The notes beneath the pieces are model-generated. The model saw only the letters and a list, made by a program, of their open reading frames with translations, made no database searches and was not told where the DNA came from. The translations under genes were made by a program, and so were the position numbers. This document shows positions 1 through 64,000 of a DNA stretch of 64,000 bases, one piece after another. The DNA comes from Desulfosporosinus sp. Sb-LF (GTDB lineage: Bacteria > Bacillota > Desulfitobacteriia > Desulfitobacteriales > Desulfitobacteriaceae), in the NCBI RefSeq assembly GCF_004766055.1, contig NZ_SPQR01000006.1:1-64000 (forward strand). The letters run 5' to 3'. Position 1 is the stretch's first letter, and the number at the start of each line of letters is the position of its first letter.

Positions 1-79
1 TCTACCGAAGGATATCGCCGGAAAGATCAGAGAAATTGTAGAAAACGCTGTCGGACATATGCCAGGCGAAGACGAGTAA
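1..79 (+). CDS. C-terminal end of an unidentified protein (partial)
   Basis: An open frame enters the window (codons from base 2) and stops at TAA 77-79. The 25 visible residues end in MPGEDE and carry no recognisable motif. The next two genes belong to families often found in corrinoid-methyltransferase loci, so a one-carbon or methyltransferase component is possible, but that is only inferred from neighbours. Confidence 0.5.
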   Translation, partial: LPKDIAGKIREIVENAVGHMPGEDE

Positions 80-91
80 CCAAGATTATTG

Positions 92-115
92 GGCTACCTG
101 CTTTTGCAGGTAGCC
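92..115 (+). terminator. Strong hairpin between the partial gene and the hydantoinase-family gene
   Basis: A perfect 10-bp stem (GGCTACCTGC / GCAGGTAGCC) with a TTTT loop. No T-run follows, so it may be an mRNA-stabilising or attenuating hairpin rather than a full intrinsic terminator. It sits 25 bases before the next start codon. Confidence 0.45.
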
Positions 116-140
116 ACTAGTTATGTAAGGAGGGAGAGAA

Positions 141-2147
141 ATGTCACTAGTATTAGGAATCGATACTGGAGGAACATATACTGATGGTGTGGTCGTGGAG
201 CTCAGGAGCAAACAGATATTGAAGAAGGCCAAAGCATTAACTACTCGTGAGGATCTATCGATTGGCATTCGAAATTGCATCTCTAATTTAGACTTTGAAG
301 ATTTTAAGAATATCAGTGCGGTTTCACTATCAACCACATTGGCAACCAATGCAATCGTAGAAGGTCGCGGGTGTGAGGTAGGGCTTTTGATGATTGGCTA
401 TAAACCCATAGAGTCATTGCCAGTGAAACATTACCACGTTCTGCAAGGTGGACACAATATTAAAGGGTATCCCAACGCAGAACTAGATCTAGAAAAGACC
501 CGCCAAGCTATTTACGAACTTAAAGGAAAAGTAGATGCTATAGCTATTTCGGGATATCTTAGCGTAAGGAATCCAGAACATGAAATTGCTGTCATGGGTA
601 TGGTCAATGAAATCCTGGATCTTCCAGTGGTGTGTGCTCACCAGTTAACGACTTCTTTAGGATTCCATGAAAGAACAGTTACGGCAGTCCTCAATGCGCG
701 CTTAATTCCGATTATTACTGACTTAATTGAGTCTGTTAAAAAAGTACTTGATGAAAAAGGAATACAAGCTCCCATCATGGTTGTTAAAGGTGACGGATGT
801 ATGATGGGCGAAGCTTTAGCCCGCGAAAAACCAATCGAAACTATTCTCTCGGGTCCCGCTTCCAGTATCATAGGAGGGACTTTTCTTACTAAGACTTCTG
901 AGGCCCTTGTACTCGATATGGGAGGAACTACGACTGATATCGCAATTCTCAAAAACGGAGTGCCCAGGATCAACCAAGAAGGAGCAACAGTCGGTGGCTG
1001 GCTTACACGTGTCCAGGCTGCACAAATCTATACGTACGGTCTAGGGGGCGATAGCTATATCCAAATCCACAAAGACGGCGAAATTCAGGTAGGCCCCCAA
1101 AGGGTATGGCCTTTGTCCGTGGTTGCGTACCAATATCCTTATTTGGTCGATGAATTGAAGATGAACTTTGAAAAGACCTACGATCTTATGTTTGCCCAAG
1201 CAACGGATTGTTTCATGTTCCTAAAACAAGCTACATTTGAAGTGTTAAATGACCTAGAAAAAAGAGTCGTCGAAATTCTTCAAACTGGTCCAAGAAGTTT
1301 ATATTATCTGACACAAAGAATGAATCTTGATCCTAATCTTCTAAATTTGCAACATCTCGTTAATTTGGGGGTATTAGCCAGAATATCGCTCACACCCACG
1401 GACATTCTGCATGCCAAAGGGACTTATAACCAATGGAACCGGGAAGCAGCGGAAATAGGAGTAAAAATCTTAGCAAGTCGGATGAGAAAAAGCCCAGATG
1501 AGTTCATTCAACTTACATCAGAAAAGATAATCAATGACCTTTGCATTACCTGCCTTCAGAGCCTTGTGGGCTGCGATGAGCAAAGCATTAGGATAAAAAA
1601 CACACCCGAAGTTATGTATTTCATAAAAAAGGCCTTATCACCCAAACAAGGTCAAGAGTTTGACTGTTCCTTTAAAATGAATATGCCAATTGTTGGCATC
1701 GGGGCTCCGGTTCGGGCTTGGTTGCCAGATGTGGCTGAGAAAATGAATACCTGTTTGATTATTCCGGAGCATGCTGAAGTGGCCAACGCTATTGGGGCTG
1801 CCACCGGCAAGATCATGGAAACTGTAAAGGTATTGATTAAGCCTGGCGAAAAAGATGGAACCTATTTGATGCATGCCCCCTGGGAACGCAAGATGTTCGA
1901 GAACCTAGGAGATGCAGTAGCCTATGCATTGGACGAAGCGAAGATAAGGGCAGAACTTGCAGCAAGAAAAGCAGGAGCAAAAGAATATGAGTTAGTAGTG
2001 AACCATGAGGATAGATATGCGCAAGTCGGTATGATAGAAAACGATATCTATATGGAATCACTCATTGAAATAACCGCCGTAGAACGTCCGGAGTGGGAAC
2101 GGGAAGAGATAAAAGAGAAATTCTTTTTGGATACTGTGGGATTCTAG
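141..2147 (+). CDS. Hydantoinase/oxoprolinase-family ATPase-fold protein (HyuA-like)
   Basis: 668 aa. The N-terminus has the ASKHA-type phosphate loop GIDTGGTYTDG (about residues 6-16) followed by STTLATNAIVEGRG (about 63-76), both typical of the Hydant_A_N domain. A second phosphate motif, LDMGGTTTDIA, lies near residues 257-267 in the hydantoinase A domain. AGGGAGAG sits 5-12 bases before the ATG. The next gene, 39 bases downstream, has a B12-dependent methionine synthase activation domain. In anaerobes such pairs accompany corrinoid methyltransferases, so a role in ATP-dependent maintenance of a corrinoid system is more likely here than hydantoin or oxoproline hydrolysis. This is inferred from context; the exact substrate cannot be read from sequence. 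Confidence 0.8.
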   Translation: MSLVLGIDTGGTYTDGVVVELRSKQILKKAKALTTREDLSIGIRNCISNLDFEDFKNISAVSLSTTLATNAIVEGRGCEVGLLMIGYKPIESLPVKHYHVLQGGHNIKGYPNAELDLEKTRQAIYELKGKVDAIAISGYLSVRNPEHEIAVMGMVNEILDLPVVCAHQLTTSLGFHERTVTAVLNARLIPIITDLIESVKKVLDEKGIQAPIMVVKGDGCMMGEALAREKPIETILSGPASSIIGGTFLTKTSEALVLDMGGTTTDIAILKNGVPRINQEGATVGGWLTRVQAAQIYTYGLGGDSYIQIHKDGEIQVGPQRVWPLSVVAYQYPYLVDELKMNFEKTYDLMFAQATDCFMFLKQATFEVLNDLEKRVVEILQTGPRSLYYLTQRMNLDPNLLNLQHLVNLGVLARISLTPTDILHAKGTYNQWNREAAEIGVKILASRMRKSPDEFIQLTSEKIINDLCITCLQSLVGCDEQSIRIKNTPEVMYFIKKALSPKQGQEFDCSFKMNMPIVGIGAPVRAWLPDVAEKMNTCLIIPEHAEVANAIGAATGKIMETVKVLIKPGEKDGTYLMHAPWERKMFENLGDAVAYALDEAKIRAELAARKAGAKEYELVVNHEDRYAQVGMIENDIYMESLIEITAVERPEWEREEIKEKFFLDTVGF

Positions 2148-2186
2148 TGTTTTTCAAATGACTTTTATAAAGGAAGGAGATGCCTG

Positions 2187-2870
2187 ATGAATAAGGTTGT
2201 TCTGGACAATATTCCCTGTGAAATTGATTTTAAAGAGCTTCAAGAAAAGTTACGTATTAATGAAGAAAGTGATTGTTTAGTTGAAATAAAAATGATGGCT
2301 GCTGAAGCTCAGTTACTCGCAAGACCTAAAGTAGTCTATAAAAACGCAAAGATTGAAGCGAAAGGAGATAACTTTGTTGTTATCGATGGAATCAAGTTTA
2401 CCAGTCGTGTTCTACGGGTTAACCTGGAGGAGGCTTTAGAGGTCTTTCCATATGTTGTTACCTGCGGGACTGAGTTGGAAGACTGGTCTAAACAATTTGA
2501 GGATGTTTTTACAATCTTTTGTGCTGATACGATTAAGGAAATGGTACTGCGTTTAGCTTTTCAAACGTTTGAAGCACATCTAGATAAAGAGTTTGGATTG
2601 GGGCATGCTGTCGAAATGAATCCGGGTTCATTGTCTGATTGGCCAATCAATGAGCAAATACATCTATTTGAACTATTAGGTAATGTAAAAGAGTTAATCG
2701 GGGTTCAACTGACTGACAGTTACCTTATGCTTCCGATTAAGAGTATTTCAGGGATTCGTTTTCCAAAAGAAGGTACATTTGAAAACTGCCAATTGTGTCC
2801 TCGAGAGAAGTGCCCTAGCAGAAAAGCACTCTTTGATAAGGAATACGCAGAGAGTTATAAAATCCATTAA
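2187..2870 (+). CDS. Vitamin B12-dependent methionine synthase activation-domain protein
   Basis: 227 aa stand-alone protein resembling the AdoMet-binding activation domain of MetH, which in the family supports reductive remethylation of cob(II)alamin. Near the C-terminus is a cysteine cluster, CQLCPREKC (about residues 201-209, C-x2-C-x4-C), seen in anaerobe versions and possibly a metal site. Start ATG follows AAGGAAGGAG. It is probably co-transcribed with the hydantoinase-family gene 39 bases upstream and followed by a hairpin terminator. It may service a corrinoid protein encoded outside the window rather than MetH itself. Confidence 0.75.
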   Translation: MNKVVLDNIPCEIDFKELQEKLRINEESDCLVEIKMMAAEAQLLARPKVVYKNAKIEAKGDNFVVIDGIKFTSRVLRVNLEEALEVFPYVVTCGTELEDWSKQFEDVFTIFCADTIKEMVLRLAFQTFEAHLDKEFGLGHAVEMNPGSLSDWPINEQIHLFELLGNVKELIGVQLTDSYLMLPIKSISGIRFPKEGTFENCQLCPREKCPSRKALFDKEYAESYKIH

Positions 2871-2907
2871 TGGAAATCAAATACTATATCAAAGAAGGTT
2901 ATGGAGA

Positions 2908-2941
2908 TAGCCGCTTCTTCCGCTATGGAAGGGGCGGCTTA
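2908..2941 (+). terminator. Intrinsic terminator-like hairpin
   Basis: AGCCGCTTCTTCC pairs with GGAAGGGGCGGCT (two G-U pairs) across a short loop. The following bases are AT-rich without a clean T-run. It closes the corrinoid-type operon. Confidence 0.55.
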
Positions 2942-3197
2942 ATTTAATCCCGCGTATTATGCGCCAATGCACGGCTAGAAAAAATAGCGACACCCTATTC
3001 TTGGGTATACACTGCTGGTATACTATGGCATAATACATATGAACAAATATCATTTTAATATCCAACTTTTTATATAATCTTACGCGTTGTAGTTCTCTTT
3101 AGAGATTTTATGAGATTAAGAAAATCCAATAAAAACTATAAGCTATTAAATGATTAACGACGAAGTTGAGTGGCTGTAGACTATGGAGAAGAAAATA
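2942..3197. other. Gene-free AT-rich gap upstream of nadD
   Basis: No open frame with a ribosome site. The only structure noticed is GGTATAC repeated directly at 3004-3010 and 3017-3023 (13-base pitch), each containing the palindrome GTATAC, followed by CATAAT. This could be an operator or promoter for nadD, but no convincing -35/-10 pair is visible. Confidence 0.3.
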
Positions 3198-3848
3198 ATG
3201 AATAATGTTTTAGAAGGCAAAATGGGTAGGTTGGGGATTATGGGCGGAACTTTTGACCCAATTCATTACGGGCATCTGGTTGCCGCAGAAATGGCGCGAG
3301 TTGAATTTCATCTAGACAAAGTGTTATTTATTCCGACTGGAAATCCGCCCCATAAAATTGGAAGAGACGTCTCAGCTGCAGAGTTACGTTATGAGATGGT
3401 TGAGCGCGCTATTCAGGATAATCCTGCTTTTGAGCTATCTGCTCTTGAAATTAAGAGAAACGGGCCTTCCTATACGGTTGATACGTTACGCGTTTTACGC
3501 CGCACTTGGCCGGATTATGAACTTTATTTTATCACGGGTTCAGATGCTCTTCTGGAGATCTTTTCCTGGCGCGATGCCGAGGAAGTTCTCACGTTGATTC
3601 AATTTATTGGCGCAGCACGTCCGGGGTTTGACGCAAGCGATTTTCTTTTGAAGGTTCAAGAAGACAACCCTGAAACCCAGGGGAGGATTCACTCTTTGGA
3701 AGTTCCCGCCTTAGCGATTTCTTCAACAGACATTCGAACAAGAGTCGGACGTGGTGAACCCATTCGTTATCTTTTGCCTGAGCCAGTGCGTCTTTTTATT
3801 CAACAACGTGGGCTGTATTCGCAGGAGGAATTGTCTCATCATGATTAA
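3198..3848 (+). CDS. nadD: Nicotinate-nucleotide adenylyltransferase
   Basis: Transfers AMP from ATP to nicotinate mononucleotide in NAD synthesis. The nucleotidyltransferase signature GIMGGTFDPIHYGHL lies near the N-terminus and the conserved ISSTDIRTR near the C-terminus. The start chosen is ATG 3198 because GGAG at 3185-3188 is 9 bases upstream. An in-frame ATG at 3183 would add five residues but has no good ribosome site, and ATG 3222 is also possible. Length (216 aa) is normal. In Bacillus nadD directly precedes yqeK; here an RRM gene and a family B repeat separate them. Confidence 0.93.
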   Translation: MNNVLEGKMGRLGIMGGTFDPIHYGHLVAAEMARVEFHLDKVLFIPTGNPPHKIGRDVSAAELRYEMVERAIQDNPAFELSALEIKRNGPSYTVDTLRVLRRTWPDYELYFITGSDALLEIFSWRDAEEVLTLIQFIGAARPGFDASDFLLKVQEDNPETQGRIHSLEVPALAISSTDIRTRVGRGEPIRYLLPEPVRLFIQQRGLYSQEELSHHD

Positions 3849-3948
3849 TTCTCTGTAATTATCATCAACTAGTTCGCATACTCTGCCTGGATTTGATCAT
3901 ACTAAAAACGATCAGTGAATCAATTCAGGACAAGAGGTGACAGTTCTA

Positions 3949-4200
3949 ATGACAACTACTCTTTATGTTGGAAATCTTCCTTGGAATACTACAGCAGATG
4001 AACTTGGTGAATTCTTTGGTGGATATGGTCAGGTTGAAAGCAGTCGGATTATTACCGATCGAGAAACGGGTCGCTCCCGTGGGTTTGGTTTTATCGAAGT
4101 CGAAGAAGGGGACGCAGCACGCATTGCACAAGAGCTTAATGGCAAAGATTTCGGTGGACGGCCATTGACGGTGAACGAAGCGAAACCAAAACAAATGTAA
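3949..4200 (+). CDS. Small RRM-type RNA-binding protein
   Basis: 83 aa, a single RNA recognition motif. RNP2 is LYVGNL near residues 4-9 and RNP1 is RGFGFIEV around residues 43-50, with the aromatic residues that stack on RNA. The start is ATG 3949, placed 9 bases after GAGGTG (3934-3939); an upstream GTG at 3937 overlaps that ribosome site. Bacterial single-RRM proteins are known from cyanobacteria and scattered Firmicutes, and their targets are usually undefined. A hairpin terminator follows, so it looks monocistronic. Confidence 0.88.
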   Translation: MTTTLYVGNLPWNTTADELGEFFGGYGQVESSRIITDRETGRSRGFGFIEVEEGDAARIAQELNGKDFGGRPLTVNEAKPKQM

Positions 4201-4219
4201 AAGCCCTGCGGATTGTTGT

Positions 4220-4258
4220 ACAGGAGATCCTCTGACATGCTTGTGGGGGGTCTCCTGT
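4220..4258 (+). terminator. Terminator hairpin after the RRM gene
   Basis: ACAGGAGATCC pairs with GGGGTCTCCTGT (one G-U), closing an 11-bp stem. The trailing T content is weak. It immediately precedes the first family B repeat. Confidence 0.5.
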
Positions 4259-4267
4259 TCGTTGTAG

Positions 4268-4618
4268 AGAGGAAGTTTCTTAGCATCCTACGGCGGTATG
4301 TGTTCGTTTGGGGTAAGCGCCTTCGGCGATAGTCTCCACCGGAGACTATCGTGATCGCACTCGCTTCATCGCTATTCCCTTGACGATTAATCTAAAACGC
4401 AAAACCTATGGTCTGTTCTGCATGCCCGTCGCTCCTTGCCATCCTTGGCACCGCGGCATCAGTCCATCTCGGCATCTTGCCATCCATGGCGATGCTCTAA
4501 CCTCAAACGTCCTGTTTGAGTCATGGACAAGTCCCGTTGCGTTTCTTAACGATTAATCGTCTGCGCTCATTGACGCGATTCCGCTCACCGTGCTTCACTA
4601 AGCTAAGAAACTTCCTCT
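4268..4618. repeat. Family B structured repeat, most complete copy, 17-bp terminal inverted repeats
   Basis: 351 bp with no credible coding frame. Terminal inverted repeats: AGAGGAAGTTTCTTAGC at 4268-4284 and its exact reverse complement at 4602-4618. Inside are several hairpins: CGATAGTCTCC/GGAGACTATCG with a 3-base loop (about 4317-4342), the short palindrome GCCATCCTTGGC (about 4438-4450), GCCATCCATGGC, and CTCAAAC-GTCCT-GTTTGAG. Pieces recur at 16.7, 19.0, 22.2 and 41.2 kb. The layout resembles a non-autonomous mobile element (MITE-like) or a structured RNA. Confidence 0.75.
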
Positions 4619-4671
4619 AGCTTGGGTCGACGGGGCTTGGTTGACGGTTGGGCTGTTTACGTCTTTGACGC

Positions 4672-4693
4672 AAAAGCACTTTGCGTGCTTTTT
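4672..4693 (+). terminator. Hairpin with T-run downstream of family B copy
   Basis: AAAAGCAC pairs with GTGCTTTTT across TTTGC. The T-rich right arm gives it intrinsic-terminator character. It lies in the spacer before yqeK. The preceding bases (GTCTTTGACGC) resemble the ACGTC/GACGC mini-hairpins that accompany other family B copies. Confidence 0.4.
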
Positions 4694-4955
4694 AGGTGAA
4701 TGAAGGGCTTTCCTATTCCGAAAGGATTTAGCTTTTTCAAGAATCGTTTACTAATCTCGAAGGTCTTGTTTGTGTCTTAGCCAAGTGACCCGGGAATTGT
4801 ATAGAGTGTTCGATTCTCTTCTCTTTACAACGGAATCGATTAATTGATAGAATATAAAGTATAATAAGAGATTAGGGATAGGAGAAGTGGCAAAGATATA
4901 GATATGAGACAAAAGGATAAAAAAGATAAGAGATATAAAGAGGAGCGGGAGATAC
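4694..4955. other. Gene-free spacer before yqeK
   Basis: AT-rich and purine-rich toward the 3' end. A TATAAT at about 4857-4862 could be a -10 element for yqeK, but no good -35 stands 16-18 bases upstream. Nothing else is recognised. Confidence 0.3.
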
Positions 4956-5537
4956 GTGATATTGCAGGTTGATGAGATGATGAATTTAGCGGTTCGTGTT
5001 CTTTCGGAGGAACGATTGATACATACGTTGGGTGTTGCTGATTGGGCGGATGAGTTGGCCAGGCATCATGGTTTGGATCCGATTAAAGCGCGTTGTGCTG
5101 GATTGGTGCACGATTTGGCAAAGGAAATGCCCATTAAGGATCAGTTAGGGTTGGCACGACGGTGGGATTTACTTTGTTATACTGAAGATGAACAAAATCC
5201 GTATGTTTTACATGGTCCTGTTGCGGCTTATTGGTTGGAACATTTTTATGGGCTGGAAGATGCTGACGTTTTAGCGGCGGTTGCGAATCATACGTTGGGG
5301 AGACCGGAAATGTCCTTGTTAGAGATGCTTATTTACAGTGCGGATTTAACGGAATCTAATCGTGATTTTCCAAAAGTGGACAATTTGCGTCAATCCTTGT
5401 ATGATGATTTAGAAAAGGGTACATTAGACTGTGTTAAACACACTTTAATATATTTGAAAGAAGGCAAACGCCCGATTCATCCCTTAACTCAATTAACCTA
5501 TGATGATTTGCAAAGGAGGATAAATTTTGGAACTTGA
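4956..5537 (+). CDS. yqeK: HD-domain phosphohydrolase YqeK (symmetrical Ap4A hydrolase family)
   Basis: 193 aa. HD-superfamily metal motif in AGLVHDLAKE (near residue 52), with further histidines in VLHGPVAAYWLE and ANHTLG. Family members hydrolyse diadenosine tetraphosphate to two ADP, limiting this alarmone-like dinucleotide. GTG 4956 is the start, 10 bases after AGGAG; ATG 4977 is an alternative that would trim seven residues. The 3' end overlaps rsfS by 11 bases, implying translational coupling, as in the conserved nadD-yqeK-rsfS region. Confidence 0.9.
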   Translation: MILQVDEMMNLAVRVLSEERLIHTLGVADWADELARHHGLDPIKARCAGLVHDLAKEMPIKDQLGLARRWDLLCYTEDEQNPYVLHGPVAAYWLEHFYGLEDADVLAAVANHTLGRPEMSLLEMLIYSADLTESNRDFPKVDNLRQSLYDDLEKGTLDCVKHTLIYLKEGKRPIHPLTQLTYDDLQRRINFGT

Positions 5538-5886
5538 TCAAAAAATGCTTAAAAATGTGGTTAGTTTTGTCGAGGACAAAAAAGGTGGAGATATTACTTT
5601 TTTGGATGTAAGGAGTATTTCGGCAATCACTGATTACTGCTTGATTGTAACTGGGAATTCAACCACTCAGGTTAAAGCAATCACGAACTATTTGGAGGAA
5701 AAGTTGCCGGATATCGGTGTACCGGTTGCTCATCTTGAAGGATTACCCGATGCTAAATGGGTTTTGATGGATTGTGGTGGAGACTTAGTCATTCATGTGA
5801 TGACTCCAGAGCAACGTGAATTTTATCAACTGGAGCGCCTTTGGAAGGATGCCGGAGTTGTCTCATTCGATTCTGTCGAAGTTTAG
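5527..5886 (+). CDS. rsfS: Ribosomal silencing factor RsfS
   Basis: 119 aa, normal length for the RsfS/YbeB/Iojap family. The conserved core ITDYCLIVTGNS lies near residues 34-45, and LEGLPDAKWVLMD plus DLVIHVM follow. Known members bind L14 on the 50S subunit and block subunit joining under starvation. TTG start with AGGAGG 7-8 bases upstream, inside the end of yqeK. Confidence 0.93.
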   Translation: MELDQKMLKNVVSFVEDKKGGDITFLDVRSISAITDYCLIVTGNSTTQVKAITNYLEEKLPDIGVPVAHLEGLPDAKWVLMDCGGDLVIHVMTPEQREFYQLERLWKDAGVVSFDSVEV

Positions 5887-5936
5887 AAGCAAGCCAGCTA
5901 AATTAACGAAACTAACCAAAACAAACACGTAAAAGC

Positions 5937-6146
5937 AACGATAGGGAGTAGTACTTAGGAATCCTCACTTAGAGAGGCGGCGGAAGGTGCAAGCCGTTGT
6001 AGGAGACTTGGGGAACTCACCCTGGAGCTGTGTTCAGGTTGCAATGAACACCGGTGCGAACCGTTAAGATCGTTTGAGCACTTATAAAATTGGGTGGTAC
6101 CACGGGAGCACGTCTCTCGTCCCTTTAGGGACGGGAGATTTTTTAA
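5937..6146 (+). promoter_or_regulatory. T-box leader, leucine-specific, controlling leuS
   Basis: Stem I begins at the AGGGAGTAGTA segment. The likely specifier codon is CTC at 6016-6018 (leucine) followed by A, as expected. The T-box core TGGGTGGTACCACG is at about 6091-6104. A terminator follows: TCTCTCGTCCC / GGGACGGGAGA with a TTTTTT run (about 6114-6145). By family knowledge, uncharged tRNA-Leu stabilises the antiterminator and allows leuS transcription. No clear promoter is seen in the 50 bases after rsfS. Confidence 0.93.
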
Positions 6147-6326
6147 TGTAAGGAAAGTGTGTGGCATTGCGTTAGCTATGTCCGCTGTATATAGTAGTGA
6201 TGTAATTTTCTCGGGCTCCATTTATGAAATTCGTTTAGAAAGTCAAGTTTGTGTGAAGTAGTTGACTCTTTAGCATCTGAGGCTTGTTGTTAGCTAAGTT
6301 TCTTTATAATTAAGGGGGAAGGGTTT
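6147..6326 (+). other. Untranslated leader between T-box terminator and leuS
   Basis: 180 bases without a supported open frame; it ends in GGGGGAAGGG just before the leuS ATG. No second hairpin of note was recognised. Confidence 0.4.
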
Positions 6327-8831
6327 ATGCAAGAAAAGTATTCGTTTTCCGAGATCGAACCAAAGTGGCAGAAACATTGGGTTGAAAACAAAGATTATAA
6401 GACGGAGGAAAATTCCTCTAAGAAAAAGTATTATGCCTTGGCCATGTTTCCTTATCCTTCGGGAGATTTGCACATGGGTCATGTCCGTAATTACTCGATC
6501 GCCGATGTTATCGCTCGCTATAAACGGATGCAAGGATATAATGTCCTTCATCCGATCGGTTGGGATTCGTTTGGCTTACCTGCGGAAAATGCGGCGATCA
6601 AGCATCAAACTCCACCGGCAGACTGGACTTGGAAAAATATCGCTAACATGCGGCGTCAACTTAAAGAGATGGGAATTTCTTATGACTGGGATCGGGAGAT
6701 GGCAACCTGCCATCCTGGCTATTATAAATGGACGCAGTGGTTGTTTTTAGAGTTTTACAAACACGGATTGGTTTATAAGAAGAAGGCTGCGGTGAACTGG
6801 TGTCCTTCATGTGCCACGGTACTTGCCAATGAGCAAGTTGTCGATGGAGGGTGCGAACGCTGTAACACCTTAGTGACGAAGAAAAACCTGGAACAGTGGT
6901 TCTTCAAAATCACGGATTATGCGGATGTTTTGCTTCAAGATTTGGACAAGCTGACTGGTTGGCCTGAAAAGGTGAAAACCATGCAGCGTAACTGGATTGG
7001 TCGTTCTGAAGGGGTGGAGGTACAATTCCCTTTGGATGAACGCCAGGATAAGATTACGGTATACACTACACGGGTTGACACCCTTTACGGGGTGAGTTAT
7101 GTAGTTTTAGCTCCTGAACATCCGCTCGTTAAAGAGCTTGTGGAAGGCACGGACTACGAGAAGGATGTGCTGGCATTCATTGAGAAGATGAATGGTCTCA
7201 ATGAAATTGCGCGGACTTCAACGGAGGCAGAAAAAGAAGGGTTATTCATCGGGGCGTATTGCGTTAATCCGATCAATGGACAGAAAGTCCCGATTTGGAT
7301 TGCTAACTATGTTCTTCTCGAATACGGAACGGGTGCGGTCATGGGCGTACCGGCTCACGACGAACGGGACTTTGAATATGCAACGAAGTATGGTCTAACG
7401 ATTAAAACCGTTATTATGCCAGCGGGCAGTGCGCCGGAAGATAAAGATCAACCGCTAGAGGCTGCTTTTACAGGAGAAGGGTTCATGGTTAATTCTGATT
7501 CCTTTGATGGTCTGGACAATGAAGAGGGCTGGGACCGGATTGCAGATGAAGTGGAGCGCCGAGGCATGGGTGAACGGAAAGTAAATTTCCGTTTGCGTGA
7601 CTGGCTTATTTCCCGTCAACGTTATTGGGGAGCACCTATTCCGATCGTTTATTGTGAATCTTGTGGAACAGTCCTGGTTCCTGAAGAACAGTTGCCAGTA
7701 ATGCTCCCTGCGGACGTTGTCTTTAAAGCTGGAGAAAATCCCTTAGCGACCTCTTCTGCCTTCACTGATACAATTTGCCCACAGTGTGGAGGTCCTGCTC
7801 GACGTGAGACGGATACGATGGATACGTTTGTTTGTTCCTCGTGGTATTATCTCCGCTATACAGATCCCCGTAACTCGGAGGCAGTTTTTTCTAAATCGGC
7901 TGTGGATCAATGGATGAATGTGGATCAATACGTTGGTGGTGTGGAGCATGCAATCCTTCACCTTCTTTACTCGCGCTTCTTTACTAAAGCTTTACGGGAT
8001 TTTGGATATTTACAAGCTGATGAACCGTTCCAAAACTTGCTTACGCAGGGGATGGTTTGCATGGATGGATCTAAAATGTCCAAATCCAAAGGGAATATTG
8101 TCAGCCCAGAGTTGATTATTGGTAAATATGGTGCTGACACGGCACGATTATTCATCCTGTTCGCAGCTCCACCTGAGAGGGACTTGGAGTGGAGTGACCA
8201 AGGAGTTGAAGGGTGTTACCGTTTCCTTAATCGCATCTGGCGCTTAGTCGCTCAATATGAGCCCATCATAAAGGAACTCCAAACTCAACCATCCGACTCC
8301 AATAATGAAATGAGCGGATGGGGGCACTTGGATGCACCAGGGAAAGCATTACGCCGCCACACCCATTTGGCGATTCAAAGGGTCACAATAGACCTTGGGA
8401 CGCGCTTAAACTTTAACACGGCGATCAGTACTATTATGGAATGGGTTAACGCTTTGTACCTCTATAAGGAGCAGCCTACGGCGGATGCCGCGGTCGGTCG
8501 TGAAGCAGTCGAAGCAATTCTATTACTCCTTGCTCCAATTGCTCCGCATATCACAGAAGAGCTTTGGAGGGAGCTTGGGCACTCAGAGAGCATCCACAAA
8601 CAACCCTGGCCTGAAGTGGACGAAGCCGCTCTCGTACAAGACGAAGTGACAGTTGTTCTTCAAGTGAACGGAAAAGTTCGTGACCGAATTCAAGTGTCTG
8701 CAGAAATCTCAGCAGCCGAGTTGGAAAAAATGGTGCTTTCTCAGCCCAAAGTCAGTGAATGGATTCAGGGAAAGTCGATTGTCAAAGTCATTACGGTTCC
8801 GGGTAAACTGGTTAACATAGTTGTCAAGTAA
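6327..8831 (+). CDS. leuS: Leucyl-tRNA synthetase
   Basis: 834 aa, full length for bacterial LeuRS. HIGH-type motif [14 protein letters not shown] near residues 38-51; zinc-finger cysteines in [10 protein letters not shown] and CERC (about 155-180); the CP1 editing domain with TSTEAEKEG and [15 protein letters not shown]; and the KMSKS loop in [10 protein letters not shown] near residue 580. The C-terminal part holds the anticodon-binding domain. It charges tRNA-Leu and is controlled by the upstream leucine T-box. A hairpin terminator follows. Confidence 0.97.
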
Positions 8832-8845
8832 ATAGGTATTATAGG

Positions 8846-8881
8846 AAAAGGGTAAGTTTGCATCGGCGAGCTTACCCTTTT
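8846..8881 (+). terminator. Intrinsic terminator after leuS
   Basis: AAAAGGGTAAG pairs with CTTACCCTTTT, an 11-bp stem with a 14-base loop, followed by T-rich sequence. Confidence 0.75.
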
Positions 8882-9035
8882 TCATTTGAGGAATGATGAG
8901 CTTGTAAGAATGGTTGGCCAGGTTTGGAATATAGTATTAATAGATCTGGTTTGGAAATGGGTCGTCAGGTTGAAGAAAATTAGTAGGATCTGGAATATAC
9001 TATCAAAAGAGCGGCAGAAAAGGGAGTGTAATATT

Positions 9036-10361
9036 TTGCAAAAGGTATATGTACTCGATTCCAGTGTATTGCTGCATGACCCTTACGCAATCTTTAATTT
9101 TCAGGATAATGATGTTGTTATTCCCTATGTAGTGTTGGAGGAAATTGAAAGTAAGAAACGTCTTTTAGAAAATGTCGGTAGAGCTGCTCGAGAGGCTATC
9201 CGGCATCTTGATCGCTTAAGAGAAAAAGGTCAACTCTCTTTGGGCGTCCCCTCCCCAAATGGAGGAAAAATCAGGATCGAGCTCAATCATTACTCAAATG
9301 GAGTCTTGCCAGTAAACTCAGACGTGACATTGCCAGACAATCGAATTTTAGCGGTCACTTTGAATTTAGCACAGGAAGAACAGCGCGCCGTTATATTGGT
9401 TACCAAAGATATTGCTATGCGTGTTAAAGCGGATGCTTTGGGAATTTTAACAGAAGATTACTATAATGATAAAGTGATTTTGCCCCCGATTTTGGACGAG
9501 ATCGTAATATTGCCAATGGAGGATGCCGAGGTCGCTACCCTTTATCAAAATAAATCAATACCCTTACAGACACCCATGTCACCGAACCGCTGTACAAAAG
9601 CAGTTTTGAGTGATAATAGTGTCCTTCCTCTTATTTCGTCTTCGGATGGGAAAAAATTAATTTATAACATCGGCAAAAGGCTTGCTCCGTGGGATATTAG
9701 ACCCAAGAATCCGGAGCAGTCATGGGCTTTAGAAATGCTCAACAATCCGGAGATCACGTTGGTCAATTTGATGGGTCCGGCAGGAACCGGGAAGACGTTG
9801 CTTGCCTTAGCTAGTGGTTTGGAACAAACAGTTCATGGAGAATTATATATTAGAATGCTTTGTGCGCGACCGATTGTTCCTTTTGGTAAAGATATTGGGT
9901 TTCTACCTGGGGAGAAGGATCAGAAGGTTCGCCCGTATATGCAACCGATTTATGATAATCTTGAGTATTTACTTCGTTCTAAGCGAGAGAAAGAGCGCGA
10001 GAGAGGTAGCGAATCGATCGTTGACAGTGCCATTGATCTGCTCATCAAAAAGAGGCAACTGGAAATAGAGGTACTCACTTATATTCGGGGTCGCAGTATT
10101 CCTAATCAATTCATCATTATTGATGAGGCTCAAAACCTTTCGGCACATGAAGTAAAGACGATTATCACCCGAGCTGGCGAAGGAACGAAGATTGTACTTT
10201 GTGGAGATCCTGATCAAATTGATCATCCATATCTGGATAAGGAGAGTAACGGTCTTGCCCATCTAGCCTCGCGGTTAAATGGTCAATCTTTCTATGGTCA
10301 GGTACGACTGATTAGCGGGGAGCGAAGCGAACTTGCTACAAGGGCTGCGAGTTTGTTATAG
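9036..10361 (+). CDS. PIN domain-PhoH ATPase fusion (YlaK-like)
   Basis: 441 aa from the chosen start. An N-terminal PIN nuclease-like domain begins YVLDSSVLLHDP, with acidic residues spaced as in PIN folds. It is followed by a PhoH-type P-loop ATPase: Walker A GPAGTGKT near residue 247 and Walker B IIIDEAQNLS near 360. PIN-PhoH proteins are proposed RNA helicase/ribonucleases. TTG 9036 is preferred because GGAG stands 9 bases upstream. The frame stays open to TTG 8886, which would add 50 poorly conserved residues. The stop TAG (10359-10361) is followed within three bases by a family A repeat array. Confidence 0.87.
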   Translation: MQKVYVLDSSVLLHDPYAIFNFQDNDVVIPYVVLEEIESKKRLLENVGRAAREAIRHLDRLREKGQLSLGVPSPNGGKIRIELNHYSNGVLPVNSDVTLPDNRILAVTLNLAQEEQRAVILVTKDIAMRVKADALGILTEDYYNDKVILPPILDEIVILPMEDAEVATLYQNKSIPLQTPMSPNRCTKAVLSDNSVLPLISSSDGKKLIYNIGKRLAPWDIRPKNPEQSWALEMLNNPEITLVNLMGPAGTGKTLLALASGLEQTVHGELYIRMLCARPIVPFGKDIGFLPGEKDQKVRPYMQPIYDNLEYLLRSKREKERERGSESIVDSAIDLLIKKRQLEIEVLTYIRGRSIPNQFIIIDEAQNLSAHEVKTIITRAGEGTKIVLCGDPDQIDHPYLDKESNGLAHLASRLNGQSFYGQVRLISGERSELATRAASLL

Positions 10362-11107
10362 AGGGGACTTGTGTGAGGGACTTGTGTGACACAGCGCTCG
10401 GTGCCTACGACGCAGAGCAAACTAACCGTTCAAGCGACCGGCTTTGGGGAGCGGGGTTCCCGCCAAAAGCGCCGTCCTTGGCGCATTGGCGGCAGTGCAC
10501 GTCCTGTGCACTGCCCCGTGGCTGGGGTCGGTCGCTTGAACGGAAGTTTGCTGGGCTGCTTACGTAAAGACGTCGCGCTAGTGTCACACTGCGTCCTGGG
10601 CTTGGGTCGGGAGGACGTGGGGGGACGAAGGACGGACGGGAGATGGACCATTCGGGTGGACGGCACATTTCATGTGCGCCGTCTGGTGCGGGTAGGGGGA
10701 CTTGTGTGACACAGTGCTCGGTGCTTACGACGCAGAGCAAACTAACCGTTCAAGCTCCAGGCTTGTGGGAGCGGGGTGCCCGCCAGATGAGCCGTCCCTG
10801 GCTCACTGGCGGCAGCGCACGTCCTGTGCACTGCCCTGTATCTGGGGTCGAGTCGCTTGAACGGAAGTTTGCTAGGCTGCTTACGTAAAGACGTCGCGCT
10901 AGTGTCACACTGCGTCCCGGGCTTGGGGCAGGAGGACGTGGGGGGACGAAGGACGGATGGGAGAGGGACCATTTGGGTGGACGGCACATTTCATGTGCAC
11001 CGTCTGGTGCGGGTAGGGGGACTTGTGTGACACAGTGCTCGGTGCTTACGACGCAGCAAACTAACCGTTCAAGATCCCGGCTTTGGGGGACGGGGTGCCC
11101 GCCAGAT
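10362..11107. repeat. Family A structured repeat array: two full units plus a truncated third
   Basis: Unit starts (GGGGACTTGTGTGA...) lie near 10376 (with a 14-base partial duplicate before it), 10695 and 11016, a pitch of about 320 bp. Each full unit has a left arm (GCAAACTAACCGTTCAAGC) and a right arm (GCTTGAACGGAAGTTTGC) that pair over about 200 bp. Between the arms are a GCCAR...YTGGC helix and the hairpin GGCAGTGCAC-GTCCT-GTGCACTGCC. A GACGGCACAT hairpin closes the unit. The third unit breaks off at 11107. No transposase-like frame is present. Confidence 0.85.
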
Positions 11108-11941
11108 GAATAAGTGATCTAAGAAAGCAACTGAAAGATAGATCGAAAGAATAGATGCAGTTGAGAAAATTAAAAACCAATTTGTATTATAAAAGTAAAT
11201 AATATGAAGCTTATAGGAAAAATAATTAACAACGTAGATTGCTAGAATAATCATGGACTTCAACAGACGTTTCAGTTTTGAAAAATAGATAAATACCATG
11301 ATAGTTGCTACAAACAAATAATATAATAATGCTAGTACGTAGGGACTTCGTATAGGATCAGGAATGAAATTTCTTGAGTAATTTTGATATCCAGATAGAA
11401 TAAAACCCCATAATAGGGTAACTACATCCAGAGGAAACAATCCTAAAATTATGTAAAGATAGTACCTAAGTGGTCTAATACCGTTTAAGCTTTTTAAGTA
11501 ATTCCGTTTCGCCCACCAGAAGAATATAATCAACCCAATAACAGTCATCCATGTTCGGTACCAATTATGAGAATAGATACCTAAAGCCAGAAACAATTCT
11601 TCAATCAAACCGTATAATCCAGACAATAGAAAAATCCAATAATACTCCAAATTAAATACGGCAACTAAGAGGGCTGTTGCTGCTACTGTGAACTGTGAGA
11701 AAAGGTTTCCAGCAAGAACATCATCGAAAGGTGAGGTAAGAATAATCATGGGGTAGTAATTATAGGCTTTAAATATAATAAGTATCATGGTTTCGAAAAA
11801 AAGAACCAACCCTACCAAAGTCAAATAAAAGGCAAAAGCAAGTTTCCGCCTTTTGGCTTTGATAATTGAAACTATTACTTCAATAACGGTTGAAATCCCT
11901 AGTAGCACATACCAAATTGTATTAGTCCAGAAAAGGTTCAT
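11069..11941 (-). CDS. Hypothetical polytopic membrane protein, C-terminus supplied by a repeat
   Basis: 290 aa, not recognised. It has about eight strongly hydrophobic segments (around residues 9-27, 34-57, 78-122 as two, 130-142, 157-182, 202-222, 235-255, 262-285). The region is markedly more AT-rich than its neighbours, suggesting transfer or relaxed selection. The last residues, WRAPRPPKPGS, are encoded by the antisense of the truncated family A unit, so the original 3' end has probably been replaced by the repeat. The ATG follows AAAGGGAAG, and a hairpin with a T-run lies just upstream. Function unknown. Confidence 0.6.
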   Translation of the reverse strand: MNLFWTNTIWYVLLGISTVIEVIVSIIKAKRRKLAFAFYLTLVGLVLFFETMILIIFKAYNYYPMIILTSPFDDVLAGNLFSQFTVAATALLVAVFNLEYYWIFLLSGLYGLIEELFLALGIYSHNWYRTWMTVIGLIIFFWWAKRNYLKSLNGIRPLRYYLYIILGLFPLDVVTLLWGFILSGYQNYSRNFIPDPIRSPYVLALLYYLFVATIMVFIYFSKLKRLLKSMIILAIYVVNYFSYKLHIIYFYNTNWFLIFSTASILSIYLSVAFLDHLFIWRAPRPPKPGS

Positions 11942-11961
11942 TTAATACTTCCCTTTACTAC

Positions 11962-11989
11962 AAAATAAAAAACCGGACCCGTCTGTCCG
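11962..11989 (-). terminator. Minus-strand hairpin with T-run just upstream of the membrane-protein gene
   Basis: Read on the minus strand, CGGAC-AGACGG-GTCCG is followed by GTTTTTTATTTT. It lies about 20 bases before the ATG at 11941, so it either ends an upstream minus-strand transcript or acts as a leader attenuator. Confidence 0.55.
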
Positions 11990-12297
11990 ATGGTTATATT
12001 TTATCCCATAAGCCGTATTCCATTCACAACAATGTTCTACCTGTAAATTAATATAATCAACAATTAAACGGTACCAGTAAAAGCAAATGGCGCCCTTATT
12101 TTGTTTCCGTCTGTGATACTTTGGCGAGGTATCACCTTCATCGAGTCGATGATTTCGAGGTAACCTATTATTAAAACTACTCAATCCGACAGGATAAACG
12201 GGATTTCGCAGCAGGAAAAAGAAGGAATAGAGCGAAATCAGACTTAAGATTAGGTGAAACTCATAATTTTCAAGTAGGTTTAAAGGCGGTACTGCGA
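11990..12297. other. Unassigned AT-rich stretch between the membrane-protein gene and comEA
   Basis: No supported gene. On the minus strand it contains GTGATAC-n9-GTATCAC (about 12113-12136), upstream of the terminator-like hairpin at 11962-11989, so it could be a structured leader. No known riboswitch was recognised. A long minus frame through it runs into comEA and lacks a good start. On the plus strand AAGGCGGT near 12284 serves comEA. Confidence 0.35.
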
Positions 12298-12942
12298 ATG
12301 GAACGTAAGTTGCGCTATGTTTGGTGGTTTGTGATCGTGGGTTTTGTGGTTTTTGCCATTTGGAGGCTCTTTCTACCTCATGGTTCCAATGCTTATCTTC
12401 AGAAAACAGCTTCAAACCGAGAGATTGTCGTTTACGTAACTGGTGCAGTTGAGAAACCGGGACTGGTTCATTTAAATTCAGATGCACGCTTGGATGATGC
12501 CCTAAAGCAGGTATCTCCGTTGCAAGAGGCTAACCTTGAGAGTATGAATCCTGCGGAAAAACTTAAGGATGGACAGAAGGTATCTGTGCCGTACAAGAGC
12601 CCCCCTCTTGCTCAAGGGTCTGCGGTTATTGGTAATCCGAATTCGGCGGGTGTTAGTCCTGCTTCACAATCTGTTCCAACTCCTGCAGCCAGCCCAACGA
12701 CGGCTGCTAATCCTGCATCGGTTGCTGTACCAACACCCAGCGGAGGAAAGATTAACATTAATACTGCTGGCGCGGCTGAGCTGGACAAGCTCTCGGGGGT
12801 TGGTCCGGCATTGGCGGAACGGATTCTTCAATATCGAGCAGAACATGGGTTGTTTGCCAGGGCTGAGGACTTGAAAAACGTTTCAGGGATTGGGGACAAA
12901 ACGTATGAGAAGATGGCTGCACAAGTGACGGTTAGCCCATGA
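12298..12942 (+). CDS. comEA: ComEA, DNA-binding competence protein
   Basis: 214 aa. One N-terminal membrane segment (about residues 8-24), then a SLBB-type domain (IVVYVTGAVEKPGLV, about 43-57), a Ser/Pro/Ala-rich linker, and a C-terminal double helix-hairpin-helix domain beginning KININTAGAAELDKLSGVG. Binds incoming double-stranded DNA outside the membrane. The stop overlaps the comEC start (ATGA), implying coupling. comEB and comER, present between these genes in Bacillus, are absent. Confidence 0.93.
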   Translation: MERKLRYVWWFVIVGFVVFAIWRLFLPHGSNAYLQKTASNREIVVYVTGAVEKPGLVHLNSDARLDDALKQVSPLQEANLESMNPAEKLKDGQKVSVPYKSPPLAQGSAVIGNPNSAGVSPASQSVPTPAASPTTAANPASVAVPTPSGGKININTAGAAELDKLSGVGPALAERILQYRAEHGLFARAEDLKNVSGIGDKTYEKMAAQVTVSP

Positions 12943-15449
12943 AAGATCCCTGGATAGGACGAGCGGTGGCCCTTCTGGTCGGTGGGCTTTGTGGTGCATA
13001 TTTACCGGAAGAAGTACGTTTTTTTGTTTTCGGGATTCTGGTCATGCTCGGGGTACGCTTTGTATTTTGGCGACCCCGTGATTTTTTTGGCCGAGTGTTT
13101 CGCCCTGAGATTCTTTTGCTTGGAGTAAGCCTCTTGGTTGGCTTTGCATATGGGGCTTTAGCGGAGCGCACATTGCCAGAGCCTCTTATCTTGGACCATG
13201 TCGATATTATAGGTCAAATCAAAGACTGGAGTAGTTCTGAGGATAAGCTCGTGGGGGTTCTGCGTGTTGAGCAAGGTGAAGGCGGCGCGACGAAAAGTAG
13301 TGGGGATTCTTCTGCTAATTCTGGGCAAGAGCTAAAAGGTCAGACATATCGCCTGACGGTTTATGCTGATAAATTGGGTCAGATACCAGGGGAGTGGAAG
13401 CGAGTTCAGCCTGGGGATCGCATTAGTTTTCAAGCGCACTTGGAACGGCCGAAACCTCTTGGCACACCTGGTGCGTTTGATCTGCGGCTTTACGACGGAG
13501 TGAGGGGTTTAAGTGGTTCAATAAGCGCACAAGGGGGTGTGGTACTTCTTTCAGCGGGGGAGCCTAGTTTGACCTGGAAAATTCGCCAACAGGTTAGAAA
13601 TCAGCTTCAGCCCTGGGAGCCGGAAGATACGGGAGTCTTAGAGGGCATTTTCTTCGGAGATTCTAGTCGTATTCCGGAGTTGGTTCAAGAACGCTACAAA
13701 GTGACAGGCGTGCTGCACGTCTTTGCAGCTTCGGGATCCAATGTGGCCTTTGTGCTGGGGCTGTCTTGGCTGCTCCTGAGTTTTTTGCCGCAACAACTAA
13801 GGATTGGCGGAACAATCTTGATCCTTTTGCTTTATGCGGCACTTTGTGGGGGGAATGCTCCGATTGTCAGAGCGACTATTCTGGGAATCGCTGTTCTGCT
13901 TGGGCGTTTGGGGCGGGGAAAAGTGGCTACGCTGCGTTGGCTGTTCTTTGCCGCAGTATTGCTGTTTGCTCAGAATCCCTTAATAATTCAGGACCTTGGA
14001 TTTCAGCTTTCCTTTGCCGCTACCTGGGGGATTGTTGTACTAACCCCTTGGATTCTTAAGGGAAAGTGGCTTGAACACATCCCAGCTCTTGTTCGTTTTG
14101 CTGTTGCTGGTACACTGGCAGCGCAAGTAGCCACCCTTCCCCTTTTGATCTCTGCCTTTCATCGATTATCGTTGATCGGATTTTTTGCGAATGTCTTTAT
14201 CCTTTTTATCTTAGGTAGTGTGCTGGAAGTGGGGCTCATCGGGGTTTGCCTCTCTTTCTCAGGGGTGTTGTCTGCCCCGCTTTTTCAGGTGAGTTTATGG
14301 CTGCTAGGCGGGACGAATGCTATTCTGAAAATGTTGGCTGAATTACCCTACGCCGATGTTTGGGTTATTAACCCGGGGTCCCTCTTCTGGTTAATTTGGT
14401 ACGGTGGACTTGGAACTGTCCTCTGGGGGCGTAAACGCGTAATTTTTATAGCAAAGGGGAGGTTCCTTCGGCTTAGAAGAGGGTTGAAAACATTCGCCGC
14501 GGAGATTATTGAACGATGTCCTTGGGGAATTTGTCGACCATTGCTGTGTTTGAAGGCGAAAATGCCGTTTTGGCTAATAGGCAAAAATGGATTACCGGTT
14601 CGCTTTGCCGGTATAATGCTGATTGTTCTCTCCCTGTGGAGTCCTTGGAATTCGCGGAATGATTTAGAAGTGACCATGATCGATGTGGGTCAAGGAGATT
14701 CAATCTTAATTCGGACGCCTAAGAACCATGCTATATTGCTTGATGCAGGACCACGTAGCGAACGGTTTGATGCCGGGGAGCGAATTGTTCTTCCTTACTT
14801 ATTGCGAAGCGGAATTGGACATTTGGATGCAGTACTGATCACCCATGAACATCAGGATCATATCGGGGGAGTCCGGGCAGTAGTGGCTAATATCCCGACA
14901 GATTGGGTAGGGGTACCTGCAGTGGGGGACCGATTGAAAAGTGAGGAATGGAAGGTAGGTCTTCCCTTCGAGCTAACTAATCAGGCTGATCGGTTACGAA
15001 TGCTTCAGTTGGGAGATCGGATCGATCTTGATTCGGGGGCTTGGCTTGATGTGGTAGGTCCACATCAGGTGCTCGAAGGGACGCATTCAGATCAGAATAA
15101 CAATTCCTTGGTACTAAAGCTTAACTATTTAGGGCAAAGCATTTTGCTGACGGCAGATATGGAGCAAGAAGAAATGACCGACATCGCTGAAACGGGTGTG
15201 GATTTAGAGACTAACATTTTTAAAGAGCCGCATCATGGGAGTCGGTTTTCCCTTGTTCGGCCTTGGTTAGATGCTATTCATCCTCAAGCTGTATGGATCT
15301 CTGTAGGGAAAAACACGTTTGGCCATCCTTCGTTAGAAGTATTGCAGTATTGGGAAGATCGACACATTCCAGTTTATCGGACAGATGAACACGGAACCCT
15401 ACGGCTTCTGTTGGGCAAACGCGGAGTGGAAATCATTCCTGGTCGGTAA
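12939..15449 (+). CDS. comEC: ComEC/Rec2 DNA-uptake channel
   Basis: 836 aa. N-terminal DUF4131-type region with membrane segments, then the multi-spanning competence domain (VLHVFAASGSNVAFVLG), and a C-terminal metallo-beta-lactamase-like domain (MIDVGQGDSILI; THEHQDHIGG near residue 635; FKEPHHGS). Known members transport single-stranded DNA across the membrane, and the metallo-domain is a proposed nuclease. It overlaps comEA by four bases. Confidence 0.95.
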   Translation: MKDPWIGRAVALLVGGLCGAYLPEEVRFFVFGILVMLGVRFVFWRPRDFFGRVFRPEILLLGVSLLVGFAYGALAERTLPEPLILDHVDIIGQIKDWSSSEDKLVGVLRVEQGEGGATKSSGDSSANSGQELKGQTYRLTVYADKLGQIPGEWKRVQPGDRISFQAHLERPKPLGTPGAFDLRLYDGVRGLSGSISAQGGVVLLSAGEPSLTWKIRQQVRNQLQPWEPEDTGVLEGIFFGDSSRIPELVQERYKVTGVLHVFAASGSNVAFVLGLSWLLLSFLPQQLRIGGTILILLLYAALCGGNAPIVRATILGIAVLLGRLGRGKVATLRWLFFAAVLLFAQNPLIIQDLGFQLSFAATWGIVVLTPWILKGKWLEHIPALVRFAVAGTLAAQVATLPLLISAFHRLSLIGFFANVFILFILGSVLEVGLIGVCLSFSGVLSAPLFQVSLWLLGGTNAILKMLAELPYADVWVINPGSLFWLIWYGGLGTVLWGRKRVIFIAKGRFLRLRRGLKTFAAEIIERCPWGICRPLLCLKAKMPFWLIGKNGLPVRFAGIMLIVLSLWSPWNSRNDLEVTMIDVGQGDSILIRTPKNHAILLDAGPRSERFDAGERIVLPYLLRSGIGHLDAVLITHEHQDHIGGVRAVVANIPTDWVGVPAVGDRLKSEEWKVGLPFELTNQADRLRMLQLGDRIDLDSGAWLDVVGPHQVLEGTHSDQNNNSLVLKLNYLGQSILLTADMEQEEMTDIAETGVDLETNIFKEPHHGSRFSLVRPWLDAIHPQAVWISVGKNTFGHPSLEVLQYWEDRHIPVYRTDEHGTLRLLLGKRGVEIIPGR

Positions 15450-15564
15450 TGTAGATAATGAGGAAATTTCAAGTTTATTTCCAAAAATTATTGTATAGAT
15501 GTATAAAAAGGAAGAGTTGGGCAACAATAACAAGGAACATCTCTTTTCTCCTCCTCTTTCTTTT

Positions 15565-15603
15565 GCCCCTTCACGATCTCAGGAACGTGGAGGGCTTTTT
15601 TTA
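15565..15603 (+). terminator. Intrinsic terminator after comEC
   Basis: GCCCCTTCACG pairs with CGTGGAGGGC (one G-U), loop of about 10, followed by eight T (15596-15603). Confidence 0.85.
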
Positions 15604-15706
15604 TGTATTGCTTCCATGGCGTTTGCAAATGGCATCAGGAGGAATAAAATAGCGCTCTGGCTTTTTTGAGGAGTGTCCTTTAAAATGGGTACTGGGGGTG
15701 TTTGAG

Positions 15707-16726
15707 ATGCGTGAAATTGAACGAATTAAGGAAAACGTAACAAGGGGGAAAATACCGGCTGTTCATTTGTGGTATGGAGAGGATCGCTTCTTAATTCAAG
15801 AGGCATTAAAAGTCCTTAAGTCGTTCTATTTCATGACGGACCCTTCCGGAAGCGGAATCGAAGTTGTTTCCGCAAAGGAGTTGTCTCCAGCAACCATTTT
15901 AGAACGGGCCAATACGATGTCCTTCTTTGCGAATCGTCTCCTGATCGTTGAAGAGGTGCCCTATTTTCAGGACGGTCAGGGGGCCGACTTGGAACTATTC
16001 TTGGATTATTTCTCCAACCCTAACCCTGCTACCAGTCTCCTTTTCATTGCTGAAAGTGTGCACAGGGGAAGAAAATTTTATAAAGCGCTTGACCGTACTG
16101 GAGAGATCGTGGAATTCTGCGCGCCGAAACGATCGCAGGATTGGCTTGCCTGGGTTCAGTCGGAATTAAAGGCACGAGGGAAAACGATGGACGCTCAGGT
16201 TATGTCTCAATTTATTGAATGGGCAGGACATCATACCGGCGTTTTAAGCCAGGAATTAGATAAGCTCGTGATTTATTCTCAGGATCGCCAAAAAATAACG
16301 GAAGAAGACATTAAAGCCATTACAACCCGTACGATTGAGGCAAGCGTCTTTGATCTTTTGGATGCTGTGGCAGGTCGGTCCTCTTCAAAAGCTTTGCAGA
16401 CATTACATAAGGTGCTGCGTGAAGAGCATCCTTTGAAGGTTTTGACATTGCTGGTTCGTCAAGTACGGCTTCTTTTGGGTTGTAATGCCTTGCGAAAGCG
16501 TGGCGGGAATGTGGCAGAGGCTCCTTCTGCGCTAGGAATTTCACCCTATGAAGCACAAAAAGTCTGGCAACAATCTTTAAAGTTATCATCGGAAAAACTA
16601 GCTAAGGCGTTGACCGAGTGCTTGAAGACCGATTTGGCATTAAAGACTAGTGGCGGGGATCCGGGACTTTTGTTGGAGATGATGATTATAAGGTTTTGTG
16701 GGGAGGAAGGGGAGTCAGTTTATTAG
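15707..16726 (+). CDS. holA: DNA polymerase III delta subunit
   Basis: 339 aa, full length. The N-terminal AAA+-like region has WYGEDRFLIQEAL (about residues 22-34); ASVFDLLDAVAGR and the C-terminal collar follow. It opens the beta clamp within the clamp loader. ATG 15707 follows GGGGGTG by 6 bases; GTG 15698 is an in-frame alternative. The last codons (EEGESVY) lie in GAGGAAG...TTAG sequence that resembles the left end of family B elements, which starts right at this stop codon. Confidence 0.92.
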   Translation: MREIERIKENVTRGKIPAVHLWYGEDRFLIQEALKVLKSFYFMTDPSGSGIEVVSAKELSPATILERANTMSFFANRLLIVEEVPYFQDGQGADLELFLDYFSNPNPATSLLFIAESVHRGRKFYKALDRTGEIVEFCAPKRSQDWLAWVQSELKARGKTMDAQVMSQFIEWAGHHTGVLSQELDKLVIYSQDRQKITEEDIKAITTRTIEASVFDLLDAVAGRSSSKALQTLHKVLREEHPLKVLTLLVRQVRLLLGCNALRKRGGNVAEAPSALGISPYEAQKVWQQSLKLSSEKLAKALTECLKTDLALKTSGGDPGLLLEMMIIRFCGEEGESVY

Positions 16727-16905
16727 CCCGTTCGCACACGCTGCATCGCTATTCGCTTGATGCTAAAGCTAAAACACAAAACCTATAGGCTATTCTTGCC
16801 GCATGCTATGCCATCCTTGGCACCGCGGCATCAGTCCATCTCGGCATCTTGCCATCCATGGCGATGCTCTAACCGGACGGTTCCGTGGCGCGGGTCTGGG
16901 ATAGA
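16709..16905. repeat. Family B repeat, truncated copy overlapping the end of holA
   Basis: It shares CCGTTCGCACACGCT and the following bases with the 19.0-kb copy, and GCCATCCTTGGCACCGCGGC through GCCATCCATGGCGATGCTC with the 4.3-kb copy. The right terminal repeat is missing; similarity fades after CTAACCGGACGG. It ends just before the bidirectional terminator of rpsT. Confidence 0.7.
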
Positions 16906-16927
16906 CGATACTGTCTCGTTCATATTT

Positions 16928-16985
16928 AAAAAAGGCCACAAAAAAAGAAAGCGCATTTTCGCTTTCTTTTTTTGTGGCCTTTTTA
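16928..16985. terminator. Bidirectional terminator between holA and rpsT
   Basis: A very long perfect stem, AAAAAAGGCCAC...GAAAGCG against CGCTTTC...GTGGCCTTTT, with A-run and T-run on the two sides, so it can end transcription from both directions. The rpsT stop codon is embedded in its right end. Confidence 0.9.
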
Positions 16986-17255
16986 CCCGACTTGGGCAAA
17001 ATGCTTGCTGAATCTTCTCGTGAGACGAGATTTCTTGCGAGCTGCTAGGTTCTTATGAATCAAACCCTTGGAGGAGGCTTTATCCAAAGCACGAGTAGCC
17101 TTTTTCAAAGCGAGTTCAGCAGCCTCGGAATCCTTGCTGATTGATTCTTCAAAACGGCGTAGAATAGTCCGTAAGTAAGATTTAGCAGAGGCATTCTTAA
17201 TCGTGCGAGCTTTTTCCAACTCAACCCTTTTGATCGCGGATTTAATGTTTGGCAC
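16983..17255 (-). CDS. rpsT: 30S ribosomal protein S20
   Basis: 90 aa, basic. N-terminus MPNIKSAIKRVELEKART and the internal KKATRALDKASSKGLIHKN are typical of S20, which binds the 5' domain of 16S rRNA. GTG start, preceded on the minus strand by GGGGGTGA. Divergent from the neighbouring plus-strand genes, as in the conserved holA-rpsT arrangement. Confidence 0.97.
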   Translation of the reverse strand: MPNIKSAIKRVELEKARTIKNASAKSYLRTILRRFEESISKDSEAAELALKKATRALDKASSKGLIHKNLAARKKSRLTRRFSKHFAQVG

Positions 17256-17451
17256 TAATAGTCACCCCCTTTGGTTAAAATAATCCTTGAATTGTACACA
17301 AACTACATTTTAACATCAGGTTTGAAATTTATCAAGGGAATATAGGAAATAAATGATATAAATAAATTTTCCTATTTTGTTTACACTATGTTTGTATCTG
17401 AAAAACACTTTAGCAATGAAGTGAGAAATAAAAACGATGGGAGGTCTTTCA

Positions 17452-17781
17452 ATGTTAGGGATGATTGTACGGTTTGTTGTTTCGGCTGTGGTATTACTTT
17501 TGGTAAGTTGGATTGTTCCTGGACTTCGGGTGGCTGGTTTTACTGGAGCTTTGATTGCTGCCGTAGTGATTGCTCTATTGGGCTATGCTATTGAAAAGGC
17601 GTTCGGAAACAAGATTTCGCGGATGGGACGGGGATCGGTTGGATTTATTACGGCTGCTGTGGTAATTTATTTTAGCCAATTTCTTATCCCAGGCTACATT
17701 TCAGTCTCCATTATTGGTGCTTTGTTAGCTTCCCTAGTCATTGGGATTGTGGATAGCTTTGTCCCAACGACACTCCGTTAG
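17452..17781 (+). CDS. Holin-like four-helix membrane protein (phage holin superfamily IV type)
   Basis: 109 aa with four hydrophobic helices (about residues 4-22, 25-44, 62-80, 84-102), ending IVDSFVPTTLR. It matches the chromosomal PF04020-type family, whose function is unknown despite the name. ATG 17452 is chosen because GGGAGGT stands 6 bases upstream; ATG 17437 overlaps that site. It occupies the place where the spore protease gene gpr lies in Bacillus (between rpsT and spoIIP). Confidence 0.78.
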   Translation: MLGMIVRFVVSAVVLLLVSWIVPGLRVAGFTGALIAAVVIALLGYAIEKAFGNKISRMGRGSVGFITAAVVIYFSQFLIPGYISVSIIGALLASLVIGIVDSFVPTTLR

Positions 17782-17845
17782 TATCTACCTAATCTCTTCG
17801 CCCTTTAACACATTTTAAACGAAAAATATCTTTTTTGTTCTACCT

Positions 17846-17895
17846 AGGACTTGTCCTTCATACTTCTTCTATAAGAGGAAGGGGGGGCAAGTCCT
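17846..17895 (+). promoter_or_regulatory. Inverted repeat enclosing the spoIIP ribosome-binding site
   Basis: AGGACTTG (17846-17853) pairs perfectly with CAAGTCCT (17888-17895). The inner CCTTC...CTTC and GAGGAAGGGG can extend the stem, so the Shine-Dalgarno purine run would be buried in a hairpin ending one base before the TTG start. This could limit translation; no ligand or partner is apparent. Confidence 0.45.
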
Positions 17896-18978
17896 TTGTT
17901 ACGAGAAGATTTTTATCATCGCCAAAAGAAACGTTTTAGAATTTGGAAATTTAAAGAATGGATAAGGGGATTTCTTCTGGGATGTGCAAGTCTTTTGATT
18001 ATCATGGGATTGGTCTATGCTCTCAGAAGTGGGAGTTCCCGTCAATTGATCGGTTTTCTGGCGCAACAGTCGTTTCCGTTTGAAGCAATTTTAATGGAAG
18101 GAGCTCCGGGCTATTCCCAGCCGGAGCGCGCACGCGTGGATTTGACAAGGCATCAAGGCGCAGCAGTGGGTATGTTTTTATTAACGGGTGTCAATGTTTC
18201 TGATCCTCGAACATTTTTTTTAGGCTATTTTTCTCCACCTCCTCAAGGGCCTGTTTGGTTAGGGTGGGCTTACAATCCTAATGACCCAGAGTTTGAGGGT
18301 CCCATTCTTGAACCAATTGAGCCTCCAAAGCCAGAGGAGAACACGGCTGTGAATCCCCCAGTAGAACCAGATCCAGGGGCAAAGGGAGTTATTGTGGGGA
18401 TTTATAATACTCATAACAGTGAAAGCTATGCTGGTGATGGAGGTCCAGAACGACGGCAGGGGGAAAACGGGGATGTCGTGACAGTAGGGGAAACGTTAAA
18501 GAAAGCTCTCGAACATAATGGTATCGGTGCAGCTCACTCATTGCAAAAACATGATGTTGTGGATTTCATGAAAGCCTACGGAGAGTCTGTGAAAACGGCG
18601 ACCCAAATGACCAAGGATTATCCTTCTATGAAGGTTTTGATTGACGTTCATAGAGATGGATTCCCTCCGGGGGTTCCAAAGTCGACGACCACGATAAATG
18701 GACAAAAGGTCAGCCAGGTATTGGTTGTCATCGGCAAGAAGAATCCACATTGGCAAAAGAATGAGGCGTTAGCTAAAGAACTTATGGCTATAGCAGAAAA
18801 AAAATATCCTGGTCTCTTTTCGCCAAACATCAGTTATGCGGCAGATGCGCGGTATAATCAACATCTTTCTGACGGTGGGTTGTTATTGGAGTTTGGTAGC
18901 CAATTAAATACCCTAAGCGAAGCTAATGGCGCGGCGGAGGCTGTGGCAGAGATTTTGGCAGAATGGTTGAAGAAGTGA
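17896..18978 (+). CDS. spoIIP: Stage II sporulation protein P
   Basis: 360 aa. An N-terminal membrane anchor (about residues 24-44), a proline-rich linker, then the SpoIIP amidase/endopeptidase domain with YNTHNSESY, DVHRDGF and a C-terminal HLSDGGLLLEFGSQ. In the SpoIIDMP complex it cleaves stem peptides during engulfment. TTG start within a hairpin-enclosed ribosome site. In Bacillus spoIIP leads to lepA; here murJ and the nif cluster intervene. Confidence 0.93.
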   Translation: MLREDFYHRQKKRFRIWKFKEWIRGFLLGCASLLIIMGLVYALRSGSSRQLIGFLAQQSFPFEAILMEGAPGYSQPERARVDLTRHQGAAVGMFLLTGVNVSDPRTFFLGYFSPPPQGPVWLGWAYNPNDPEFEGPILEPIEPPKPEENTAVNPPVEPDPGAKGVIVGIYNTHNSESYAGDGGPERRQGENGDVVTVGETLKKALEHNGIGAAHSLQKHDVVDFMKAYGESVKTATQMTKDYPSMKVLIDVHRDGFPPGVPKSTTTINGQKVSQVLVVIGKKNPHWQKNEALAKELMAIAEKKYPGLFSPNISYAADARYNQHLSDGGLLLEFGSQLNTLSEANGAAEAVAEILAEWLKK

Positions 18979-18988
18979 CGCATTGGGG

Positions 18989-19448
18989 GAGGAAGTGTCT
19001 TAGTCCGTTCGCACACGCTACATCGCTATTCGCTTGAAGCCACGGCTAAACCGCAAAACCTCAGGGCTTTTCTGGCCGCATGCTATGCCATCCTTGGCGC
19101 ATGCGGCACTAGGAACATCCTGTTCCGTCGCATGTGCGCCGCTCCTTGCCATCCTTGGCACCGCGGCATCAGTCCATCCATGGACAAGTCCCGTTGCGTT
19201 TTTTGACGCCTAGGCGTCTGCGCTCATTGACGCGATTCCGCTAAAGTGACTCTCTAAGCTAAGAAACTTCCTCGGGCTGGGGTCGACGGGGGGGACGAAG
19301 GCTGTTTGCGTCTTTTGACGCAAAGGCGCTGGGAGCCGGGCGATGGGCTGTTTACGTTTTTGAGGAAGTGTCTTAGTAGGATTTTGGGTTGGGCGGGGGT
19401 TAGGACGCGAGGGGGTTGGCGGGCTGCTGTTGCGTCTTTGACGCAATG
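18989..19448. repeat. Family B repeat with satellites
   Basis: Left end GAGGAAGTGTCTTAG at 18989 and right end GCTAAGAAACTTCCTC at 19258-19273 form an imperfect terminal inverted repeat. Internal modules include GCATGC...GCCATCCTTGGCGCATGC, AGGAAC-ATCCT-GTTCC, GCCATCCTTGGCACCGCGGC and GTCCATCCATGGAC. Downstream lie two TTGCGTC/GACGCAA mini-hairpins (about 19306-19325 and 19430-19446) and another lone left end (GAGGAAGTGTCTTAG near 19362), so the locus looks like a remnant of more than one element. Confidence 0.7.
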
Positions 19449-19561
19449 TGCACGGAGGTGTATATGACGATGTTTGCTTTTACTCTCGCTTTTATCGTCT
19501 CGCGAAAAATGCTATAATGCGGGAGGTAGATTAGGACGATGGGGAGAAGGGGTTAGCTCAA
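19449..19561 (+). promoter_or_regulatory. murJ leader with extended -10 promoter
   Basis: TGCTATAAT at 19510-19518 is an extended -10 element (TGnTATAAT) about 43 bases before murJ; the -35 is weak. A 17-codon frame with GGAGGTG in front of ATG 19464 ends at the same place, and its significance is unclear. Confidence 0.5.
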
Positions 19562-21133
19562 ATGTCATCAACCAACCGCACACTTGTGAAAGCGGCCGGA
19601 TTTTTAATGGCGGCCCAATTGGCTTCGCGAATTTTAGGGTTTTTGCGTGAATCTCTTATGGCCGGTTTCTTTGGTCAGGGTAGCACGACGGATGCTTATA
19701 ATACTGCATTTGTTCTTCCGGATTTATTATATTGGTTACTTGTGGGTGGAGTTTTAAGCGCTGCTTTTATTCCTGTCTTTTCTGAATATATTGCGAAGGG
19801 AAAAGAGGAGGAGGGCTGGCGCGTTGTCAGCTCGGTTGTGAATTTGATTTTTCTCACGCTTGGTTTGTTGATCTTCGTGGGACTTATTTTTACTCCTCAG
19901 TTTCTCCGTTTGATGGTTCCGGGGTTTGTTAAGACTGGCAATATAGGCATGGCGACCTATTTGACTCGAATTCTTTTAATCCAGCCGTTGTTTATGGCCT
20001 TAAGTGGCATAACGATGGGCATCCTGAATTCTTATAAGATTTTCTGGCCTTCTGCTTTGGGGACTGTGCTCTATAATGTGTCTGTTATTTTGTTTGGGAC
20101 GATTTTGGCAAATCCGGCTAAACCCAATAGTATTTCTGGATTTGCTTTTGGGGTCGTTGTTGGAGCGTTTGTTAGCTTTGCAGTACAAATCCCTTCTTTG
20201 AGGAAAGTAGGGGTGCGTTACTACCCCATTATTGACTGGCACAATCCCGGTGTTCGCCGAATCGGGGCTCTTGCTGTTCCCATTATCATCAGTTACTCCT
20301 TAAATCAAATTCAGGTCGTGGTTAATAATAACTTCGGGTCGTCCTTACTCCCGGGGAGTATCACTGCCGTTTGGTATTCATATCGTCTTTTCCAATTGCC
20401 AGTGGGAATTTTCGCTTTAGCTATTGCAGTAGCTACCTTTCCGACGATGACAGAACAAGCGGCTTTAAAACAATGGGATAAACTTCGCCAAACGATATCT
20501 CAAGCCGTTCGTATGGTTATTTTTATCACTCTGCCGATTTCGGTCGGTATGATCGTTTTGCGCTATCCTCTTATACGAGTCTTGTTTCAACATGGGCATT
20601 TTACTGCCCAAGATACTTTGACCACGGCGATTCCATTGTTGTATTTTGCTCTTGGGATTTCTTCGCAGTCCGTAATTCAGATTCTCCCCCGGGCTTTTTA
20701 TGCACTTCAGGATACTTGGACTCCGGTTATTCTGGGGGTTATCTCCATGGTCATCAATATTTTGGCGATGGTTTTACTGATTCATCCTCTTGCACATGGT
20801 GGGTTGGCTTTTGCCACGACTATCGCTGCTTTTGCGAATATGTTGCTGTTGCTTTATGTGTTGCGTAGACGGTTAGGTCGAATCGATGGTTGGGCTATGT
20901 TTTGGACAAGCGTAAAATCTTTAGTTGCGTCACTCCTCATGGCGTTGGTGATTTGGGCGTGGAGTGGATTGCTGACCCCGTTGATCGGTATCCGCACGAT
21001 GGCTTCGGTGATCATATTGATGACTGGAACAGGAATTGGAGTGGTGGTATTTGCAGGGATGGCAAAACTTTTGAGAATGGAAGAGTTTACACAGACGATG
21101 GGTTTAGTGAACCGTAAGATTGGAAAACGTTAG
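19562..21133 (+). CDS. murJ: Lipid II flippase MurJ (MviN family)
   Basis: 523 aa with about 14 membrane segments. Conserved N-terminal ASRILGFLRESLMAGFFG and the STTDAYNTAFVLPDLL loop are typical of MurJ/MviN, which moves lipid-linked peptidoglycan precursor across the membrane. The start follows GGGGAGAAGGGG. Probably monocistronic. It separates the sporulation gene block from the nif region. Confidence 0.93.
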   Translation: MSSTNRTLVKAAGFLMAAQLASRILGFLRESLMAGFFGQGSTTDAYNTAFVLPDLLYWLLVGGVLSAAFIPVFSEYIAKGKEEEGWRVVSSVVNLIFLTLGLLIFVGLIFTPQFLRLMVPGFVKTGNIGMATYLTRILLIQPLFMALSGITMGILNSYKIFWPSALGTVLYNVSVILFGTILANPAKPNSISGFAFGVVVGAFVSFAVQIPSLRKVGVRYYPIIDWHNPGVRRIGALAVPIIISYSLNQIQVVVNNNFGSSLLPGSITAVWYSYRLFQLPVGIFALAIAVATFPTMTEQAALKQWDKLRQTISQAVRMVIFITLPISVGMIVLRYPLIRVLFQHGHFTAQDTLTTAIPLLYFALGISSQSVIQILPRAFYALQDTWTPVILGVISMVINILAMVLLIHPLAHGGLAFATTIAAFANMLLLLYVLRRRLGRIDGWAMFWTSVKSLVASLLMALVIWAWSGLLTPLIGIRTMASVIILMTGTGIGVVVFAGMAKLLRMEEFTQTMGLVNRKIGKR

Positions 21134-21223
21134 TGATCCCGCCATGGATATTGTCTTAGTAGCTAAAATGTAATGGGAGAGCTTCATATTAGGCAAAATG
21201 ATGTTTGATTTATGTGAAGGAAA

Positions 21224-21290
21224 ATAATACAGTATTATAACAGATAGGGGCATTTTACATAGTGACAAATTACAAATTGTAATGTAATAT
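21224..21290 (+). promoter_or_regulatory. Candidate promoter with two 15-bp palindromic operators upstream of hutP/nif
   Basis: GTGACA (21262-21267), a 17-base spacer and TAATAT (21285-21290) form a plausible sigma-A promoter. ATTACAAATTGTAAT (21269-21283) is a 7-1-7 palindrome filling the spacer. A second 7-1-7 palindrome, ATAATACAGTATTAT (21224-21238), is centred 45 bases further upstream. Such placement suggests repressor control. The regulator is not identified. Confidence 0.5.
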
Positions 21291-21352
21291 AGTCAATAAC
21301 AGTTAGTTGAGCATTTGGGTGTCAAACATCTGGTTTAGTATTCGGCAACGAA

Positions 21353-21396
21353 GCCGTCAAGATATCTTTCGATATCTGGCGGCTTTTTCTGTTTTT
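21353..21396 (+). terminator. Leader terminator upstream of the hutP-like gene
   Basis: GCCGTCaAGATATC pairs with GATATCT-GGCGGC (one bulged A) around TTTC, followed by TTTTTCTGTTTTT. It lies between the candidate promoter and the hutP-like start, so it can only act as a regulated leader terminator or end an unseen upstream transcript. Confidence 0.8.
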
Positions 21397-21417
21397 ATTT
21401 GAAAGGGAGGGGACGCT

Positions 21418-21861
21418 TTGCAAGAGCCTAAAACGGTTAGAAAAAGACGACCTTCCTTGGAACGTTCTGCAATACGTCTAGCCTTAACAGAGACAAGGGA
21501 AGATGAGGATAAGCTTAAGAAATTCCTTCTCGAAGCTTATGATATGCGAAGTGGCGTGACGGAAATAGGAGGAACCGAAACAAATCTTCAACATACTGGA
21601 AAACTAACGAATTCGGTCATGGCAACAGCCTTTAACACTGGTGTCATCCCAAAAGAGGCTCGGAAGATTCACGCATTGATACATGCGACCTTGGAAGCCA
21701 GCAACAGTGTTTTCATTCATAACAATAGTAATGCCAGTTATGTTCTGAAGATCGGTTTAACGACAGACACAGAATGGATTGCTGTAGCAATTTATGGACG
21801 TTCTTCCCTTCATCCTCTATTAGAACATGCTCGTGTAGGATTGGGATTTATGCATCTTTGA
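21418..21861 (+). CDS. hutP: HutP-family RNA-binding antiterminator
   Basis: 147 aa. It matches HutP in KIHALIHATLEASN (the HxxxH ligand histidines), TEWIAVAIYGRS and LLEHARVGLGFMHL. Bacillus HutP, a histidine- and Mg-dependent hexamer, binds NAG-rich RNA and opens a terminator in the hut operon. No hut genes are present here; instead the gene sits between two intrinsic terminators directly before nifI1. TTG start after GGGAGGGG. A role in nif or self-regulation is inferred from position. The N-terminus is basic (RKRRPSLERS). Ligand identity is unknown. Confidence 0.82.
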   Translation: MQEPKTVRKRRPSLERSAIRLALTETREDEDKLKKFLLEAYDMRSGVTEIGGTETNLQHTGKLTNSVMATAFNTGVIPKEARKIHALIHATLEASNSVFIHNNSNASYVLKIGLTTDTEWIAVAIYGRSSLHPLLEHARVGLGFMHL

Positions 21862-22103
21862 TTAGAGCAAGATTAAGAGTGTCAAGTGATTAGTGTTGTT
21901 GATTGTTTAGAGTGATAGAGTACCCAGTGGAACAGAATCTTTAAATGCGTACAATTTCATAACCGGGCACCAAATCTATGGATGATTTGGAGCGGAAAAG
22001 TGTTTTAGAGAGCCCTTAATTATAAAAAATTAAGGGCTCTCTTTGTCTTTTTCTATAGGACCATTAGACAGTAGGATATCAGCTAATTAAGGGAGGTGAT
22101 GCG
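21862..22103 (+). promoter_or_regulatory. nif leader with intrinsic terminator
   Basis: The terminator at 22007-22050 (AGAGAGCCCTTAAT / ATTAAGGGCTCTCT, then CTTTGTCTTTTT) is very strong. Upstream are a small hairpin CCAAATC/GATTTGG (21970-21990) and NAG trinucleotides spaced about 8 bases apart (GAG, AAG, TAG between 21990 and 22009), running into the terminator stem. This arrangement could be a HutP-type antitermination site before nifI1. Confidence 0.6.
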
Positions 22104-22241
22104 ATGGCGTTATATTCAAGCCCTTGTGAAAGTACAACTTTTTGGAGTGTCACTTCTCGCCATCCTTGGCTACAGGGACACTCGGCCTTCACGGCGCTTT
22201 GCCATCCTTGGCAGCGCTCTAATCTCAAACGTCCTGTTTGA
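22104..22241 (+). CDS. Possible 45-codon leader ORF with repeat-derived C-terminal half
   Basis: ATG 22104 is preceded by AAGGGAGGTGAT, one of the best ribosome sites in the window. The peptide starts MALYSSPCESTTFWSVTS; from about residue 18 it is encoded by family B modules (two HPW triplets from the CCATCCTTGG motif). Either a nif leader peptide or the 5' stub of a gene interrupted by the repeat. No homology recognised. Confidence 0.4.
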   Translation: MALYSSPCESTTFWSVTSRHPWLQGHSAFTALCHPWQRSNLKRPV

Positions 22242-22250
22242 GTCATGGCC
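22153..22250. repeat. Family B modules inside the nif leader
   Basis: Contains GCCATCCTTGGC twice (about 22159 and 22200) and the hairpin CTCAAAC-GTCCT-GTTTGAG with the following AGTCATGG, as at 4.5 kb. Its first 30 bases (22153-22182) recur exactly, inverted, at 55578-55607 inside a family A unit. Confidence 0.75.
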
Positions 22251-22288
22251 AGCGTATATTGACCCAAAATTAAAGGAGGATGAACCTA

Positions 22289-22606
22289 ATGAAAATGATT
22301 AGAGCAATTGTAAGACCTGATAAAACGGAAATCGTCGCTGAGGCCTTAGCACAAGCTGGAATGCCATCGTTGACAAAAATGCATGTCTTTGGTCGAGGTA
22401 GAACAAAGGGTATTCGGATCGGTGACGTAGTTTATGATGAATTTCCCAAGACCCTTCTTCTCTTAGTTGTTGAAGACGAAAAGTTGGACGAAGCTATTTC
22501 GGTAATTCTCGAAAGTGCCAAAACCGGAACCATGGGGGATGGCAAGGTCTTTGTAACTGAAGTGGAAGAGGCGTACACCGTGAGTAAAGGGACAAAGGGG
22601 TTGTAG
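22289..22606 (+). CDS. nifI1: NifI1, PII-like nitrogenase regulator
   Basis: 105 aa PII-family protein: MKMIRAIVRPDKTE at the N-terminus, a T-loop region around GRGRTKGIRIGDVVYDEF, and TGTMGDGKVFVTEVEEA. In archaea and anaerobes, NifI1 with NifI2 binds NifDK and inhibits nitrogenase when ammonium is available; 2-oxoglutarate relieves this. ATG 22289 is chosen (AGGAGG 9 bases upstream); ATG 22280 abuts that site. The pair lies before nifH, as in heliobacteria, not between nifH and nifD as in methanogens. Confidence 0.93.
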   Translation: MKMIRAIVRPDKTEIVAEALAQAGMPSLTKMHVFGRGRTKGIRIGDVVYDEFPKTLLLLVVEDEKLDEAISVILESAKTGTMGDGKVFVTEVEEAYTVSKGTKGL

Positions 22607-22608
22607 AA

Positions 22609-22992
22609 ATGAAGGAAATCATGACTTTAATTCGACGCCATAAGGTGCCTGAAACAAAGAAGGCTTTTGAGGACGCGGGTTTTCCGGCTCTAACCATTCA
22701 AAGTGTTGAGGGTCGTGGGAAACAGGGTGGCATAGGGGGTTGGGCAGCAGAGATTGACCCGGAATTGAATTCAGTGATGAGTGCAGATCTAGCGGATGAT
22801 ACCAAATTCAATTGGATTCCAAAGCGGTTATTAACGATTGTGGTACAGGATGACCAAGTTAAAGACGTAGTCGACGTGATTATTAAAGCCAATCAGACAG
22901 GGCACATGGGAGACGGTAAAATCTTTGTCTGTCCTTTGAAGGAGGTTATTCGCGTTCGCACTGGGGAAGTCGGTCGTGAAGCAGTCGTTTAG
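22609..22992 (+). CDS. nifI2: NifI2, PII-like nitrogenase regulator
   Basis: 127 aa. PII fold with EIMTLIRRHKVPETKKAFED, T-loop sequence VEGRGKQGGIGG, and a longer insertion (ELNSVMSADLADDTKFNWI) typical of NifI2. GHMGDGKIFVCPL is the conserved C-terminal part. It starts two bases after the nifI1 stop, so the two are translationally linked, in keeping with the heteromeric NifI1-NifI2 complex. Confidence 0.93.
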   Translation: MKEIMTLIRRHKVPETKKAFEDAGFPALTIQSVEGRGKQGGIGGWAAEIDPELNSVMSADLADDTKFNWIPKRLLTIVVQDDQVKDVVDVIIKANQTGHMGDGKIFVCPLKEVIRVRTGEVGREAVV

Positions 22993-23034
22993 AGCGAGAT
23001 GTGTGAGGATTTTAAGTGAAAAGTTGAAAATTAA

Positions 23035-23919
<885 letters not shown>

Positions 23920-23957
23920 TGTCGATTAGCGATTGAGATATGAGGGAGGACAGCGTT

Positions 23958-25391
23958 ATGAGCACAAAGGAGACAATAGATTTCCGAAAACAAGTCGTGG
24001 AAGAGGTTTTGGAGATTTATCCGGAAAAGGCCAAAAAGAATCGGAGACAACATATTGCGGTCAAAGATAGTGAGTGTGCAAGTTGCGCAGTCAAATCCAA
24101 TGCGAAAACAGTCCCTGGTATCATGACCGCACGGGGATGTGCCTACGCAGGGGCTAAAGGGGTTGTTTGGGGTCCGGTTAAGGATATCGTGCATATTTCC
24201 CATGGACCGGTCGGATGTGGCTATTATTCTTGGGGTAACCGCCGGAACTTAGCAGAAGGTGAAATCGGCGTTGACAACTTTGTACCTTTTTTATTCACCT
24301 CGGACTTCCAGGAAAGCGATATTATCTACGGTGGGGACAAAAAGCTGGAAAAAATCATCCATGAGGTCGTTGATCTTTTTCCAAATGCCAAAGGAGTTTC
24401 TGTTCTTTCGGAGTGCCCTGTCGGACTGATTGGAGATGACATTGAAAGTGTCGCTCGCCGCATGAGTGAAGAACTTGAACTTCCAGTTATCCCGGTTCGT
24501 TGTGAAGGGTTTAGGGGAATAAGCCAGTCCCTTGGCCATCATATCGCTAATGATGCTATTCGGGATCATCTTTTAGGTAAAGGCCCAGCAAGAGAAATTG
24601 GACCGTACGATATCGGAATTATCGGCGATTATAATATTGGTGGAGATGCCTGGGCCAGTAAAAAGATTCTAGAAGAAATGGGCTTGAAAGTTGTAAATAT
24701 TTGGACGGGAGACTCCACGATGGAAATGCTTCAGAACGGACATCTGGTCAAACTTAATTTGATCCACTGTTTCAGAAGTATGAATTACATTGCTAAACAC
24801 ATGGAAGAAACTTATGGAACCCCCTGGATGGAATTCAACTTCTTCGGACCGACTAAAATTAAGGAGTCAATTCTTAAAATTGCAGCCCAATTTGATGCAA
24901 GTATCATGGAAAAAGCACTAAAAGTGATCGAGAAATATGAACCACAGATGCAAAAAGTGATCGAGAAATATCGTCCACGTTTAGATAAAAAAACCGTTAT
25001 GCTTTATGTAGGAGGCCTTCGCCCGAGGCATATTGTGGGAGCTTATGAAGATTTGGGCATGGAAGTTATCGGAACGGGTTACGAATTTGCTCATAATGAG
25101 GATTACGAGAAAACCATTCCTGCATTAAAAGAGGGAACGTTGATTTATGACGATGTGACTGCTTTAGAGCTCGAAGAGTTCGTCAAGAAGCTAAAACCTG
25201 ATTTAGTGGGATCGGGGATCAAAGAGAAGTATGTCTTTGAGAAAATGGGTCTTCCCTTCCGTCAAATGCATTCTTGGGACTACTCAGGCCCTTATCACGG
25301 ATACGAAGGATTCCCTATTTTTGCCAAGGATATGGATATGGCCATAAACAGCCCGACCTGGAAATCAATCAAAGCCCCTTGGTCAAAATAA
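23958..25391 (+). CDS. nifD: Nitrogenase molybdenum-iron protein alpha chain
   Basis: 477 aa. P-cluster cysteines in [19 protein letters not shown] and [12 protein letters not shown]; the FeMo-cofactor ligands are the cysteine in [11 protein letters not shown] and the histidine in [15 protein letters not shown]. These mark a Mo-type NifD. ATG 23958 follows GGGAGGA by 7 bases; the frame extends six codons further upstream. A repeated helix, [19 protein letters not shown], sits near residues 317-335. Confidence 0.97.
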
Positions 25392-25414
25392 ATTGGGCAG
25401 AAAGGATGTCTCAT

Positions 25415-26833
25415 ATGAAAACTAGTACTAAGGCAACAAAAGATTGGCTCAATACTCTAGAATATCGCGAAAAGAATTTTGCCCGTGAAAAGCTGGTTAT
25501 CAATCCAGCCAAAGCCTGCCAACCCCTTGGGGCCTTGCTTTGTGCCTTAGGAATTGAAGGAAGTCTCCCGTTTGTTCATGGTTCACAAGGATGTGCCGCC
25601 TATTTTCGAAGTACCTTATCCCGCCATTACAGGGAACCTGTTGCAGCAGTATCGGATTCTATGACTGAGGATTCTGCGGTATTTGGAGGACAGTCTAATC
25701 TTATCGAAGGTTTAAAAAATGCTAATGCACTTTATAGCCCGAAAGTGATCGCTATGTTTACGAGCTGTATGGCTGAAGTTATTGGGGACGACATCAAGGC
25801 TTATTTAGGTAATGCAAAAGAACAAGAGGCGATTCCGAAAGATCTTCCGGTTGCCTTGGCTAACACCCCGAGCTTTAAGGGGTCTCATATAACAGGGTAT
25901 GACACGATGCTCAAAGGTCTCGTCGAGTGTTTAGCCACGGCTAGACAGGAGGATAAAATTAACGACCGACTTTATGTTGTCCCTGGTTTTGACACTTATA
26001 CCGCCAATCTTCGTGAATATAAACGACTTCTTAAAGTGATGGATACGCCTTATACCCTTTTACCTGATCAGAGTGATGTACTGGATGCTCCTAATTTGGG
26101 CACCTATGAATTATACCCTGGAGGGACATCCATTACAGAAATGAACGATGCTCTGAACGCTGCAAGTTTCTTATGCTTACAGACTTACTCAACTCCGACA
26201 ACCCGTAAATATCTGGCCAGTAAGGAAGTCCCAGTCGAATCGATTTCCATGCCCATCGGGATCGCGGGCACAGATAAATTCATTGAATCTATTGCCAAAT
26301 TCACCGGGAAAGATGTACCAGAGGAAATTACCCTTGAGCGGGGACGTTCCATCGATGCCATGACGGATTCCCATCAATATATTCATGGCAAGAAATTTGC
26401 ACTGTTTGGTGACCCGGATGTTTTGATAGGGCTCGTCTCATTTTTGCTAGAAATGGGAGGAGAACCGGTCCATATCGTTTGCACTAATTCAACCCCGTTG
26501 TTTAAGAAAGCCATGGAAAGTTTGTTAGCGTCAAGCCCTTATGGTCAGGGGTCCACACTCTATGCTGGCAAAGATCTTTGGCATCTCAGATCCCTTTTGG
26601 TTACGGACCCAGTGGATATGTTAATCGGTGATTCCCATGGTAAGTGGGCTGCACGTGACGCCAATATTCCGCTTGTCAGAGTAGGGTTCCCCATCACGGA
26701 TCGAGTGAATCTCCATCGTTATCCAATCATTGGGTACTCCGGAGTCATTAATTTAATCACTATGATCGTGAATACGTTTTTGGAGGAGAAAGACAGGACT
26801 TCTTCAGACCCATACTTTGAAATGATGCGTTAG
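25415..26833 (+). CDS. nifK: Nitrogenase molybdenum-iron protein beta chain
   Basis: 472 aa, the shorter clostridial-type NifK. P-cluster cysteines in NPAKACQPLGA, HGSQGCAAYFRS and FTSCMAEVIGDD. ATG 25415 is chosen (AAAGG 9 bases upstream), with ATG 25406 three codons earlier as an alternative. The open frame reaches back into nifD, but that part is out-of-frame nifD sequence. Forms the alpha2-beta2 catalytic component with NifD. Confidence 0.97.
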   Translation: MKTSTKATKDWLNTLEYREKNFAREKLVINPAKACQPLGALLCALGIEGSLPFVHGSQGCAAYFRSTLSRHYREPVAAVSDSMTEDSAVFGGQSNLIEGLKNANALYSPKVIAMFTSCMAEVIGDDIKAYLGNAKEQEAIPKDLPVALANTPSFKGSHITGYDTMLKGLVECLATARQEDKINDRLYVVPGFDTYTANLREYKRLLKVMDTPYTLLPDQSDVLDAPNLGTYELYPGGTSITEMNDALNAASFLCLQTYSTPTTRKYLASKEVPVESISMPIGIAGTDKFIESIAKFTGKDVPEEITLERGRSIDAMTDSHQYIHGKKFALFGDPDVLIGLVSFLLEMGGEPVHIVCTNSTPLFKKAMESLLASSPYGQGSTLYAGKDLWHLRSLLVTDPVDMLIGDSHGKWAARDANIPLVRVGFPITDRVNLHRYPIIGYSGVINLITMIVNTFLEEKDRTSSDPYFEMMR

Positions 26834-26837
26834 GCAT

Positions 26838-26981
26838 ATGAAAGAAAATAAAAGTCAAAGATGCCAAGGATATTTTGCGTCAGACAAGGAGGTGTTTTTA
26901 CCTCATAGCGGGCTATTAGGTGAACATGCCGACGCAGTAAGACACGAAATAGACTGGCATACTGACTTATTATTTTATTGA
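26838..26981 (+). CDS. Possible small ORF filling the nifK-nifE gap
   Basis: 47 codons, ATG four bases after the nifK stop and TGA at 26979-26981, directly against an ATG that could start nifE (TGAATG). Peptide begins MKENKSQRCQGYFASDKEV and is hydrophilic, ending HTDLLFY. Ribosome site is poor. No family recognised. It may be a real nif-associated micro-protein or chance. Confidence 0.35.
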   Translation: MKENKSQRCQGYFASDKEVFLPHSGLLGEHADAVRHEIDWHTDLLFY

Positions 26982-27008
26982 ATGTGCCTCAAGAACGGAG
27001 GGGTCTTT

Positions 27009-28376
27009 GTGTTCACCAATCTTACAAAACTAGATCTTAAAGACAAACAGTGCATGTCAGATGCCGGTTCGCCCAAATTATGCATGAAGGCCCTGCCCGG
27101 CGAAGGCGCAGAGCGAAGTTGCGCTTATGACGGGGCACGAGTTGTGCTCATGCCCATTACGGATGTTGCTCACCTTGTTCATGGACCGATTGCCTGTGCT
27201 GGAAACTCATGGGATAATCGAGGAGCTCGCTCCTCTGGTTCCCAGCTGTTCCGGCGGGGGCTGACCACAGACATTATGGAAAATGACGTTATTTACGGCG
27301 GGGAGAAAAAGCTGAAAGAGTCGATCTTGGAAATCGCTCTTCGACATAATCCTAAAGCAATTTTTGTCTATGCAACCTGTGTCTCTTCTTTAATAGGAGA
27401 TGACGTCGATAAGATTTGCAAAGAAGCGGAAGTAGAACTAACCATTCCGGTTATAGCCGTTAATTGCCCAGGTTTTTTGGGAGATAAAAATATTGGAAAC
27501 CGAATTGCGGGGGAAGTCTTATTTGATCGGGTCATAGGGACAGCTGAGGGGCCTAATGAGAAAATACCCCTTTCTATCAACCTCATCGGGGAGTATAACA
27601 TTGCTGGAGATATTTGGGGTGTTATACCAGACTTGAAAAACTTAGGGATCACACTTCAAACGGCTATTACTGGGGACGCCAAATTTGATGACATACGTTC
27701 AGCTCATAAGGCAAGCCTTAATGTGTTGATCTGTTCCAAAAGCCTAACTAATTTAGTCAGGAAAATGGAAATCAGCTATGGTATACCCTTTATGGAAGGT
27801 TCGTTTTATGGGATTCACGACACCTCGGAAACGTTGGTCAATATCGCTAAAGCATTGGGTGATCCTGATTTGCTGGAGAGGACTTTAGTCTATGTTCGTA
27901 AGAAGGAAGATGAAACGCGAAAGATCATCGCAGGCTATAAAACGTTACTGGAGAATAAGCAGGCCATCTTGTTTACGGGTGGGGTTAAAACTTGGTCTAT
28001 GGTTTCCACTTTGGCCGAATTAGGGATCAATATCTTAGCCGGAGGAACCCAAAACTCAACACCGGAGGACTTCCAGCGCATGAAAGAACTGATGGATCCC
28101 TCAGCCCAGATCATCGAAGATACAAGTTCGGCGGGCTTCCTAAAAATTATTGCAGAGAAAAAACCAGATCTTATCGTCGCTGGAGGAAAAACAAAATATC
28201 TTGCGCATAAGACAAGAACACCTTTTTTGGATATCAACCACGGCCGAAAACTACCTTATGCTGGATATCAGGGGATGGTGACATTTGCAGAAACCTTAAC
28301 GCGTACAGTGCTTAGTCCTGTTTGGGGGCTTTTAAAACAAGAATTTCCCCCGAAGGAGAGTGAACAAGATGACTAA
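27009..28376 (+). CDS. nifE: NifE, FeMo-cofactor assembly scaffold subunit
   Basis: 455 aa, NifD paralogue. Conserved cysteines in GAERSCAYDGAR, HGPIACAGNSWDNRG and YATCVSSLIGDD; VAGGKTKYLAHKTRTPFLD at the C-terminus. Pairs with NifN to mature the NifB cofactor precursor. GTG 27009 has GGAGGGG 5 bases upstream. ATG 26982, nine codons earlier, abuts the stop of the small upstream ORF and is the alternative. The 3' end overlaps nifN by 8 bases. Confidence 0.95.
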   Translation: MFTNLTKLDLKDKQCMSDAGSPKLCMKALPGEGAERSCAYDGARVVLMPITDVAHLVHGPIACAGNSWDNRGARSSGSQLFRRGLTTDIMENDVIYGGEKKLKESILEIALRHNPKAIFVYATCVSSLIGDDVDKICKEAEVELTIPVIAVNCPGFLGDKNIGNRIAGEVLFDRVIGTAEGPNEKIPLSINLIGEYNIAGDIWGVIPDLKNLGITLQTAITGDAKFDDIRSAHKASLNVLICSKSLTNLVRKMEISYGIPFMEGSFYGIHDTSETLVNIAKALGDPDLLERTLVYVRKKEDETRKIIAGYKTLLENKQAILFTGGVKTWSMVSTLAELGINILAGGTQNSTPEDFQRMKELMDPSAQIIEDTSSAGFLKIIAEKKPDLIVAGGKTKYLAHKTRTPFLDINHGRKLPYAGYQGMVTFAETLTRTVLSPVWGLLKQEFPPKESEQDD

Positions 28377-29682
28377 TACAAGACATTATGAGGGAAATCC
28401 TCAGAAAAATAGCCCTGCTCTAGGCGCGACCTTGGCTTACCTCGGGGTCAATGGACTTCTGGCCTTACTTCATGGTTCTCAGGGGTGTTCCTCATTCATT
28501 CGGTTACAGCTTTCAAGGCACTATAAGGAGCCGATTCCCCTTAATTCAACTGCTTTATTAGAAGACTCGGTCATTTTTGGCGGCTGGGAACATCTTAAAA
28601 AAGGAATTGCTGTGGCAGCTGACAAATATAAGCCGCAAATTATCGGAGTAATGAGTACGGGTTTAACCGAAACCTTTGGAGATGACATGGTGAGCGCACT
28701 GTCTAGCCTACGCTCAGAAAGACCGGATTTAGATGATCTGCCGGTTGTCCTTGCAAGTACGCCAGACTATATCGGGTCTATGCAAGAAGGTTATCAGCGG
28801 ACGGTAGAGGCTCTAATTACCACGTTGGCAGAACATCCAACTAAGACCTCTGAACAACCCGTCTCAAACTCTGGCGCTTACTCTATCGAAGATCATGATC
28901 TGACCATCGCGTTATTGCCTGGTTGTCATTTGACCCCAGGTGATGTAGATGAACTAAAAGAGATCATCAGGCAATTCGGATTTAGGCCCATTACCATTCC
29001 CGATCTTTCCATTTCTCTAGATGGGCATGCTGAACTGGAAGCTGCCCCGGTAGTTCAAGGAGGAACGCTACTTGAAGATTTTCGGCGTTTGGCAAACGCT
29101 AAGGCCTGCTTATCGTTTGGTCTAAGTATGGAGAAATCGGGTGAAATACTTAAGCGAACGTACGAAATTCCCCATTTTAACTTTCCTTCATTGACGGGGC
29201 TCAACGTAACAGATGCGTTTGTTTTAACGCTCGCCAAGATCTCGGGTAAGCCGATACCGGAGAAACTTCTCCGACAAAGAAGCCGATTGTTGGATACACT
29301 GGCCGATTATCACGACCAACTTGGTGGTCTGAAGATAGCCATAGCCTTGGAGATGGATCTACTGTATAGTCTGGCCTCATGCTTGGTTGAGGTAGGTTCT
29401 GAGATAATGGTCGCTTTAGCGGCATCCCAAGCAGGTATTCACAAACTATCCCTTCCGATCCCAATCGGAGTGGGGGATTTGGAAACACTCGAAGAACGAG
29501 CGGGTAAGAGTACGTTAATTATTGCTAATTCCAACGGTCGGCAAGCAGCAGGGTTACTAAAGCTCCCCCATTTAAGAGCGGGGTTGCCAGTCTTTGATCG
29601 TGCCGGTTATCCACAAAAATGCTGGATTGGTTATGAAGGTACTCAGCAATTTCTCTTTGATACCTTGAATTCAGTGAGTTAG
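28369..29682 (+). CDS. nifN: NifN, FeMo-cofactor assembly scaffold subunit
   Basis: 437 aa, NifK paralogue. HGSQGCSSFIRLQLSRHYKE matches the P-cluster region of the family, and STGLTETFGDD replaces the NifK SCMAEVIGDD, having lost that cysteine as in NifN. ATG 28369 has GGAG about 10 bases upstream and overlaps nifE by 8 bases, so the subunits are coupled. No NifB or NifX fusion is attached. Confidence 0.94.
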   Translation: MTNTRHYEGNPQKNSPALGATLAYLGVNGLLALLHGSQGCSSFIRLQLSRHYKEPIPLNSTALLEDSVIFGGWEHLKKGIAVAADKYKPQIIGVMSTGLTETFGDDMVSALSSLRSERPDLDDLPVVLASTPDYIGSMQEGYQRTVEALITTLAEHPTKTSEQPVSNSGAYSIEDHDLTIALLPGCHLTPGDVDELKEIIRQFGFRPITIPDLSISLDGHAELEAAPVVQGGTLLEDFRRLANAKACLSFGLSMEKSGEILKRTYEIPHFNFPSLTGLNVTDAFVLTLAKISGKPIPEKLLRQRSRLLDTLADYHDQLGGLKIAIALEMDLLYSLASCLVEVGSEIMVALAASQAGIHKLSLPIPIGVGDLETLEERAGKSTLIIANSNGRQAAGLLKLPHLRAGLPVFDRAGYPQKCWIGYEGTQQFLFDTLNSVS

Positions 29683-29731
29683 GGCGATGTAGATATCTAG
29701 AGATAGTCTTAAATTGAAGGAGGATTCAGGG

Positions 29732-30106
29732 ATGCTTGTAGCTTTTGCCTGTAGTGACGGATCAACCATCGACTCGCATTTTGCTTCTGCTCCGGCGTTT
29801 GAGATGTATAAGTTTGCAGGGGTAAAGCAAGGCATTATCCATACAACGCTTGCCGCGGAAGACCTGGATGAGTCCGTTGATAAAGTCGATGCACTGATAA
29901 CCATGCTCAAAGAGTGTGCTATCGTCTATTGTACACAGATTGGCGGACCTGCCGCAGCACGTTTAGTTCAAAGTGGAATTCATCCTATGAAAGCACCTGA
30001 AGGGACGAAGATCATCGATGAACTTAATAAACTGAATAACTTGCTGCTTTCAAAAAAATTACCCCCTTGGTTAAAAAAGAAACTAGGTGGTATAGAATTT
30101 GTTTGA
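29732..30106 (+). CDS. nifX: NifX-type cofactor-binding protein
   Basis: 124 aa dinitrogenase iron-molybdenum cofactor biosynthesis family. VAFACSDGSTIDSHFASA at the N-terminus and IVYCTQIGGPAAARLVQSGIH in the middle are typical. Carries NifB-co or VK-cluster between assembly proteins. ATG 29732 follows AGGAGG by 8 bases. The tail LLSKKLPPWLKKKLGG is lysine-rich and slightly longer than the minimal domain. Confidence 0.88.
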   Translation: MLVAFACSDGSTIDSHFASAPAFEMYKFAGVKQGIIHTTLAAEDLDESVDKVDALITMLKECAIVYCTQIGGPAAARLVQSGIHPMKAPEGTKIIDELNKLNNLLLSKKLPPWLKKKLGGIEFV

Positions 30107-30198
30107 AAAAACCTCGTTTACGAAGAGAAAGGCTAAAACGAGGGATGACCTGAGAAGACGCTTGTAAGTTGAAATTCGTTAGGGAGGAAGGCTGAAAC

Positions 30199-30468
30199 TT
30201 GAATAATGAACTAATTTACAAAACCTTTGGAGGTTTGCCTTGGACTCCGCGATATGTTGAAGCAGTCGATAGTGCCCTGTGTCTTGGATGTGGGCGATGT
30301 GTAAAATTATGTGGACAACAATGCTTAGGTCTGGAAAGTTTTGAAGATGACGAGGGGACAGAACGGCATATTGCAAAGATTGATAATAAAGCCCTATGCA
30401 TCGGTTGCCAGGCTTGTGGCAGGATCTGCGTGCGCCGCTGTTATACCTTTAAGGAAAAATCAGCTTAA
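30199..30468 (+). CDS. nif-associated 2[4Fe-4S] ferredoxin (FdxB type)
   Basis: 89 aa. Two cluster motifs, CLGCGRCVKLC (about residues 31-41) and CIGCQACGRIC (about 68-78), separated by an acidic insert (EDDEGTER) characteristic of nif ferredoxin III/FdxB. Likely electron donor for NifB or nitrogenase maturation. TTG start following AGGGAGGAAGG. Located between nifX and nifB, as in heliobacterial nif clusters. Confidence 0.9.
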   Translation: MNNELIYKTFGGLPWTPRYVEAVDSALCLGCGRCVKLCGQQCLGLESFEDDEGTERHIAKIDNKALCIGCQACGRICVRRCYTFKEKSA

Positions 30469-30542
30469 AGTTGTAGTTGATTGAACGGATAAATGAATAT
30501 AGCTTATGTTGAATTTTAAGTAAAATAATTGGAGGGGTTAAG

Positions 30543-31379
30543 ATGCATGAACATTGTATGCAAGGAATGATCAATAGTCCAAATCTAAATCTCGGACATC
30601 CCTGTTTCTCAACCTCAGGGCATGGTAAAACAGGACGGATACACTTGGCCGTGGCGCCTGGGTGTAACATATCTTGTAATTATTGTGTTCGCAAATTCGA
30701 TTGTGCCAATGAATCCCGTCCGGGAGTAACGAGTAAAGTGCAAACCTCAGTCGAGGCGCTTGAAACTGTTAAGAAGGCTAAATCATCGTCCATCGGATCA
30801 AAACTGACCGTTGTGGGAATTGCGGGTCCTGGAGAACCTTTAGCCAACAGTGCAACGTTTGAAACCTTAAGAGGGGTGAAACAACACTTTCCTGAGATGA
30901 TCCTGTGTTTAAGTACTAATGGTCTTCTCTTGCCAGAAAAAATCGAGGAATTAGTTGATATCGGGGTGTCTCATGTTACAGTTACCCTTAATACTCTCGA
31001 TGAGAAAGTGGGTGCCAAAATTTACAGTTACGTTCGTTGGGAAGGAAAAACATTGATCGGTCCTGATGCGGCAAGGATCTTGATCGATCATCAATTAGAA
31101 GGGATAAAGTTGGCTTCCAAGGCTGGAATGACGGTAAAAATCAACACGGTGCTTATTCCCGGTGTCAACGACCAGCTTTTATACAGCTTGGGTATGGAAA
31201 TTAAGAAAAGAGGTGCGCACATTCATAACATAATGCCTTTGATTCCTCAAGGAAAACTCGCTAAGAACATGGCTCCGACTAAAGACGAGTTAATAAGTTC
31301 TCGTAGTAGTCTTGGTTTAATTCTTCCTCAAATGCAACATTGTCAACAATGCCGTGCAGATGCCATTGGCTTGCTCTAA
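30543..31379 (+). CDS. nifB: NifB, radical SAM FeMo-cofactor precursor synthase
   Basis: 278 aa, the short form without a C-terminal NifX domain. N-terminal HPCFSTSGHGKTGRIHLAVA, then the radical SAM cysteines in CNISCNYC (C-x3-C-x2-C) followed by VRKFDC; a C-terminal MQHCQQCRADAIG holds further cluster ligands. Builds NifB-co from two [4Fe-4S] clusters with carbide insertion. Followed after 23 bases by nifV. Confidence 0.96.
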   Translation: MHEHCMQGMINSPNLNLGHPCFSTSGHGKTGRIHLAVAPGCNISCNYCVRKFDCANESRPGVTSKVQTSVEALETVKKAKSSSIGSKLTVVGIAGPGEPLANSATFETLRGVKQHFPEMILCLSTNGLLLPEKIEELVDIGVSHVTVTLNTLDEKVGAKIYSYVRWEGKTLIGPDAARILIDHQLEGIKLASKAGMTVKINTVLIPGVNDQLLYSLGMEIKKRGAHIHNIMPLIPQGKLAKNMAPTKDELISSRSSLGLILPQMQHCQQCRADAIGLL

Positions 31380-31402
31380 TGATAGAAAAGGAGTTATTTG
31401 AC

Positions 31403-32518
31403 ATGGAGCAACGGGTATTATTATGTGATACGACCTTAAGAGATGGTGAGCAAGCTCCTGGTGTAGCCTTCGGACTGATGGAAAAGGAAATGATCGCGAG
31501 GGCTTTGGCAGATGCAGGGATCGACGAACTGGAAGTGGGCGTCCCTGCTATGAGTGAAAGTGAAGTCTTAACAATTTCTCAGTTAGTCGCCTTACATTTA
31601 CCAGTTCGTCTCATTACTTGGAATCGTGCCGTTCTTTCGGATCTCCAGGCTAGTTACCGAACAGGGATCGAGGGAGTCGCCATCTCCATTCCTACCTCGG
31701 ATCAACAAATTAACCATAAACTGAAAAAAGATCGAACCTGGGTACTTGATCAAATGGGACAATGTATCCTTGATGCTAAGAAAGAAGTAGGCTATATTGT
31801 ACTCGGCTTGGAAGATGCCAGTAGAGCAGATTTTCGGTTTCTCACTGAGATAATCTTGGAAGCTCAAAAGTTAGGGGTTGATCGAATGCGTTTTGCCGAT
31901 ACTGTCGGAATTCTTGAACCTCTGAAAGTATTTTTTACTCTGCAGGACATAGTGGGTATATCCAATATTCCTTTGGAATTTCATGCTCATAATGATCTGG
32001 GAATGGCAACGGCTAATTCTCTTGCTGCTGTTCAAGCCGGTTTTAAAGCCTTAAGTGTCACGGTAGGCGGGATAGGAGAAAGGGCAGGTAATGCTTCGCT
32101 CGAAGAGGTGGCAGTTGCGCTGAAATATACTCTTAATAAGACGATGCGACTAGACTTGAAACGTTTAAACTCAATGGGCTTAATGGTAAGCTTAGCAACG
32201 GATCGTAAAATACCTCGTGCAAAACCAATCATTGGTGGAGACGTCTTTACCCATACTTCCTCGATTCACATCGATGGAATACAGAAGGACTTCGCGAATT
32301 ACCAAAGCTATCCACCCGAAAGCGTAGGAAGGCAGCACTCAACCTCCTTTGGTAAATACTCCGGTCGTAAGACCATCTTGCGGCTTTTGAAATCAAGGGG
32401 CGTTGAATTTGACCAAGACACGATCGATAAACTTCTAATAAAAATACTCCATCAAACTCATCTGCTCCAAAGGCCTATGAACGAAGAAGATATCCTTAGA
32501 ATCGTAGTAAACGCATGA
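31403..32518 (+). CDS. nifV: Homocitrate synthase NifV
   Basis: 371 aa, DRE-TIM metallolyase: LCDTTLRDGEQAPGVAF at the N-terminus, LEFHAHNDLGMATAN with the metal-binding HxH, and GGIGERAGNASLEEVAV. Makes homocitrate, the organic ligand of FeMo-co. ATG 31403 follows AGGAG; the frame also reads back into the end of nifB. A strong terminator ends the nif operon after this gene. Closely related to isopropylmalate and citramalate synthases, but context decides for NifV. Confidence 0.94.
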   Translation: MEQRVLLCDTTLRDGEQAPGVAFGLMEKEMIARALADAGIDELEVGVPAMSESEVLTISQLVALHLPVRLITWNRAVLSDLQASYRTGIEGVAISIPTSDQQINHKLKKDRTWVLDQMGQCILDAKKEVGYIVLGLEDASRADFRFLTEIILEAQKLGVDRMRFADTVGILEPLKVFFTLQDIVGISNIPLEFHAHNDLGMATANSLAAVQAGFKALSVTVGGIGERAGNASLEEVAVALKYTLNKTMRLDLKRLNSMGLMVSLATDRKIPRAKPIIGGDVFTHTSSIHIDGIQKDFANYQSYPPESVGRQHSTSFGKYSGRKTILRLLKSRGVEFDQDTIDKLLIKILHQTHLLQRPMNEEDILRIVVNA

Positions 32519-32531
32519 TCGATCAAAAAAG

Positions 32532-32585
32532 AAAGCCAAAAACCTTCCTTGGCGTATTAGCTACGAAAGAAGGTTTTTGGCTTTT
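32532..32585 (+). terminator. Terminator of the nif operon
   Basis: AAAGCCAAAAACCTTC pairs perfectly with GAAGGTTTTTGGCTTT (16 bp), loop about 21, ending in TTTT. Confidence 0.85.
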
Positions 32586-32627
32586 AGGTTTGAAACTTCA
32601 GAATGAATTTGTTAGGGGTGGCAGAAC

Positions 32628-33098
32628 GTGAATGGTCAGAGCTTTAATTACATGATTAGAAGAGCTAACTACTCTGACATTAGCAGTATGACTAGACTGC
32701 TTAAAATTTTGTTTTCTATAGAAACCAATTTTAAAGTCGATGAATTAGCTCAACAAAGGGGTTTGGAAATGATGCTATGCGATGACACAAATCGGTGCAT
32801 AATGGTAGCTGAGTTAAATCAACAAATTGTGGGAATGTGCACGGCACAGCTTTTGGTTTCCACTGCCGAGGGTGGAATAGTTGCATTAGTCGAAGACTTA
32901 GTTGTAGAAGACGTCTATAGAGGTCAAGGTTTAGGAAAGAATCTGTTATTGTCCATTGAAGGTTGGGCGATCGCACGAGGCGTAAGGCGTTTGCGGTTAC
33001 TCGCTGATCGGAACAACACGAAGGCTTTGAATTTCTACAAAACGATGAGTTGGACGGAGACTCGGATGATAGGTTTACGTAGAGGGGGACTTGAGTGA
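32628..33098 (+). CDS. GNAT-family N-acetyltransferase
   Basis: 156 aa. Acetyl-CoA binding motif A is visible as VVEDVYRGQGLGKNLL (about residues 92-107), followed by RRLRLLADRNNTKALNFYKT (motif B). Substrate unknown. GTG start with AGGGGTGG upstream. It lies 42 bases past the nif terminator. The final codons (GGLE-stop) come from the first bases of a family A repeat (GGACTTGAGTGA), so the native end may have been altered. Confidence 0.85.
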   Translation: MNGQSFNYMIRRANYSDISSMTRLLKILFSIETNFKVDELAQQRGLEMMLCDDTNRCIMVAELNQQIVGMCTAQLLVSTAEGGIVALVEDLVVEDVYRGQGLGKNLLLSIEGWAIARGVRRLRLLADRNNTKALNFYKTMSWTETRMIGLRRGGLE

Positions 33099-33391
33099 CA
33101 CAGCGCTTGGTACTTACGACGCAGAGCAAACTAACCGTTCAAGCTCCCGGCTTTGGGGAGCGGGGTGCCCGCCAGATGAGCCGTCCTTGGCTCACTGGCG
33201 GCAGTGCACGTCCTGTGCACTGCCCCGTATCTGGGGTCGGTCGCTTGAACGGAAGTTTGCTGGGCTGCTTACGTAAAGACGTCGCGCTCTGTCACACTGC
33301 GTCCCGGGCTTGGATTGGAGAACGAAGGACGGGCGGGAGATGGACCATTTGGGTGGACGGCACATTTCATGTGCACCGTCTGAGCGCAAGT
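33083..33391. repeat. Family A repeat, single full unit overlapping the GNAT stop codon
   Basis: One complete unit: left arm at about 33110-33143, helix GCCAG/CTGGC enclosing GAGCC/GGCTC (33171-33199), hairpin GGCAGTGCAC-GTCCT-GTGCACTGCC (33200-33224), right arm at about 33241-33300, and terminal hairpin GACGGCACAT...CCGTC (about 33356-33380). Confidence 0.85.
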
Positions 33392-33441
33392 TCCAATATT
33401 TATATGAAAGATAAACTATCAGGGAGATAATTTCACGATTC

Positions 33442-33471
33442 TTGCGAAATCCACTCTAAATCTGATATAAT
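33442..33471 (+). promoter_or_regulatory. Candidate lepA promoter
   Basis: TTGCGA (33442-33447), 18-base spacer, and TATAAT (33466-33471) with an extended TGA just before it. A weak hairpin TGATTCT/AGAATCA follows in the leader (about 33488-33513). Confidence 0.6.
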
Positions 33472-33548
33472 TACTGATTAGAATGTCATGATTCTCTAAG
33501 AAAAAAGAATCAGTTATTTTTTGAATTACAGAAATGAGGGGGAAGACC

Positions 33549-35354
33549 TTGGCACAGGCTTCGCAACGTATCCGAAATTTTTCTATTATTGCGCATATCG
33601 ATCATGGTAAATCAACCTTGGCCGACCGGCTAATCGAATATACGGGGGCCTTAAGCAAACGTGAAATGGAAGAGCAAGTGCTTGATTCCATGGATCTGGA
33701 GCGTGAGCGTGGGATTACCATTAAACTACAGGCTGTGCGGTTAAATTATAGAGCCAACGATGGAGAGGTTTATGAGCTGAACCTCATTGATACGCCGGGA
33801 CACGTGGACTTCACTTATGAGGTATCGCGTAGTTTGGCGGCTTGTGAAGGGGCTTTACTTGTTGTCGATGCGGTTCAAGGAATTGAAGCTCAGACATTGG
33901 CCAATGTTTATTTAGCGTTGGAAAATAACCTTGAGATCATTTCAGTGATTAATAAAATTGATTTACCAAGTGCAGAGCCGGAGCGCGTCCAACAAGAAAT
34001 TGAAGATGTGATCGGTTTAGATGCCAGCGAAGCTATTCTTGCTTCGGCTAAGTCGGGAATCGGAATTGAGGAGATTCTCGAAAGGATTGTGACAATGGTC
34101 CCTCCTCCACAGGGAGAAGACCAAGCACCGTTGAAGGCGTTGATTTTTGATTCTAAGTTTGATGCTTATAAAGGCGCTATTTCCTACGTGCGAATTGTAG
34201 AGGGACGGGTTTCCAAAGGGACAAAGATGAAAATGATGTCCTCTGGAAAGGTCTTCGAAGTGACGGAAGTGGGCGTATTTGCTCCTGCGATGCGCATTGT
34301 CGAGGAACTTAAAGCAGGTCAAGTTGGTTTTATCGCTGCTAGTATCAAGAATGTTAAGGATACTCAGGTCGGGGATACGATCACAGATGCAGAAAATCCT
34401 GCCATTGAACCTCTTCCAGGGTACAGGAAGTCTACGCCGATGGTGTTTTGTGGACTCTATCCTGTTGAGGCTAGCGATTATAACCGGTTGCGAGATTCTT
34501 TGGAAAAGCTTCACCTTAATGATGCAAGTCTAATCTTTGAACCGGAAACCTCCGTTGCTCTAGGCTTTGGTTATCGTTGCGGATTCCTAGGATTACTCCA
34601 TATGGAGATTATCCAGGAACGCTTGGAACGGGAGTATGACCTGAATCTCATTACCACGGCGCCGAGCGTAATCTATAAAGTTCACACGGTGCGAGGAGAA
34701 GTTATAAGCATCGATAATCCTTCAAACCTTCCGCCCGTTGACCAAATCGTGAGTATCGAAGAGCCAGTTGTTAAGGCGACGATTTTGGTTCCAGCGGAAT
34801 ATGTCGGGACGATTATGGAATTAAACCAAGAAAAACGTGGAACGTATTCTAACATGGACTATGTGTCGACGAATCGGGTTAAATTGACGTACGAACTCCC
34901 GCTCAGTGAGATTGTCTTTGATTACTTTGATCAATTGAAATCAAGGACCAAAGGGTATGCATCGCTGGACTATGAACTCACTGGTTATAAAGAGACTGAT
35001 TTGGTCAAAATCGATGTGCTTCTAAATGGAGAAATGGTGGATGCACTTTCCTTCATCATTCATCGAGAAAAGGCCTATAATCGGGGGAAAAAACTTGTAG
35101 AGAAACTTCAAGGAATTATTCCAAGGCAAATGTTTGAGATCCCGATTCAATCTGTCATTGGAAATAGAGTTATTGCCCGTGAAACGGTTCGTGCTATGCG
35201 GAAAGACGTTTTATCCAAATGCTATGGGGGGGACATTTCCCGGAAACGTAAGCTTCTTGAGAAGCAAAAAGCAGGGAAAAAACGTATGAAACAAGTAGGA
35301 AACGTGGAAATTCCTCAAAATGCGTTCATGGCGGTTTTACAGATTGATGATTAG
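33549..35354 (+). CDS. lepA: Elongation factor 4 (LepA)
   Basis: 601 aa. Translational GTPase: G1 AHIDHGKST near residue 15, RGITIK in switch [15 protein letters not shown]; the LepA-specific C-terminal domain has [20 protein letters not shown]. Helps translation elongation or initiation and back-translocation under ionic stress. TTG 33549 follows GAGGGGGA; an ATG at 33534 in frame lies on top of that site. Followed by hemW, as in many Firmicutes. Confidence 0.95.
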
Positions 35355-35394
35355 TGTGGCTCACGTATTTTGAATGAGCTATGCTGCCTAAATA

Positions 35395-36567
35395 ATGAGG
35401 GAGAGAGTGTGCACAGGTATGCCATCCTTATACGTACACGTCCCATTTTGTTTGCAAAAATGCGAATACTGCGCGTTCTATTCTCATTCACTGATGAATT
35501 CTCCTAAGGACCAAGTATGCGTGTATTTAAAGGGCTTAGAAATCGAAGTGGCTAAGCGAAAAAAAGATGCCCCTCAAGGGGTGTCTTCTCTTTTTATCGG
35601 CGGGGGGACTCCGACGGTGTTAAAAGAAGCAGAGTTAGAACGTTTGCTGGAGATGATTTTTCGGAACTTTCCTATGAGCCAAGAAGCAGAGAAGACGGTT
35701 GAGGGAAATCCAGGAACCCTCACGGATGAAAAGCTCAATATTTTACGGAGCTACGGTATCAATCGTTTTTCACTGGGGGTTCAAGCTTTTGATGACCAAT
35801 TGTTAAGCGCTGTGGGCCGTGCTCATTCCGCTAGGCAAGCCCGCGAAGCAATTCGGCGATTGAGATCGGCAGGATTCGATAACATTAACCTGGATTTAAT
35901 GTTTGGACTTCCTGAACAAGATAGTGTGGCTTGGCAGGCGTCTTTAGAGGAAGCATTGTCGTATTCGCCTGAGCACTTGTCTCTCTATGGTTTAATGTTG
36001 GAAGAAGGTACACCGCTTTATGAGCGATATAGGGAGGAAACGAAGGAGATAAGGCGGCTTCCTGATGATGATCTACAAGCTGAGATGTACGAATGGGCTG
36101 TTGAGCGGTTAAAAAACGCAGGGTATAGGCAGTATGAGACCTCAAATTTCGCTCGCCCTGGCTATGAATGCCAGCACAATTTAGGCTATTGGCGGGGAAC
36201 AGATTATTTGGGCCTAGGCCCTGGTGGTGTATCTTGCTTAAACAAGGTTCGTTGGAAGAATATCGAAGAGATTAATTGTTACGAAAGTCGTCTTAAGGCT
36301 GGAGAAAGCCCTCTCGATGAAGCAGGTCGAGAAGTGTTATCGTTGCGTGAACGCATGGCAGAGCGCATGATTTTAGGCTTGCGCCTTGATGAAGGGGTTC
36401 AGCTTTCCTCGTTTTTCAATGATTTTGGAGTAGATCTTAGGGATATTTATAGTGACGTGTTGGAACGATATAAACATCGGAATGTTTTTGTAATTCAGGG
36501 GGACTATTTTCGCCTAAATCCGAACTATTCGTTTGTAGCGAATTCTATTTTGCAAGAGTTTGTATAG
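35395..36567 (+). CDS. hemW: HemW, radical SAM heme chaperone
   Basis: 390 aa. Radical SAM motif CLQKCEYCAFY (C-x3-C-x2-C-x-F) has no fourth cysteine, which points to HemW rather than the coproporphyrinogen dehydrogenase HemN. SLFIGGGTPTVL and EGNPGTL follow. Start uncertain: ATG 35395, GTG 35407 and ATG 35419 are in frame, and MPSLYVHVPFC from 35419 looks like the conserved N-terminus. The stop (36565-36567) is directly followed by a family A repeat. Confidence 0.9.
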   Translation: MRERVCTGMPSLYVHVPFCLQKCEYCAFYSHSLMNSPKDQVCVYLKGLEIEVAKRKKDAPQGVSSLFIGGGTPTVLKEAELERLLEMIFRNFPMSQEAEKTVEGNPGTLTDEKLNILRSYGINRFSLGVQAFDDQLLSAVGRAHSARQAREAIRRLRSAGFDNINLDLMFGLPEQDSVAWQASLEEALSYSPEHLSLYGLMLEEGTPLYERYREETKEIRRLPDDDLQAEMYEWAVERLKNAGYRQYETSNFARPGYECQHNLGYWRGTDYLGLGPGGVSCLNKVRWKNIEEINCYESRLKAGESPLDEAGREVLSLRERMAERMILGLRLDEGVQLSSFFNDFGVDLRDIYSDVLERYKHRNVFVIQGDYFRLNPNYSFVANSILQEFV

Positions 36568-37387
36568 GGGACTTGTGTGACATAGCGCTCGGTGCTTACG
36601 ACGCAGAGCAAACTAACCGTTCAAACGTCTGGCTTTGGGGTGCGGGGTGCCCGCCAAAAGCGCCATCCTTGGCGCATTGGCGGCAGTGCACGTCCTTGTG
36701 CACTGCCCCGTGTCTGGGGTCGGTCGCTTGAACGGAAGTTTGCTAGGCTGCTTACGTAAAGACGTCGCGCTCTGTCACACTGCGTCCTGGGCTTGGGTCG
36801 GGACGTGGGGGGACGAAGGACGGACGGGAGATGGACCATTCGGGTGGACGGCACATTTCATGTGCACCGTCTGCGTGCCGGTCGTGGGGTCGGTCGCTTG
36901 GACGGAAGTTTGCTAGGCTGCTTACGTAAAGACGTCGCGCTCTGTCACACTGCGTCCTGGGCTTGGGTCGGGAGGACGTGGGGGGACGAAGGACGGACGG
37001 GAGATGGACCATTTGGGTGGACGGCACATTTCATGTGCACCGTCTGCGTGCCGGTCGTGGGGTCGGTCGCTTGGACGGAAGTTTGCTAGGCTGCTTACGT
37101 AAAGACGTCGCGCTCTGTCACACTGCGTCCTGGGCTTGGGTCGGGAGGACGTGGGGGGACGAAGGACGGACGGGAGATGGACCATTTGGGTGGACGGCAC
37201 ATTTCATGAGCACCGTCTGCGTGCAAGTCGTGGTGTCAGATCGCTTGGACGGAAGTTTGCTAGGCTGCTTACGTAAAGACGTCGCGCTTTGTCACACTGC
37301 GTGCTGGGCTTGGGTCGGGGGGACGCAGGGGACAGACGGAGATGAACCATTCGGGTGGACGGCACATTTTATGTGCATCGTCTGGCG
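36568..37387. repeat. Family A array: one full unit plus three extra right halves
   Basis: The full unit runs from GGGACTTGTGTGACATAGCGC to about 36875. The right half (GGTCGGTCGCTTG...GACGGCACAT...CCGTCTGCGTGC) then repeats near 36891, 37064 and 37237, pitch 170-173 bp, with high identity. The array ends 24 bases before the hrcA promoter. Confidence 0.85.
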
Positions 37388-37410
37388 TAATAATTTATCT
37401 AAAATGATTC

Positions 37411-37439
37411 TTGACAAAGGGAATTTTCAGTGGTAATGT
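37411..37439 (+). promoter_or_regulatory. Sigma-A promoter of the hrcA-dnaK operon
   Basis: TTGACA (37411-37416), 17-base spacer, TAATGT (37434-37439) preceded by TGG (extended -10). The CIRCE operator lies just downstream. Confidence 0.85.
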
Positions 37440-37453
37440 GATGTCATAAGTTG

Positions 37454-37480
37454 TTAGCACTCATCTTAATAGAGTGCTAA
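37454..37480 (+). promoter_or_regulatory. CIRCE operator (HrcA binding site)
   Basis: TTAGCACTC, nine bases, GAGTGCTAA: a perfect match to the CIRCE consensus. It represses hrcA-grpE-dnaK(-dnaJ) through HrcA until heat or unfolded protein titrates the GroE-dependent repressor. Confidence 0.97.
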
Positions 37481-37531
37481 CAAACAAAAAATCTACATAT
37501 GGGGAACCCCATAGGAAAGGCGGAAAGCAAG

Positions 37532-38563
37532 ATGCAAATGGATGAACGCAAGCGAAAGATACTTAGGGCGATTGTTCAGGATTATATTGCTACCGCTGAA
37601 CCAATTGGCTCACGAACGATTGCACGCAAATTTGATCTTGGCGTGTCTCCAGCGACGATTCGTAATGAGATGGCTGATTTGGAAGATTTGGGGTTCATTG
37701 AACAACCGCATACGTCTGCGGGGCGAATTCCTTCGGATGCGGGGTATCGTTATTTTGTAGATTGCCTGATGGATCCTCAAACACTCAATGAAGAGGAAAA
37801 GGAAATCATTGAGCGGGATAGCACAAGGAGGATTCATGAGATTCAGGAAGTCATTTCACACACCAGTAAATTGTTGTCTGAACTTACCAATTTAACAAGC
37901 CTTGTTCTTGGACCGAATAAAGGGAAAAGTACGTTTGGCAAAATGCACTTTTTGCCATATCAACCGGGTCAGGTTATCATGGTAATCGTGAAAGAAAATG
38001 GTGCTGTAGAAAACCATATCATAGATGTCGGGGAGAATCTGACGGCTGAAGAACTGCAGCAGGTAGCTGGGATCTTCAACCAGAAGATGCGAGGGTATTC
38101 TCTAGATCAGGTTAAGCGTACCATGTTACATGAAATTTACAGTGAACTGTCTCGCCAAAGACACTTGATCGATAATACCTTAGATATTTTAAGTGCGATT
38201 TTGGATGACAGCGAAGAAGAGGAACGTATTTATCTGGGCGGGACTCTCAATATGCTCAATCAGCCCGAATTTCGGGATTTAGGTAAGGTTAAAGCCCTTT
38301 TTAAAGTGTTTGAAGAAAATGAGCCCTTGAAAAAACTGCTGAGTCCTCATCATGAGGGACTAAATGTTACCATTGGTGGAGAAAATAGGTTGAAGGAATT
38401 TCATGATTGTAGTGTGATCTCCGCAACTTATAAAGTGAATGGACTGACTATCGGAGCGGTAGGAGTGCTGGGGCCAACCCGAATGGACTATGGCAAAGTG
38501 ATTGCTATTGTTGACTTTATGACACGCAGCCTCACGGAAATTCTTACGAAACGCAGGCGGTGA
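37532..38563 (+). CDS. hrcA: Heat-inducible transcription repressor HrcA
   Basis: 343 aa. Winged-helix N-terminus with DYIATAEPIGSRTIARKF and SPATIRNEMADLE, then IEQPHTSAGRIPSDAGYRYF, all HrcA signatures; the GAF-like domain follows. ATG 37532 begins MQMDERKRKIL, and the frame is open to ATG 37499. First gene of its own CIRCE-controlled operon. Confidence 0.95.
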   Translation: MQMDERKRKILRAIVQDYIATAEPIGSRTIARKFDLGVSPATIRNEMADLEDLGFIEQPHTSAGRIPSDAGYRYFVDCLMDPQTLNEEEKEIIERDSTRRIHEIQEVISHTSKLLSELTNLTSLVLGPNKGKSTFGKMHFLPYQPGQVIMVIVKENGAVENHIIDVGENLTAEELQQVAGIFNQKMRGYSLDQVKRTMLHEIYSELSRQRHLIDNTLDILSAILDDSEEEERIYLGGTLNMLNQPEFRDLGKVKALFKVFEENEPLKKLLSPHHEGLNVTIGGENRLKEFHDCSVISATYKVNGLTIGAVGVLGPTRMDYGKVIAIVDFMTRSLTEILTKRRR

Positions 38564-38640
38564 CGGATGGAGTGAAATTACTCCGCTCACCACAGCGCCG
38601 TCGTTATTTGCGATTAGTTTCGAACGGCCGTGATGGATTG
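38564..38640. repeat. Short family B-like fragment after hrcA
   Basis: CACAGCGCCGTCG (38591-38603) recurs just after the dnaK stop at 41186-41198. The following bases diverge (GTTATTTGCGATTAG versus CTATCATGCTTGATTA). A small remnant within the hrcA-grpE gap. Confidence 0.4.
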
Positions 38641-38719
38641 TAAATTACTGATGCGGTGACTGGGCCTTTTGGTCCGTTAAATATAATAGTATAGTTTTTG
38701 ATATGAGAGGTGATTGTAC

Positions 38720-39328
38720 ATGGGGCGAATGAGAGAAGAAACTCTCAAAGACCGAAAGCTGAGTATGGACGAGGAGCGTATGCAGGGCACACAAGAGCTT
38801 GAACCTGAGAATTTGGTCCAGGACGAAGAAAGCCTGGATGACAAGGATATGAGCCCTCAAGAGAAAATTCTGACGCTAGAGGCGGAGCTTGCTCAGTCCA
38901 GAGCTAAAGCAGAGGAACATTTCGATCGGTTGCAACGTCTGCAGGCAGAATTCGATAACTACCGAAAACGGACGCAGAAGGAAAAAACAGAACTTATAAA
39001 ATATGCGTCCGAACGCCTTGTAGGAGAGTTGCTTCCCGTTTTGGACAATTTTGAACGGGCGGCCAGTGCGGCTCAAATTAATCCTGATTTTACATCTTTT
39101 TCACAAGGTGTGGATATGATTCTTCGCCAAATGCAAAATACGCTTGGCAAAGAAGGCTTAAAGGCGATGGAAGCTGTTGGCCAGCCGTTTGACCCGAACC
39201 TTCATGAAGCGGTTCTCCGGGTCGAATCTGAAGAACATCCTGAGAATACCGTCGTGGAAGAACTGCAAAAAGGGTATTATCTCAAAGAAAAAGTTTTACG
39301 CCCTAGTATGGTTAAAGTTTCGAACTAG
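38720..39328 (+). CDS. grpE: GrpE, nucleotide exchange factor for DnaK
   Basis: 202 aa. Acidic N-terminus, long coiled-coil helix (LQAEFDNYRKRTQKEKTEL), then the conserved C-terminal region EAVLRVESEEHPENTVVEEL and GYYLKEKVLRPSMVKVS. Releases ADP from DnaK. ATG 38720 follows GAGGTGA by 7 bases. Confidence 0.96.
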   Translation: MGRMREETLKDRKLSMDEERMQGTQELEPENLVQDEESLDDKDMSPQEKILTLEAELAQSRAKAEEHFDRLQRLQAEFDNYRKRTQKEKTELIKYASERLVGELLPVLDNFERAASAAQINPDFTSFSQGVDMILRQMQNTLGKEGLKAMEAVGQPFDPNLHEAVLRVESEEHPENTVVEELQKGYYLKEKVLRPSMVKVSN

Positions 39329-39347
39329 TTAAAGGAGGAAGAAAACA

Positions 39348-41183
39348 ATGGGAAAAATAATTGGTATTGACTTAGGTACAACAAACTCTTGCGTTGCAGT
39401 TATGGAAGGCGGAGAAGCAGTTGTCATCCCTAATGCGGAAGGTAACCGGACTACTCCATCTGTTGTAGGTTTCTCAAAATCTGGTGAGCGATTAGTGGGT
39501 CAGGTAGCCAAGCGCCAATCTGTTTCAAACCCCGACAAGACCGTTAGTTCCATTAAACGTCATATGGGTTCTGACTTTAAAGTGAAGATTGAAGATAAGA
39601 CTTATAGCCCACAAGAAATTTCCGCAATGGTTCTCCAAAAGCTTAAAACGGATGCAGAAGCTTATCTTGGGCAATCGGTGACCCAAGCGGTCATTACGGT
39701 TCCTGCTTATTTTACAGATGCCCAGCGTCAAGCTACTAAAGATGCAGGAGCCATTTCCGGGCTTGAAGTACTTCGTATTATTAATGAACCAACAGCCGCA
39801 GCGCTTGCGTACGGTCTTGACAAAGAGAACGACCAAACCGTCTTAGTGTATGATTTAGGGGGCGGAACCTTTGATGTGTCAGTCCTCGAGTTAAGTCAGG
39901 GCATGGTTGAAGTGAAAGCTACGAGTGGGAATAATAATTTAGGTGGCGACGATTTTGACCAACGCTTGATTGACTATATGGTGGCAGAATATAAGAAAAG
40001 TCATGGTGCAGATCTTTCTAAAGACCGAGTTGCCCTCCAACGTTTAAAAGAGGCTGCAGAAAAGGCGAAGATCGAGCTTTCTGGTGTAACGAACTCAAAC
40101 GTCAATCTCCCGTTCATCACCATGACGGAAGAGGGACCTCAACATTTGGATATGAATATTTCTCGGGCTAAGTTCGAAGAAATTATTTCGGATCTCGTGG
40201 ATTCAACTCTTGGTCCCACACGCCAAGCCCTTGAAGATGCCAAACTTTCCTGGGGTAAAATTGATCAGATTATTTTAGTGGGTGGATCTACCCGTATCCC
40301 ATCCGTCGTAGAAGCTATTAAGAAATTAAGCGGAAAAGAACCTCACAAAGGGGTCAACCCTGATGAAGTGGTCGCCATGGGTGCGGCTATTCAAGGGGGC
40401 GTTCTTAGCGGTGAAGTGAAGGATATGATCTTGCTGGATGTTACCCCACTTTCCTTGGGGATTGAAACCCTTGGTGGAGTATTCACTCGGATTATTGAAC
40501 GGAATGCTACCATTCCGACCACTAAATCCCAAACGTTCTCAACCGCTGCAGATAATCAAACCTCCGTTGATATTCATGTACTCCAAGGGGAACGTGAAAT
40601 GGCGAGCTACAACAAGACGCTCGGACGTTTCCAACTCTCAGGTATTCCTCCTGCACCACGTGGTATTCCACAAATCGAAGTGAAATTCGATATTGATGCC
40701 AATGGTATTGTTCACGTCTCTGCGAAGGATACCGCTACTGGAAATGAACAAAAAGTGACCATTACTTCCTCTACAGGTCTTTCTAAGGAAGATATCGAGA
40801 AAATGAAGCAAGACGCTGAAGTTCATGCTGAAGAAGATAAGAAAAACAGAGAACTGATCGATGCTAAGAACCAAGCTGATTCACTGGCCTATCAAACAGA
40901 GAAAACCTTGAAAGAGTTTGAAGGTAAGGGTGATGCTGCAGAAGTTGACAGCATTAAAAAAGCAATGGAAGACTTGAAAGCAGCAGCTGCCGCTGATAAC
41001 GTCGAAGAGATTAATGCGAAAACTGAGGCACTGAACAAAGTCCTTCATCCATACATCGAAAAAATGTATCAACAACAAGCGGCCCAAGATCCAAATGCAG
41101 GGGCACAGCCTGGTGCGGAAGAGCAGTCTAAAAAAGATGATGATGTTGTGGATGCTGAATTCACGGAAGTGAAGAAGGATTAA
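39348..41183 (+). CDS. dnaK: Chaperone DnaK (Hsp70)
   Basis: 611 aa. [17 protein letters not shown] at the N-terminus, [28 protein letters not shown], and [16 protein letters not shown] in the substrate domain; acidic C-terminal tail [12 protein letters not shown]. Lacks the insert of Gram-negative DnaK. Start after AAAGGAGG. Third gene of the CIRCE operon; a family B repeat begins at its stop codon. Confidence 0.98.
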
Positions 41184-41459
41184 CCCACAGCGCCGTCGCT
41201 ATCATGCTTGATTACGAGCGAGCGTTGGCAAAACCTCTGGGCTGTTCTGGTCGCATGCAATGCCATCCTTGGCGCATGCGACACTAGGAACATCCTGTTC
41301 CGTCGAATGTGAACCGTTGCCACGCTTGCGCTTCGTAATCGAAGCACGATGGACGCGACTCTGCTGAATGGGTTCGCTCCGCAATTAACTCCATCCGGGG
41401 CTGGGAACGGCGAGGGTTGGAGGTTGAATTGCTTTGCTCCCAACTTTGGTAAAGCTGAG
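41184..41459. repeat. Family B repeat between dnaK and dnaJ
   Basis: Shares CGCATGC-n-ATGCCATCCTTGGCGCATG and CACTAGGAACATCCTGTTCC with the 19.1-kb copy. Its other half (GCTTCG-TAAT-CGAAGC hairpin and a CG-rich tail) is unique in the window. Terminal inverted repeats are not recognisable, so it is a mosaic copy. Confidence 0.65.
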
Positions 41460-41502
41460 CTTCGATCATCTGAGGAATGATATGCCTAGAGGGAAATATT
41501 GG

Positions 41503-41541
41503 GGGTGCAAAGGTGCTAAAGCCTTTGTGCCCGCATTTTTT
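41503..41541 (+). terminator. Intrinsic terminator before dnaJ
   Basis: GGGTGCAAAGG pairs with CCTTTGTGCCC (two G-U pairs), followed by GCATTTTTTG. It separates dnaK from dnaJ and implies a separate dnaJ promoter or partial read-through. Confidence 0.75.
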
Positions 41542-41587
41542 GAGTTTATGGTATAGAGAGATAAAAATCCTTTATAAGGATATTTCC

Positions 41588-41616
41588 TTGTGCTTGAAGG
41601 GGAAGGATCATATAAT
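41588..41616 (+). promoter_or_regulatory. Candidate dnaJ promoter
   Basis: TTGTGC (41588-41593), 17-base spacer, perfect TATAAT (41611-41616), about 66 bases before dnaJ. Confidence 0.5.
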
Positions 41617-41630
41617 ACTAAAGAACTTAA

Positions 41631-42797
<1,167 letters not shown>

Positions 42798-42812
42798 AAA
42801 GGAGACTACGCG

Positions 42813-43754
42813 ATGAATTGGCGTGAAGTGGCGGTAACCGTTTCATCTGAAGGAGAGGAAGCGGTTGCCGACCTTTTTTATCAGTTGGGGTGCCCTGGTG
42901 TTAGCGTGGAAGACCCCGAACTCTTGCAGAAGTATGTGGAATCGGGAGCATGGGATTACCATGATTTTGGCGAAGTGGAACTCACAGGAATATCTGTAGT
43001 CAAGGGCTATTTCCCAGAACATGAGGAGTTAGCAAGCAAACTTGAGAATCTTGATTTGGGGATCCGAGAACTTGTACAACGTTTTCCAAACTGGGTTGTT
43101 CAGGCTAAAGGGGTCTCGCTAAAGGAAGAAGATTGGGCAACCGCGTGGAAGGCTTATTTTAAACCGATTCGTATCGGAAAGAATTTCCTTATTAAACCAA
43201 CCTGGGAGCAGGCAGAACTTTTACCAGGAGATATTGTTCTGGAACTCGATCCTGGTATGGCGTTTGGTACTGGGACTCATGCTACGACCACGCTGTGTTT
43301 GGAAGCGCTGGAAGACATCGTTAAACCGGGACAAACTGTGTTCGATTTGGGGACAGGCTCCGGTATCTTAGCGATTGCAGCCGCAAAACTAGGGGCGAAG
43401 GTGGCGGCGGTGGATCTTGATGCGGTTGCAACAAGGGTTGCTCAGGAAAATGTCGACTTGAATCAAGTGAATGATCGAGTAGAGGTTTTGCTTGGGGATT
43501 TAGGGACTGTGCTCACGGGACAAGCCGATGTCGTGATTGCCAATATCATTGCAGATATTATTTTAATCCTACTCTCTGATTTGAAACGTATATTACGCCC
43601 GGACGGTGAATTTTTAGCCTCGGGCATTATCGAAAATCGAGCTGACGAGGTGGAATTGGGATTAAAGGAAGCTGGGCTTGAAATAATAGAACGTGTTGAA
43701 GATTCTGGTTGGATATTATTTCGAGCAAGGTGGGCTAAGCATGAATCGGTTTAA
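42813..43754 (+). CDS. prmA: Ribosomal protein L11 methyltransferase
   Basis: 313 aa. [20 protein letters not shown] and the SAM-binding [19 protein letters not shown] (about residues 175-193), then ANIIADIIL (NxxA/NPPY-like). Trimethylates L11 lysines and N-terminus. Start 15 bases after dnaJ, and the 3' end overlaps rsmE by 14 bases: a dnaJ-prmA-rsmE unit. Confidence 0.95.
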
Positions 43755-44478
43755 AATTACAGAGCTTGGCAAAGAAGTCTTTTGGTTGCGTGATTCGGAA
43801 CGTGACCATCTCGTCCGGGTTCTCAGGCTTTCACCTGGAGATTTAATCATTGGTTTTGATAACACCGGGACGGAGTATACCAGTGTTATCCGGAAGATCG
43901 AGGACAAAAGCGTAACCTGTCTGATTCTTAGTACGGATCATCCCGATGTGGAGGCCCATACCTCTGTTTACATTGTTGCGGGACTCTCCAAAGGGGAGAA
44001 AATGGAATGGGTAATCCAAAAAGGCACCGAACTGGGCATGAAGGGTCTCATCCCATTGCGAGCAAAACGTTCGATCATGCACCTTGAGGGAAGCAAAGCT
44101 CAAGAACGGGTCGTTCGTTGGCAAAAAATTGCATCAGAAGCATCGAAACAGTCTCATAGGGTTCAGGAACCCGAAATATTAGCAGTCTGCGATTGGAAAG
44201 AACTAGAGAGTCATTTGCCGCAAGGCACCCAGTGGCTTATTCCCTATGAAGAGGAAAAGACTCAGCGTTTAACCACCGTACTTAACACACTAGATTCAGA
44301 ACGACCTATTGCTATACTTATTGGTCCTGAGGGGGGCTTTGAGTCTGCCGAAGTGGCCTGGGCTCAAGAAAAATTGGGGGCTCAAAGTGTTTCGCTCGGA
44401 CCGCGAATTCTCCGGACGGAAACGGCTTCCTTGGCAACGCTCACCATGGTTTTGGCCCATTATGGGGATTTAGGCTAG
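43741..44478 (+). CDS. rsmE: 16S rRNA (uracil-N3) methyltransferase RsmE
   Basis: 245 aa SPOUT-class enzyme: N-terminal RNA-binding domain, then [13 protein letters not shown] and [14 protein letters not shown] forming the knotted SAM site. Methylates U1498 of 16S rRNA. ATG 43741 follows AAGGTGG. The stop (44476-44478) is two bases from the start of a family A array. Confidence 0.94.
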
Positions 44479-44480
44479 AA

Positions 44481-45135
44481 GGGACTTGTGTGGCATAGCG
44501 CTCAGTGCTTACGACGCAGAGCAAACTAACCGTTCAAGTGACTGGCTTTGGGGAACGGGGTTCCCGCCAGATGGGCCGTCCATGGCCCACTGGCGGCAGC
44601 GCACGTCCTGTGCGCTGCCCCGTGTCTGGGGTCGGTCGCTTGAACGGAAGTTTGCTATTCTGCTTACGTAAAGACGTCGCGCTCTGTCACACTGCGTCCC
44701 GGGGCCTGGGCCGGGAGGACGGTGGGAACGATGGAGACGGACGGGGGATGGACCGTTTGGGTGGACGGCACATTTCATGTGCACCGTCTGCGTGCAAGTC
44801 GTGGGGTCGGTCGCTTGAACGGAAGTTTGCTATTCTGCTTACGTAAAGACGTCGCGCTCTGTCACACTGCGTCCCGGGGCCTGGGCCGAGGGGACGAGGG
44901 AACGAAGAACGGGCGGGAGATGGATCGTTTGGGTGGACGGCACATTTCATGTGCACCGTCTGCGTGCAAGTCGTGGGGTCGGTCGCTTGAACGAAAGTTT
45001 GCTATTCTGCTTACGTAAAGACGTCGCGCTCTGTTATACTGCGTCCCAGGCTTGGGTCGGGGGACGGTGGGGACAGGGACGGGGATGGACCATTCGGGTG
45101 GACGGCACATTTTGTGTGCACCGTCTGCGTGAGGT
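44481..45135. repeat. Family A array: one full unit plus two extra right halves
   Basis: The full unit differs from others by paired changes: helix GGGCC/GGCCC (44573-44588) and hairpin GGCAGCGCAC-GTCCT-GTGCGCTGCC (44595-44619). The right half repeats near 44808 and 44980. All copies here have GCTATTCTGCTTACG where other loci have GCTRGGCTGCTTACG, so the copies within this locus were homogenised. Confidence 0.85.
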
Positions 45136-45213
45136 AGGGGTATGAAGAGTGGACTTTGAAACGTTATTCAAGGATTAAACTCGTTAGTTGTTTTGAAAAA
45201 GGGTGGATTTTAT

Positions 45214-46539
45214 ATGTCTTGCCAAGTCGAACAAGTCAAAGAACATTTGTCGGTTTGTTTCGTCACTCTTGGTTGTAAAGTAAACCAAACCGAAAGCGAG
45301 GCGATGGCCCAGCTATTTCGGGAGGCGGACTATCAGGTGGTCGGTGCTTCAGAGGAAACGGATGTTGTCGTTGTTAATACCTGTACTGTGACGAATACAG
45401 GAGATAGTAAATCCCGTCAAGTTATTCGTCGTATGGTGAAGACACATCCGGAGAGTATTGTGGTAGTCATGGGGTGTTATGCGCAAACGGCGCCAGGAGA
45501 GGTTCTGGGTATTGAGGGCGTTGATCTGGTTTTGGGAACACAAGATCGGTTGAAGATCTTGGAGTGGATTGAGCGAGTCAAGGAAGAGCAAGATCCTCAG
45601 AACGCGGTACATGGAATTAGGGAAGCGAAGGAGTTTGAAGAGCTTCCACAACTTCGTGAAGAACACCGTACTAGAGCGTTTCTAAAGATTCAGGAAGGAT
45701 GCAATCAATTCTGCACCTATTGTATTATTCCTTATGCTCGAGGTCCGTTGCGGAGTCGCCTCCCTGAGATGGCGATTGCTGAGGCTCGTCGTTTGGTTGA
45801 AGCGGGGTATCCGGAAATTGTCCTGACTGGGATTCATACTGGGTTTTATGGACAAGATTTAGAACAAGGTTGGAACTTAGCTCGCCTGGTTCGGGAACTC
45901 GTAAAAATTCCCCAGCTTCGCCGATTGCGTTTGAGTTCAATCGAGCCCATGGAATACACTCCTGAGCTGATCGAGAGCATTGTTTCTTCGGATAAGGTCT
46001 GTCCTCATTTACATATGCCCTTACAGAGTGGTAGCGATAGGATATTAACTCGCATGCGGCGTCCGTACTCGCTAAGCGAGTATCGTGATTTGCTTGACAG
46101 ACTGCGTCATCAGATTCCAAACCTTGCAGTCACAACAGATATCATCGCCGGCTTTCCAGGGGAAACGGAAGAGGATCATGCAGCGACTTTAGCTTTTGTG
46201 AAGTCCTGCGATTTTTCGGGTATTAATGTTTTTCCATATTCAAAACGGAAGGGAACCCCCGCCGCAGACTATCCTGATCAAGTTTTGAAGAAAGTTAAAG
46301 AGCAACGGGTGAAGGATTTATTAGCGGTTGCCCGTGATAGTCAGGATGCGTTTGTTCGTCGTTTTATCGGGAAACCTGTGGAAGTGCTGATCGAATGGAT
46401 TGATCCTGAGGGAAATGCCATGGGGCATACGCCACATTATCTTCAGGTTCATTTATCGGCTCGTGAGGAAGGACAGGCCTGGGTTTCTAGGCAGTTTGTA
46501 ACGGTCGTTTTGAAAGAAGAGCATATCAAGGGATTATAA
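45214..46539 (+). CDS. mtaB: MtaB, tRNA t6A37 methylthiotransferase
   Basis: 441 aa. Methylthiotransferase architecture: N-terminal cluster domain with TLGCKVNQTESE and VVNTCTVTN, radical SAM CNQFCTYCIIPYARG (about residues 163-177), C-terminal TRAM domain. Converts t6A to ms2t6A at tRNA position 37. ATG 45214 is preceded by GGGTGG; the frame extends 7 codons further. Follows rsmE as in Bacillus (yqeV). Confidence 0.94.
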   Translation: MSCQVEQVKEHLSVCFVTLGCKVNQTESEAMAQLFREADYQVVGASEETDVVVVNTCTVTNTGDSKSRQVIRRMVKTHPESIVVVMGCYAQTAPGEVLGIEGVDLVLGTQDRLKILEWIERVKEEQDPQNAVHGIREAKEFEELPQLREEHRTRAFLKIQEGCNQFCTYCIIPYARGPLRSRLPEMAIAEARRLVEAGYPEIVLTGIHTGFYGQDLEQGWNLARLVRELVKIPQLRRLRLSSIEPMEYTPELIESIVSSDKVCPHLHMPLQSGSDRILTRMRRPYSLSEYRDLLDRLRHQIPNLAVTTDIIAGFPGETEEDHAATLAFVKSCDFSGINVFPYSKRKGTPAADYPDQVLKKVKEQRVKDLLAVARDSQDAFVRRFIGKPVEVLIEWIDPEGNAMGHTPHYLQVHLSAREEGQAWVSRQFVTVVLKEEHIKGL

Positions 46540-46614
46540 GCGTAAAAAATATTTTTGAATTTAGGAAGTTTAAACACTTCAGTCGAATAAGATAAAGAGG
46601 CAAGGAGAATGTAA

Positions 46615-46959
46615 ATGAAGGATTGTATTTTTTGTCAAATTGCTTTGAAAGAGATTCCTAGCGAAATAGCGTACGAAGACGATCAGGTGATTGCATTTAA
46701 AGATATTCAACCCTTAGCTCCTGTGCATTTGCTCGTTATTCCCAAGTGCCATTTGTGTAGTATTAATGATGTAACGCCCGAATACGAAGGTCTTATCGGA
46801 CATACTTTCAGTGTGATCCGTCGGTTGGCTAGTGAGTTCGGAGTGTCGGAATCCGGTTATAGGGTGGTTACGAATACTGGTACCGATGGGGGTCAAATCG
46901 TAGGGCATCTCCACTTTCATTTGCTCGGGGGGCAGGCTCTTAATGCCAAGATTGGGTGA
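46615..46959 (+). CDS. HIT-family nucleotide-binding hydrolase
   Basis: 114 aa. N-terminal CIFCQIALKEIPSEIAYED with the zinc-type cysteine pair, and the catalytic histidine triad GHLHFHLLGG at the C-terminus. Resembles HinT/purine nucleoside phosphoramidases. Start after AAGGAG. Confidence 0.92.
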   Translation: MKDCIFCQIALKEIPSEIAYEDDQVIAFKDIQPLAPVHLLVIPKCHLCSINDVTPEYEGLIGHTFSVIRRLASEFGVSESGYRVVTNTGTDGGQIVGHLHFHLLGGQALNAKIG

Positions 46960-46997
46960 TTTTTAGGGAGAATGAGTACACGAATGCTGAAGTGAAC

Positions 46998-47026
46998 TTG
47001 ACGCAACCTACTTCATCCAGTATAAT
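46998..47026 (+). promoter_or_regulatory. Promoter of rpsU-yqeY
   Basis: TTGACG (46998-47003), 17-base spacer, TATAAT (47021-47026): near-consensus sigma-A promoter 48 bases before rpsU. Confidence 0.85.
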
Positions 47027-47073
47027 AGTAAAGGTATATTTGTGGATGATCCAGTGGAGGGAGGGATAAGACA

Positions 47074-47250
47074 ATGAGTGAAGTCAAAGTTGGTAAAAAC
47101 GAATCCCTGGATGCGGCACTCCGCCGGTTCAAGCGTACTTGTCAAAAGGCAGGGGTTAGTGCTGAGGCTCGTAAGCACGAAGCATATGAAAAACCAAGCG
47201 TGAAGAAAAAGAAGAAATCTGAAGCTGCACGTAAACGCAAGTTTAAGTAA
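47074..47250 (+). CDS. rpsU: 30S ribosomal protein S21
   Basis: 58 aa, highly basic: [20 protein letters not shown] at the start and a lysine/arginine-rich tail ([15 protein letters not shown]). Typical S21, which binds near the 3' end of 16S rRNA. Preceded by GGAGGGAGGG and followed after 13 bases by yqeY, the conserved rpsU-yqeY pair. Confidence 0.96.
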
Positions 47251-47263
47251 GGAGTGTCTCGAA

Positions 47264-47716
47264 TTGACCCTGAAGGATCGCCTCGTTGAGGATATGAAGG
47301 TTGCCATGAAGGCCAAAGAGGAGGGGAAGGTAAGACTTTCCGTTATCCGAATGGCTAGAGCAGCTATAAAGAATGCTGAGATTGACAAGAAAATTGAATT
47401 TAACGATGCTCAAGTCATCGAAGTATTAGCACGCGAACTGAAACTGCGTCGAGATGCGCTTGAAGTTTTTGGGCAAGCGGATCGCCCCGAACAGGTTAAG
47501 GCTCTGGAAGAGGAAATGGCTGTTCTAATGGACTACCTTCCTCAACAGCTTTCCGAAGGGGAAATTCGCCAGCTCGTTCAAGAGATCATCGCCACAGTGG
47601 GGGCTCAAGGCCCTAAAGACCTCGGTAAAGTCATGGGGGCATTATCCCCTAAGACGAAAGGCCGTGCAGATGGCAAAGTAGTTAATTTGCTTGTACGGGA
47701 AATGCTCGGGGCATAA
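47264..47716 (+). CDS. yqeY: GatB/YqeY domain protein
   Basis: 150 aa. LKDRLVEDMKVAMKAKEEGK at the N-terminus and MGALSPKTKGRADGKVVN near the C-terminus are typical of YqeY, related to the tail domain of GatB; proposed tRNA-binding role. TTG start 9 bases after AAGGAG. A very long terminator hairpin follows. Confidence 0.92.
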   Translation: MTLKDRLVEDMKVAMKAKEEGKVRLSVIRMARAAIKNAEIDKKIEFNDAQVIEVLARELKLRRDALEVFGQADRPEQVKALEEEMAVLMDYLPQQLSEGEIRQLVQEIIATVGAQGPKDLGKVMGALSPKTKGRADGKVVNLLVREMLGA

Positions 47717-47722
47717 TACGCT

Positions 47723-47775
47723 TACCATGAAAAGGGACTGGGTTGCTAAGGCAGCCCAGTCCCTTTTCATGGTAA
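47723..47775 (+). terminator. Terminator after yqeY
   Basis: TTACCATGAAAAGGGACTGG... pairs with its complement over about 25 bp with a single G-U and a 4-base loop. The T-run is poor, but the stem is among the longest in the window. Confidence 0.75.
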
Positions 47776-47875
47776 GTTTTATTCCTGAAAGAGGAAGAAA
47801 AACAATTAGATAACAGGCTTGGACTATTCTTGCTCTTCCCTTCATAAATATCATGTAGAGGGGAGGGGCTTTTTA

Positions 47876-48157
47876 ATGTTCAAGAAATTAAAGAAGAACG
47901 TCGGAGATGTTTTGGATTTCCCACCTGATGTGGTGGAAGATGGTCCGAAAATTACGATAACTGGGCGTCAGGAAATTTTGGTTGAAAACTATATTAGCAT
48001 TTTGGTTTTTTCCGAAGAAGAAATTCGTTTAGAAACCACTCAGGGAGATATCTGTTTTAGGGGAAGGGGACTTGGACTTAAGGTTATTTTATCAACAGAA
48101 CTACGGATCGAAGGGGAGTTATCATCCTTTTCGTTTGAAGGAGGAGAGATAAAATAA
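47876..48157 (+). CDS. yqfC: Sporulation protein YqfC
   Basis: 93 aa. MFKKLKKNVGDVLDFPPDV and ITGRQEILVENYISIL are characteristic. A small forespore/mother-cell protein of the YabP/YqfC family. ATG 47876 follows GGGAGGGG. The stop TAA shares its last base with the yqfD ATG, so the two are coupled. Confidence 0.92.
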   Translation: MFKKLKKNVGDVLDFPPDVVEDGPKITITGRQEILVENYISILVFSEEEIRLETTQGDICFRGRGLGLKVILSTELRIEGELSSFSFEGGEIK

Positions 48158-49374
48158 TGTTTGAACGATTACGGACGTTTTGGCAAGGACGTATTTTTTT
48201 CCTCGCCAGGGGAGATCATTTGCCACAATTTTTAAATCAAGCGTTAAAAGACGGTGTGATTGTGTATCATACTCAAAAATCAGAACGAGGAATGCGTGCG
48301 CAGATTAAGTTGGCAGATTTTCGGCGTTTGCGACGGGCTGCGCGCCAAACCCACACACGAGTTCATATTATCGCTAAATATGGTTGGCCTTTTATTGCAA
48401 TACGTTGGTGGCGTAGAAAGGGACTTTTAGCGGGAATCGCCATGATTGCTTTGACATTAAGCATTTTGTCTCAGCTTGTACTTACGATTTCTGTGTCAGG
48501 AAATCGCAATGTTATGACTCCTGAGGTTTTAGAACGAGCAGAAAAACTCGGGCTTAAAACCTTGGCCTATTCGAAACGTTTGGATTTAAATCAGATTGCC
48601 AAAGCGCTTCAGGAACAATTGCCGGACGCGGCTTGGATTGGCGTGGAACGAAACGGAACCGCTGTTAGGATCAAGATTTCAGAGAAAATTCGTCCTTCTA
48701 TACCTAAGGAGGCGGGGAATCTTGTTGCTAGTCATGCTGGACTTGTCAAGGAAATCATGGTCATTCAGGGTACTCCCCAGGTACATGAAGGAGAAATCGT
48801 ACGAGCGGGGCAGGTCTTGATCACGCAGGCGGCAACACAAGGTCTTACTAGTGCGCCGAATACTTCAAGTCCTGGAACGAATACTCAAAGTGCCAAACCA
48901 ACTCCTGTGAATTCTGCGGCGAGAGGGTTTGTTCGTGCCAGGGTGTGGTATAGTACGGATAAACAAATCCCTTTGACGGAAGACAAAGTTGAGGAAAGTG
49001 GAAAAGTTGCCACAGGATGGGGTATAAAATTCGGTTCACGCGTCATAATGGTAACGACGCAGGATTCTCCGTTTGAGAAGGCTAATAAAGAAGTCGTGAG
49101 TCATTCCCTGCCAACCTGGAGGAATTGGAGTTTCCCTGTCGAAGTTATAAGGGTAGACTATAAAGAACTTCATAATGTGCATATCGAACGGTCTGTTGCT
49201 GAAGCACGCCAACTTGCTGAACAATCAGCTCGGAATGAAGTCCAGAAGAAAATCACGCCTATGGTTCCGATTGTGGGAGAAAACGTGAAGGTTCTTCCGA
49301 ACAATCCCGGTGCCGAACGGGTTAGAGTCGAGGTGGAAACATACGAGGATTTGGCGGTGTATGCCAATCCTTAA
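48157..49374 (+). CDS. yqfD: Sporulation protein YqfD
   Basis: 405 aa. One membrane segment (about residues 90-112, GIAMIALTLSILSQLVLTIS), followed by a large extracytoplasmic domain with SGNRNVMTPEVLERAEKLG. A Ser/Thr-rich insert near residues 228-250 is variable. Known as a sporulation membrane protein of undefined biochemistry. Start within a run GAAGGAGGAGAG. In Bacillus phoH follows; here pgpH follows after 63 bases. Confidence 0.92.
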   Translation: MFERLRTFWQGRIFFLARGDHLPQFLNQALKDGVIVYHTQKSERGMRAQIKLADFRRLRRAARQTHTRVHIIAKYGWPFIAIRWWRRKGLLAGIAMIALTLSILSQLVLTISVSGNRNVMTPEVLERAEKLGLKTLAYSKRLDLNQIAKALQEQLPDAAWIGVERNGTAVRIKISEKIRPSIPKEAGNLVASHAGLVKEIMVIQGTPQVHEGEIVRAGQVLITQAATQGLTSAPNTSSPGTNTQSAKPTPVNSAARGFVRARVWYSTDKQIPLTEDKVEESGKVATGWGIKFGSRVIMVTTQDSPFEKANKEVVSHSLPTWRNWSFPVEVIRVDYKELHNVHIERSVAEARQLAEQSARNEVQKKITPMVPIVGENVKVLPNNPGAERVRVEVETYEDLAVYANP

Positions 49375-49437
49375 AGGAATGAAGGATTCTTAAAATTAGT
49401 AAACGAGCGAATAGAGGTAAGGTACAGTGAAGTAAGG

Positions 49438-51702
49438 ATGATGGTATTGAAGATCAGAAAGGTCAGAAAGATTTGGGAGGGGCTATCCAGCCGTTTGGAT
49501 CCGCTTAGACATCACACCAACTGGCTCCGTGCCATTGTTGGGGTGATGTATTTTCTGTTGTTTACAGTGCTATTATCATCAAGCCTATTTGTTGCCAAAT
49601 TACATTTGGAAGTAGGAGACCCTAGTCCACAACTCATTACAGCGCAGTGGGACAAGGATATTGAGGATACTGAGAAATATACCCAAGACCAGGACGCTGC
49701 GGCAAAAGCCGTTCAACCGATGTTTAAGCCTGACGAGGATTATTTGCTCCTGCTCACCAAAGATCTTGGAAAGGCGTTTGCGGCATTTCATGATACAGCG
49801 CCGACCACGGCAGAAGAAAGTGCACGAGTCAGTAAACTAAAGCAAACACAACCGTTTTCCGATTTGCCAGAGGGGGTATTTTCCTCATTATTGAAGAGTT
49901 CTCCCGATACCCTGAATTTAGCGGAACAGATCGGTAGAGACATTATTTTAAGCAAAGCGCGCAATGCTGATTTAGGAGCTAAATCAGAAGCAGACGTTGC
50001 GTTACTTCGTGAAAGAATCACATCAGACCTAAACCAGTCGACGCTACGAGAGGATGTCAAAACATTCCTGAAGGCGTTTGTGGAACAAGAAGTGATCCAT
50101 CCTACCTTAAAGTTTGATGAACAAACGACGGATAAATTGCGTTCTGCGGCAAGAAGTAGTGTTAAACCGAATGTAATCCGCTACAAGGCCAATCAGAAAA
50201 TTGTCGGTGCCGGTGAGATAGTTGACGAAAAGATTTATAGGGTATTGGCTGCCTATGGGCTAATTAATAATCGCAACACTTGGAAGGCGGCTTCTGGGAT
50301 CGCGTTGATGGTCCTCATTGGAATGGGAACTATTATCGCTTATCTGTACCAGAATAAACGGGATATTTTGCGCTCAACCCGTCTTATGGTCCTGATCGGA
50401 CTGAGCATGAGCTTGGTTTTAGTCATCGGACGCGGGGTGATCGCCTTAAATTTAGGAGGAATTGACTTTAATTCCTTGGCAGGAATGCTTATTCCTGTCG
50501 CTTGGGCCACCATGTCGGTAGCTATTTTGGTTGATCTGGGTGTTGCATTATTGATCGCAGTGGTCTTAGCATTTTTTGTAGCGGTATTAGTAGATCCTTC
50601 TTTTTCAACCTCATTTGGTCTTCAAACAGGCTTAGTGGCTCTTTTTGGAGGTTTTATTGGGGTTCACAGTGTGTCTCACTTAAGTCAGCGTTCAGACTTG
50701 GCGCGTGCTGGACTATTTGTATCTGCGATTAATGTGTTGACGGTAAGCGCAATTGGCTTAACCACAGGAATGCGATTAATGGTTTGGGTTGTAGGTCTGA
50801 TCCTAGGAATTGTCAACGGAGTAGCGTCTTCGTTTTTAACGGTCGGGGCCTTACATTGGTTTGAGTCGGGATTCCATATTACGTCTTCGGTTCGACTTTT
50901 AGAGCTATCTAACCCCAATAGACCGTTATTGAAGCGTTTACTGATGGAGGCACCAGGGACCTACCATCATAGTATTTTAGTAGGTAATCTAGCGGAAGCT
51001 GCCGCGGAAGCTGTGCAGGCTGATGCCACGTTAGTAAGGGTTGGGGCTATGTATCATGATATTGGAAAATTGAAACGTCCCTACTTTTTTATTGAAAATC
51101 AATTTACCCAAGATAACCCCCATGATAAGATTGCTCCGACCTTAAGCTCACTGATTATCACCTCCCACGTCAAGGATGGGTTGGAGTTGGCGAGGGAAAA
51201 TAAGCTTCCGCAGCAGATTCAAGATATTATTGCTCAGCACCACGGAGATGGATTAGTTAGCTTCTTTTATCATAAGGCCTTGGAGGAAAATGAAGAAATT
51301 CCGGAGGAAGCCTTCCATTATGAAGGGCCTAAACCTCAGACCAAAGAGGCTGCCTTAGTCACTCTGGCTGATAACGTGGAGGCGGCAGTACGGTCAATGA
51401 AACAGCCCACGCCAGGGCGCGTTGAGGGATTTGTTCGGAAAATTGTCAAGGATAAGCTTAATGACGGACAGTTAGATCAATGTGACTTGACATTTCAGGA
51501 CTTAGATAAAATTTCGATGGCCTTTGTTCGTGTTTTGAGCGGGATATTCCACTCCCGCGTTGAATATCCAGAGTTGCCAACTGTACGGGAGAGCGGGAAT
51601 GTTGTGGCACAGAAGAAACCCATAGAAGATTCTGGTAAAGAGATTGGGGAAGGGACCCAAAAGGAGAAGGAGCCAGAAAACCAGACGACAGAGACTCGAT
51701 AG
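49438..51702 (+). CDS. pgpH: PgpH-type 7TM-HD cyclic di-AMP phosphodiesterase (YqfF)
   Basis: 754 aa. One N-terminal TM (about 36-56), an extracellular 7TMR-HDED domain, seven TM helices (about 280-480) and a cytoplasmic HD domain with LVGNLAEAAAEAV, MYHDIGKLKRP (near 540) and AQHHGDGLVSFF. Family members hydrolyse c-di-AMP. Start is ATG 49438 (TAAGG just upstream is close); TTG 49447 with better spacing is possible. C-terminus is acidic and Lys/Glu-rich. Confidence 0.93.
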   Translation: MMVLKIRKVRKIWEGLSSRLDPLRHHTNWLRAIVGVMYFLLFTVLLSSSLFVAKLHLEVGDPSPQLITAQWDKDIEDTEKYTQDQDAAAKAVQPMFKPDEDYLLLLTKDLGKAFAAFHDTAPTTAEESARVSKLKQTQPFSDLPEGVFSSLLKSSPDTLNLAEQIGRDIILSKARNADLGAKSEADVALLRERITSDLNQSTLREDVKTFLKAFVEQEVIHPTLKFDEQTTDKLRSAARSSVKPNVIRYKANQKIVGAGEIVDEKIYRVLAAYGLINNRNTWKAASGIALMVLIGMGTIIAYLYQNKRDILRSTRLMVLIGLSMSLVLVIGRGVIALNLGGIDFNSLAGMLIPVAWATMSVAILVDLGVALLIAVVLAFFVAVLVDPSFSTSFGLQTGLVALFGGFIGVHSVSHLSQRSDLARAGLFVSAINVLTVSAIGLTTGMRLMVWVVGLILGIVNGVASSFLTVGALHWFESGFHITSSVRLLELSNPNRPLLKRLLMEAPGTYHHSILVGNLAEAAAEAVQADATLVRVGAMYHDIGKLKRPYFFIENQFTQDNPHDKIAPTLSSLIITSHVKDGLELARENKLPQQIQDIIAQHHGDGLVSFFYHKALEENEEIPEEAFHYEGPKPQTKEAALVTLADNVEAAVRSMKQPTPGRVEGFVRKIVKDKLNDGQLDQCDLTFQDLDKISMAFVRVLSGIFHSRVEYPELPTVRESGNVVAQKKPIEDSGKEIGEGTQKEKEPENQTTETR

Positions 51703-51757
51703 ATTAGAGTTTGACGCACATATAGGAGACAAGTTCTTGATTTGAAGGGGGGAAAGG

Positions 51758-52279
51758 GTGGCCTACATTCGTGTTTCGATAGGGATGGGGTTTGCCCGTA
51801 AAAACGTGATCTTGGATATTGCCTGGGAAGAAGAGTCTGTTTTACTTGACCATCGTGAGCCGCTTGCCGGTTTATTAAATCGAGCTATTGAGGAAGCCAT
51901 TCGTCTGTCTGGTGGTCCAGAGGAAGCTGAAGTAAGCCTGATGTTAGTCGATGACCAACGCATTCATGAGCTGAATCGAGAGTATCGAGGAGTGGATCGT
52001 CCGACAGATGTGCTTTCGTTTGCCTTGCAAGAAGAAACGGAAGAGGAACCAGATTCTGAGTTTGAAGACGAAATGCTCGGGGATATCGTAATCTCTGCTC
52101 AGCGGGCACGGGAGCAAGCTGAGGAATTCGGTCATTCCTTCGAGCGGGAGATTGTTTACCTTGCTGTCCATGGGACACTTCATCTATTAGGGTATGATCA
52201 TGAAGAAGAACAAGATAAACAAGAGATGCGCAGTAAAGAAGAAGAGGTGATGGCTATACTTAGGTTAGAGAGAGTATAG
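51758..52279 (+). CDS. ybeY: Endoribonuclease YbeY (rRNA maturation)
   Basis: 173 aa. Zinc-binding [12 protein letters not shown] near residues 138-149 and [14 protein letters not shown] are the family signatures. Trims the 16S rRNA 3' end and takes part in ribosome quality control. GTG start within GGGGGGAAAGG. Followed by dgkA, cdd and era as in Bacillus. Confidence 0.95.
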
Positions 52280-52318
52280 CCACTAAGGATTCTCGAACGT
52301 TACTAAACGGAGGAAAGC

Positions 52319-52702
52319 ATGGGGAGATATCAGAAGCCAGGGTTTTGTCGCAGTTTAAATCAGGCTTGGCGGGGGATGTTATATACCTGGAAAACTCAGG
52401 GGCACTTACAGTTTCACGGTATAGCAGGAATTACAGTGTTGTGCTGCGCTTGGTGGAGCGAGGTTTCGAGTTTTGAATGGTTGATTCTTATTTTGGCGAT
52501 TGGCAGTGTTGTGGGTGCAGAAGTAATGAATACTGCCCTCGAAATTGTGGTAGATATGGTACAACCAAATTTTCATCCTTTGGCGGGTATGGCTAAGGAT
52601 GTGGCCGCAGGCGCTGTTTTGGTGACTGCGATACAAGCCGTGGTGATTGGCATGATCGTCTTTTTACCACGACTGTTTCGCTTCGCGGGTAAGATCTTTT
52701 AG
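52319..52702 (+). CDS. dgkA: Diacylglycerol/undecaprenol kinase
   Basis: 127 aa, three membrane helices (about residues 33-48, 52-70, 98-118). Conserved EVMNTALEIVVDMV and MAKDVAAGAVLV form the active site between helices. In Firmicutes the enzyme phosphorylates undecaprenol. The ATG follows GGAGG. Confidence 0.92.
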   Translation: MGRYQKPGFCRSLNQAWRGMLYTWKTQGHLQFHGIAGITVLCCAWWSEVSSFEWLILILAIGSVVGAEVMNTALEIVVDMVQPNFHPLAGMAKDVAAGAVLVTAIQAVVIGMIVFLPRLFRFAGKIF

Positions 52703-52723
52703 GATAGATAAGGAGTTTTGTGC

Positions 52724-53176
52724 TTGAATCAGAATCAACCCTCCAAGACGGAAGCAATAGAAGCAGTGCTAGAATTAGAAATCGAGGCAGAGAAGGTGCA
52801 TGAACTCATGAATCGGGCTCAGGCAGCTTACCGGCAGGCCTATATACCGTACTCACATTACCCAGTAGGAGCTGCGGTGCTTTTTGCATCAGGGGAGATT
52901 TATAGCGGATGTAATGTTGAAAATGTGAGCTACGGTTTAACGGTCTGCGCGGAGCGAAATGCAATTTTCCAAGCCGTGGCTCGGGGTGAACGGGAATTGA
53001 AAGGAATTGCCATTGCTGTGCCGACAGATGAGTTTCCTTCTCCCTGTGGTGCATGTCGTCAAGTGATCCGCGAGTTTGCAGTGGACTGCCCAGTTATTTT
53101 AATTAATGGGCAGGGGCAAACAAAGAAGACTAGCTTGAAGGTGTTATTGCCGGATGCGTTCGTAGGCCTTGTGTGA
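52724..53176 (+). CDS. cdd: Cytidine deaminase with N-terminal extension
   Basis: 150 aa. Zinc motif CAERNAIF and PCGACRQ, substrate motif YSHYPVGAAVL and GCNVENVSYG. About 25 extra N-terminal residues precede the usual start (LMNRAQAAYRQAY). TTG 52724 is used (AGGAG 8 bases upstream). The last residues GLV and the stop (CTT GTG TGA) belong to the conserved first bases of a family A repeat. Confidence 0.93.
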   Translation: MNQNQPSKTEAIEAVLELEIEAEKVHELMNRAQAAYRQAYIPYSHYPVGAAVLFASGEIYSGCNVENVSYGLTVCAERNAIFQAVARGERELKGIAIAVPTDEFPSPCGACRQVIREFAVDCPVILINGQGQTKKTSLKVLLPDAFVGLV

Positions 53177-53823
53177 GGAACTTGTGTCACACAGCGCTCG
53201 GTCTTACGACGCAGAGCAAACTAACCGTTCAAGCTCCCGGCTGTGGGGAGCGGGGTTCCCGCCAAAAGCGCCATCCTTGGCGCATTGGCGGCAGTGCACG
53301 TCCTGTGCACTGCCCCGTGTTTCGGGTCGGTCGCTTGAACGGAAGTTTGCTGGGCTGCTTACGTAAAGACGTCGTGCTGTGTCACACTGCGTCCTGGGCT
53401 TAGGTCGGGAGGACGTGGGGGACGAAGGACGGACGGGAGATGGACCATTTGGGTGGACGGCACATTTCATGTGCGCCGTCTGCGTGCAAGTCGTGGGATC
53501 GGTCGCTTGAACAGAAGTTTGCTGGGCTGCTTACGTAAAGACGTCGAGCTGTGTCACACTGCGTCCTTGGCTTGGGTCGGGAGGAACGAAGGACGGACGG
53601 GAGATGGACCATTTGGGTGGACGGCACATTTCATGTGCGCCGTCTGAGTACAAGTCGTGGGGTCGGTCGCTTGAACAGAAGTTTGCTGGGCTGCTTACGT
53701 AAAGACGTCGCGCTGTGTCACACTGCGTCCTGGGCTTGGGTCGGGAGGAACGAAGGACGGGCGGGAGATGGAACATTTGAGTGGACGGCACATTTCATGT
53801 GCACCGTCTGAGTACAAGTCGTA
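53167..53823. repeat. Family A array: one full unit plus two extra right halves
   Basis: The full unit has the GCCAA/TTGGC and GCGCC/GGCGC helices (53261-53289). The right half repeats near 53500 and 53664. The right arm reads CTTGAACAGAAG in the extra copies, and the GCGCTGTGTCACAC at about 53711 pairs exactly with the left-arm type GTGTGACACAGCGC. Confidence 0.85.
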
Positions 53824-53909
53824 ACGTTTGTGATTTGAATAGACATGATAATTTAAGGTTATGGTAAGTAATAAAGTTAAAAATAATTAAAGTATAAAGA
53901 GATAGGGAA

Positions 53910-54830
53910 GTGGCATCACTGTTGGTTTCAACATCAAAAGAATTTCGTTCGGGTTTTGTATCGGTTATAGGAAGGCCGAATGCGGGGAAATCTACTTTAC
54001 TTAATCATTTATTGGGACAGAAAGTACTTATTATGTCCGATAAGCCTCAGACCACTCGGAATCGCATCCAGTGTATTTTGACGGAGGAACGGGGACAAAT
54101 TGTCTTTTTGGATACTCCCGGAATCCATAAACCTAAACATAAGTTAGGGGAATACATGGTCGGAGCGGCGAAGGAATCCATTCGTGAGGTTGACGTTATC
54201 TTGTACATGGTGGATCTTTCTGCCGAATACGGCCCTGGTGAAGAGTTTATTATTCAAATGCTCAAGCAGACTAAGACCCCTTGTGTCTTGGTTTTGAATA
54301 AAGTGGATCTTTTGACTAAAGAGCAGTTGATGCGTAGAGTCCAGGAATTTTCTGCCTTTATGGATTTTAAGGCGATTGTTCCTATATCGGCAAAAACAGG
54401 GGAAAATACGGATGAATTATTGAATGTGATTTTTGGCCAGCTTTCTAAGGGTCCTATGTATTATCCGGAAGATGAAGTGACGGATCAGCCGGAGCGGTTT
54501 ATCATGGCAGAACTTGTGCGTGAAAAAGTGCTTGAGTTGACGCATGATGAAATCCCGCATTCGATTGCGGTTGTCATCGAAGAGGTAGAGGAAAAGAAGA
54601 CGTTGGTTAAAGTACGTGCTTTGATTGTGGTTGAGCGCGATTCTCAGAAAGGGATTATCATCGGGGCGGGTGGTAAACAACTCAAGGAGATTGGGAGCTT
54701 GGCTCGTCGAGATATTGAGGCTTTATTGGGGAGTCCTGTGTTTTTGGAACTTTGGGTAAAGGTCAAGAAAGATTGGCGTAATCGAGTGGATAGTTTGCGT
54801 AATTACGGATATGGAAAGGAACGAGGATAA
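53910..54830 (+). CDS. era: GTPase Era
   Basis: 306 aa. G1 GRPNAGKST (near residue 21), DTPGIHKPKHKLG, NKVD, and the C-terminal KH domain with IIIGAGGKQLKEIG. Binds the 3' end of 16S rRNA for 30S assembly. GTG start after TAGGGA, so the exact start is moderately certain. Followed after 3 bases by deoC. Confidence 0.95.
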   Translation: MASLLVSTSKEFRSGFVSVIGRPNAGKSTLLNHLLGQKVLIMSDKPQTTRNRIQCILTEERGQIVFLDTPGIHKPKHKLGEYMVGAAKESIREVDVILYMVDLSAEYGPGEEFIIQMLKQTKTPCVLVLNKVDLLTKEQLMRRVQEFSAFMDFKAIVPISAKTGENTDELLNVIFGQLSKGPMYYPEDEVTDQPERFIMAELVREKVLELTHDEIPHSIAVVIEEVEEKKTLVKVRALIVVERDSQKGIIIGAGGKQLKEIGSLARRDIEALLGSPVFLELWVKVKKDWRNRVDSLRNYGYGKERG

Positions 54831-54833
54831 AGT

Positions 54834-55472
54834 ATGATAAATCTTGCAGGGATGACGGATCACACGTTGTTGAAACCACAAGCTACGGAAAAGGATATTG
54901 TGGCGCTTTGTCATGAGGCTCAGCAACATAGGTTTGCTACGGTTTGTGTAAACCCGACCTATGTGCAGATGGCGGCAAAGCTTTTACATGGCACGGGGAT
55001 TGGCATTTCTGCTGTTGTGGGTTTTCCTTTGGGGGCGACGTTCACGGAAGTGAAGGTTCAGGAAGTATTTATGGTTAAAGCTCATGGGGGCAAAGAAGTT
55101 GATATGGTGATGAATGTCGGGTGGGCAAAATCCGGTAATTGGGAAGCGGTCGAGCGGGATATTTTTCGTGTAGTCGAAGCTGCTCATTGGGTCGGGCTGC
55201 TCATCAAGGTAATCATTGAGACGTGTTTGCTCACGGAAGACGAGAAGAAAATGGCTGCTGAAATTGTCAAACGTTCGGGAGCTGATTATATTAAGACTTC
55301 GACTGGCTTTGCTGGAGGTGGAGCCACTGTCCAAGATGTGCGTAACTTAAAAGCCTGGGTCGGGGATGATGTGAAAGTTAAGGCTTCGGGTGGAGTGAGG
55401 ACTAAGGAGTTTGCACTTGAGCTTGTGGAGGCCGGGGCGGAACGTCTGGGCACAAGCGCGGTCCTTGTATAA
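54834..55472 (+). CDS. deoC: Deoxyribose-phosphate aldolase
   Basis: 212 aa. Schiff-base lysine in DYIKTSTGF and the second active lysine in VKASGGVRT; LAGMTDHTLLKPQATE at the start. Splits deoxyribose 5-phosphate to acetaldehyde and glyceraldehyde 3-phosphate. Placed between era and recO, which are adjacent in many Firmicutes. The stop codon and last two residues (LV) fall in family A sequence (CTTGTATAACACAGCG). Confidence 0.94.
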   Translation: MINLAGMTDHTLLKPQATEKDIVALCHEAQQHRFATVCVNPTYVQMAAKLLHGTGIGISAVVGFPLGATFTEVKVQEVFMVKAHGGKEVDMVMNVGWAKSGNWEAVERDIFRVVEAAHWVGLLIKVIIETCLLTEDEKKMAAEIVKRSGADYIKTSTGFAGGGATVQDVRNLKAWVGDDVKVKASGGVRTKEFALELVEAGAERLGTSAVLV

Positions 55473-55800
55473 CACAGCGCTCAGTGCTTACGACGCAGAG
55501 CAACTAACCGTTCAAGCGACTGGCTTTGGGGAGCGGGGTTCCCGCCAAAAGCGCCATCCGACGGCCAAGGATGGCCTAGTGTCCCTGTAGCCAAGGATGG
55601 CGAGAAGGGACCTTGGCGCATTGGCGGCAGTGCACGTCCTGTGCACTGCCCCGTGTTTGGGTCAGGTCGCTTGAACGGAAGTTTGCTAGGCTACTTACGT
55701 AAAGACGTCGCGCTCGTGTTATACTGCGTCCTGGGCTTGGGACGTGGAACGTAATGTGTCGGGTGGACGGCACATTTCATGTGCACCGTCCTGAATTTGG
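55463..55800. repeat. Family A unit split by an inserted 53-bp family B piece
   Basis: One unit. Its GCGCCATCC|TTGGCGC helix is interrupted between 55559 and 55613 by a segment containing GGCCAAGGATGGCC and GCCAAGGATGGC. 30 bases of the segment (55578-55607) equal the reverse complement of 22153-22182. The right half also has small deletions after the TACTGCGTCC segment. Confidence 0.85.
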
Positions 55801-55888
55801 GCTCGATCGTGTTTCCTTCGCTGTTGAACGGGGCAAAGCTAAATGAATAGTCAAATTATAAATTTCATAAAATAGAAAGGGTGAGTGC

Positions 55889-56638
55889 GTGGCGGTTTAC
55901 CATGCGGACGCGTTAGTGATACGTAGCCGAGAATTTGGGGAGTCGGATCGGGTGCTCACCCTTTTTTCCCGTGAGATGGGAAAGCTTCAGGCGGTGGCGA
56001 AAGGGGTGCGCAAACCTAAAAGTCGCCAGAGGGCTGGGGTTCAGCTGTTTACATATGCGGACTTTTTGATTCATCGTGGGAAAACGTTGGATACGGTGAG
56101 CCAGTGTAGTCCTAAGGAAAGCTTCGCGCATCTTTGGAATGATCTTGATCGGTCGTTCTCGGCTACGGGGATTGCTGAGCTTTTAGATATTTCGACAATT
56201 CCGGGTCAGCCTAATGGGGAGCTTTTTGCACTTACGTTGACTTGCTTTTTTTTAATGGAACATTTTGATCCTTCTCTTGTTCTTGCTGCTTACGCGTTGC
56301 GGTTAATGACGCTGTTGGGATACCAGCCGCGTTTGGGGGTATGTGCGGAGTGTGGGAGAGATGTAAATGGTGATCGTTTGTTTTTTAGTGCTGACGCGGG
56401 TGGTACGCTTTGTGGGAATTGTCGGGAAAATTATTCTGGACGATGGGTTCGAGCGGGTAGTCTTGCGTTTATGCGTCAGTTGATACGGGCGGATATTACT
56501 AAAATCGATCGTTTACGTTGGAATACTTGGATGAGACAAGAAATTTTGGAGACACTAAGGCTTTATCTGGAGCATAAGTTCGAGCGGCCGCTTAAATCTT
56601 GGAGAATGGGAATTTTGACTTCGGATGACTTGGGATGA
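55889..56638 (+). CDS. recO: DNA repair protein RecO
   Basis: 249 aa. N-terminal OB-fold (VIRSREFGESDRVLTLFSRE), helical domain, and a zinc finger CAEC...CGNC (about residues 152-177). Loads RecA onto SSB-coated DNA with RecR. GTG start after AAGGGTGAG. Overlaps the frame of the next gene by a few bases at most. Confidence 0.93.
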   Translation: MAVYHADALVIRSREFGESDRVLTLFSREMGKLQAVAKGVRKPKSRQRAGVQLFTYADFLIHRGKTLDTVSQCSPKESFAHLWNDLDRSFSATGIAELLDISTIPGQPNGELFALTLTCFFLMEHFDPSLVLAAYALRLMTLLGYQPRLGVCAECGRDVNGDRLFFSADAGGTLCGNCRENYSGRWVRAGSLAFMRQLIRADITKIDRLRWNTWMRQEILETLRLYLEHKFERPLKSWRMGILTSDDLG

Positions 56639-56660
56639 CATATTAACGGAAAGGATGAGG

Positions 56661-57131
56661 ATGAATTTGAGTGAACCGTTATGGACAGAACTTGAAAAGC
56701 TGGATGTTTTGCGCGAACGTATGGGTATCGGATATGAAGAGGCTCGCAAGGCTTTGAGTCTCGCTCAGGGCGATGTGGTAAAGGCTTTGGACGATTTAGA
56801 GAAGGCGCGAAATGAGAAAGACATGGATTGGAATTTCGCAGATCAAGGTCAGGGAATTTGGAACGGTGTTAAATCTACAGTGACAAATTTGAGCCACACT
56901 ACGGTCAGTCTCAAACGACATGACAATACGATTGTGAGCCTTTCAGCTCCTTTAGGTTTGGCCCTGGCGTACACAATTTGGCGGAAGCCTGGTTTGCGAA
57001 TGCTGGCTCTGATGGGTGCGGTGGGGGCGGCTATCAACCACTTTGAGCTTGAAGTATCTTCAAAAGCTGAGTATCCTTATAATGACGATGCTTTTAATTT
57101 TGACACGGACAGAGTGGGGAAACCACTTTAA
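56661..57131 (+). CDS. UBA-like/DUF4342-type protein
   Basis: 156 aa. The N-terminal third has a UBA/TS-N-like helix bundle (RERMGIGYEEARKALSLAQGDVVKAL); the middle contains APLGLALAYTIWRKPGLRMLALMGAVG, one likely membrane segment. This matches the DUF4342 layout; function unknown. ATG 56661 follows GGAAAGG by 6 bases; the frame also overlaps the end of recO. Confidence 0.7.
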   Translation: MNLSEPLWTELEKLDVLRERMGIGYEEARKALSLAQGDVVKALDDLEKARNEKDMDWNFADQGQGIWNGVKSTVTNLSHTTVSLKRHDNTIVSLSAPLGLALAYTIWRKPGLRMLALMGAVGAAINHFELEVSSKAEYPYNDDAFNFDTDRVGKPL

Positions 57132-57261
57132 AAGTGATTCTCAACGATAATCTTTCAAAAAATTCTCTACTTGGAATGTCTTAAATCTAACGTATCCCAG
57201 TGTATTCTGCGAGGAGAGATTCTAAATTGGCCACTTTGTCCGCAACCTTGGGGCTTCTCGT
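57132..57261. other. Gene-free spacer before the glyQS promoter
   Basis: AT-rich; no clear terminator for the upstream gene, and nothing else recognised. Confidence 0.3.
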
Positions 57262-57290
57262 TTGACACAACATTATCCTCAACATATAAT
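57262..57290 (+). promoter_or_regulatory. Consensus sigma-A promoter of glyQS
   Basis: TTGACA (57262-57267), 17-base spacer, TATAAT (57285-57290): perfect match to both hexamers. Drives the glycine T-box leader. Confidence 0.93.
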
Positions 57291-57370
57291 AGTGTGTAAA
57301 CGAGACGTTTATTTTCAAAGAGTGCGCATTGTGGAATGCGTTAATTCTTACAAATCAATACCTTTATAAT

Positions 57371-57569
57371 GCAATGATGGGAAAGAAGTCTGTGAATCCT
57401 CTCTTATAGCGAGTTCGGGTGGGTGGAAGCCGAATGAGAGAAGCGGATGGGGCATCTTTGAGCATAAAAACGAAGGGGACCCTGAGTTAGGGGTCAAACA
57501 GGGTGGAACCGCGGGAACAAGTTCTCGTCCCTGTAGCTTAAATGCTACGGGGGCGAGAGCTTTTTTGCT
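57371..57569 (+). promoter_or_regulatory. T-box leader, glycine-specific, controlling glyQS
   Basis: Stem I has the distal helix TTCGG...CCGAA (about 57413-57435). The specifier is GGC at 57451-57453 followed by A. The T-box core AGGGTGGAACCGCGGG is at about 57500-57515. The terminator CTCGTCCC...GGGGCGAG is followed by TTTTTT (57561-57566). It senses uncharged tRNA-Gly. Confidence 0.93.
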
Positions 57570-57673
57570 GTTTCAACAAAGTTCTGTTAGAGATAGTAAT
57601 AGCGCTCTATCTCATAATTTATCTCTCAGTCCAATGAGTAAAACGTCAATAATAAAAACTTAGGAGGCTAACT

Positions 57674-58564
57674 ATGAAGTTTCAAGACATAATCCTTACC
57701 CTTAACCAGTTTTGGGGAGAACAAGGGTGTATTATTGCCCAACCTTATGACATGGAAAAAGGGGCTGGAACGATGAACCCAGCGACGTTTTTGCGTGCCC
57801 TTGGACCAGAGCCTTGGAATGTGGCTTATGTTGAGCCGTCACGCCGACCAACGGATGGGAGGTATGGGGAAAATCCCAATCGTTTACAGCACTATTTCCA
57901 ATACCAAGTCATCCTCAAGCCCTCCCCAGACAATGTGCAGGAACTTTACTTGCAAAGTCTGGAGCGTTTAGGCATTAATCCGAAGGAACATGATATCCGT
58001 TTTGTGGAAGATAACTGGGAGTCTCCTACGATGGGTGCGTGGGGGCTTGGCTGGGAAGTTTGGTTGGATGGAATGGAAGTGACTCAGTTTACGTATTTTC
58101 AACAGTGTGGGGGTATCGACTGCAAACCAGTTTGTGCTGAGATAACGTATGGGCTGGAGCGTCTGACAACGTATATCCAGAACAAAGACAGCGTTTATGA
58201 CATCGAGTGGGTTGGGGATACCACTTATGGTGATATTTATCTTCAAAACGAAATTGACTACTCGCATTATAATTTTGAAGTGGCTGATATTGAAGCCTTA
58301 CAGACCTGGTTTGACATGTATGAACGCGAGGCGAAGCGCGTCGTGGAAAAGGGCTTGGTACTTCCAGCCTATGACTATGTTTTAAAGTGCTCTCATACCT
58401 TTAACCTTTTGGATGCTCGCGGGGCCATCAGTGTTACAGAACGGACAAACTACATTGCCCGCGTGCGTGTGCTCGCTCGTCTTTGTGCCCAAGCTTATGT
58501 GGAGCAGCGGGAGAGATTAGGTTTCCCGTTATTAAAGTCAAATTCTGTGAAAGAGGTGGAGTAA
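57674..58564 (+). CDS. glyQ: Glycyl-tRNA synthetase alpha subunit
   Basis: 296 aa. Class II catalytic subunit with [40 protein letters not shown] (motif 2 region) and [20 protein letters not shown] (motif 3). ATG after AGGAGG. One base separates it from glyS. Expressed from the glycine T-box. Confidence 0.97.
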
Positions 58565-58565
58565 G

Positions 58566-60641
58566 ATGGCGAACGATTTTTTACTTGAACTTGGAACGGA
58601 GGAAATCCCCGCTAAATTCTCCCCCAGTACAATGACCCAATTGGAAGAACTAGCTCGTAAACGGTTCGCTGAGCTGCGCTTAACTTATGCAGATGTAACA
58701 ATCTACGCAACTCCTCGCCGTTTCGCGCTTTTGGTAACGGGGCTCGAGGAGAAGCAAGAGGATTTATTGGAAGAGGTTAAAGGACCGGCTGTAAAAGCCG
58801 CCTATGATGCGAATGGGGCCCCAACAAAGGCTGCTCAAGGCTTTGCCAGAGGGCAGGGCGTTGCGGTGGAAGAACTTTTTGTCCAAGAGGTTAATAATGT
58901 TCCCTATGTGTTTGCCCGTAAATCGGAGGCTGGGCTTGAGACACTGTCACTTCTCCCTCAGCTGGCGCGGGATCTTATAAGTTCTCTTCACTTTCCCAAA
59001 CCTATGCGCTGGGGAGACCTGGATTTCCGTTTTGCACGTCCTATTCGCTGGATTGTGGCACTTTACGGGACAGAGGTTGTATCGTTTGAATTTGTCGGGC
59101 TTGAGTCTGGACGTATCTCGCGCGGGCATCGCACGCTGACAACGGAACCTGTCGTTTTGAGTCAACCGTCCGACTATCGTGAGGCCCTGCGTAAAGCTTA
59201 TGTGATCGTTGATCCGGAAGAGCGAAAGAGAGAAATCCAAGCTCAAATTAAACTCCTCGCTGAGAAGGTCGGTGGCGAGGTGCCCGAAGATGAAGAACTC
59301 CTGGGCGAAGTCATTCATCTTGTCGAGTATCCGACAGCGTTACTGGGCGAAGTGGCGGACCGCTACATGCACTTGCCAGAGGCAGTCATTACAACTCCCA
59401 TGAGGGAACATCAACGGTACTTCCCAGTGCGAGGCAAAGATGGAAAACTCTTGCCCTACTTTATTACGGTCCGCAATGGAAATGACTTCGCGATAGACAC
59501 AGTGAAAGCTGGCAATGAAAAAGTGTTGAAAGCTCGCTTAGAAGACGCTGCTTTTTATTATCGGGAGGACCAAAAGGTTCCCTTGGCAGACCTGGTTGCC
59601 AAGTTAGGAAAAATCGTCTATCACGAGAAATTAGGGACGGTTGAACAGAGGGTAGAACGCTTGCGTGGTTTGTCCAGCTTTATGGCAGATAGGTTGGAGT
59701 TGGGGAAAACTAAACGAGAAGAAATCGATCGGACGGCCTACTTGGCGAAGGCTGATCTTGTAACCTTGATGGTCAGTGATTTCCCAGAACTGCAAGGGAT
59801 TATGGGAGCGGACTACGCTAGGGCCAGTGGAGAGAAACCTGAGGTTTGTTATGGAATACTCGAACATTATCAACCCCGCTTTGCAGGGGATGCCTTACCC
59901 GTTTCTGAGGCAGGGCGTGTGGTCAGCATTGCCGATAAACTAGATGCAATTGTTGGAGCGTTTAGTATTGGGATTCAGCCCACAGGGTCTCAGGATCCTT
60001 ATGCACTAAGGCGTCAGGCACAGGGGATCGTTGCTATCCTCTTAGACTCTAAATGGGACCTCTCTTTAACGGACCTCTTACGTGAGTCTTATCGTCATTT
60101 CGCCGAGCAGGGAACTTCACCCTTGCCAATCGATGACATCTTGCCTTTGTTGCAGGATTTCTTTCAACAAAGGCTGCGTTTTGTTCTTCAGGAACAAGGT
60201 CTGCGCTATGATACGGTTGTTGCCGCCTTAGCTCAGGGAAGCGATCAATTTAATCGTGCGGCGGAGAGGGCTCGAGTACTTTCTGTAAAACGTGAAGAAG
60301 AATCCTTCGTGCCTTATGCTCAAGCCTATACTCGTTGCTTTAACTTGACTAAAAAAGAACCTGTGCAAGCCTTAGATCCAGCCTTGTTGGTCGATGCGAC
60401 AGAAATAGCCCTTTCGGAAGGGATCAAGTTGCGCCAAGAGCGGTTTGATGATGCCCTCGCCAGAGGGAATTACGAGGATGCCTATAAGCTCGCAGGGGAA
60501 CTTGTAACTCAGATAGAGGCTCTCTTCCAAGCTGTGATGATTATGGTGGAAGATGAGAACTTGAAAAGAACCCGTCTGGCATTACTGAGTCAATGTGTAA
60601 AAATGCTCGGGTGCTTGGGAGATTTAAGTGTCTTGGCATAA
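58566..60641 (+). CDS. glyS: Glycyl-tRNA synthetase beta subunit
   Basis: 691 aa, full length. LELGTEEIPAKFSPSTM at the N-terminus, HFPKPMRWGDLDFRFARPIR, and the HD-like central region with a C-terminal anticodon-binding domain. Completes the alpha2-beta2 bacterial-type enzyme. Confidence 0.97.
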   Translation: MANDFLLELGTEEIPAKFSPSTMTQLEELARKRFAELRLTYADVTIYATPRRFALLVTGLEEKQEDLLEEVKGPAVKAAYDANGAPTKAAQGFARGQGVAVEELFVQEVNNVPYVFARKSEAGLETLSLLPQLARDLISSLHFPKPMRWGDLDFRFARPIRWIVALYGTEVVSFEFVGLESGRISRGHRTLTTEPVVLSQPSDYREALRKAYVIVDPEERKREIQAQIKLLAEKVGGEVPEDEELLGEVIHLVEYPTALLGEVADRYMHLPEAVITTPMREHQRYFPVRGKDGKLLPYFITVRNGNDFAIDTVKAGNEKVLKARLEDAAFYYREDQKVPLADLVAKLGKIVYHEKLGTVEQRVERLRGLSSFMADRLELGKTKREEIDRTAYLAKADLVTLMVSDFPELQGIMGADYARASGEKPEVCYGILEHYQPRFAGDALPVSEAGRVVSIADKLDAIVGAFSIGIQPTGSQDPYALRRQAQGIVAILLDSKWDLSLTDLLRESYRHFAEQGTSPLPIDDILPLLQDFFQQRLRFVLQEQGLRYDTVVAALAQGSDQFNRAAERARVLSVKREEESFVPYAQAYTRCFNLTKKEPVQALDPALLVDATEIALSEGIKLRQERFDDALARGNYEDAYKLAGELVTQIEALFQAVMIMVEDENLKRTRLALLSQCVKMLGCLGDLSVLA

Positions 60642-60714
60642 TTCAAACTACAATCCTCGACAATGTTATTGATTAAAATATATGTTCACTATCTAGTAAA
60701 GAAATAACGTTATG

Positions 60715-60723
60715 TGATATAAT
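60715..60723 (+). promoter_or_regulatory. Extended -10 element for the CcpN-like gene
   Basis: TGATATAAT (60715-60723) with a weak -35 region, 67 bases before the TTG start. Confidence 0.45.
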
Positions 60724-60789
60724 TGGCCGTGTAAAACTCGATTGGTATGTCACAATTAAGGTGATAGTAACATTAAGAGGTGAAATGGG

Positions 60790-61431
60790 TTGGAATGGAC
60801 GGAACGTCAACAGCGTATAGTGGAGATAGTGAAAGCCTCAGGTTCCATCACTGGTGAAAAGATTGCGGCACAGCTGAATTTGACGCGAGCCACTCTCCGC
60901 CCGGATTTAACCATTTTGACGATGTCCGGGGTCCTAGAAGCCAGGCCGCGCGTCGGGTATTCTTATCGCGAAAATCTCGCACCTTCCCCGATCATGGAAC
61001 GTGTACTTCAGCTTCGGGTTTGCGCGTTTAAGTCAATGCCGGTTACCATCCTAGAAAGCGCAAGTATCTACGAAGCAACGGTTGCCATGTTCACGCAAAA
61101 CGTAGGGAGCCTGACGGTTGTCGGAGCAGAGCGCATTCTTTTGGGGATGATCTCCCGCAAAGATATTATGAAAGCTTCTTTAGGGAAAACTGATCTACAA
61201 CAAGTTCCCGTGGGTGTAATCATGACTCGCATGCCTAACATCTATATGACGACCCCGGATGAACCCGTGTTTAGTGCGGCCAAAAAGTTAGTACAGCATC
61301 AGGTCGACAGTTTGCCGGTAGTAGAGGGGTACATCGATGAGAACGGGGAAGAGTGCTATGAGGTCGTGGGGAGATTTACCAAGACTAATGTCACAAAACT
61401 CTTTGTAGAAATATCTGAATCGAGGATGTAG
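60790..61431 (+). CDS. CcpN/YqzB-like transcription regulator with CBS pair
   Basis: 213 aa. N-terminal DeoR/HTH_11-like helix-turn-helix (EIVKASGSITGEKIAAQL, LTRATLRPDLTILTMSGVL), followed by two CBS domains (about residues 75-205: VTILESASIYEATVAMF, IMTRMPNIYMTTPDEPVF). In Bacillus CcpN represses gluconeogenic genes in response to ATP/ADP. Here it directly precedes the PPDK regulatory gene and ppdK, its likely targets. TTG start after AAGAGGTGA. Confidence 0.9.
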   Translation: MEWTERQQRIVEIVKASGSITGEKIAAQLNLTRATLRPDLTILTMSGVLEARPRVGYSYRENLAPSPIMERVLQLRVCAFKSMPVTILESASIYEATVAMFTQNVGSLTVVGAERILLGMISRKDIMKASLGKTDLQQVPVGVIMTRMPNIYMTTPDEPVFSAAKKLVQHQVDSLPVVEGYIDENGEECYEVVGRFTKTNVTKLFVEISESRM

Positions 61432-61470
61432 TTGTCCTTGATGGACTTGTATGAATTCGGAGGTGAAGAC

Positions 61471-62298
61471 GTGGACGTGACGACGCAAATGCCTGTAATT
61501 TATGTTATTTCAGATGCACTCGGAGAGACGGCTGAGTTTGTTGCCCGGGCGGCGGCGGCACAATTTATTGGCGTGAAGACTCGGATTCGTCGGGTTCCTT
61601 ACGTACGAGATGAAACTCATCTGGAAGATATTATGGAAGAAGCCTTGGCCGAACAAGCCATTTTGGTTTATACTTTGGTACTTAAGGGGCTTAGAGACAC
61701 CTTGGAGAAAAAGGCCCTCGAAAAGGGGCTCATAGCCATAGATATTTTGGGTCCGCTGATTGGTTCTCTTAGTGACCAAACTGGTTTGGAGCCAACCCAT
61801 ACGCCGAACATTATCCATCGTCTGGATGAACAGTATTTCCGTAAAGTAGAGGCAATCGAATTTGCCGTTAAATATGATGACGGTAAGGATTCTCGCGGGG
61901 TTCTTTATGCCGACGTTGTTCTCATAGGGGTTTCTCGCACATCAAAAACTCCCCTTAGTATGTACTTAGCCCATAAAGGTCTCAAAGCTGCAAATATTCC
62001 GTTAGTTCCGGAGGTCAATCCCCCTGAGGAACTATTTAGTATTTCCCCACGGAAAGTAATCGGTTTAACATTAAGGCCTGAATTGCTTAACCAGATCCGT
62101 ACAGAGCGCTTAAAAACCCTTGGCTTGGGTGCCACTGCGGATTATGCGAACCTGGAGCGAATTATGCGAGAGCTGGAGTATGCTCGAAGTATTATGAAAC
62201 GTATTGGCTGTCCGATCGTCGACGCTACCGGCAAAGCAGTTGAAGAGACTGCGAGCATTGTGTTAGAAATATTATTTAAGGGGGAGCGAAATGGCTAA
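61471..62298 (+). CDS. PPDK regulatory protein (DUF299, bifunctional kinase/phosphorylase)
   Basis: 275 aa. IYVISDALGETAEFVARAAA at the N-terminus and the P-loop GVSRTSKTPLSMYLA (about residues 150-164). The family inactivates PPDK by ADP-dependent Thr phosphorylation and reactivates it by phosphorolysis. GTG 61471 is chosen because GGAGG lies 7 bases upstream; the open frame begins at TTG 61432. Overlaps ppdK by 8 bases. Confidence 0.92.
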   Translation: MDVTTQMPVIYVISDALGETAEFVARAAAAQFIGVKTRIRRVPYVRDETHLEDIMEEALAEQAILVYTLVLKGLRDTLEKKALEKGLIAIDILGPLIGSLSDQTGLEPTHTPNIIHRLDEQYFRKVEAIEFAVKYDDGKDSRGVLYADVVLIGVSRTSKTPLSMYLAHKGLKAANIPLVPEVNPPEELFSISPRKVIGLTLRPELLNQIRTERLKTLGLGATADYANLERIMRELEYARSIMKRIGCPIVDATGKAVEETASIVLEILFKGERNG

Positions 62299-64000
62299 GA
62301 AGTATGTTTACTTATTCCGGGAAGGAAAGGCTTCCATGCGTGACTTATTGGGGGGAAAAGGGGCAAATTTGGCGGAAATGACCCAAATTGGTTTGCCTGT
62401 GCCTCCAGGATTTACGATTACTACTGAAGCGTGCAATGAGTATTATAGCATCGGCGAAAATGTTCCAGAAGGGACTTGGGAACAGGTCTGGCCGGCTTTG
62501 ACTGAGGTTGAGGCAAGTACGGGTAAACTTTTTGGCGATAAGAAAAATCCATTGCTCGTTTCTGTTCGATCCGGTGCGAAGTTCTCGATGCCCGGTATGA
62601 TGGACACCGTTCTCAACCTTGGATTAAATGACGATACTGTAGAAGCCTTAGCTGCTAATACGCAAAATGAACGTTTTGCTTGGGATTGTTACCGGCGCTT
62701 TATCCAAATGTTTGGAGATGTCGTCTTAGAAGTAGAACATTACGTCTTTGAGCAAATTTTAGAGATCGCTAAGGAGAAGCAAGGGGTCCGCTACGACTCT
62801 GAACTCTCCCCTGAGAGCCTCAAATGGATGGTCAGTGAGTACAAGAAAAAGATTCAGCGTCATACCGGTAAACCCTTCCCTATGGATCCGAGAGTCCAAT
62901 TAGAGCTTGCGGTTTTAGCAGTTTTCCGTTCTTGGAACAATGATCGTGCCAATGTCTATCGTAGAATTAATAATATTCCTCATGACATTGGAACGGCGGT
63001 GAACGTGCAGTCCATGGTCTTCGGAAATATGGGTTCTGACTCGGGAACTGGTGTGGCTTTCACTCGTAATCCATCCACTGGCGAAAGTGCCCTCTATGGT
63101 GAATATTTGATGAATGCTCAAGGGGAAGACGTGGTTGCTGGGATTCGGACTCCAAATCCCATTGCCACCTTGGCACAGGAAAACTTAGATATTTACAATC
63201 AATTTGTCGATATTTCCAAACGTTTAGAGTCCCATTATCGGGATATGCAGGATATTGAGTTTACGATCGAACGTGGCAAGCTCTATATGCTCCAAACTCG
63301 AAATGGAAAACGAACCGCTTCGGCGGCCATTCGTGTGGCTGTTGAACTTTTCCATGAAGGCGTCATTACGAAAGAAGAAGCTATCATGCGAATCGAACCG
63401 GAACAGTTAGAACACTTATTACATCGCCGCATGGATTCAGATGCTAAGCTTCAAGTACTAGCAAAAGGGCTTCCAGCCTCACCGGGTGCTGCGTCTGGAA
63501 GGATTGTCTTTAGTGCAGAAGAAGCGGAACGGTTAGGAGATGCCGGTGAGAAAGTTATTCTAATTCGTACGGAGACCACACCAGATGATATCCGTGGCAT
63601 CTTGGCTGCTCAAGGAATCTTAACCAGTCGTGGTGGTATGACGAGTCATGCTGCTGTTGTTTCCCGTCATATGGGAAAACCGGCTGTCTGTGGGTGTGAT
63701 GCCTTAAAGATCGACTATGGTCAGGGTTTGGTGGTCATAGAAGGCGTGGAGTATTCGCAAGGAACTGTTCTCTCCATCGACGGATCCACCGGACGGGTCA
63801 TTAAAGGCGAAGTGATGATGGTGGACCCAGAACTGAGTGAAGAATTTAAAGAGTTCTTGGGTTGGGCCGATGAAATCGCTCGACTCAAGGTGATGGCCAA
63901 TGCCGATACACCAACGGAAGCGTCTAATGCTAGGGGTTACGGAGCGGTCGGAATCGGGTTGACTCGGACTGAGCATATGTTTATGGACCCTGCGCGTATT
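62291..64000 (+). CDS. ppdK: Pyruvate, phosphate dikinase (5' part, runs off window)
   Basis: 570 codons visible of about 870-890. ATP-grasp domain starts YLFREGKASMRDLLGGKGA, with SVRSGAKFSMPGMMDTVLNL; the swivelling phosphohistidine domain has GGMTSHAAVVSRHMGKPA, with the regulatory Thr next to the catalytic His. The PEP/pyruvate-binding barrel begins at the window end (GLTRTEHMF). Interconverts PEP and pyruvate. Start ATG after GGGGAGCG, coupled to the regulator gene. Confidence 0.97.
   Translation, partial: MAKKYVYLFREGKASMRDLLGGKGANLAEMTQIGLPVPPGFTITTEACNEYYSIGENVPEGTWEQVWPALTEVEASTGKLFGDKKNPLLVSVRSGAKFSMPGMMDTVLNLGLNDDTVEALAANTQNERFAWDCYRRFIQMFGDVVLEVEHYVFEQILEIAKEKQGVRYDSELSPESLKWMVSEYKKKIQRHTGKPFPMDPRVQLELAVLAVFRSWNNDRANVYRRINNIPHDIGTAVNVQSMVFGNMGSDSGTGVAFTRNPSTGESALYGEYLMNAQGEDVVAGIRTPNPIATLAQENLDIYNQFVDISKRLESHYRDMQDIEFTIERGKLYMLQTRNGKRTASAAIRVAVELFHEGVITKEEAIMRIEPEQLEHLLHRRMDSDAKLQVLAKGLPASPGAASGRIVFSAEEAERLGDAGEKVILIRTETTPDDIRGILAAQGILTSRGGMTSHAAVVSRHMGKPAVCGCDALKIDYGQGLVVIEGVEYSQGTVLSIDGSTGRVIKGEVMMVDPELSEEFKEFLGWADEIARLKVMANADTPTEASNARGYGAVGIGLTRTEHMFMDPARI

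Follow-up and report, generated by a model that had tools for sequence, protein, structure and literature searches.

A HutP-family protein, an NAG-terminator element and an ANTAR-like terminator as candidate antitermination control of nitrogen fixation in Desulfitobacteriaceae

A nitrogen regulon that includes the nif operon of Desulfosporosinus sp. Sb-LF is likely headed by two serial antitermination gates, an ANTAR-like gate followed by a HutP-type gate, as judged from comparative sequence analysis, which points to terminator opening, and not a classical activator, as the means of control. In the window, the 64,000-nucleotide stretch of DNA that was analysed, the region in question lies on the forward strand between murJ and nifI1, which is where the nif-type hutP gene is placed in most Desulfosporosinus. 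A putative promoter (−35/−10 pair GTGACA-N17-TAATAT, 21262-21290), found by scanning between murJ and hutP, belongs to a pattern (T/A)GTGACA-N17-TANTAT that recurs 5′ of hutP in relatives. The first terminator (T1), the hutP gene, a variable leader in which NAG triplets are abundant (21862-21950) and the second terminator (T2) follow. Behind T2, a strong Shine-Dalgarno sequence (GGGAGGTGATGCGATG) precedes a short leader ORF of 45 aa (22104-22241), and both this signal and the start codon are kept after most T2 copies, where the ORF length ranges from 3 to 51 aa. The body of the ORF lies within a dispersed repeat, GCCATCCTTGGC, which together with its one-mismatch variants occurs in 15 copies between 4438 and 55601 of the window against 0.34 expected, two of them within the leader ORF (e.g. 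22159-22212). The genes nifI1 (22280-22606) and nifI2 (22609-22992), both of the PII family (PF00543), are followed by nifH, D, K, E, N, X, a ferredoxin gene, nifB and nifV (23092-32518). Elsewhere in the window, a T-box leader (5929-6127, forward strand) and TwoAYGGAY RNAs (44514-44662 and 36601-36750, reverse strand) score above the Rfam thresholds. Scanning of the relevant intergenic regions gave no sigma-54 site. From T2 to nifI1, a promoter scan likewise turned up nothing promoter-like; a weak promoter 3′ of T2 may exist.

The HutP-family protein and its paralogs

The ORF at 21418-21861 encodes, from a TTG start, a protein of 147 aa that belongs to the HutP family and has the HutP fold. 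It matches PF09021 over its full length with 117.6 bits (cut-off 25, E 5.5e-34) and scores 35.6 bits with the NCBIfam HutP equivalog model, below the cut-off of 155. The best PDB match of its AlphaFold model (pLDDT 88) is HutP 1wmq (E 9e-8), the top ten matches are all HutP (E 9e-8 to 4e-6), and only HutP structures were found below E 0.001. The genome encodes three HutP paralogs, located beside hutH (L003), before aroH/aroF (L001) and before nifI1I2HDK. The hutH-adjoining paralog is the true HutP of the genome, and linked hut genes are absent at the nif-type gene. The earlier claim that no hut genes are present thus applies to the 64-kb window and not to the genome, where hutH has its own HutP paralog. 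The paralog before aroH/aroF (L001 and orthologs; G000:C1:195648) is kept throughout the family and retains none of the three ligand histidines.

In an alignment with solved HutP chains, the nif-type protein keeps the histidines at HutP positions 73, 77 and 138, which we take to be metal ligands. This bears out the earlier description of a HutP-family gene with conserved ligand histidines directly upstream of nifI1. The three residues are present in 26 of 27 nif-type proteins and in all five heliobacterial ones; the exception is the copy of G005, a genome without nifD, in which a degenerate nif-type HutP (L061) stands before amtB, with neither ligand histidines nor leader element left. Arg88, which presumably contacts histidine in HutP structures and is important for its binding, is replaced by I, V, L or T in 32/32 nif-type proteins and kept in 18/18 hut-type paralogs having the residue. 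Because Arg88 is lost, the ligand of the nif-type protein is probably not histidine. A response to some small molecule is putative, the conserved metal ligands being its basis. Furthermore, column 118 of the protein alignment (A2) is basic in the nif type (R in 26/27, K in the five heliobacterial proteins), a feature absent from the other two groups. In a tree of 65 proteins, a branch with a support of 87/80 separates the nif-type proteins, including the heliobacterial ones, from the hut type, the bootstrap being not fully settled.

Two terminators of different type

T2 was found by a terminator scan as a stem at 22007-22042 followed by a T-rich stretch, with a folding energy of −23.4 kcal/mol; the whole feature, AGAGAGCCCTTAATT..AATTAAGGGCTCTCTTTGTCTTTTT, spans 22007-22052. 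Across 39 aligned copies the order is a bulged hairpin (CCGGGCACCAAATC..GATTTGGAGCGG, 21963-21995 in the window), a run of NAG triplets and the terminator. In the alignment of these elements (A1), 97.9% of the cells of the bulged hairpin are paired, with both-side changes in 5 of 11 pairs, and the T2 stem has compensatory changes in 8 of 15 pairs. For the element as a whole, 97.2% of cells pair and 13 pairs show both-side changes, compared with 5.1 ± 1.3 in shuffled alignments, none of 500 being as high; when the partner is slid by one column, pairing falls to about half. T2 is conserved in sequence as well as in pairing, and the bulged hairpin carries a GG bulge and an A-A mismatch. An ANTAR reading of this hairpin was rejected, as its loop varies in length and is not of the ANTAR type. 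The Rfam search of the region returned only chance matches, a structured leader RNA of this kind being absent from Rfam.

Three NAG triplets start at 21990, 21998 and 22006 (NAG-N5-NAG-N5-NAG, 21990-22012), the third sitting at the base of the T2 stem, so that both the terminator between hutP and nif and the spacing of about 8 bases described in the initial annotation are confirmed. Most of 40 related elements likewise have NAGs 8 and 16 bases before the terminator-foot NAG. In these genomes' hut leader, whose NAGs run into a terminator of its own, the corresponding distances are 7 and 14 bases, i.e. a 7-base as opposed to the 8-base spacing of the nif type. Across the variable leaders the 8-base NAG period gives z = 10.3, or 9.7 after thinning of relatives to 26 leaders, values that serve as a guide only since the leaders are still related after thinning. 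In the upstream leader of the window alone, the period is not significant (p about 0.07).

HutP is known to bind directly to repeats in the terminator sequence (PMC8934654). Since the NAGs reach the base of the T2 stem, the simplest account is that a bound HutP-like oligomer occludes the terminator directly. The opposite sense, in which termination would be strengthened under nitrogen plenty by this protein or some other factor in the manner of TRAP, would suit the NAG arrays, which in many copies are similar to TRAP sites, and the leader could pair with GAGAGCCC in a weak alternative fold if the 3′ half of the terminator is missing. However, the NAGs overlap the terminator's own 5′ foot, which is the HutP arrangement and identical to the layout at the hut paralog, and no conserved antiterminator pairing emerged from the element alignment. 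We therefore give termination in the TRAP-like sense little chance and favour occlusion of T2 by the HutP-like protein.

T1 (21344-21388) is of a different kind. It was missed by a simple scan due to a bulge, but the region folds strongly (−23.1) and is conserved in relatives, and a terminator before hutP, as already annotated, is real at about 21353-21388. A mini-hairpin, GGC-AACGAA-GCC (21344-21355), overlaps it and is conserved in 28 loci as GGC-AAYGRN-GCC, with A1, A2 and G4 of the hexaloop invariant in the 28 sequences. The published ANTAR P2 element is a 13-base AGCAANGRRGCUY motif that overlaps a terminator (PMC3369931), and the T1 hexaloop matches the ANTAR P2 consensus (A/G)GC-AANGRN-GC(C/U). 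The genome encodes two ANTAR proteins, one of them directly behind the glutamine synthetase gene (glnA), and its amtB has a terminator leader with AGC-AAAGAG-GCU. The assignment of T1 to the ANTAR targets is thus partial: hexaloop and ANTAR proteins are present, but a second hexaloop hairpin (P1) upstream of T1 occurs in 6 of 28 copies, with 2.5 expected, and was not found in most. A HutP-like NAG site was not found at T1.

Searching the genus for the T1 pattern plus a T-run gave many matches, compared with about six for a reversed-pattern control. Such matches precede hutP, an MCP-like gene and amtB. At loci without hutP in G012, G015, G023, G032 and G033, a T1-type match stands directly upstream of the HutP element, which places two attenuators in series, and the second hutP copies, before anf, are without T1. 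In most Desulfosporosinus genomes, a T1-type attenuator precedes the gene for this MCP-like protein (333 aa; L180, L195-L215). On these grounds we consider T1 to be probably ANTAR-controlled. Because T1 carries an ANTAR-P2-like hexaloop and T2 HutP-type NAGs, the locus seems to combine both modes of control. The initial proposal that a HutP-like protein opens the terminators for nif expression is hence supported for T2, where the conserved NAG element precedes nif, anf and amtB in two families, and not for T1; its distinction from ANTAR antitermination fails at T1.

Distribution of the element and the nitrogen regulon

A covariance model (R1) was searched against 45 genomes of the Desulfitobacteriaceae with a threshold of at least 42 bits and gave 63 matches, with nif, anf or amtB targets in most of the family. 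As the training set of R1 consisted of hutP-linked copies, recovering these is circular, and independent evidence comes only from copies that are unlinked or heliobacterial. Downstream of the 63 matches lie nifI1 in 28 cases, anf clusters in 12 and amtB in 4. The sites at anf clusters hold two tandem copies each, and AnfD was checked and confirmed there. Two further matches precede an NMT1-type ABC transporter with a nifH-like gene next to it on the downstream side, two are near AnfO and one stands before nifB-nifV. Eight matches, in 8 genomes that are all Desulfosporosinus, precede a protein of ~506-524 aa whose similarity to sigma-70 region 4 is weak at best (L108, L109, L110, L113, L117, L118, L119, L120), several of these loci being behind a T1-T2 tandem. 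The remaining matches are at contig ends or before a few unassigned genes.

Outside the training set, R1 matched nif in G003, G023, G033 and G041, anf in G017 and amtB in G007, G023 and G039. Some of these copies (nif in G003 and G041, amtB in G007 and G039, anf in G017) are far from any hutP and still stand before nitrogen genes; therefore, the element defines a regulon, whose members would be served in trans. It is missing from most genomes without nifD. Genome G007 keeps the protein, as well as the element before amtB, yet has no nif, which indicates a role beyond nif.

No R1 match above about 31 bits was found in other families of the order. A second family of the class, probably the heliobacteria, has the element in five genomes, each with the order hutP-element-nifI1 and a nif-type hutP directly before it. 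Nothing was found outside the class in a sample of 398 genomes of the phylum. When genome contigs were scanned with the nif-type alignment, all relatives recovered belonged to this group, the named hosts being Desulfosporosinus species, Acididesulfobacillus acetoxydans, Paradesulfitobacterium ferrireducens, a Peptococcaceae strain and two Bacillota MAGs.

The conserved hairpin could alternatively be a small riboswitch or the site of another protein, with the HutP-like protein a bystander or acting elsewhere. The GG bulge and the A-A mismatch are conserved beyond what mere presentation of NAGs would demand, and elements are found in trans from hutP. But the element and the nif-type HutP are found together from genome to genome, the G005 protein lost its three ligand histidines together with the element, and the NAG spacing is constrained, which makes such a site an improbable explanation in comparison with binding by the nif-type HutP. 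That T1 is merely the terminator of murJ and T2 that of hutP, with the nif promoter downstream, is highly improbable, for although both stand at gene ends and constitutive terminators are common, the T2 sequence is conserved and turns up ahead of nif, anf and amtB in unrelated locations, the T1 hexaloop is invariant and recurs before other nitrogen genes, and the T2-nifI1 interval is without a promoter-like site.

Proposed mechanism and relation to known systems

We propose that transcription would start upstream of T1, where the hexaloop would compete with the terminator, and that opening of T1, putatively by an ANTAR protein, would be needed to make the nif-type HutP. Assembled into a HutP-like oligomer and holding its ligand through a metal, this protein would then bind the 8-base-spaced NAGs in the downstream leader. 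As the last NAG triplets form the 5′ foot of T2, binding would block the stem and let the polymerase enter nifI1I2HDKENX-fdx-nifB-nifV. Through further copies of the element, the protein would also act in trans on anf, amtB-glnK and other genes. The signal presumably reports nitrogen limitation: nif has to be on under nitrogen scarcity, and a ligand that promotes binding, like histidine in the case of HutP, would be expected to increase under that condition. 2-Oxoglutarate would behave in this way and might be able to chelate the metal in place of histidine, which is a guess; alternatively, a signal of plenty such as glutamine might inhibit binding. We tentatively speculate, at less than even odds, that a HutP-family master regulator now responds to a metabolite of nitrogen limitation instead of histidine, perhaps 2-oxoglutarate at the same metal site, and opens the NAG terminators of nif, anf and amtB; placed in series with the ANTAR-like gate, it would form an AND logic.

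In heliobacteria, the orf1 product of H. modesticaldum likely regulates nif, and Heliorestis convoluta has neither orf1 nor nifA (PMC7143216). The orf1 of Heliobacterium chlorum was put forward as a nif regulator by Enkh-Amgalan et al. 2006, as cited there (PMC7143216). This orf1 is probably the nif-type hutP gene. Our literature search returned no paper that joins HutP with nitrogen fixation or with Desulfitobacterium, and none that gives an RNA mechanism, a relation to HutP or a wider regulon for orf1. The heliobacterial papers name only orf1 for nif control; a HutP-derived regulon would give a concrete mechanism for anaerobic Firmicutes without NifA. The defined RNA element is a candidate site for in vitro binding. 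The system would be a case of an RNA-binding regulator changing its ligand as well as its site spacing, and it would also provide a protein-controlled terminator switch for nitrogenase expression.

NifA/sigma-54, NrpR and GlnR serve the same target operon and purpose, but act on DNA at transcription initiation. ANTAR antitermination, as by EutV and NasR and in nitrogen regulons, resembles the first gate in the P2-type hexaloop overlapping T1 and in the two ANTAR proteins of the genome, and differs in that P1 was not found in most T1 copies and that T2 is without such a loop. Closest to the second gate is HutP of the Bacillus subtilis hut operon, with which it shares the protein family and fold, the three metal-ligand histidines and the NAGs running into a terminator between regulator gene and target operon. 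In contrast to hut, the nif-type system has nif, anf and amtB as targets, a replaced Arg88, an NAG spacing of 8 instead of 7 bases and an additional conserved bulged hairpin.
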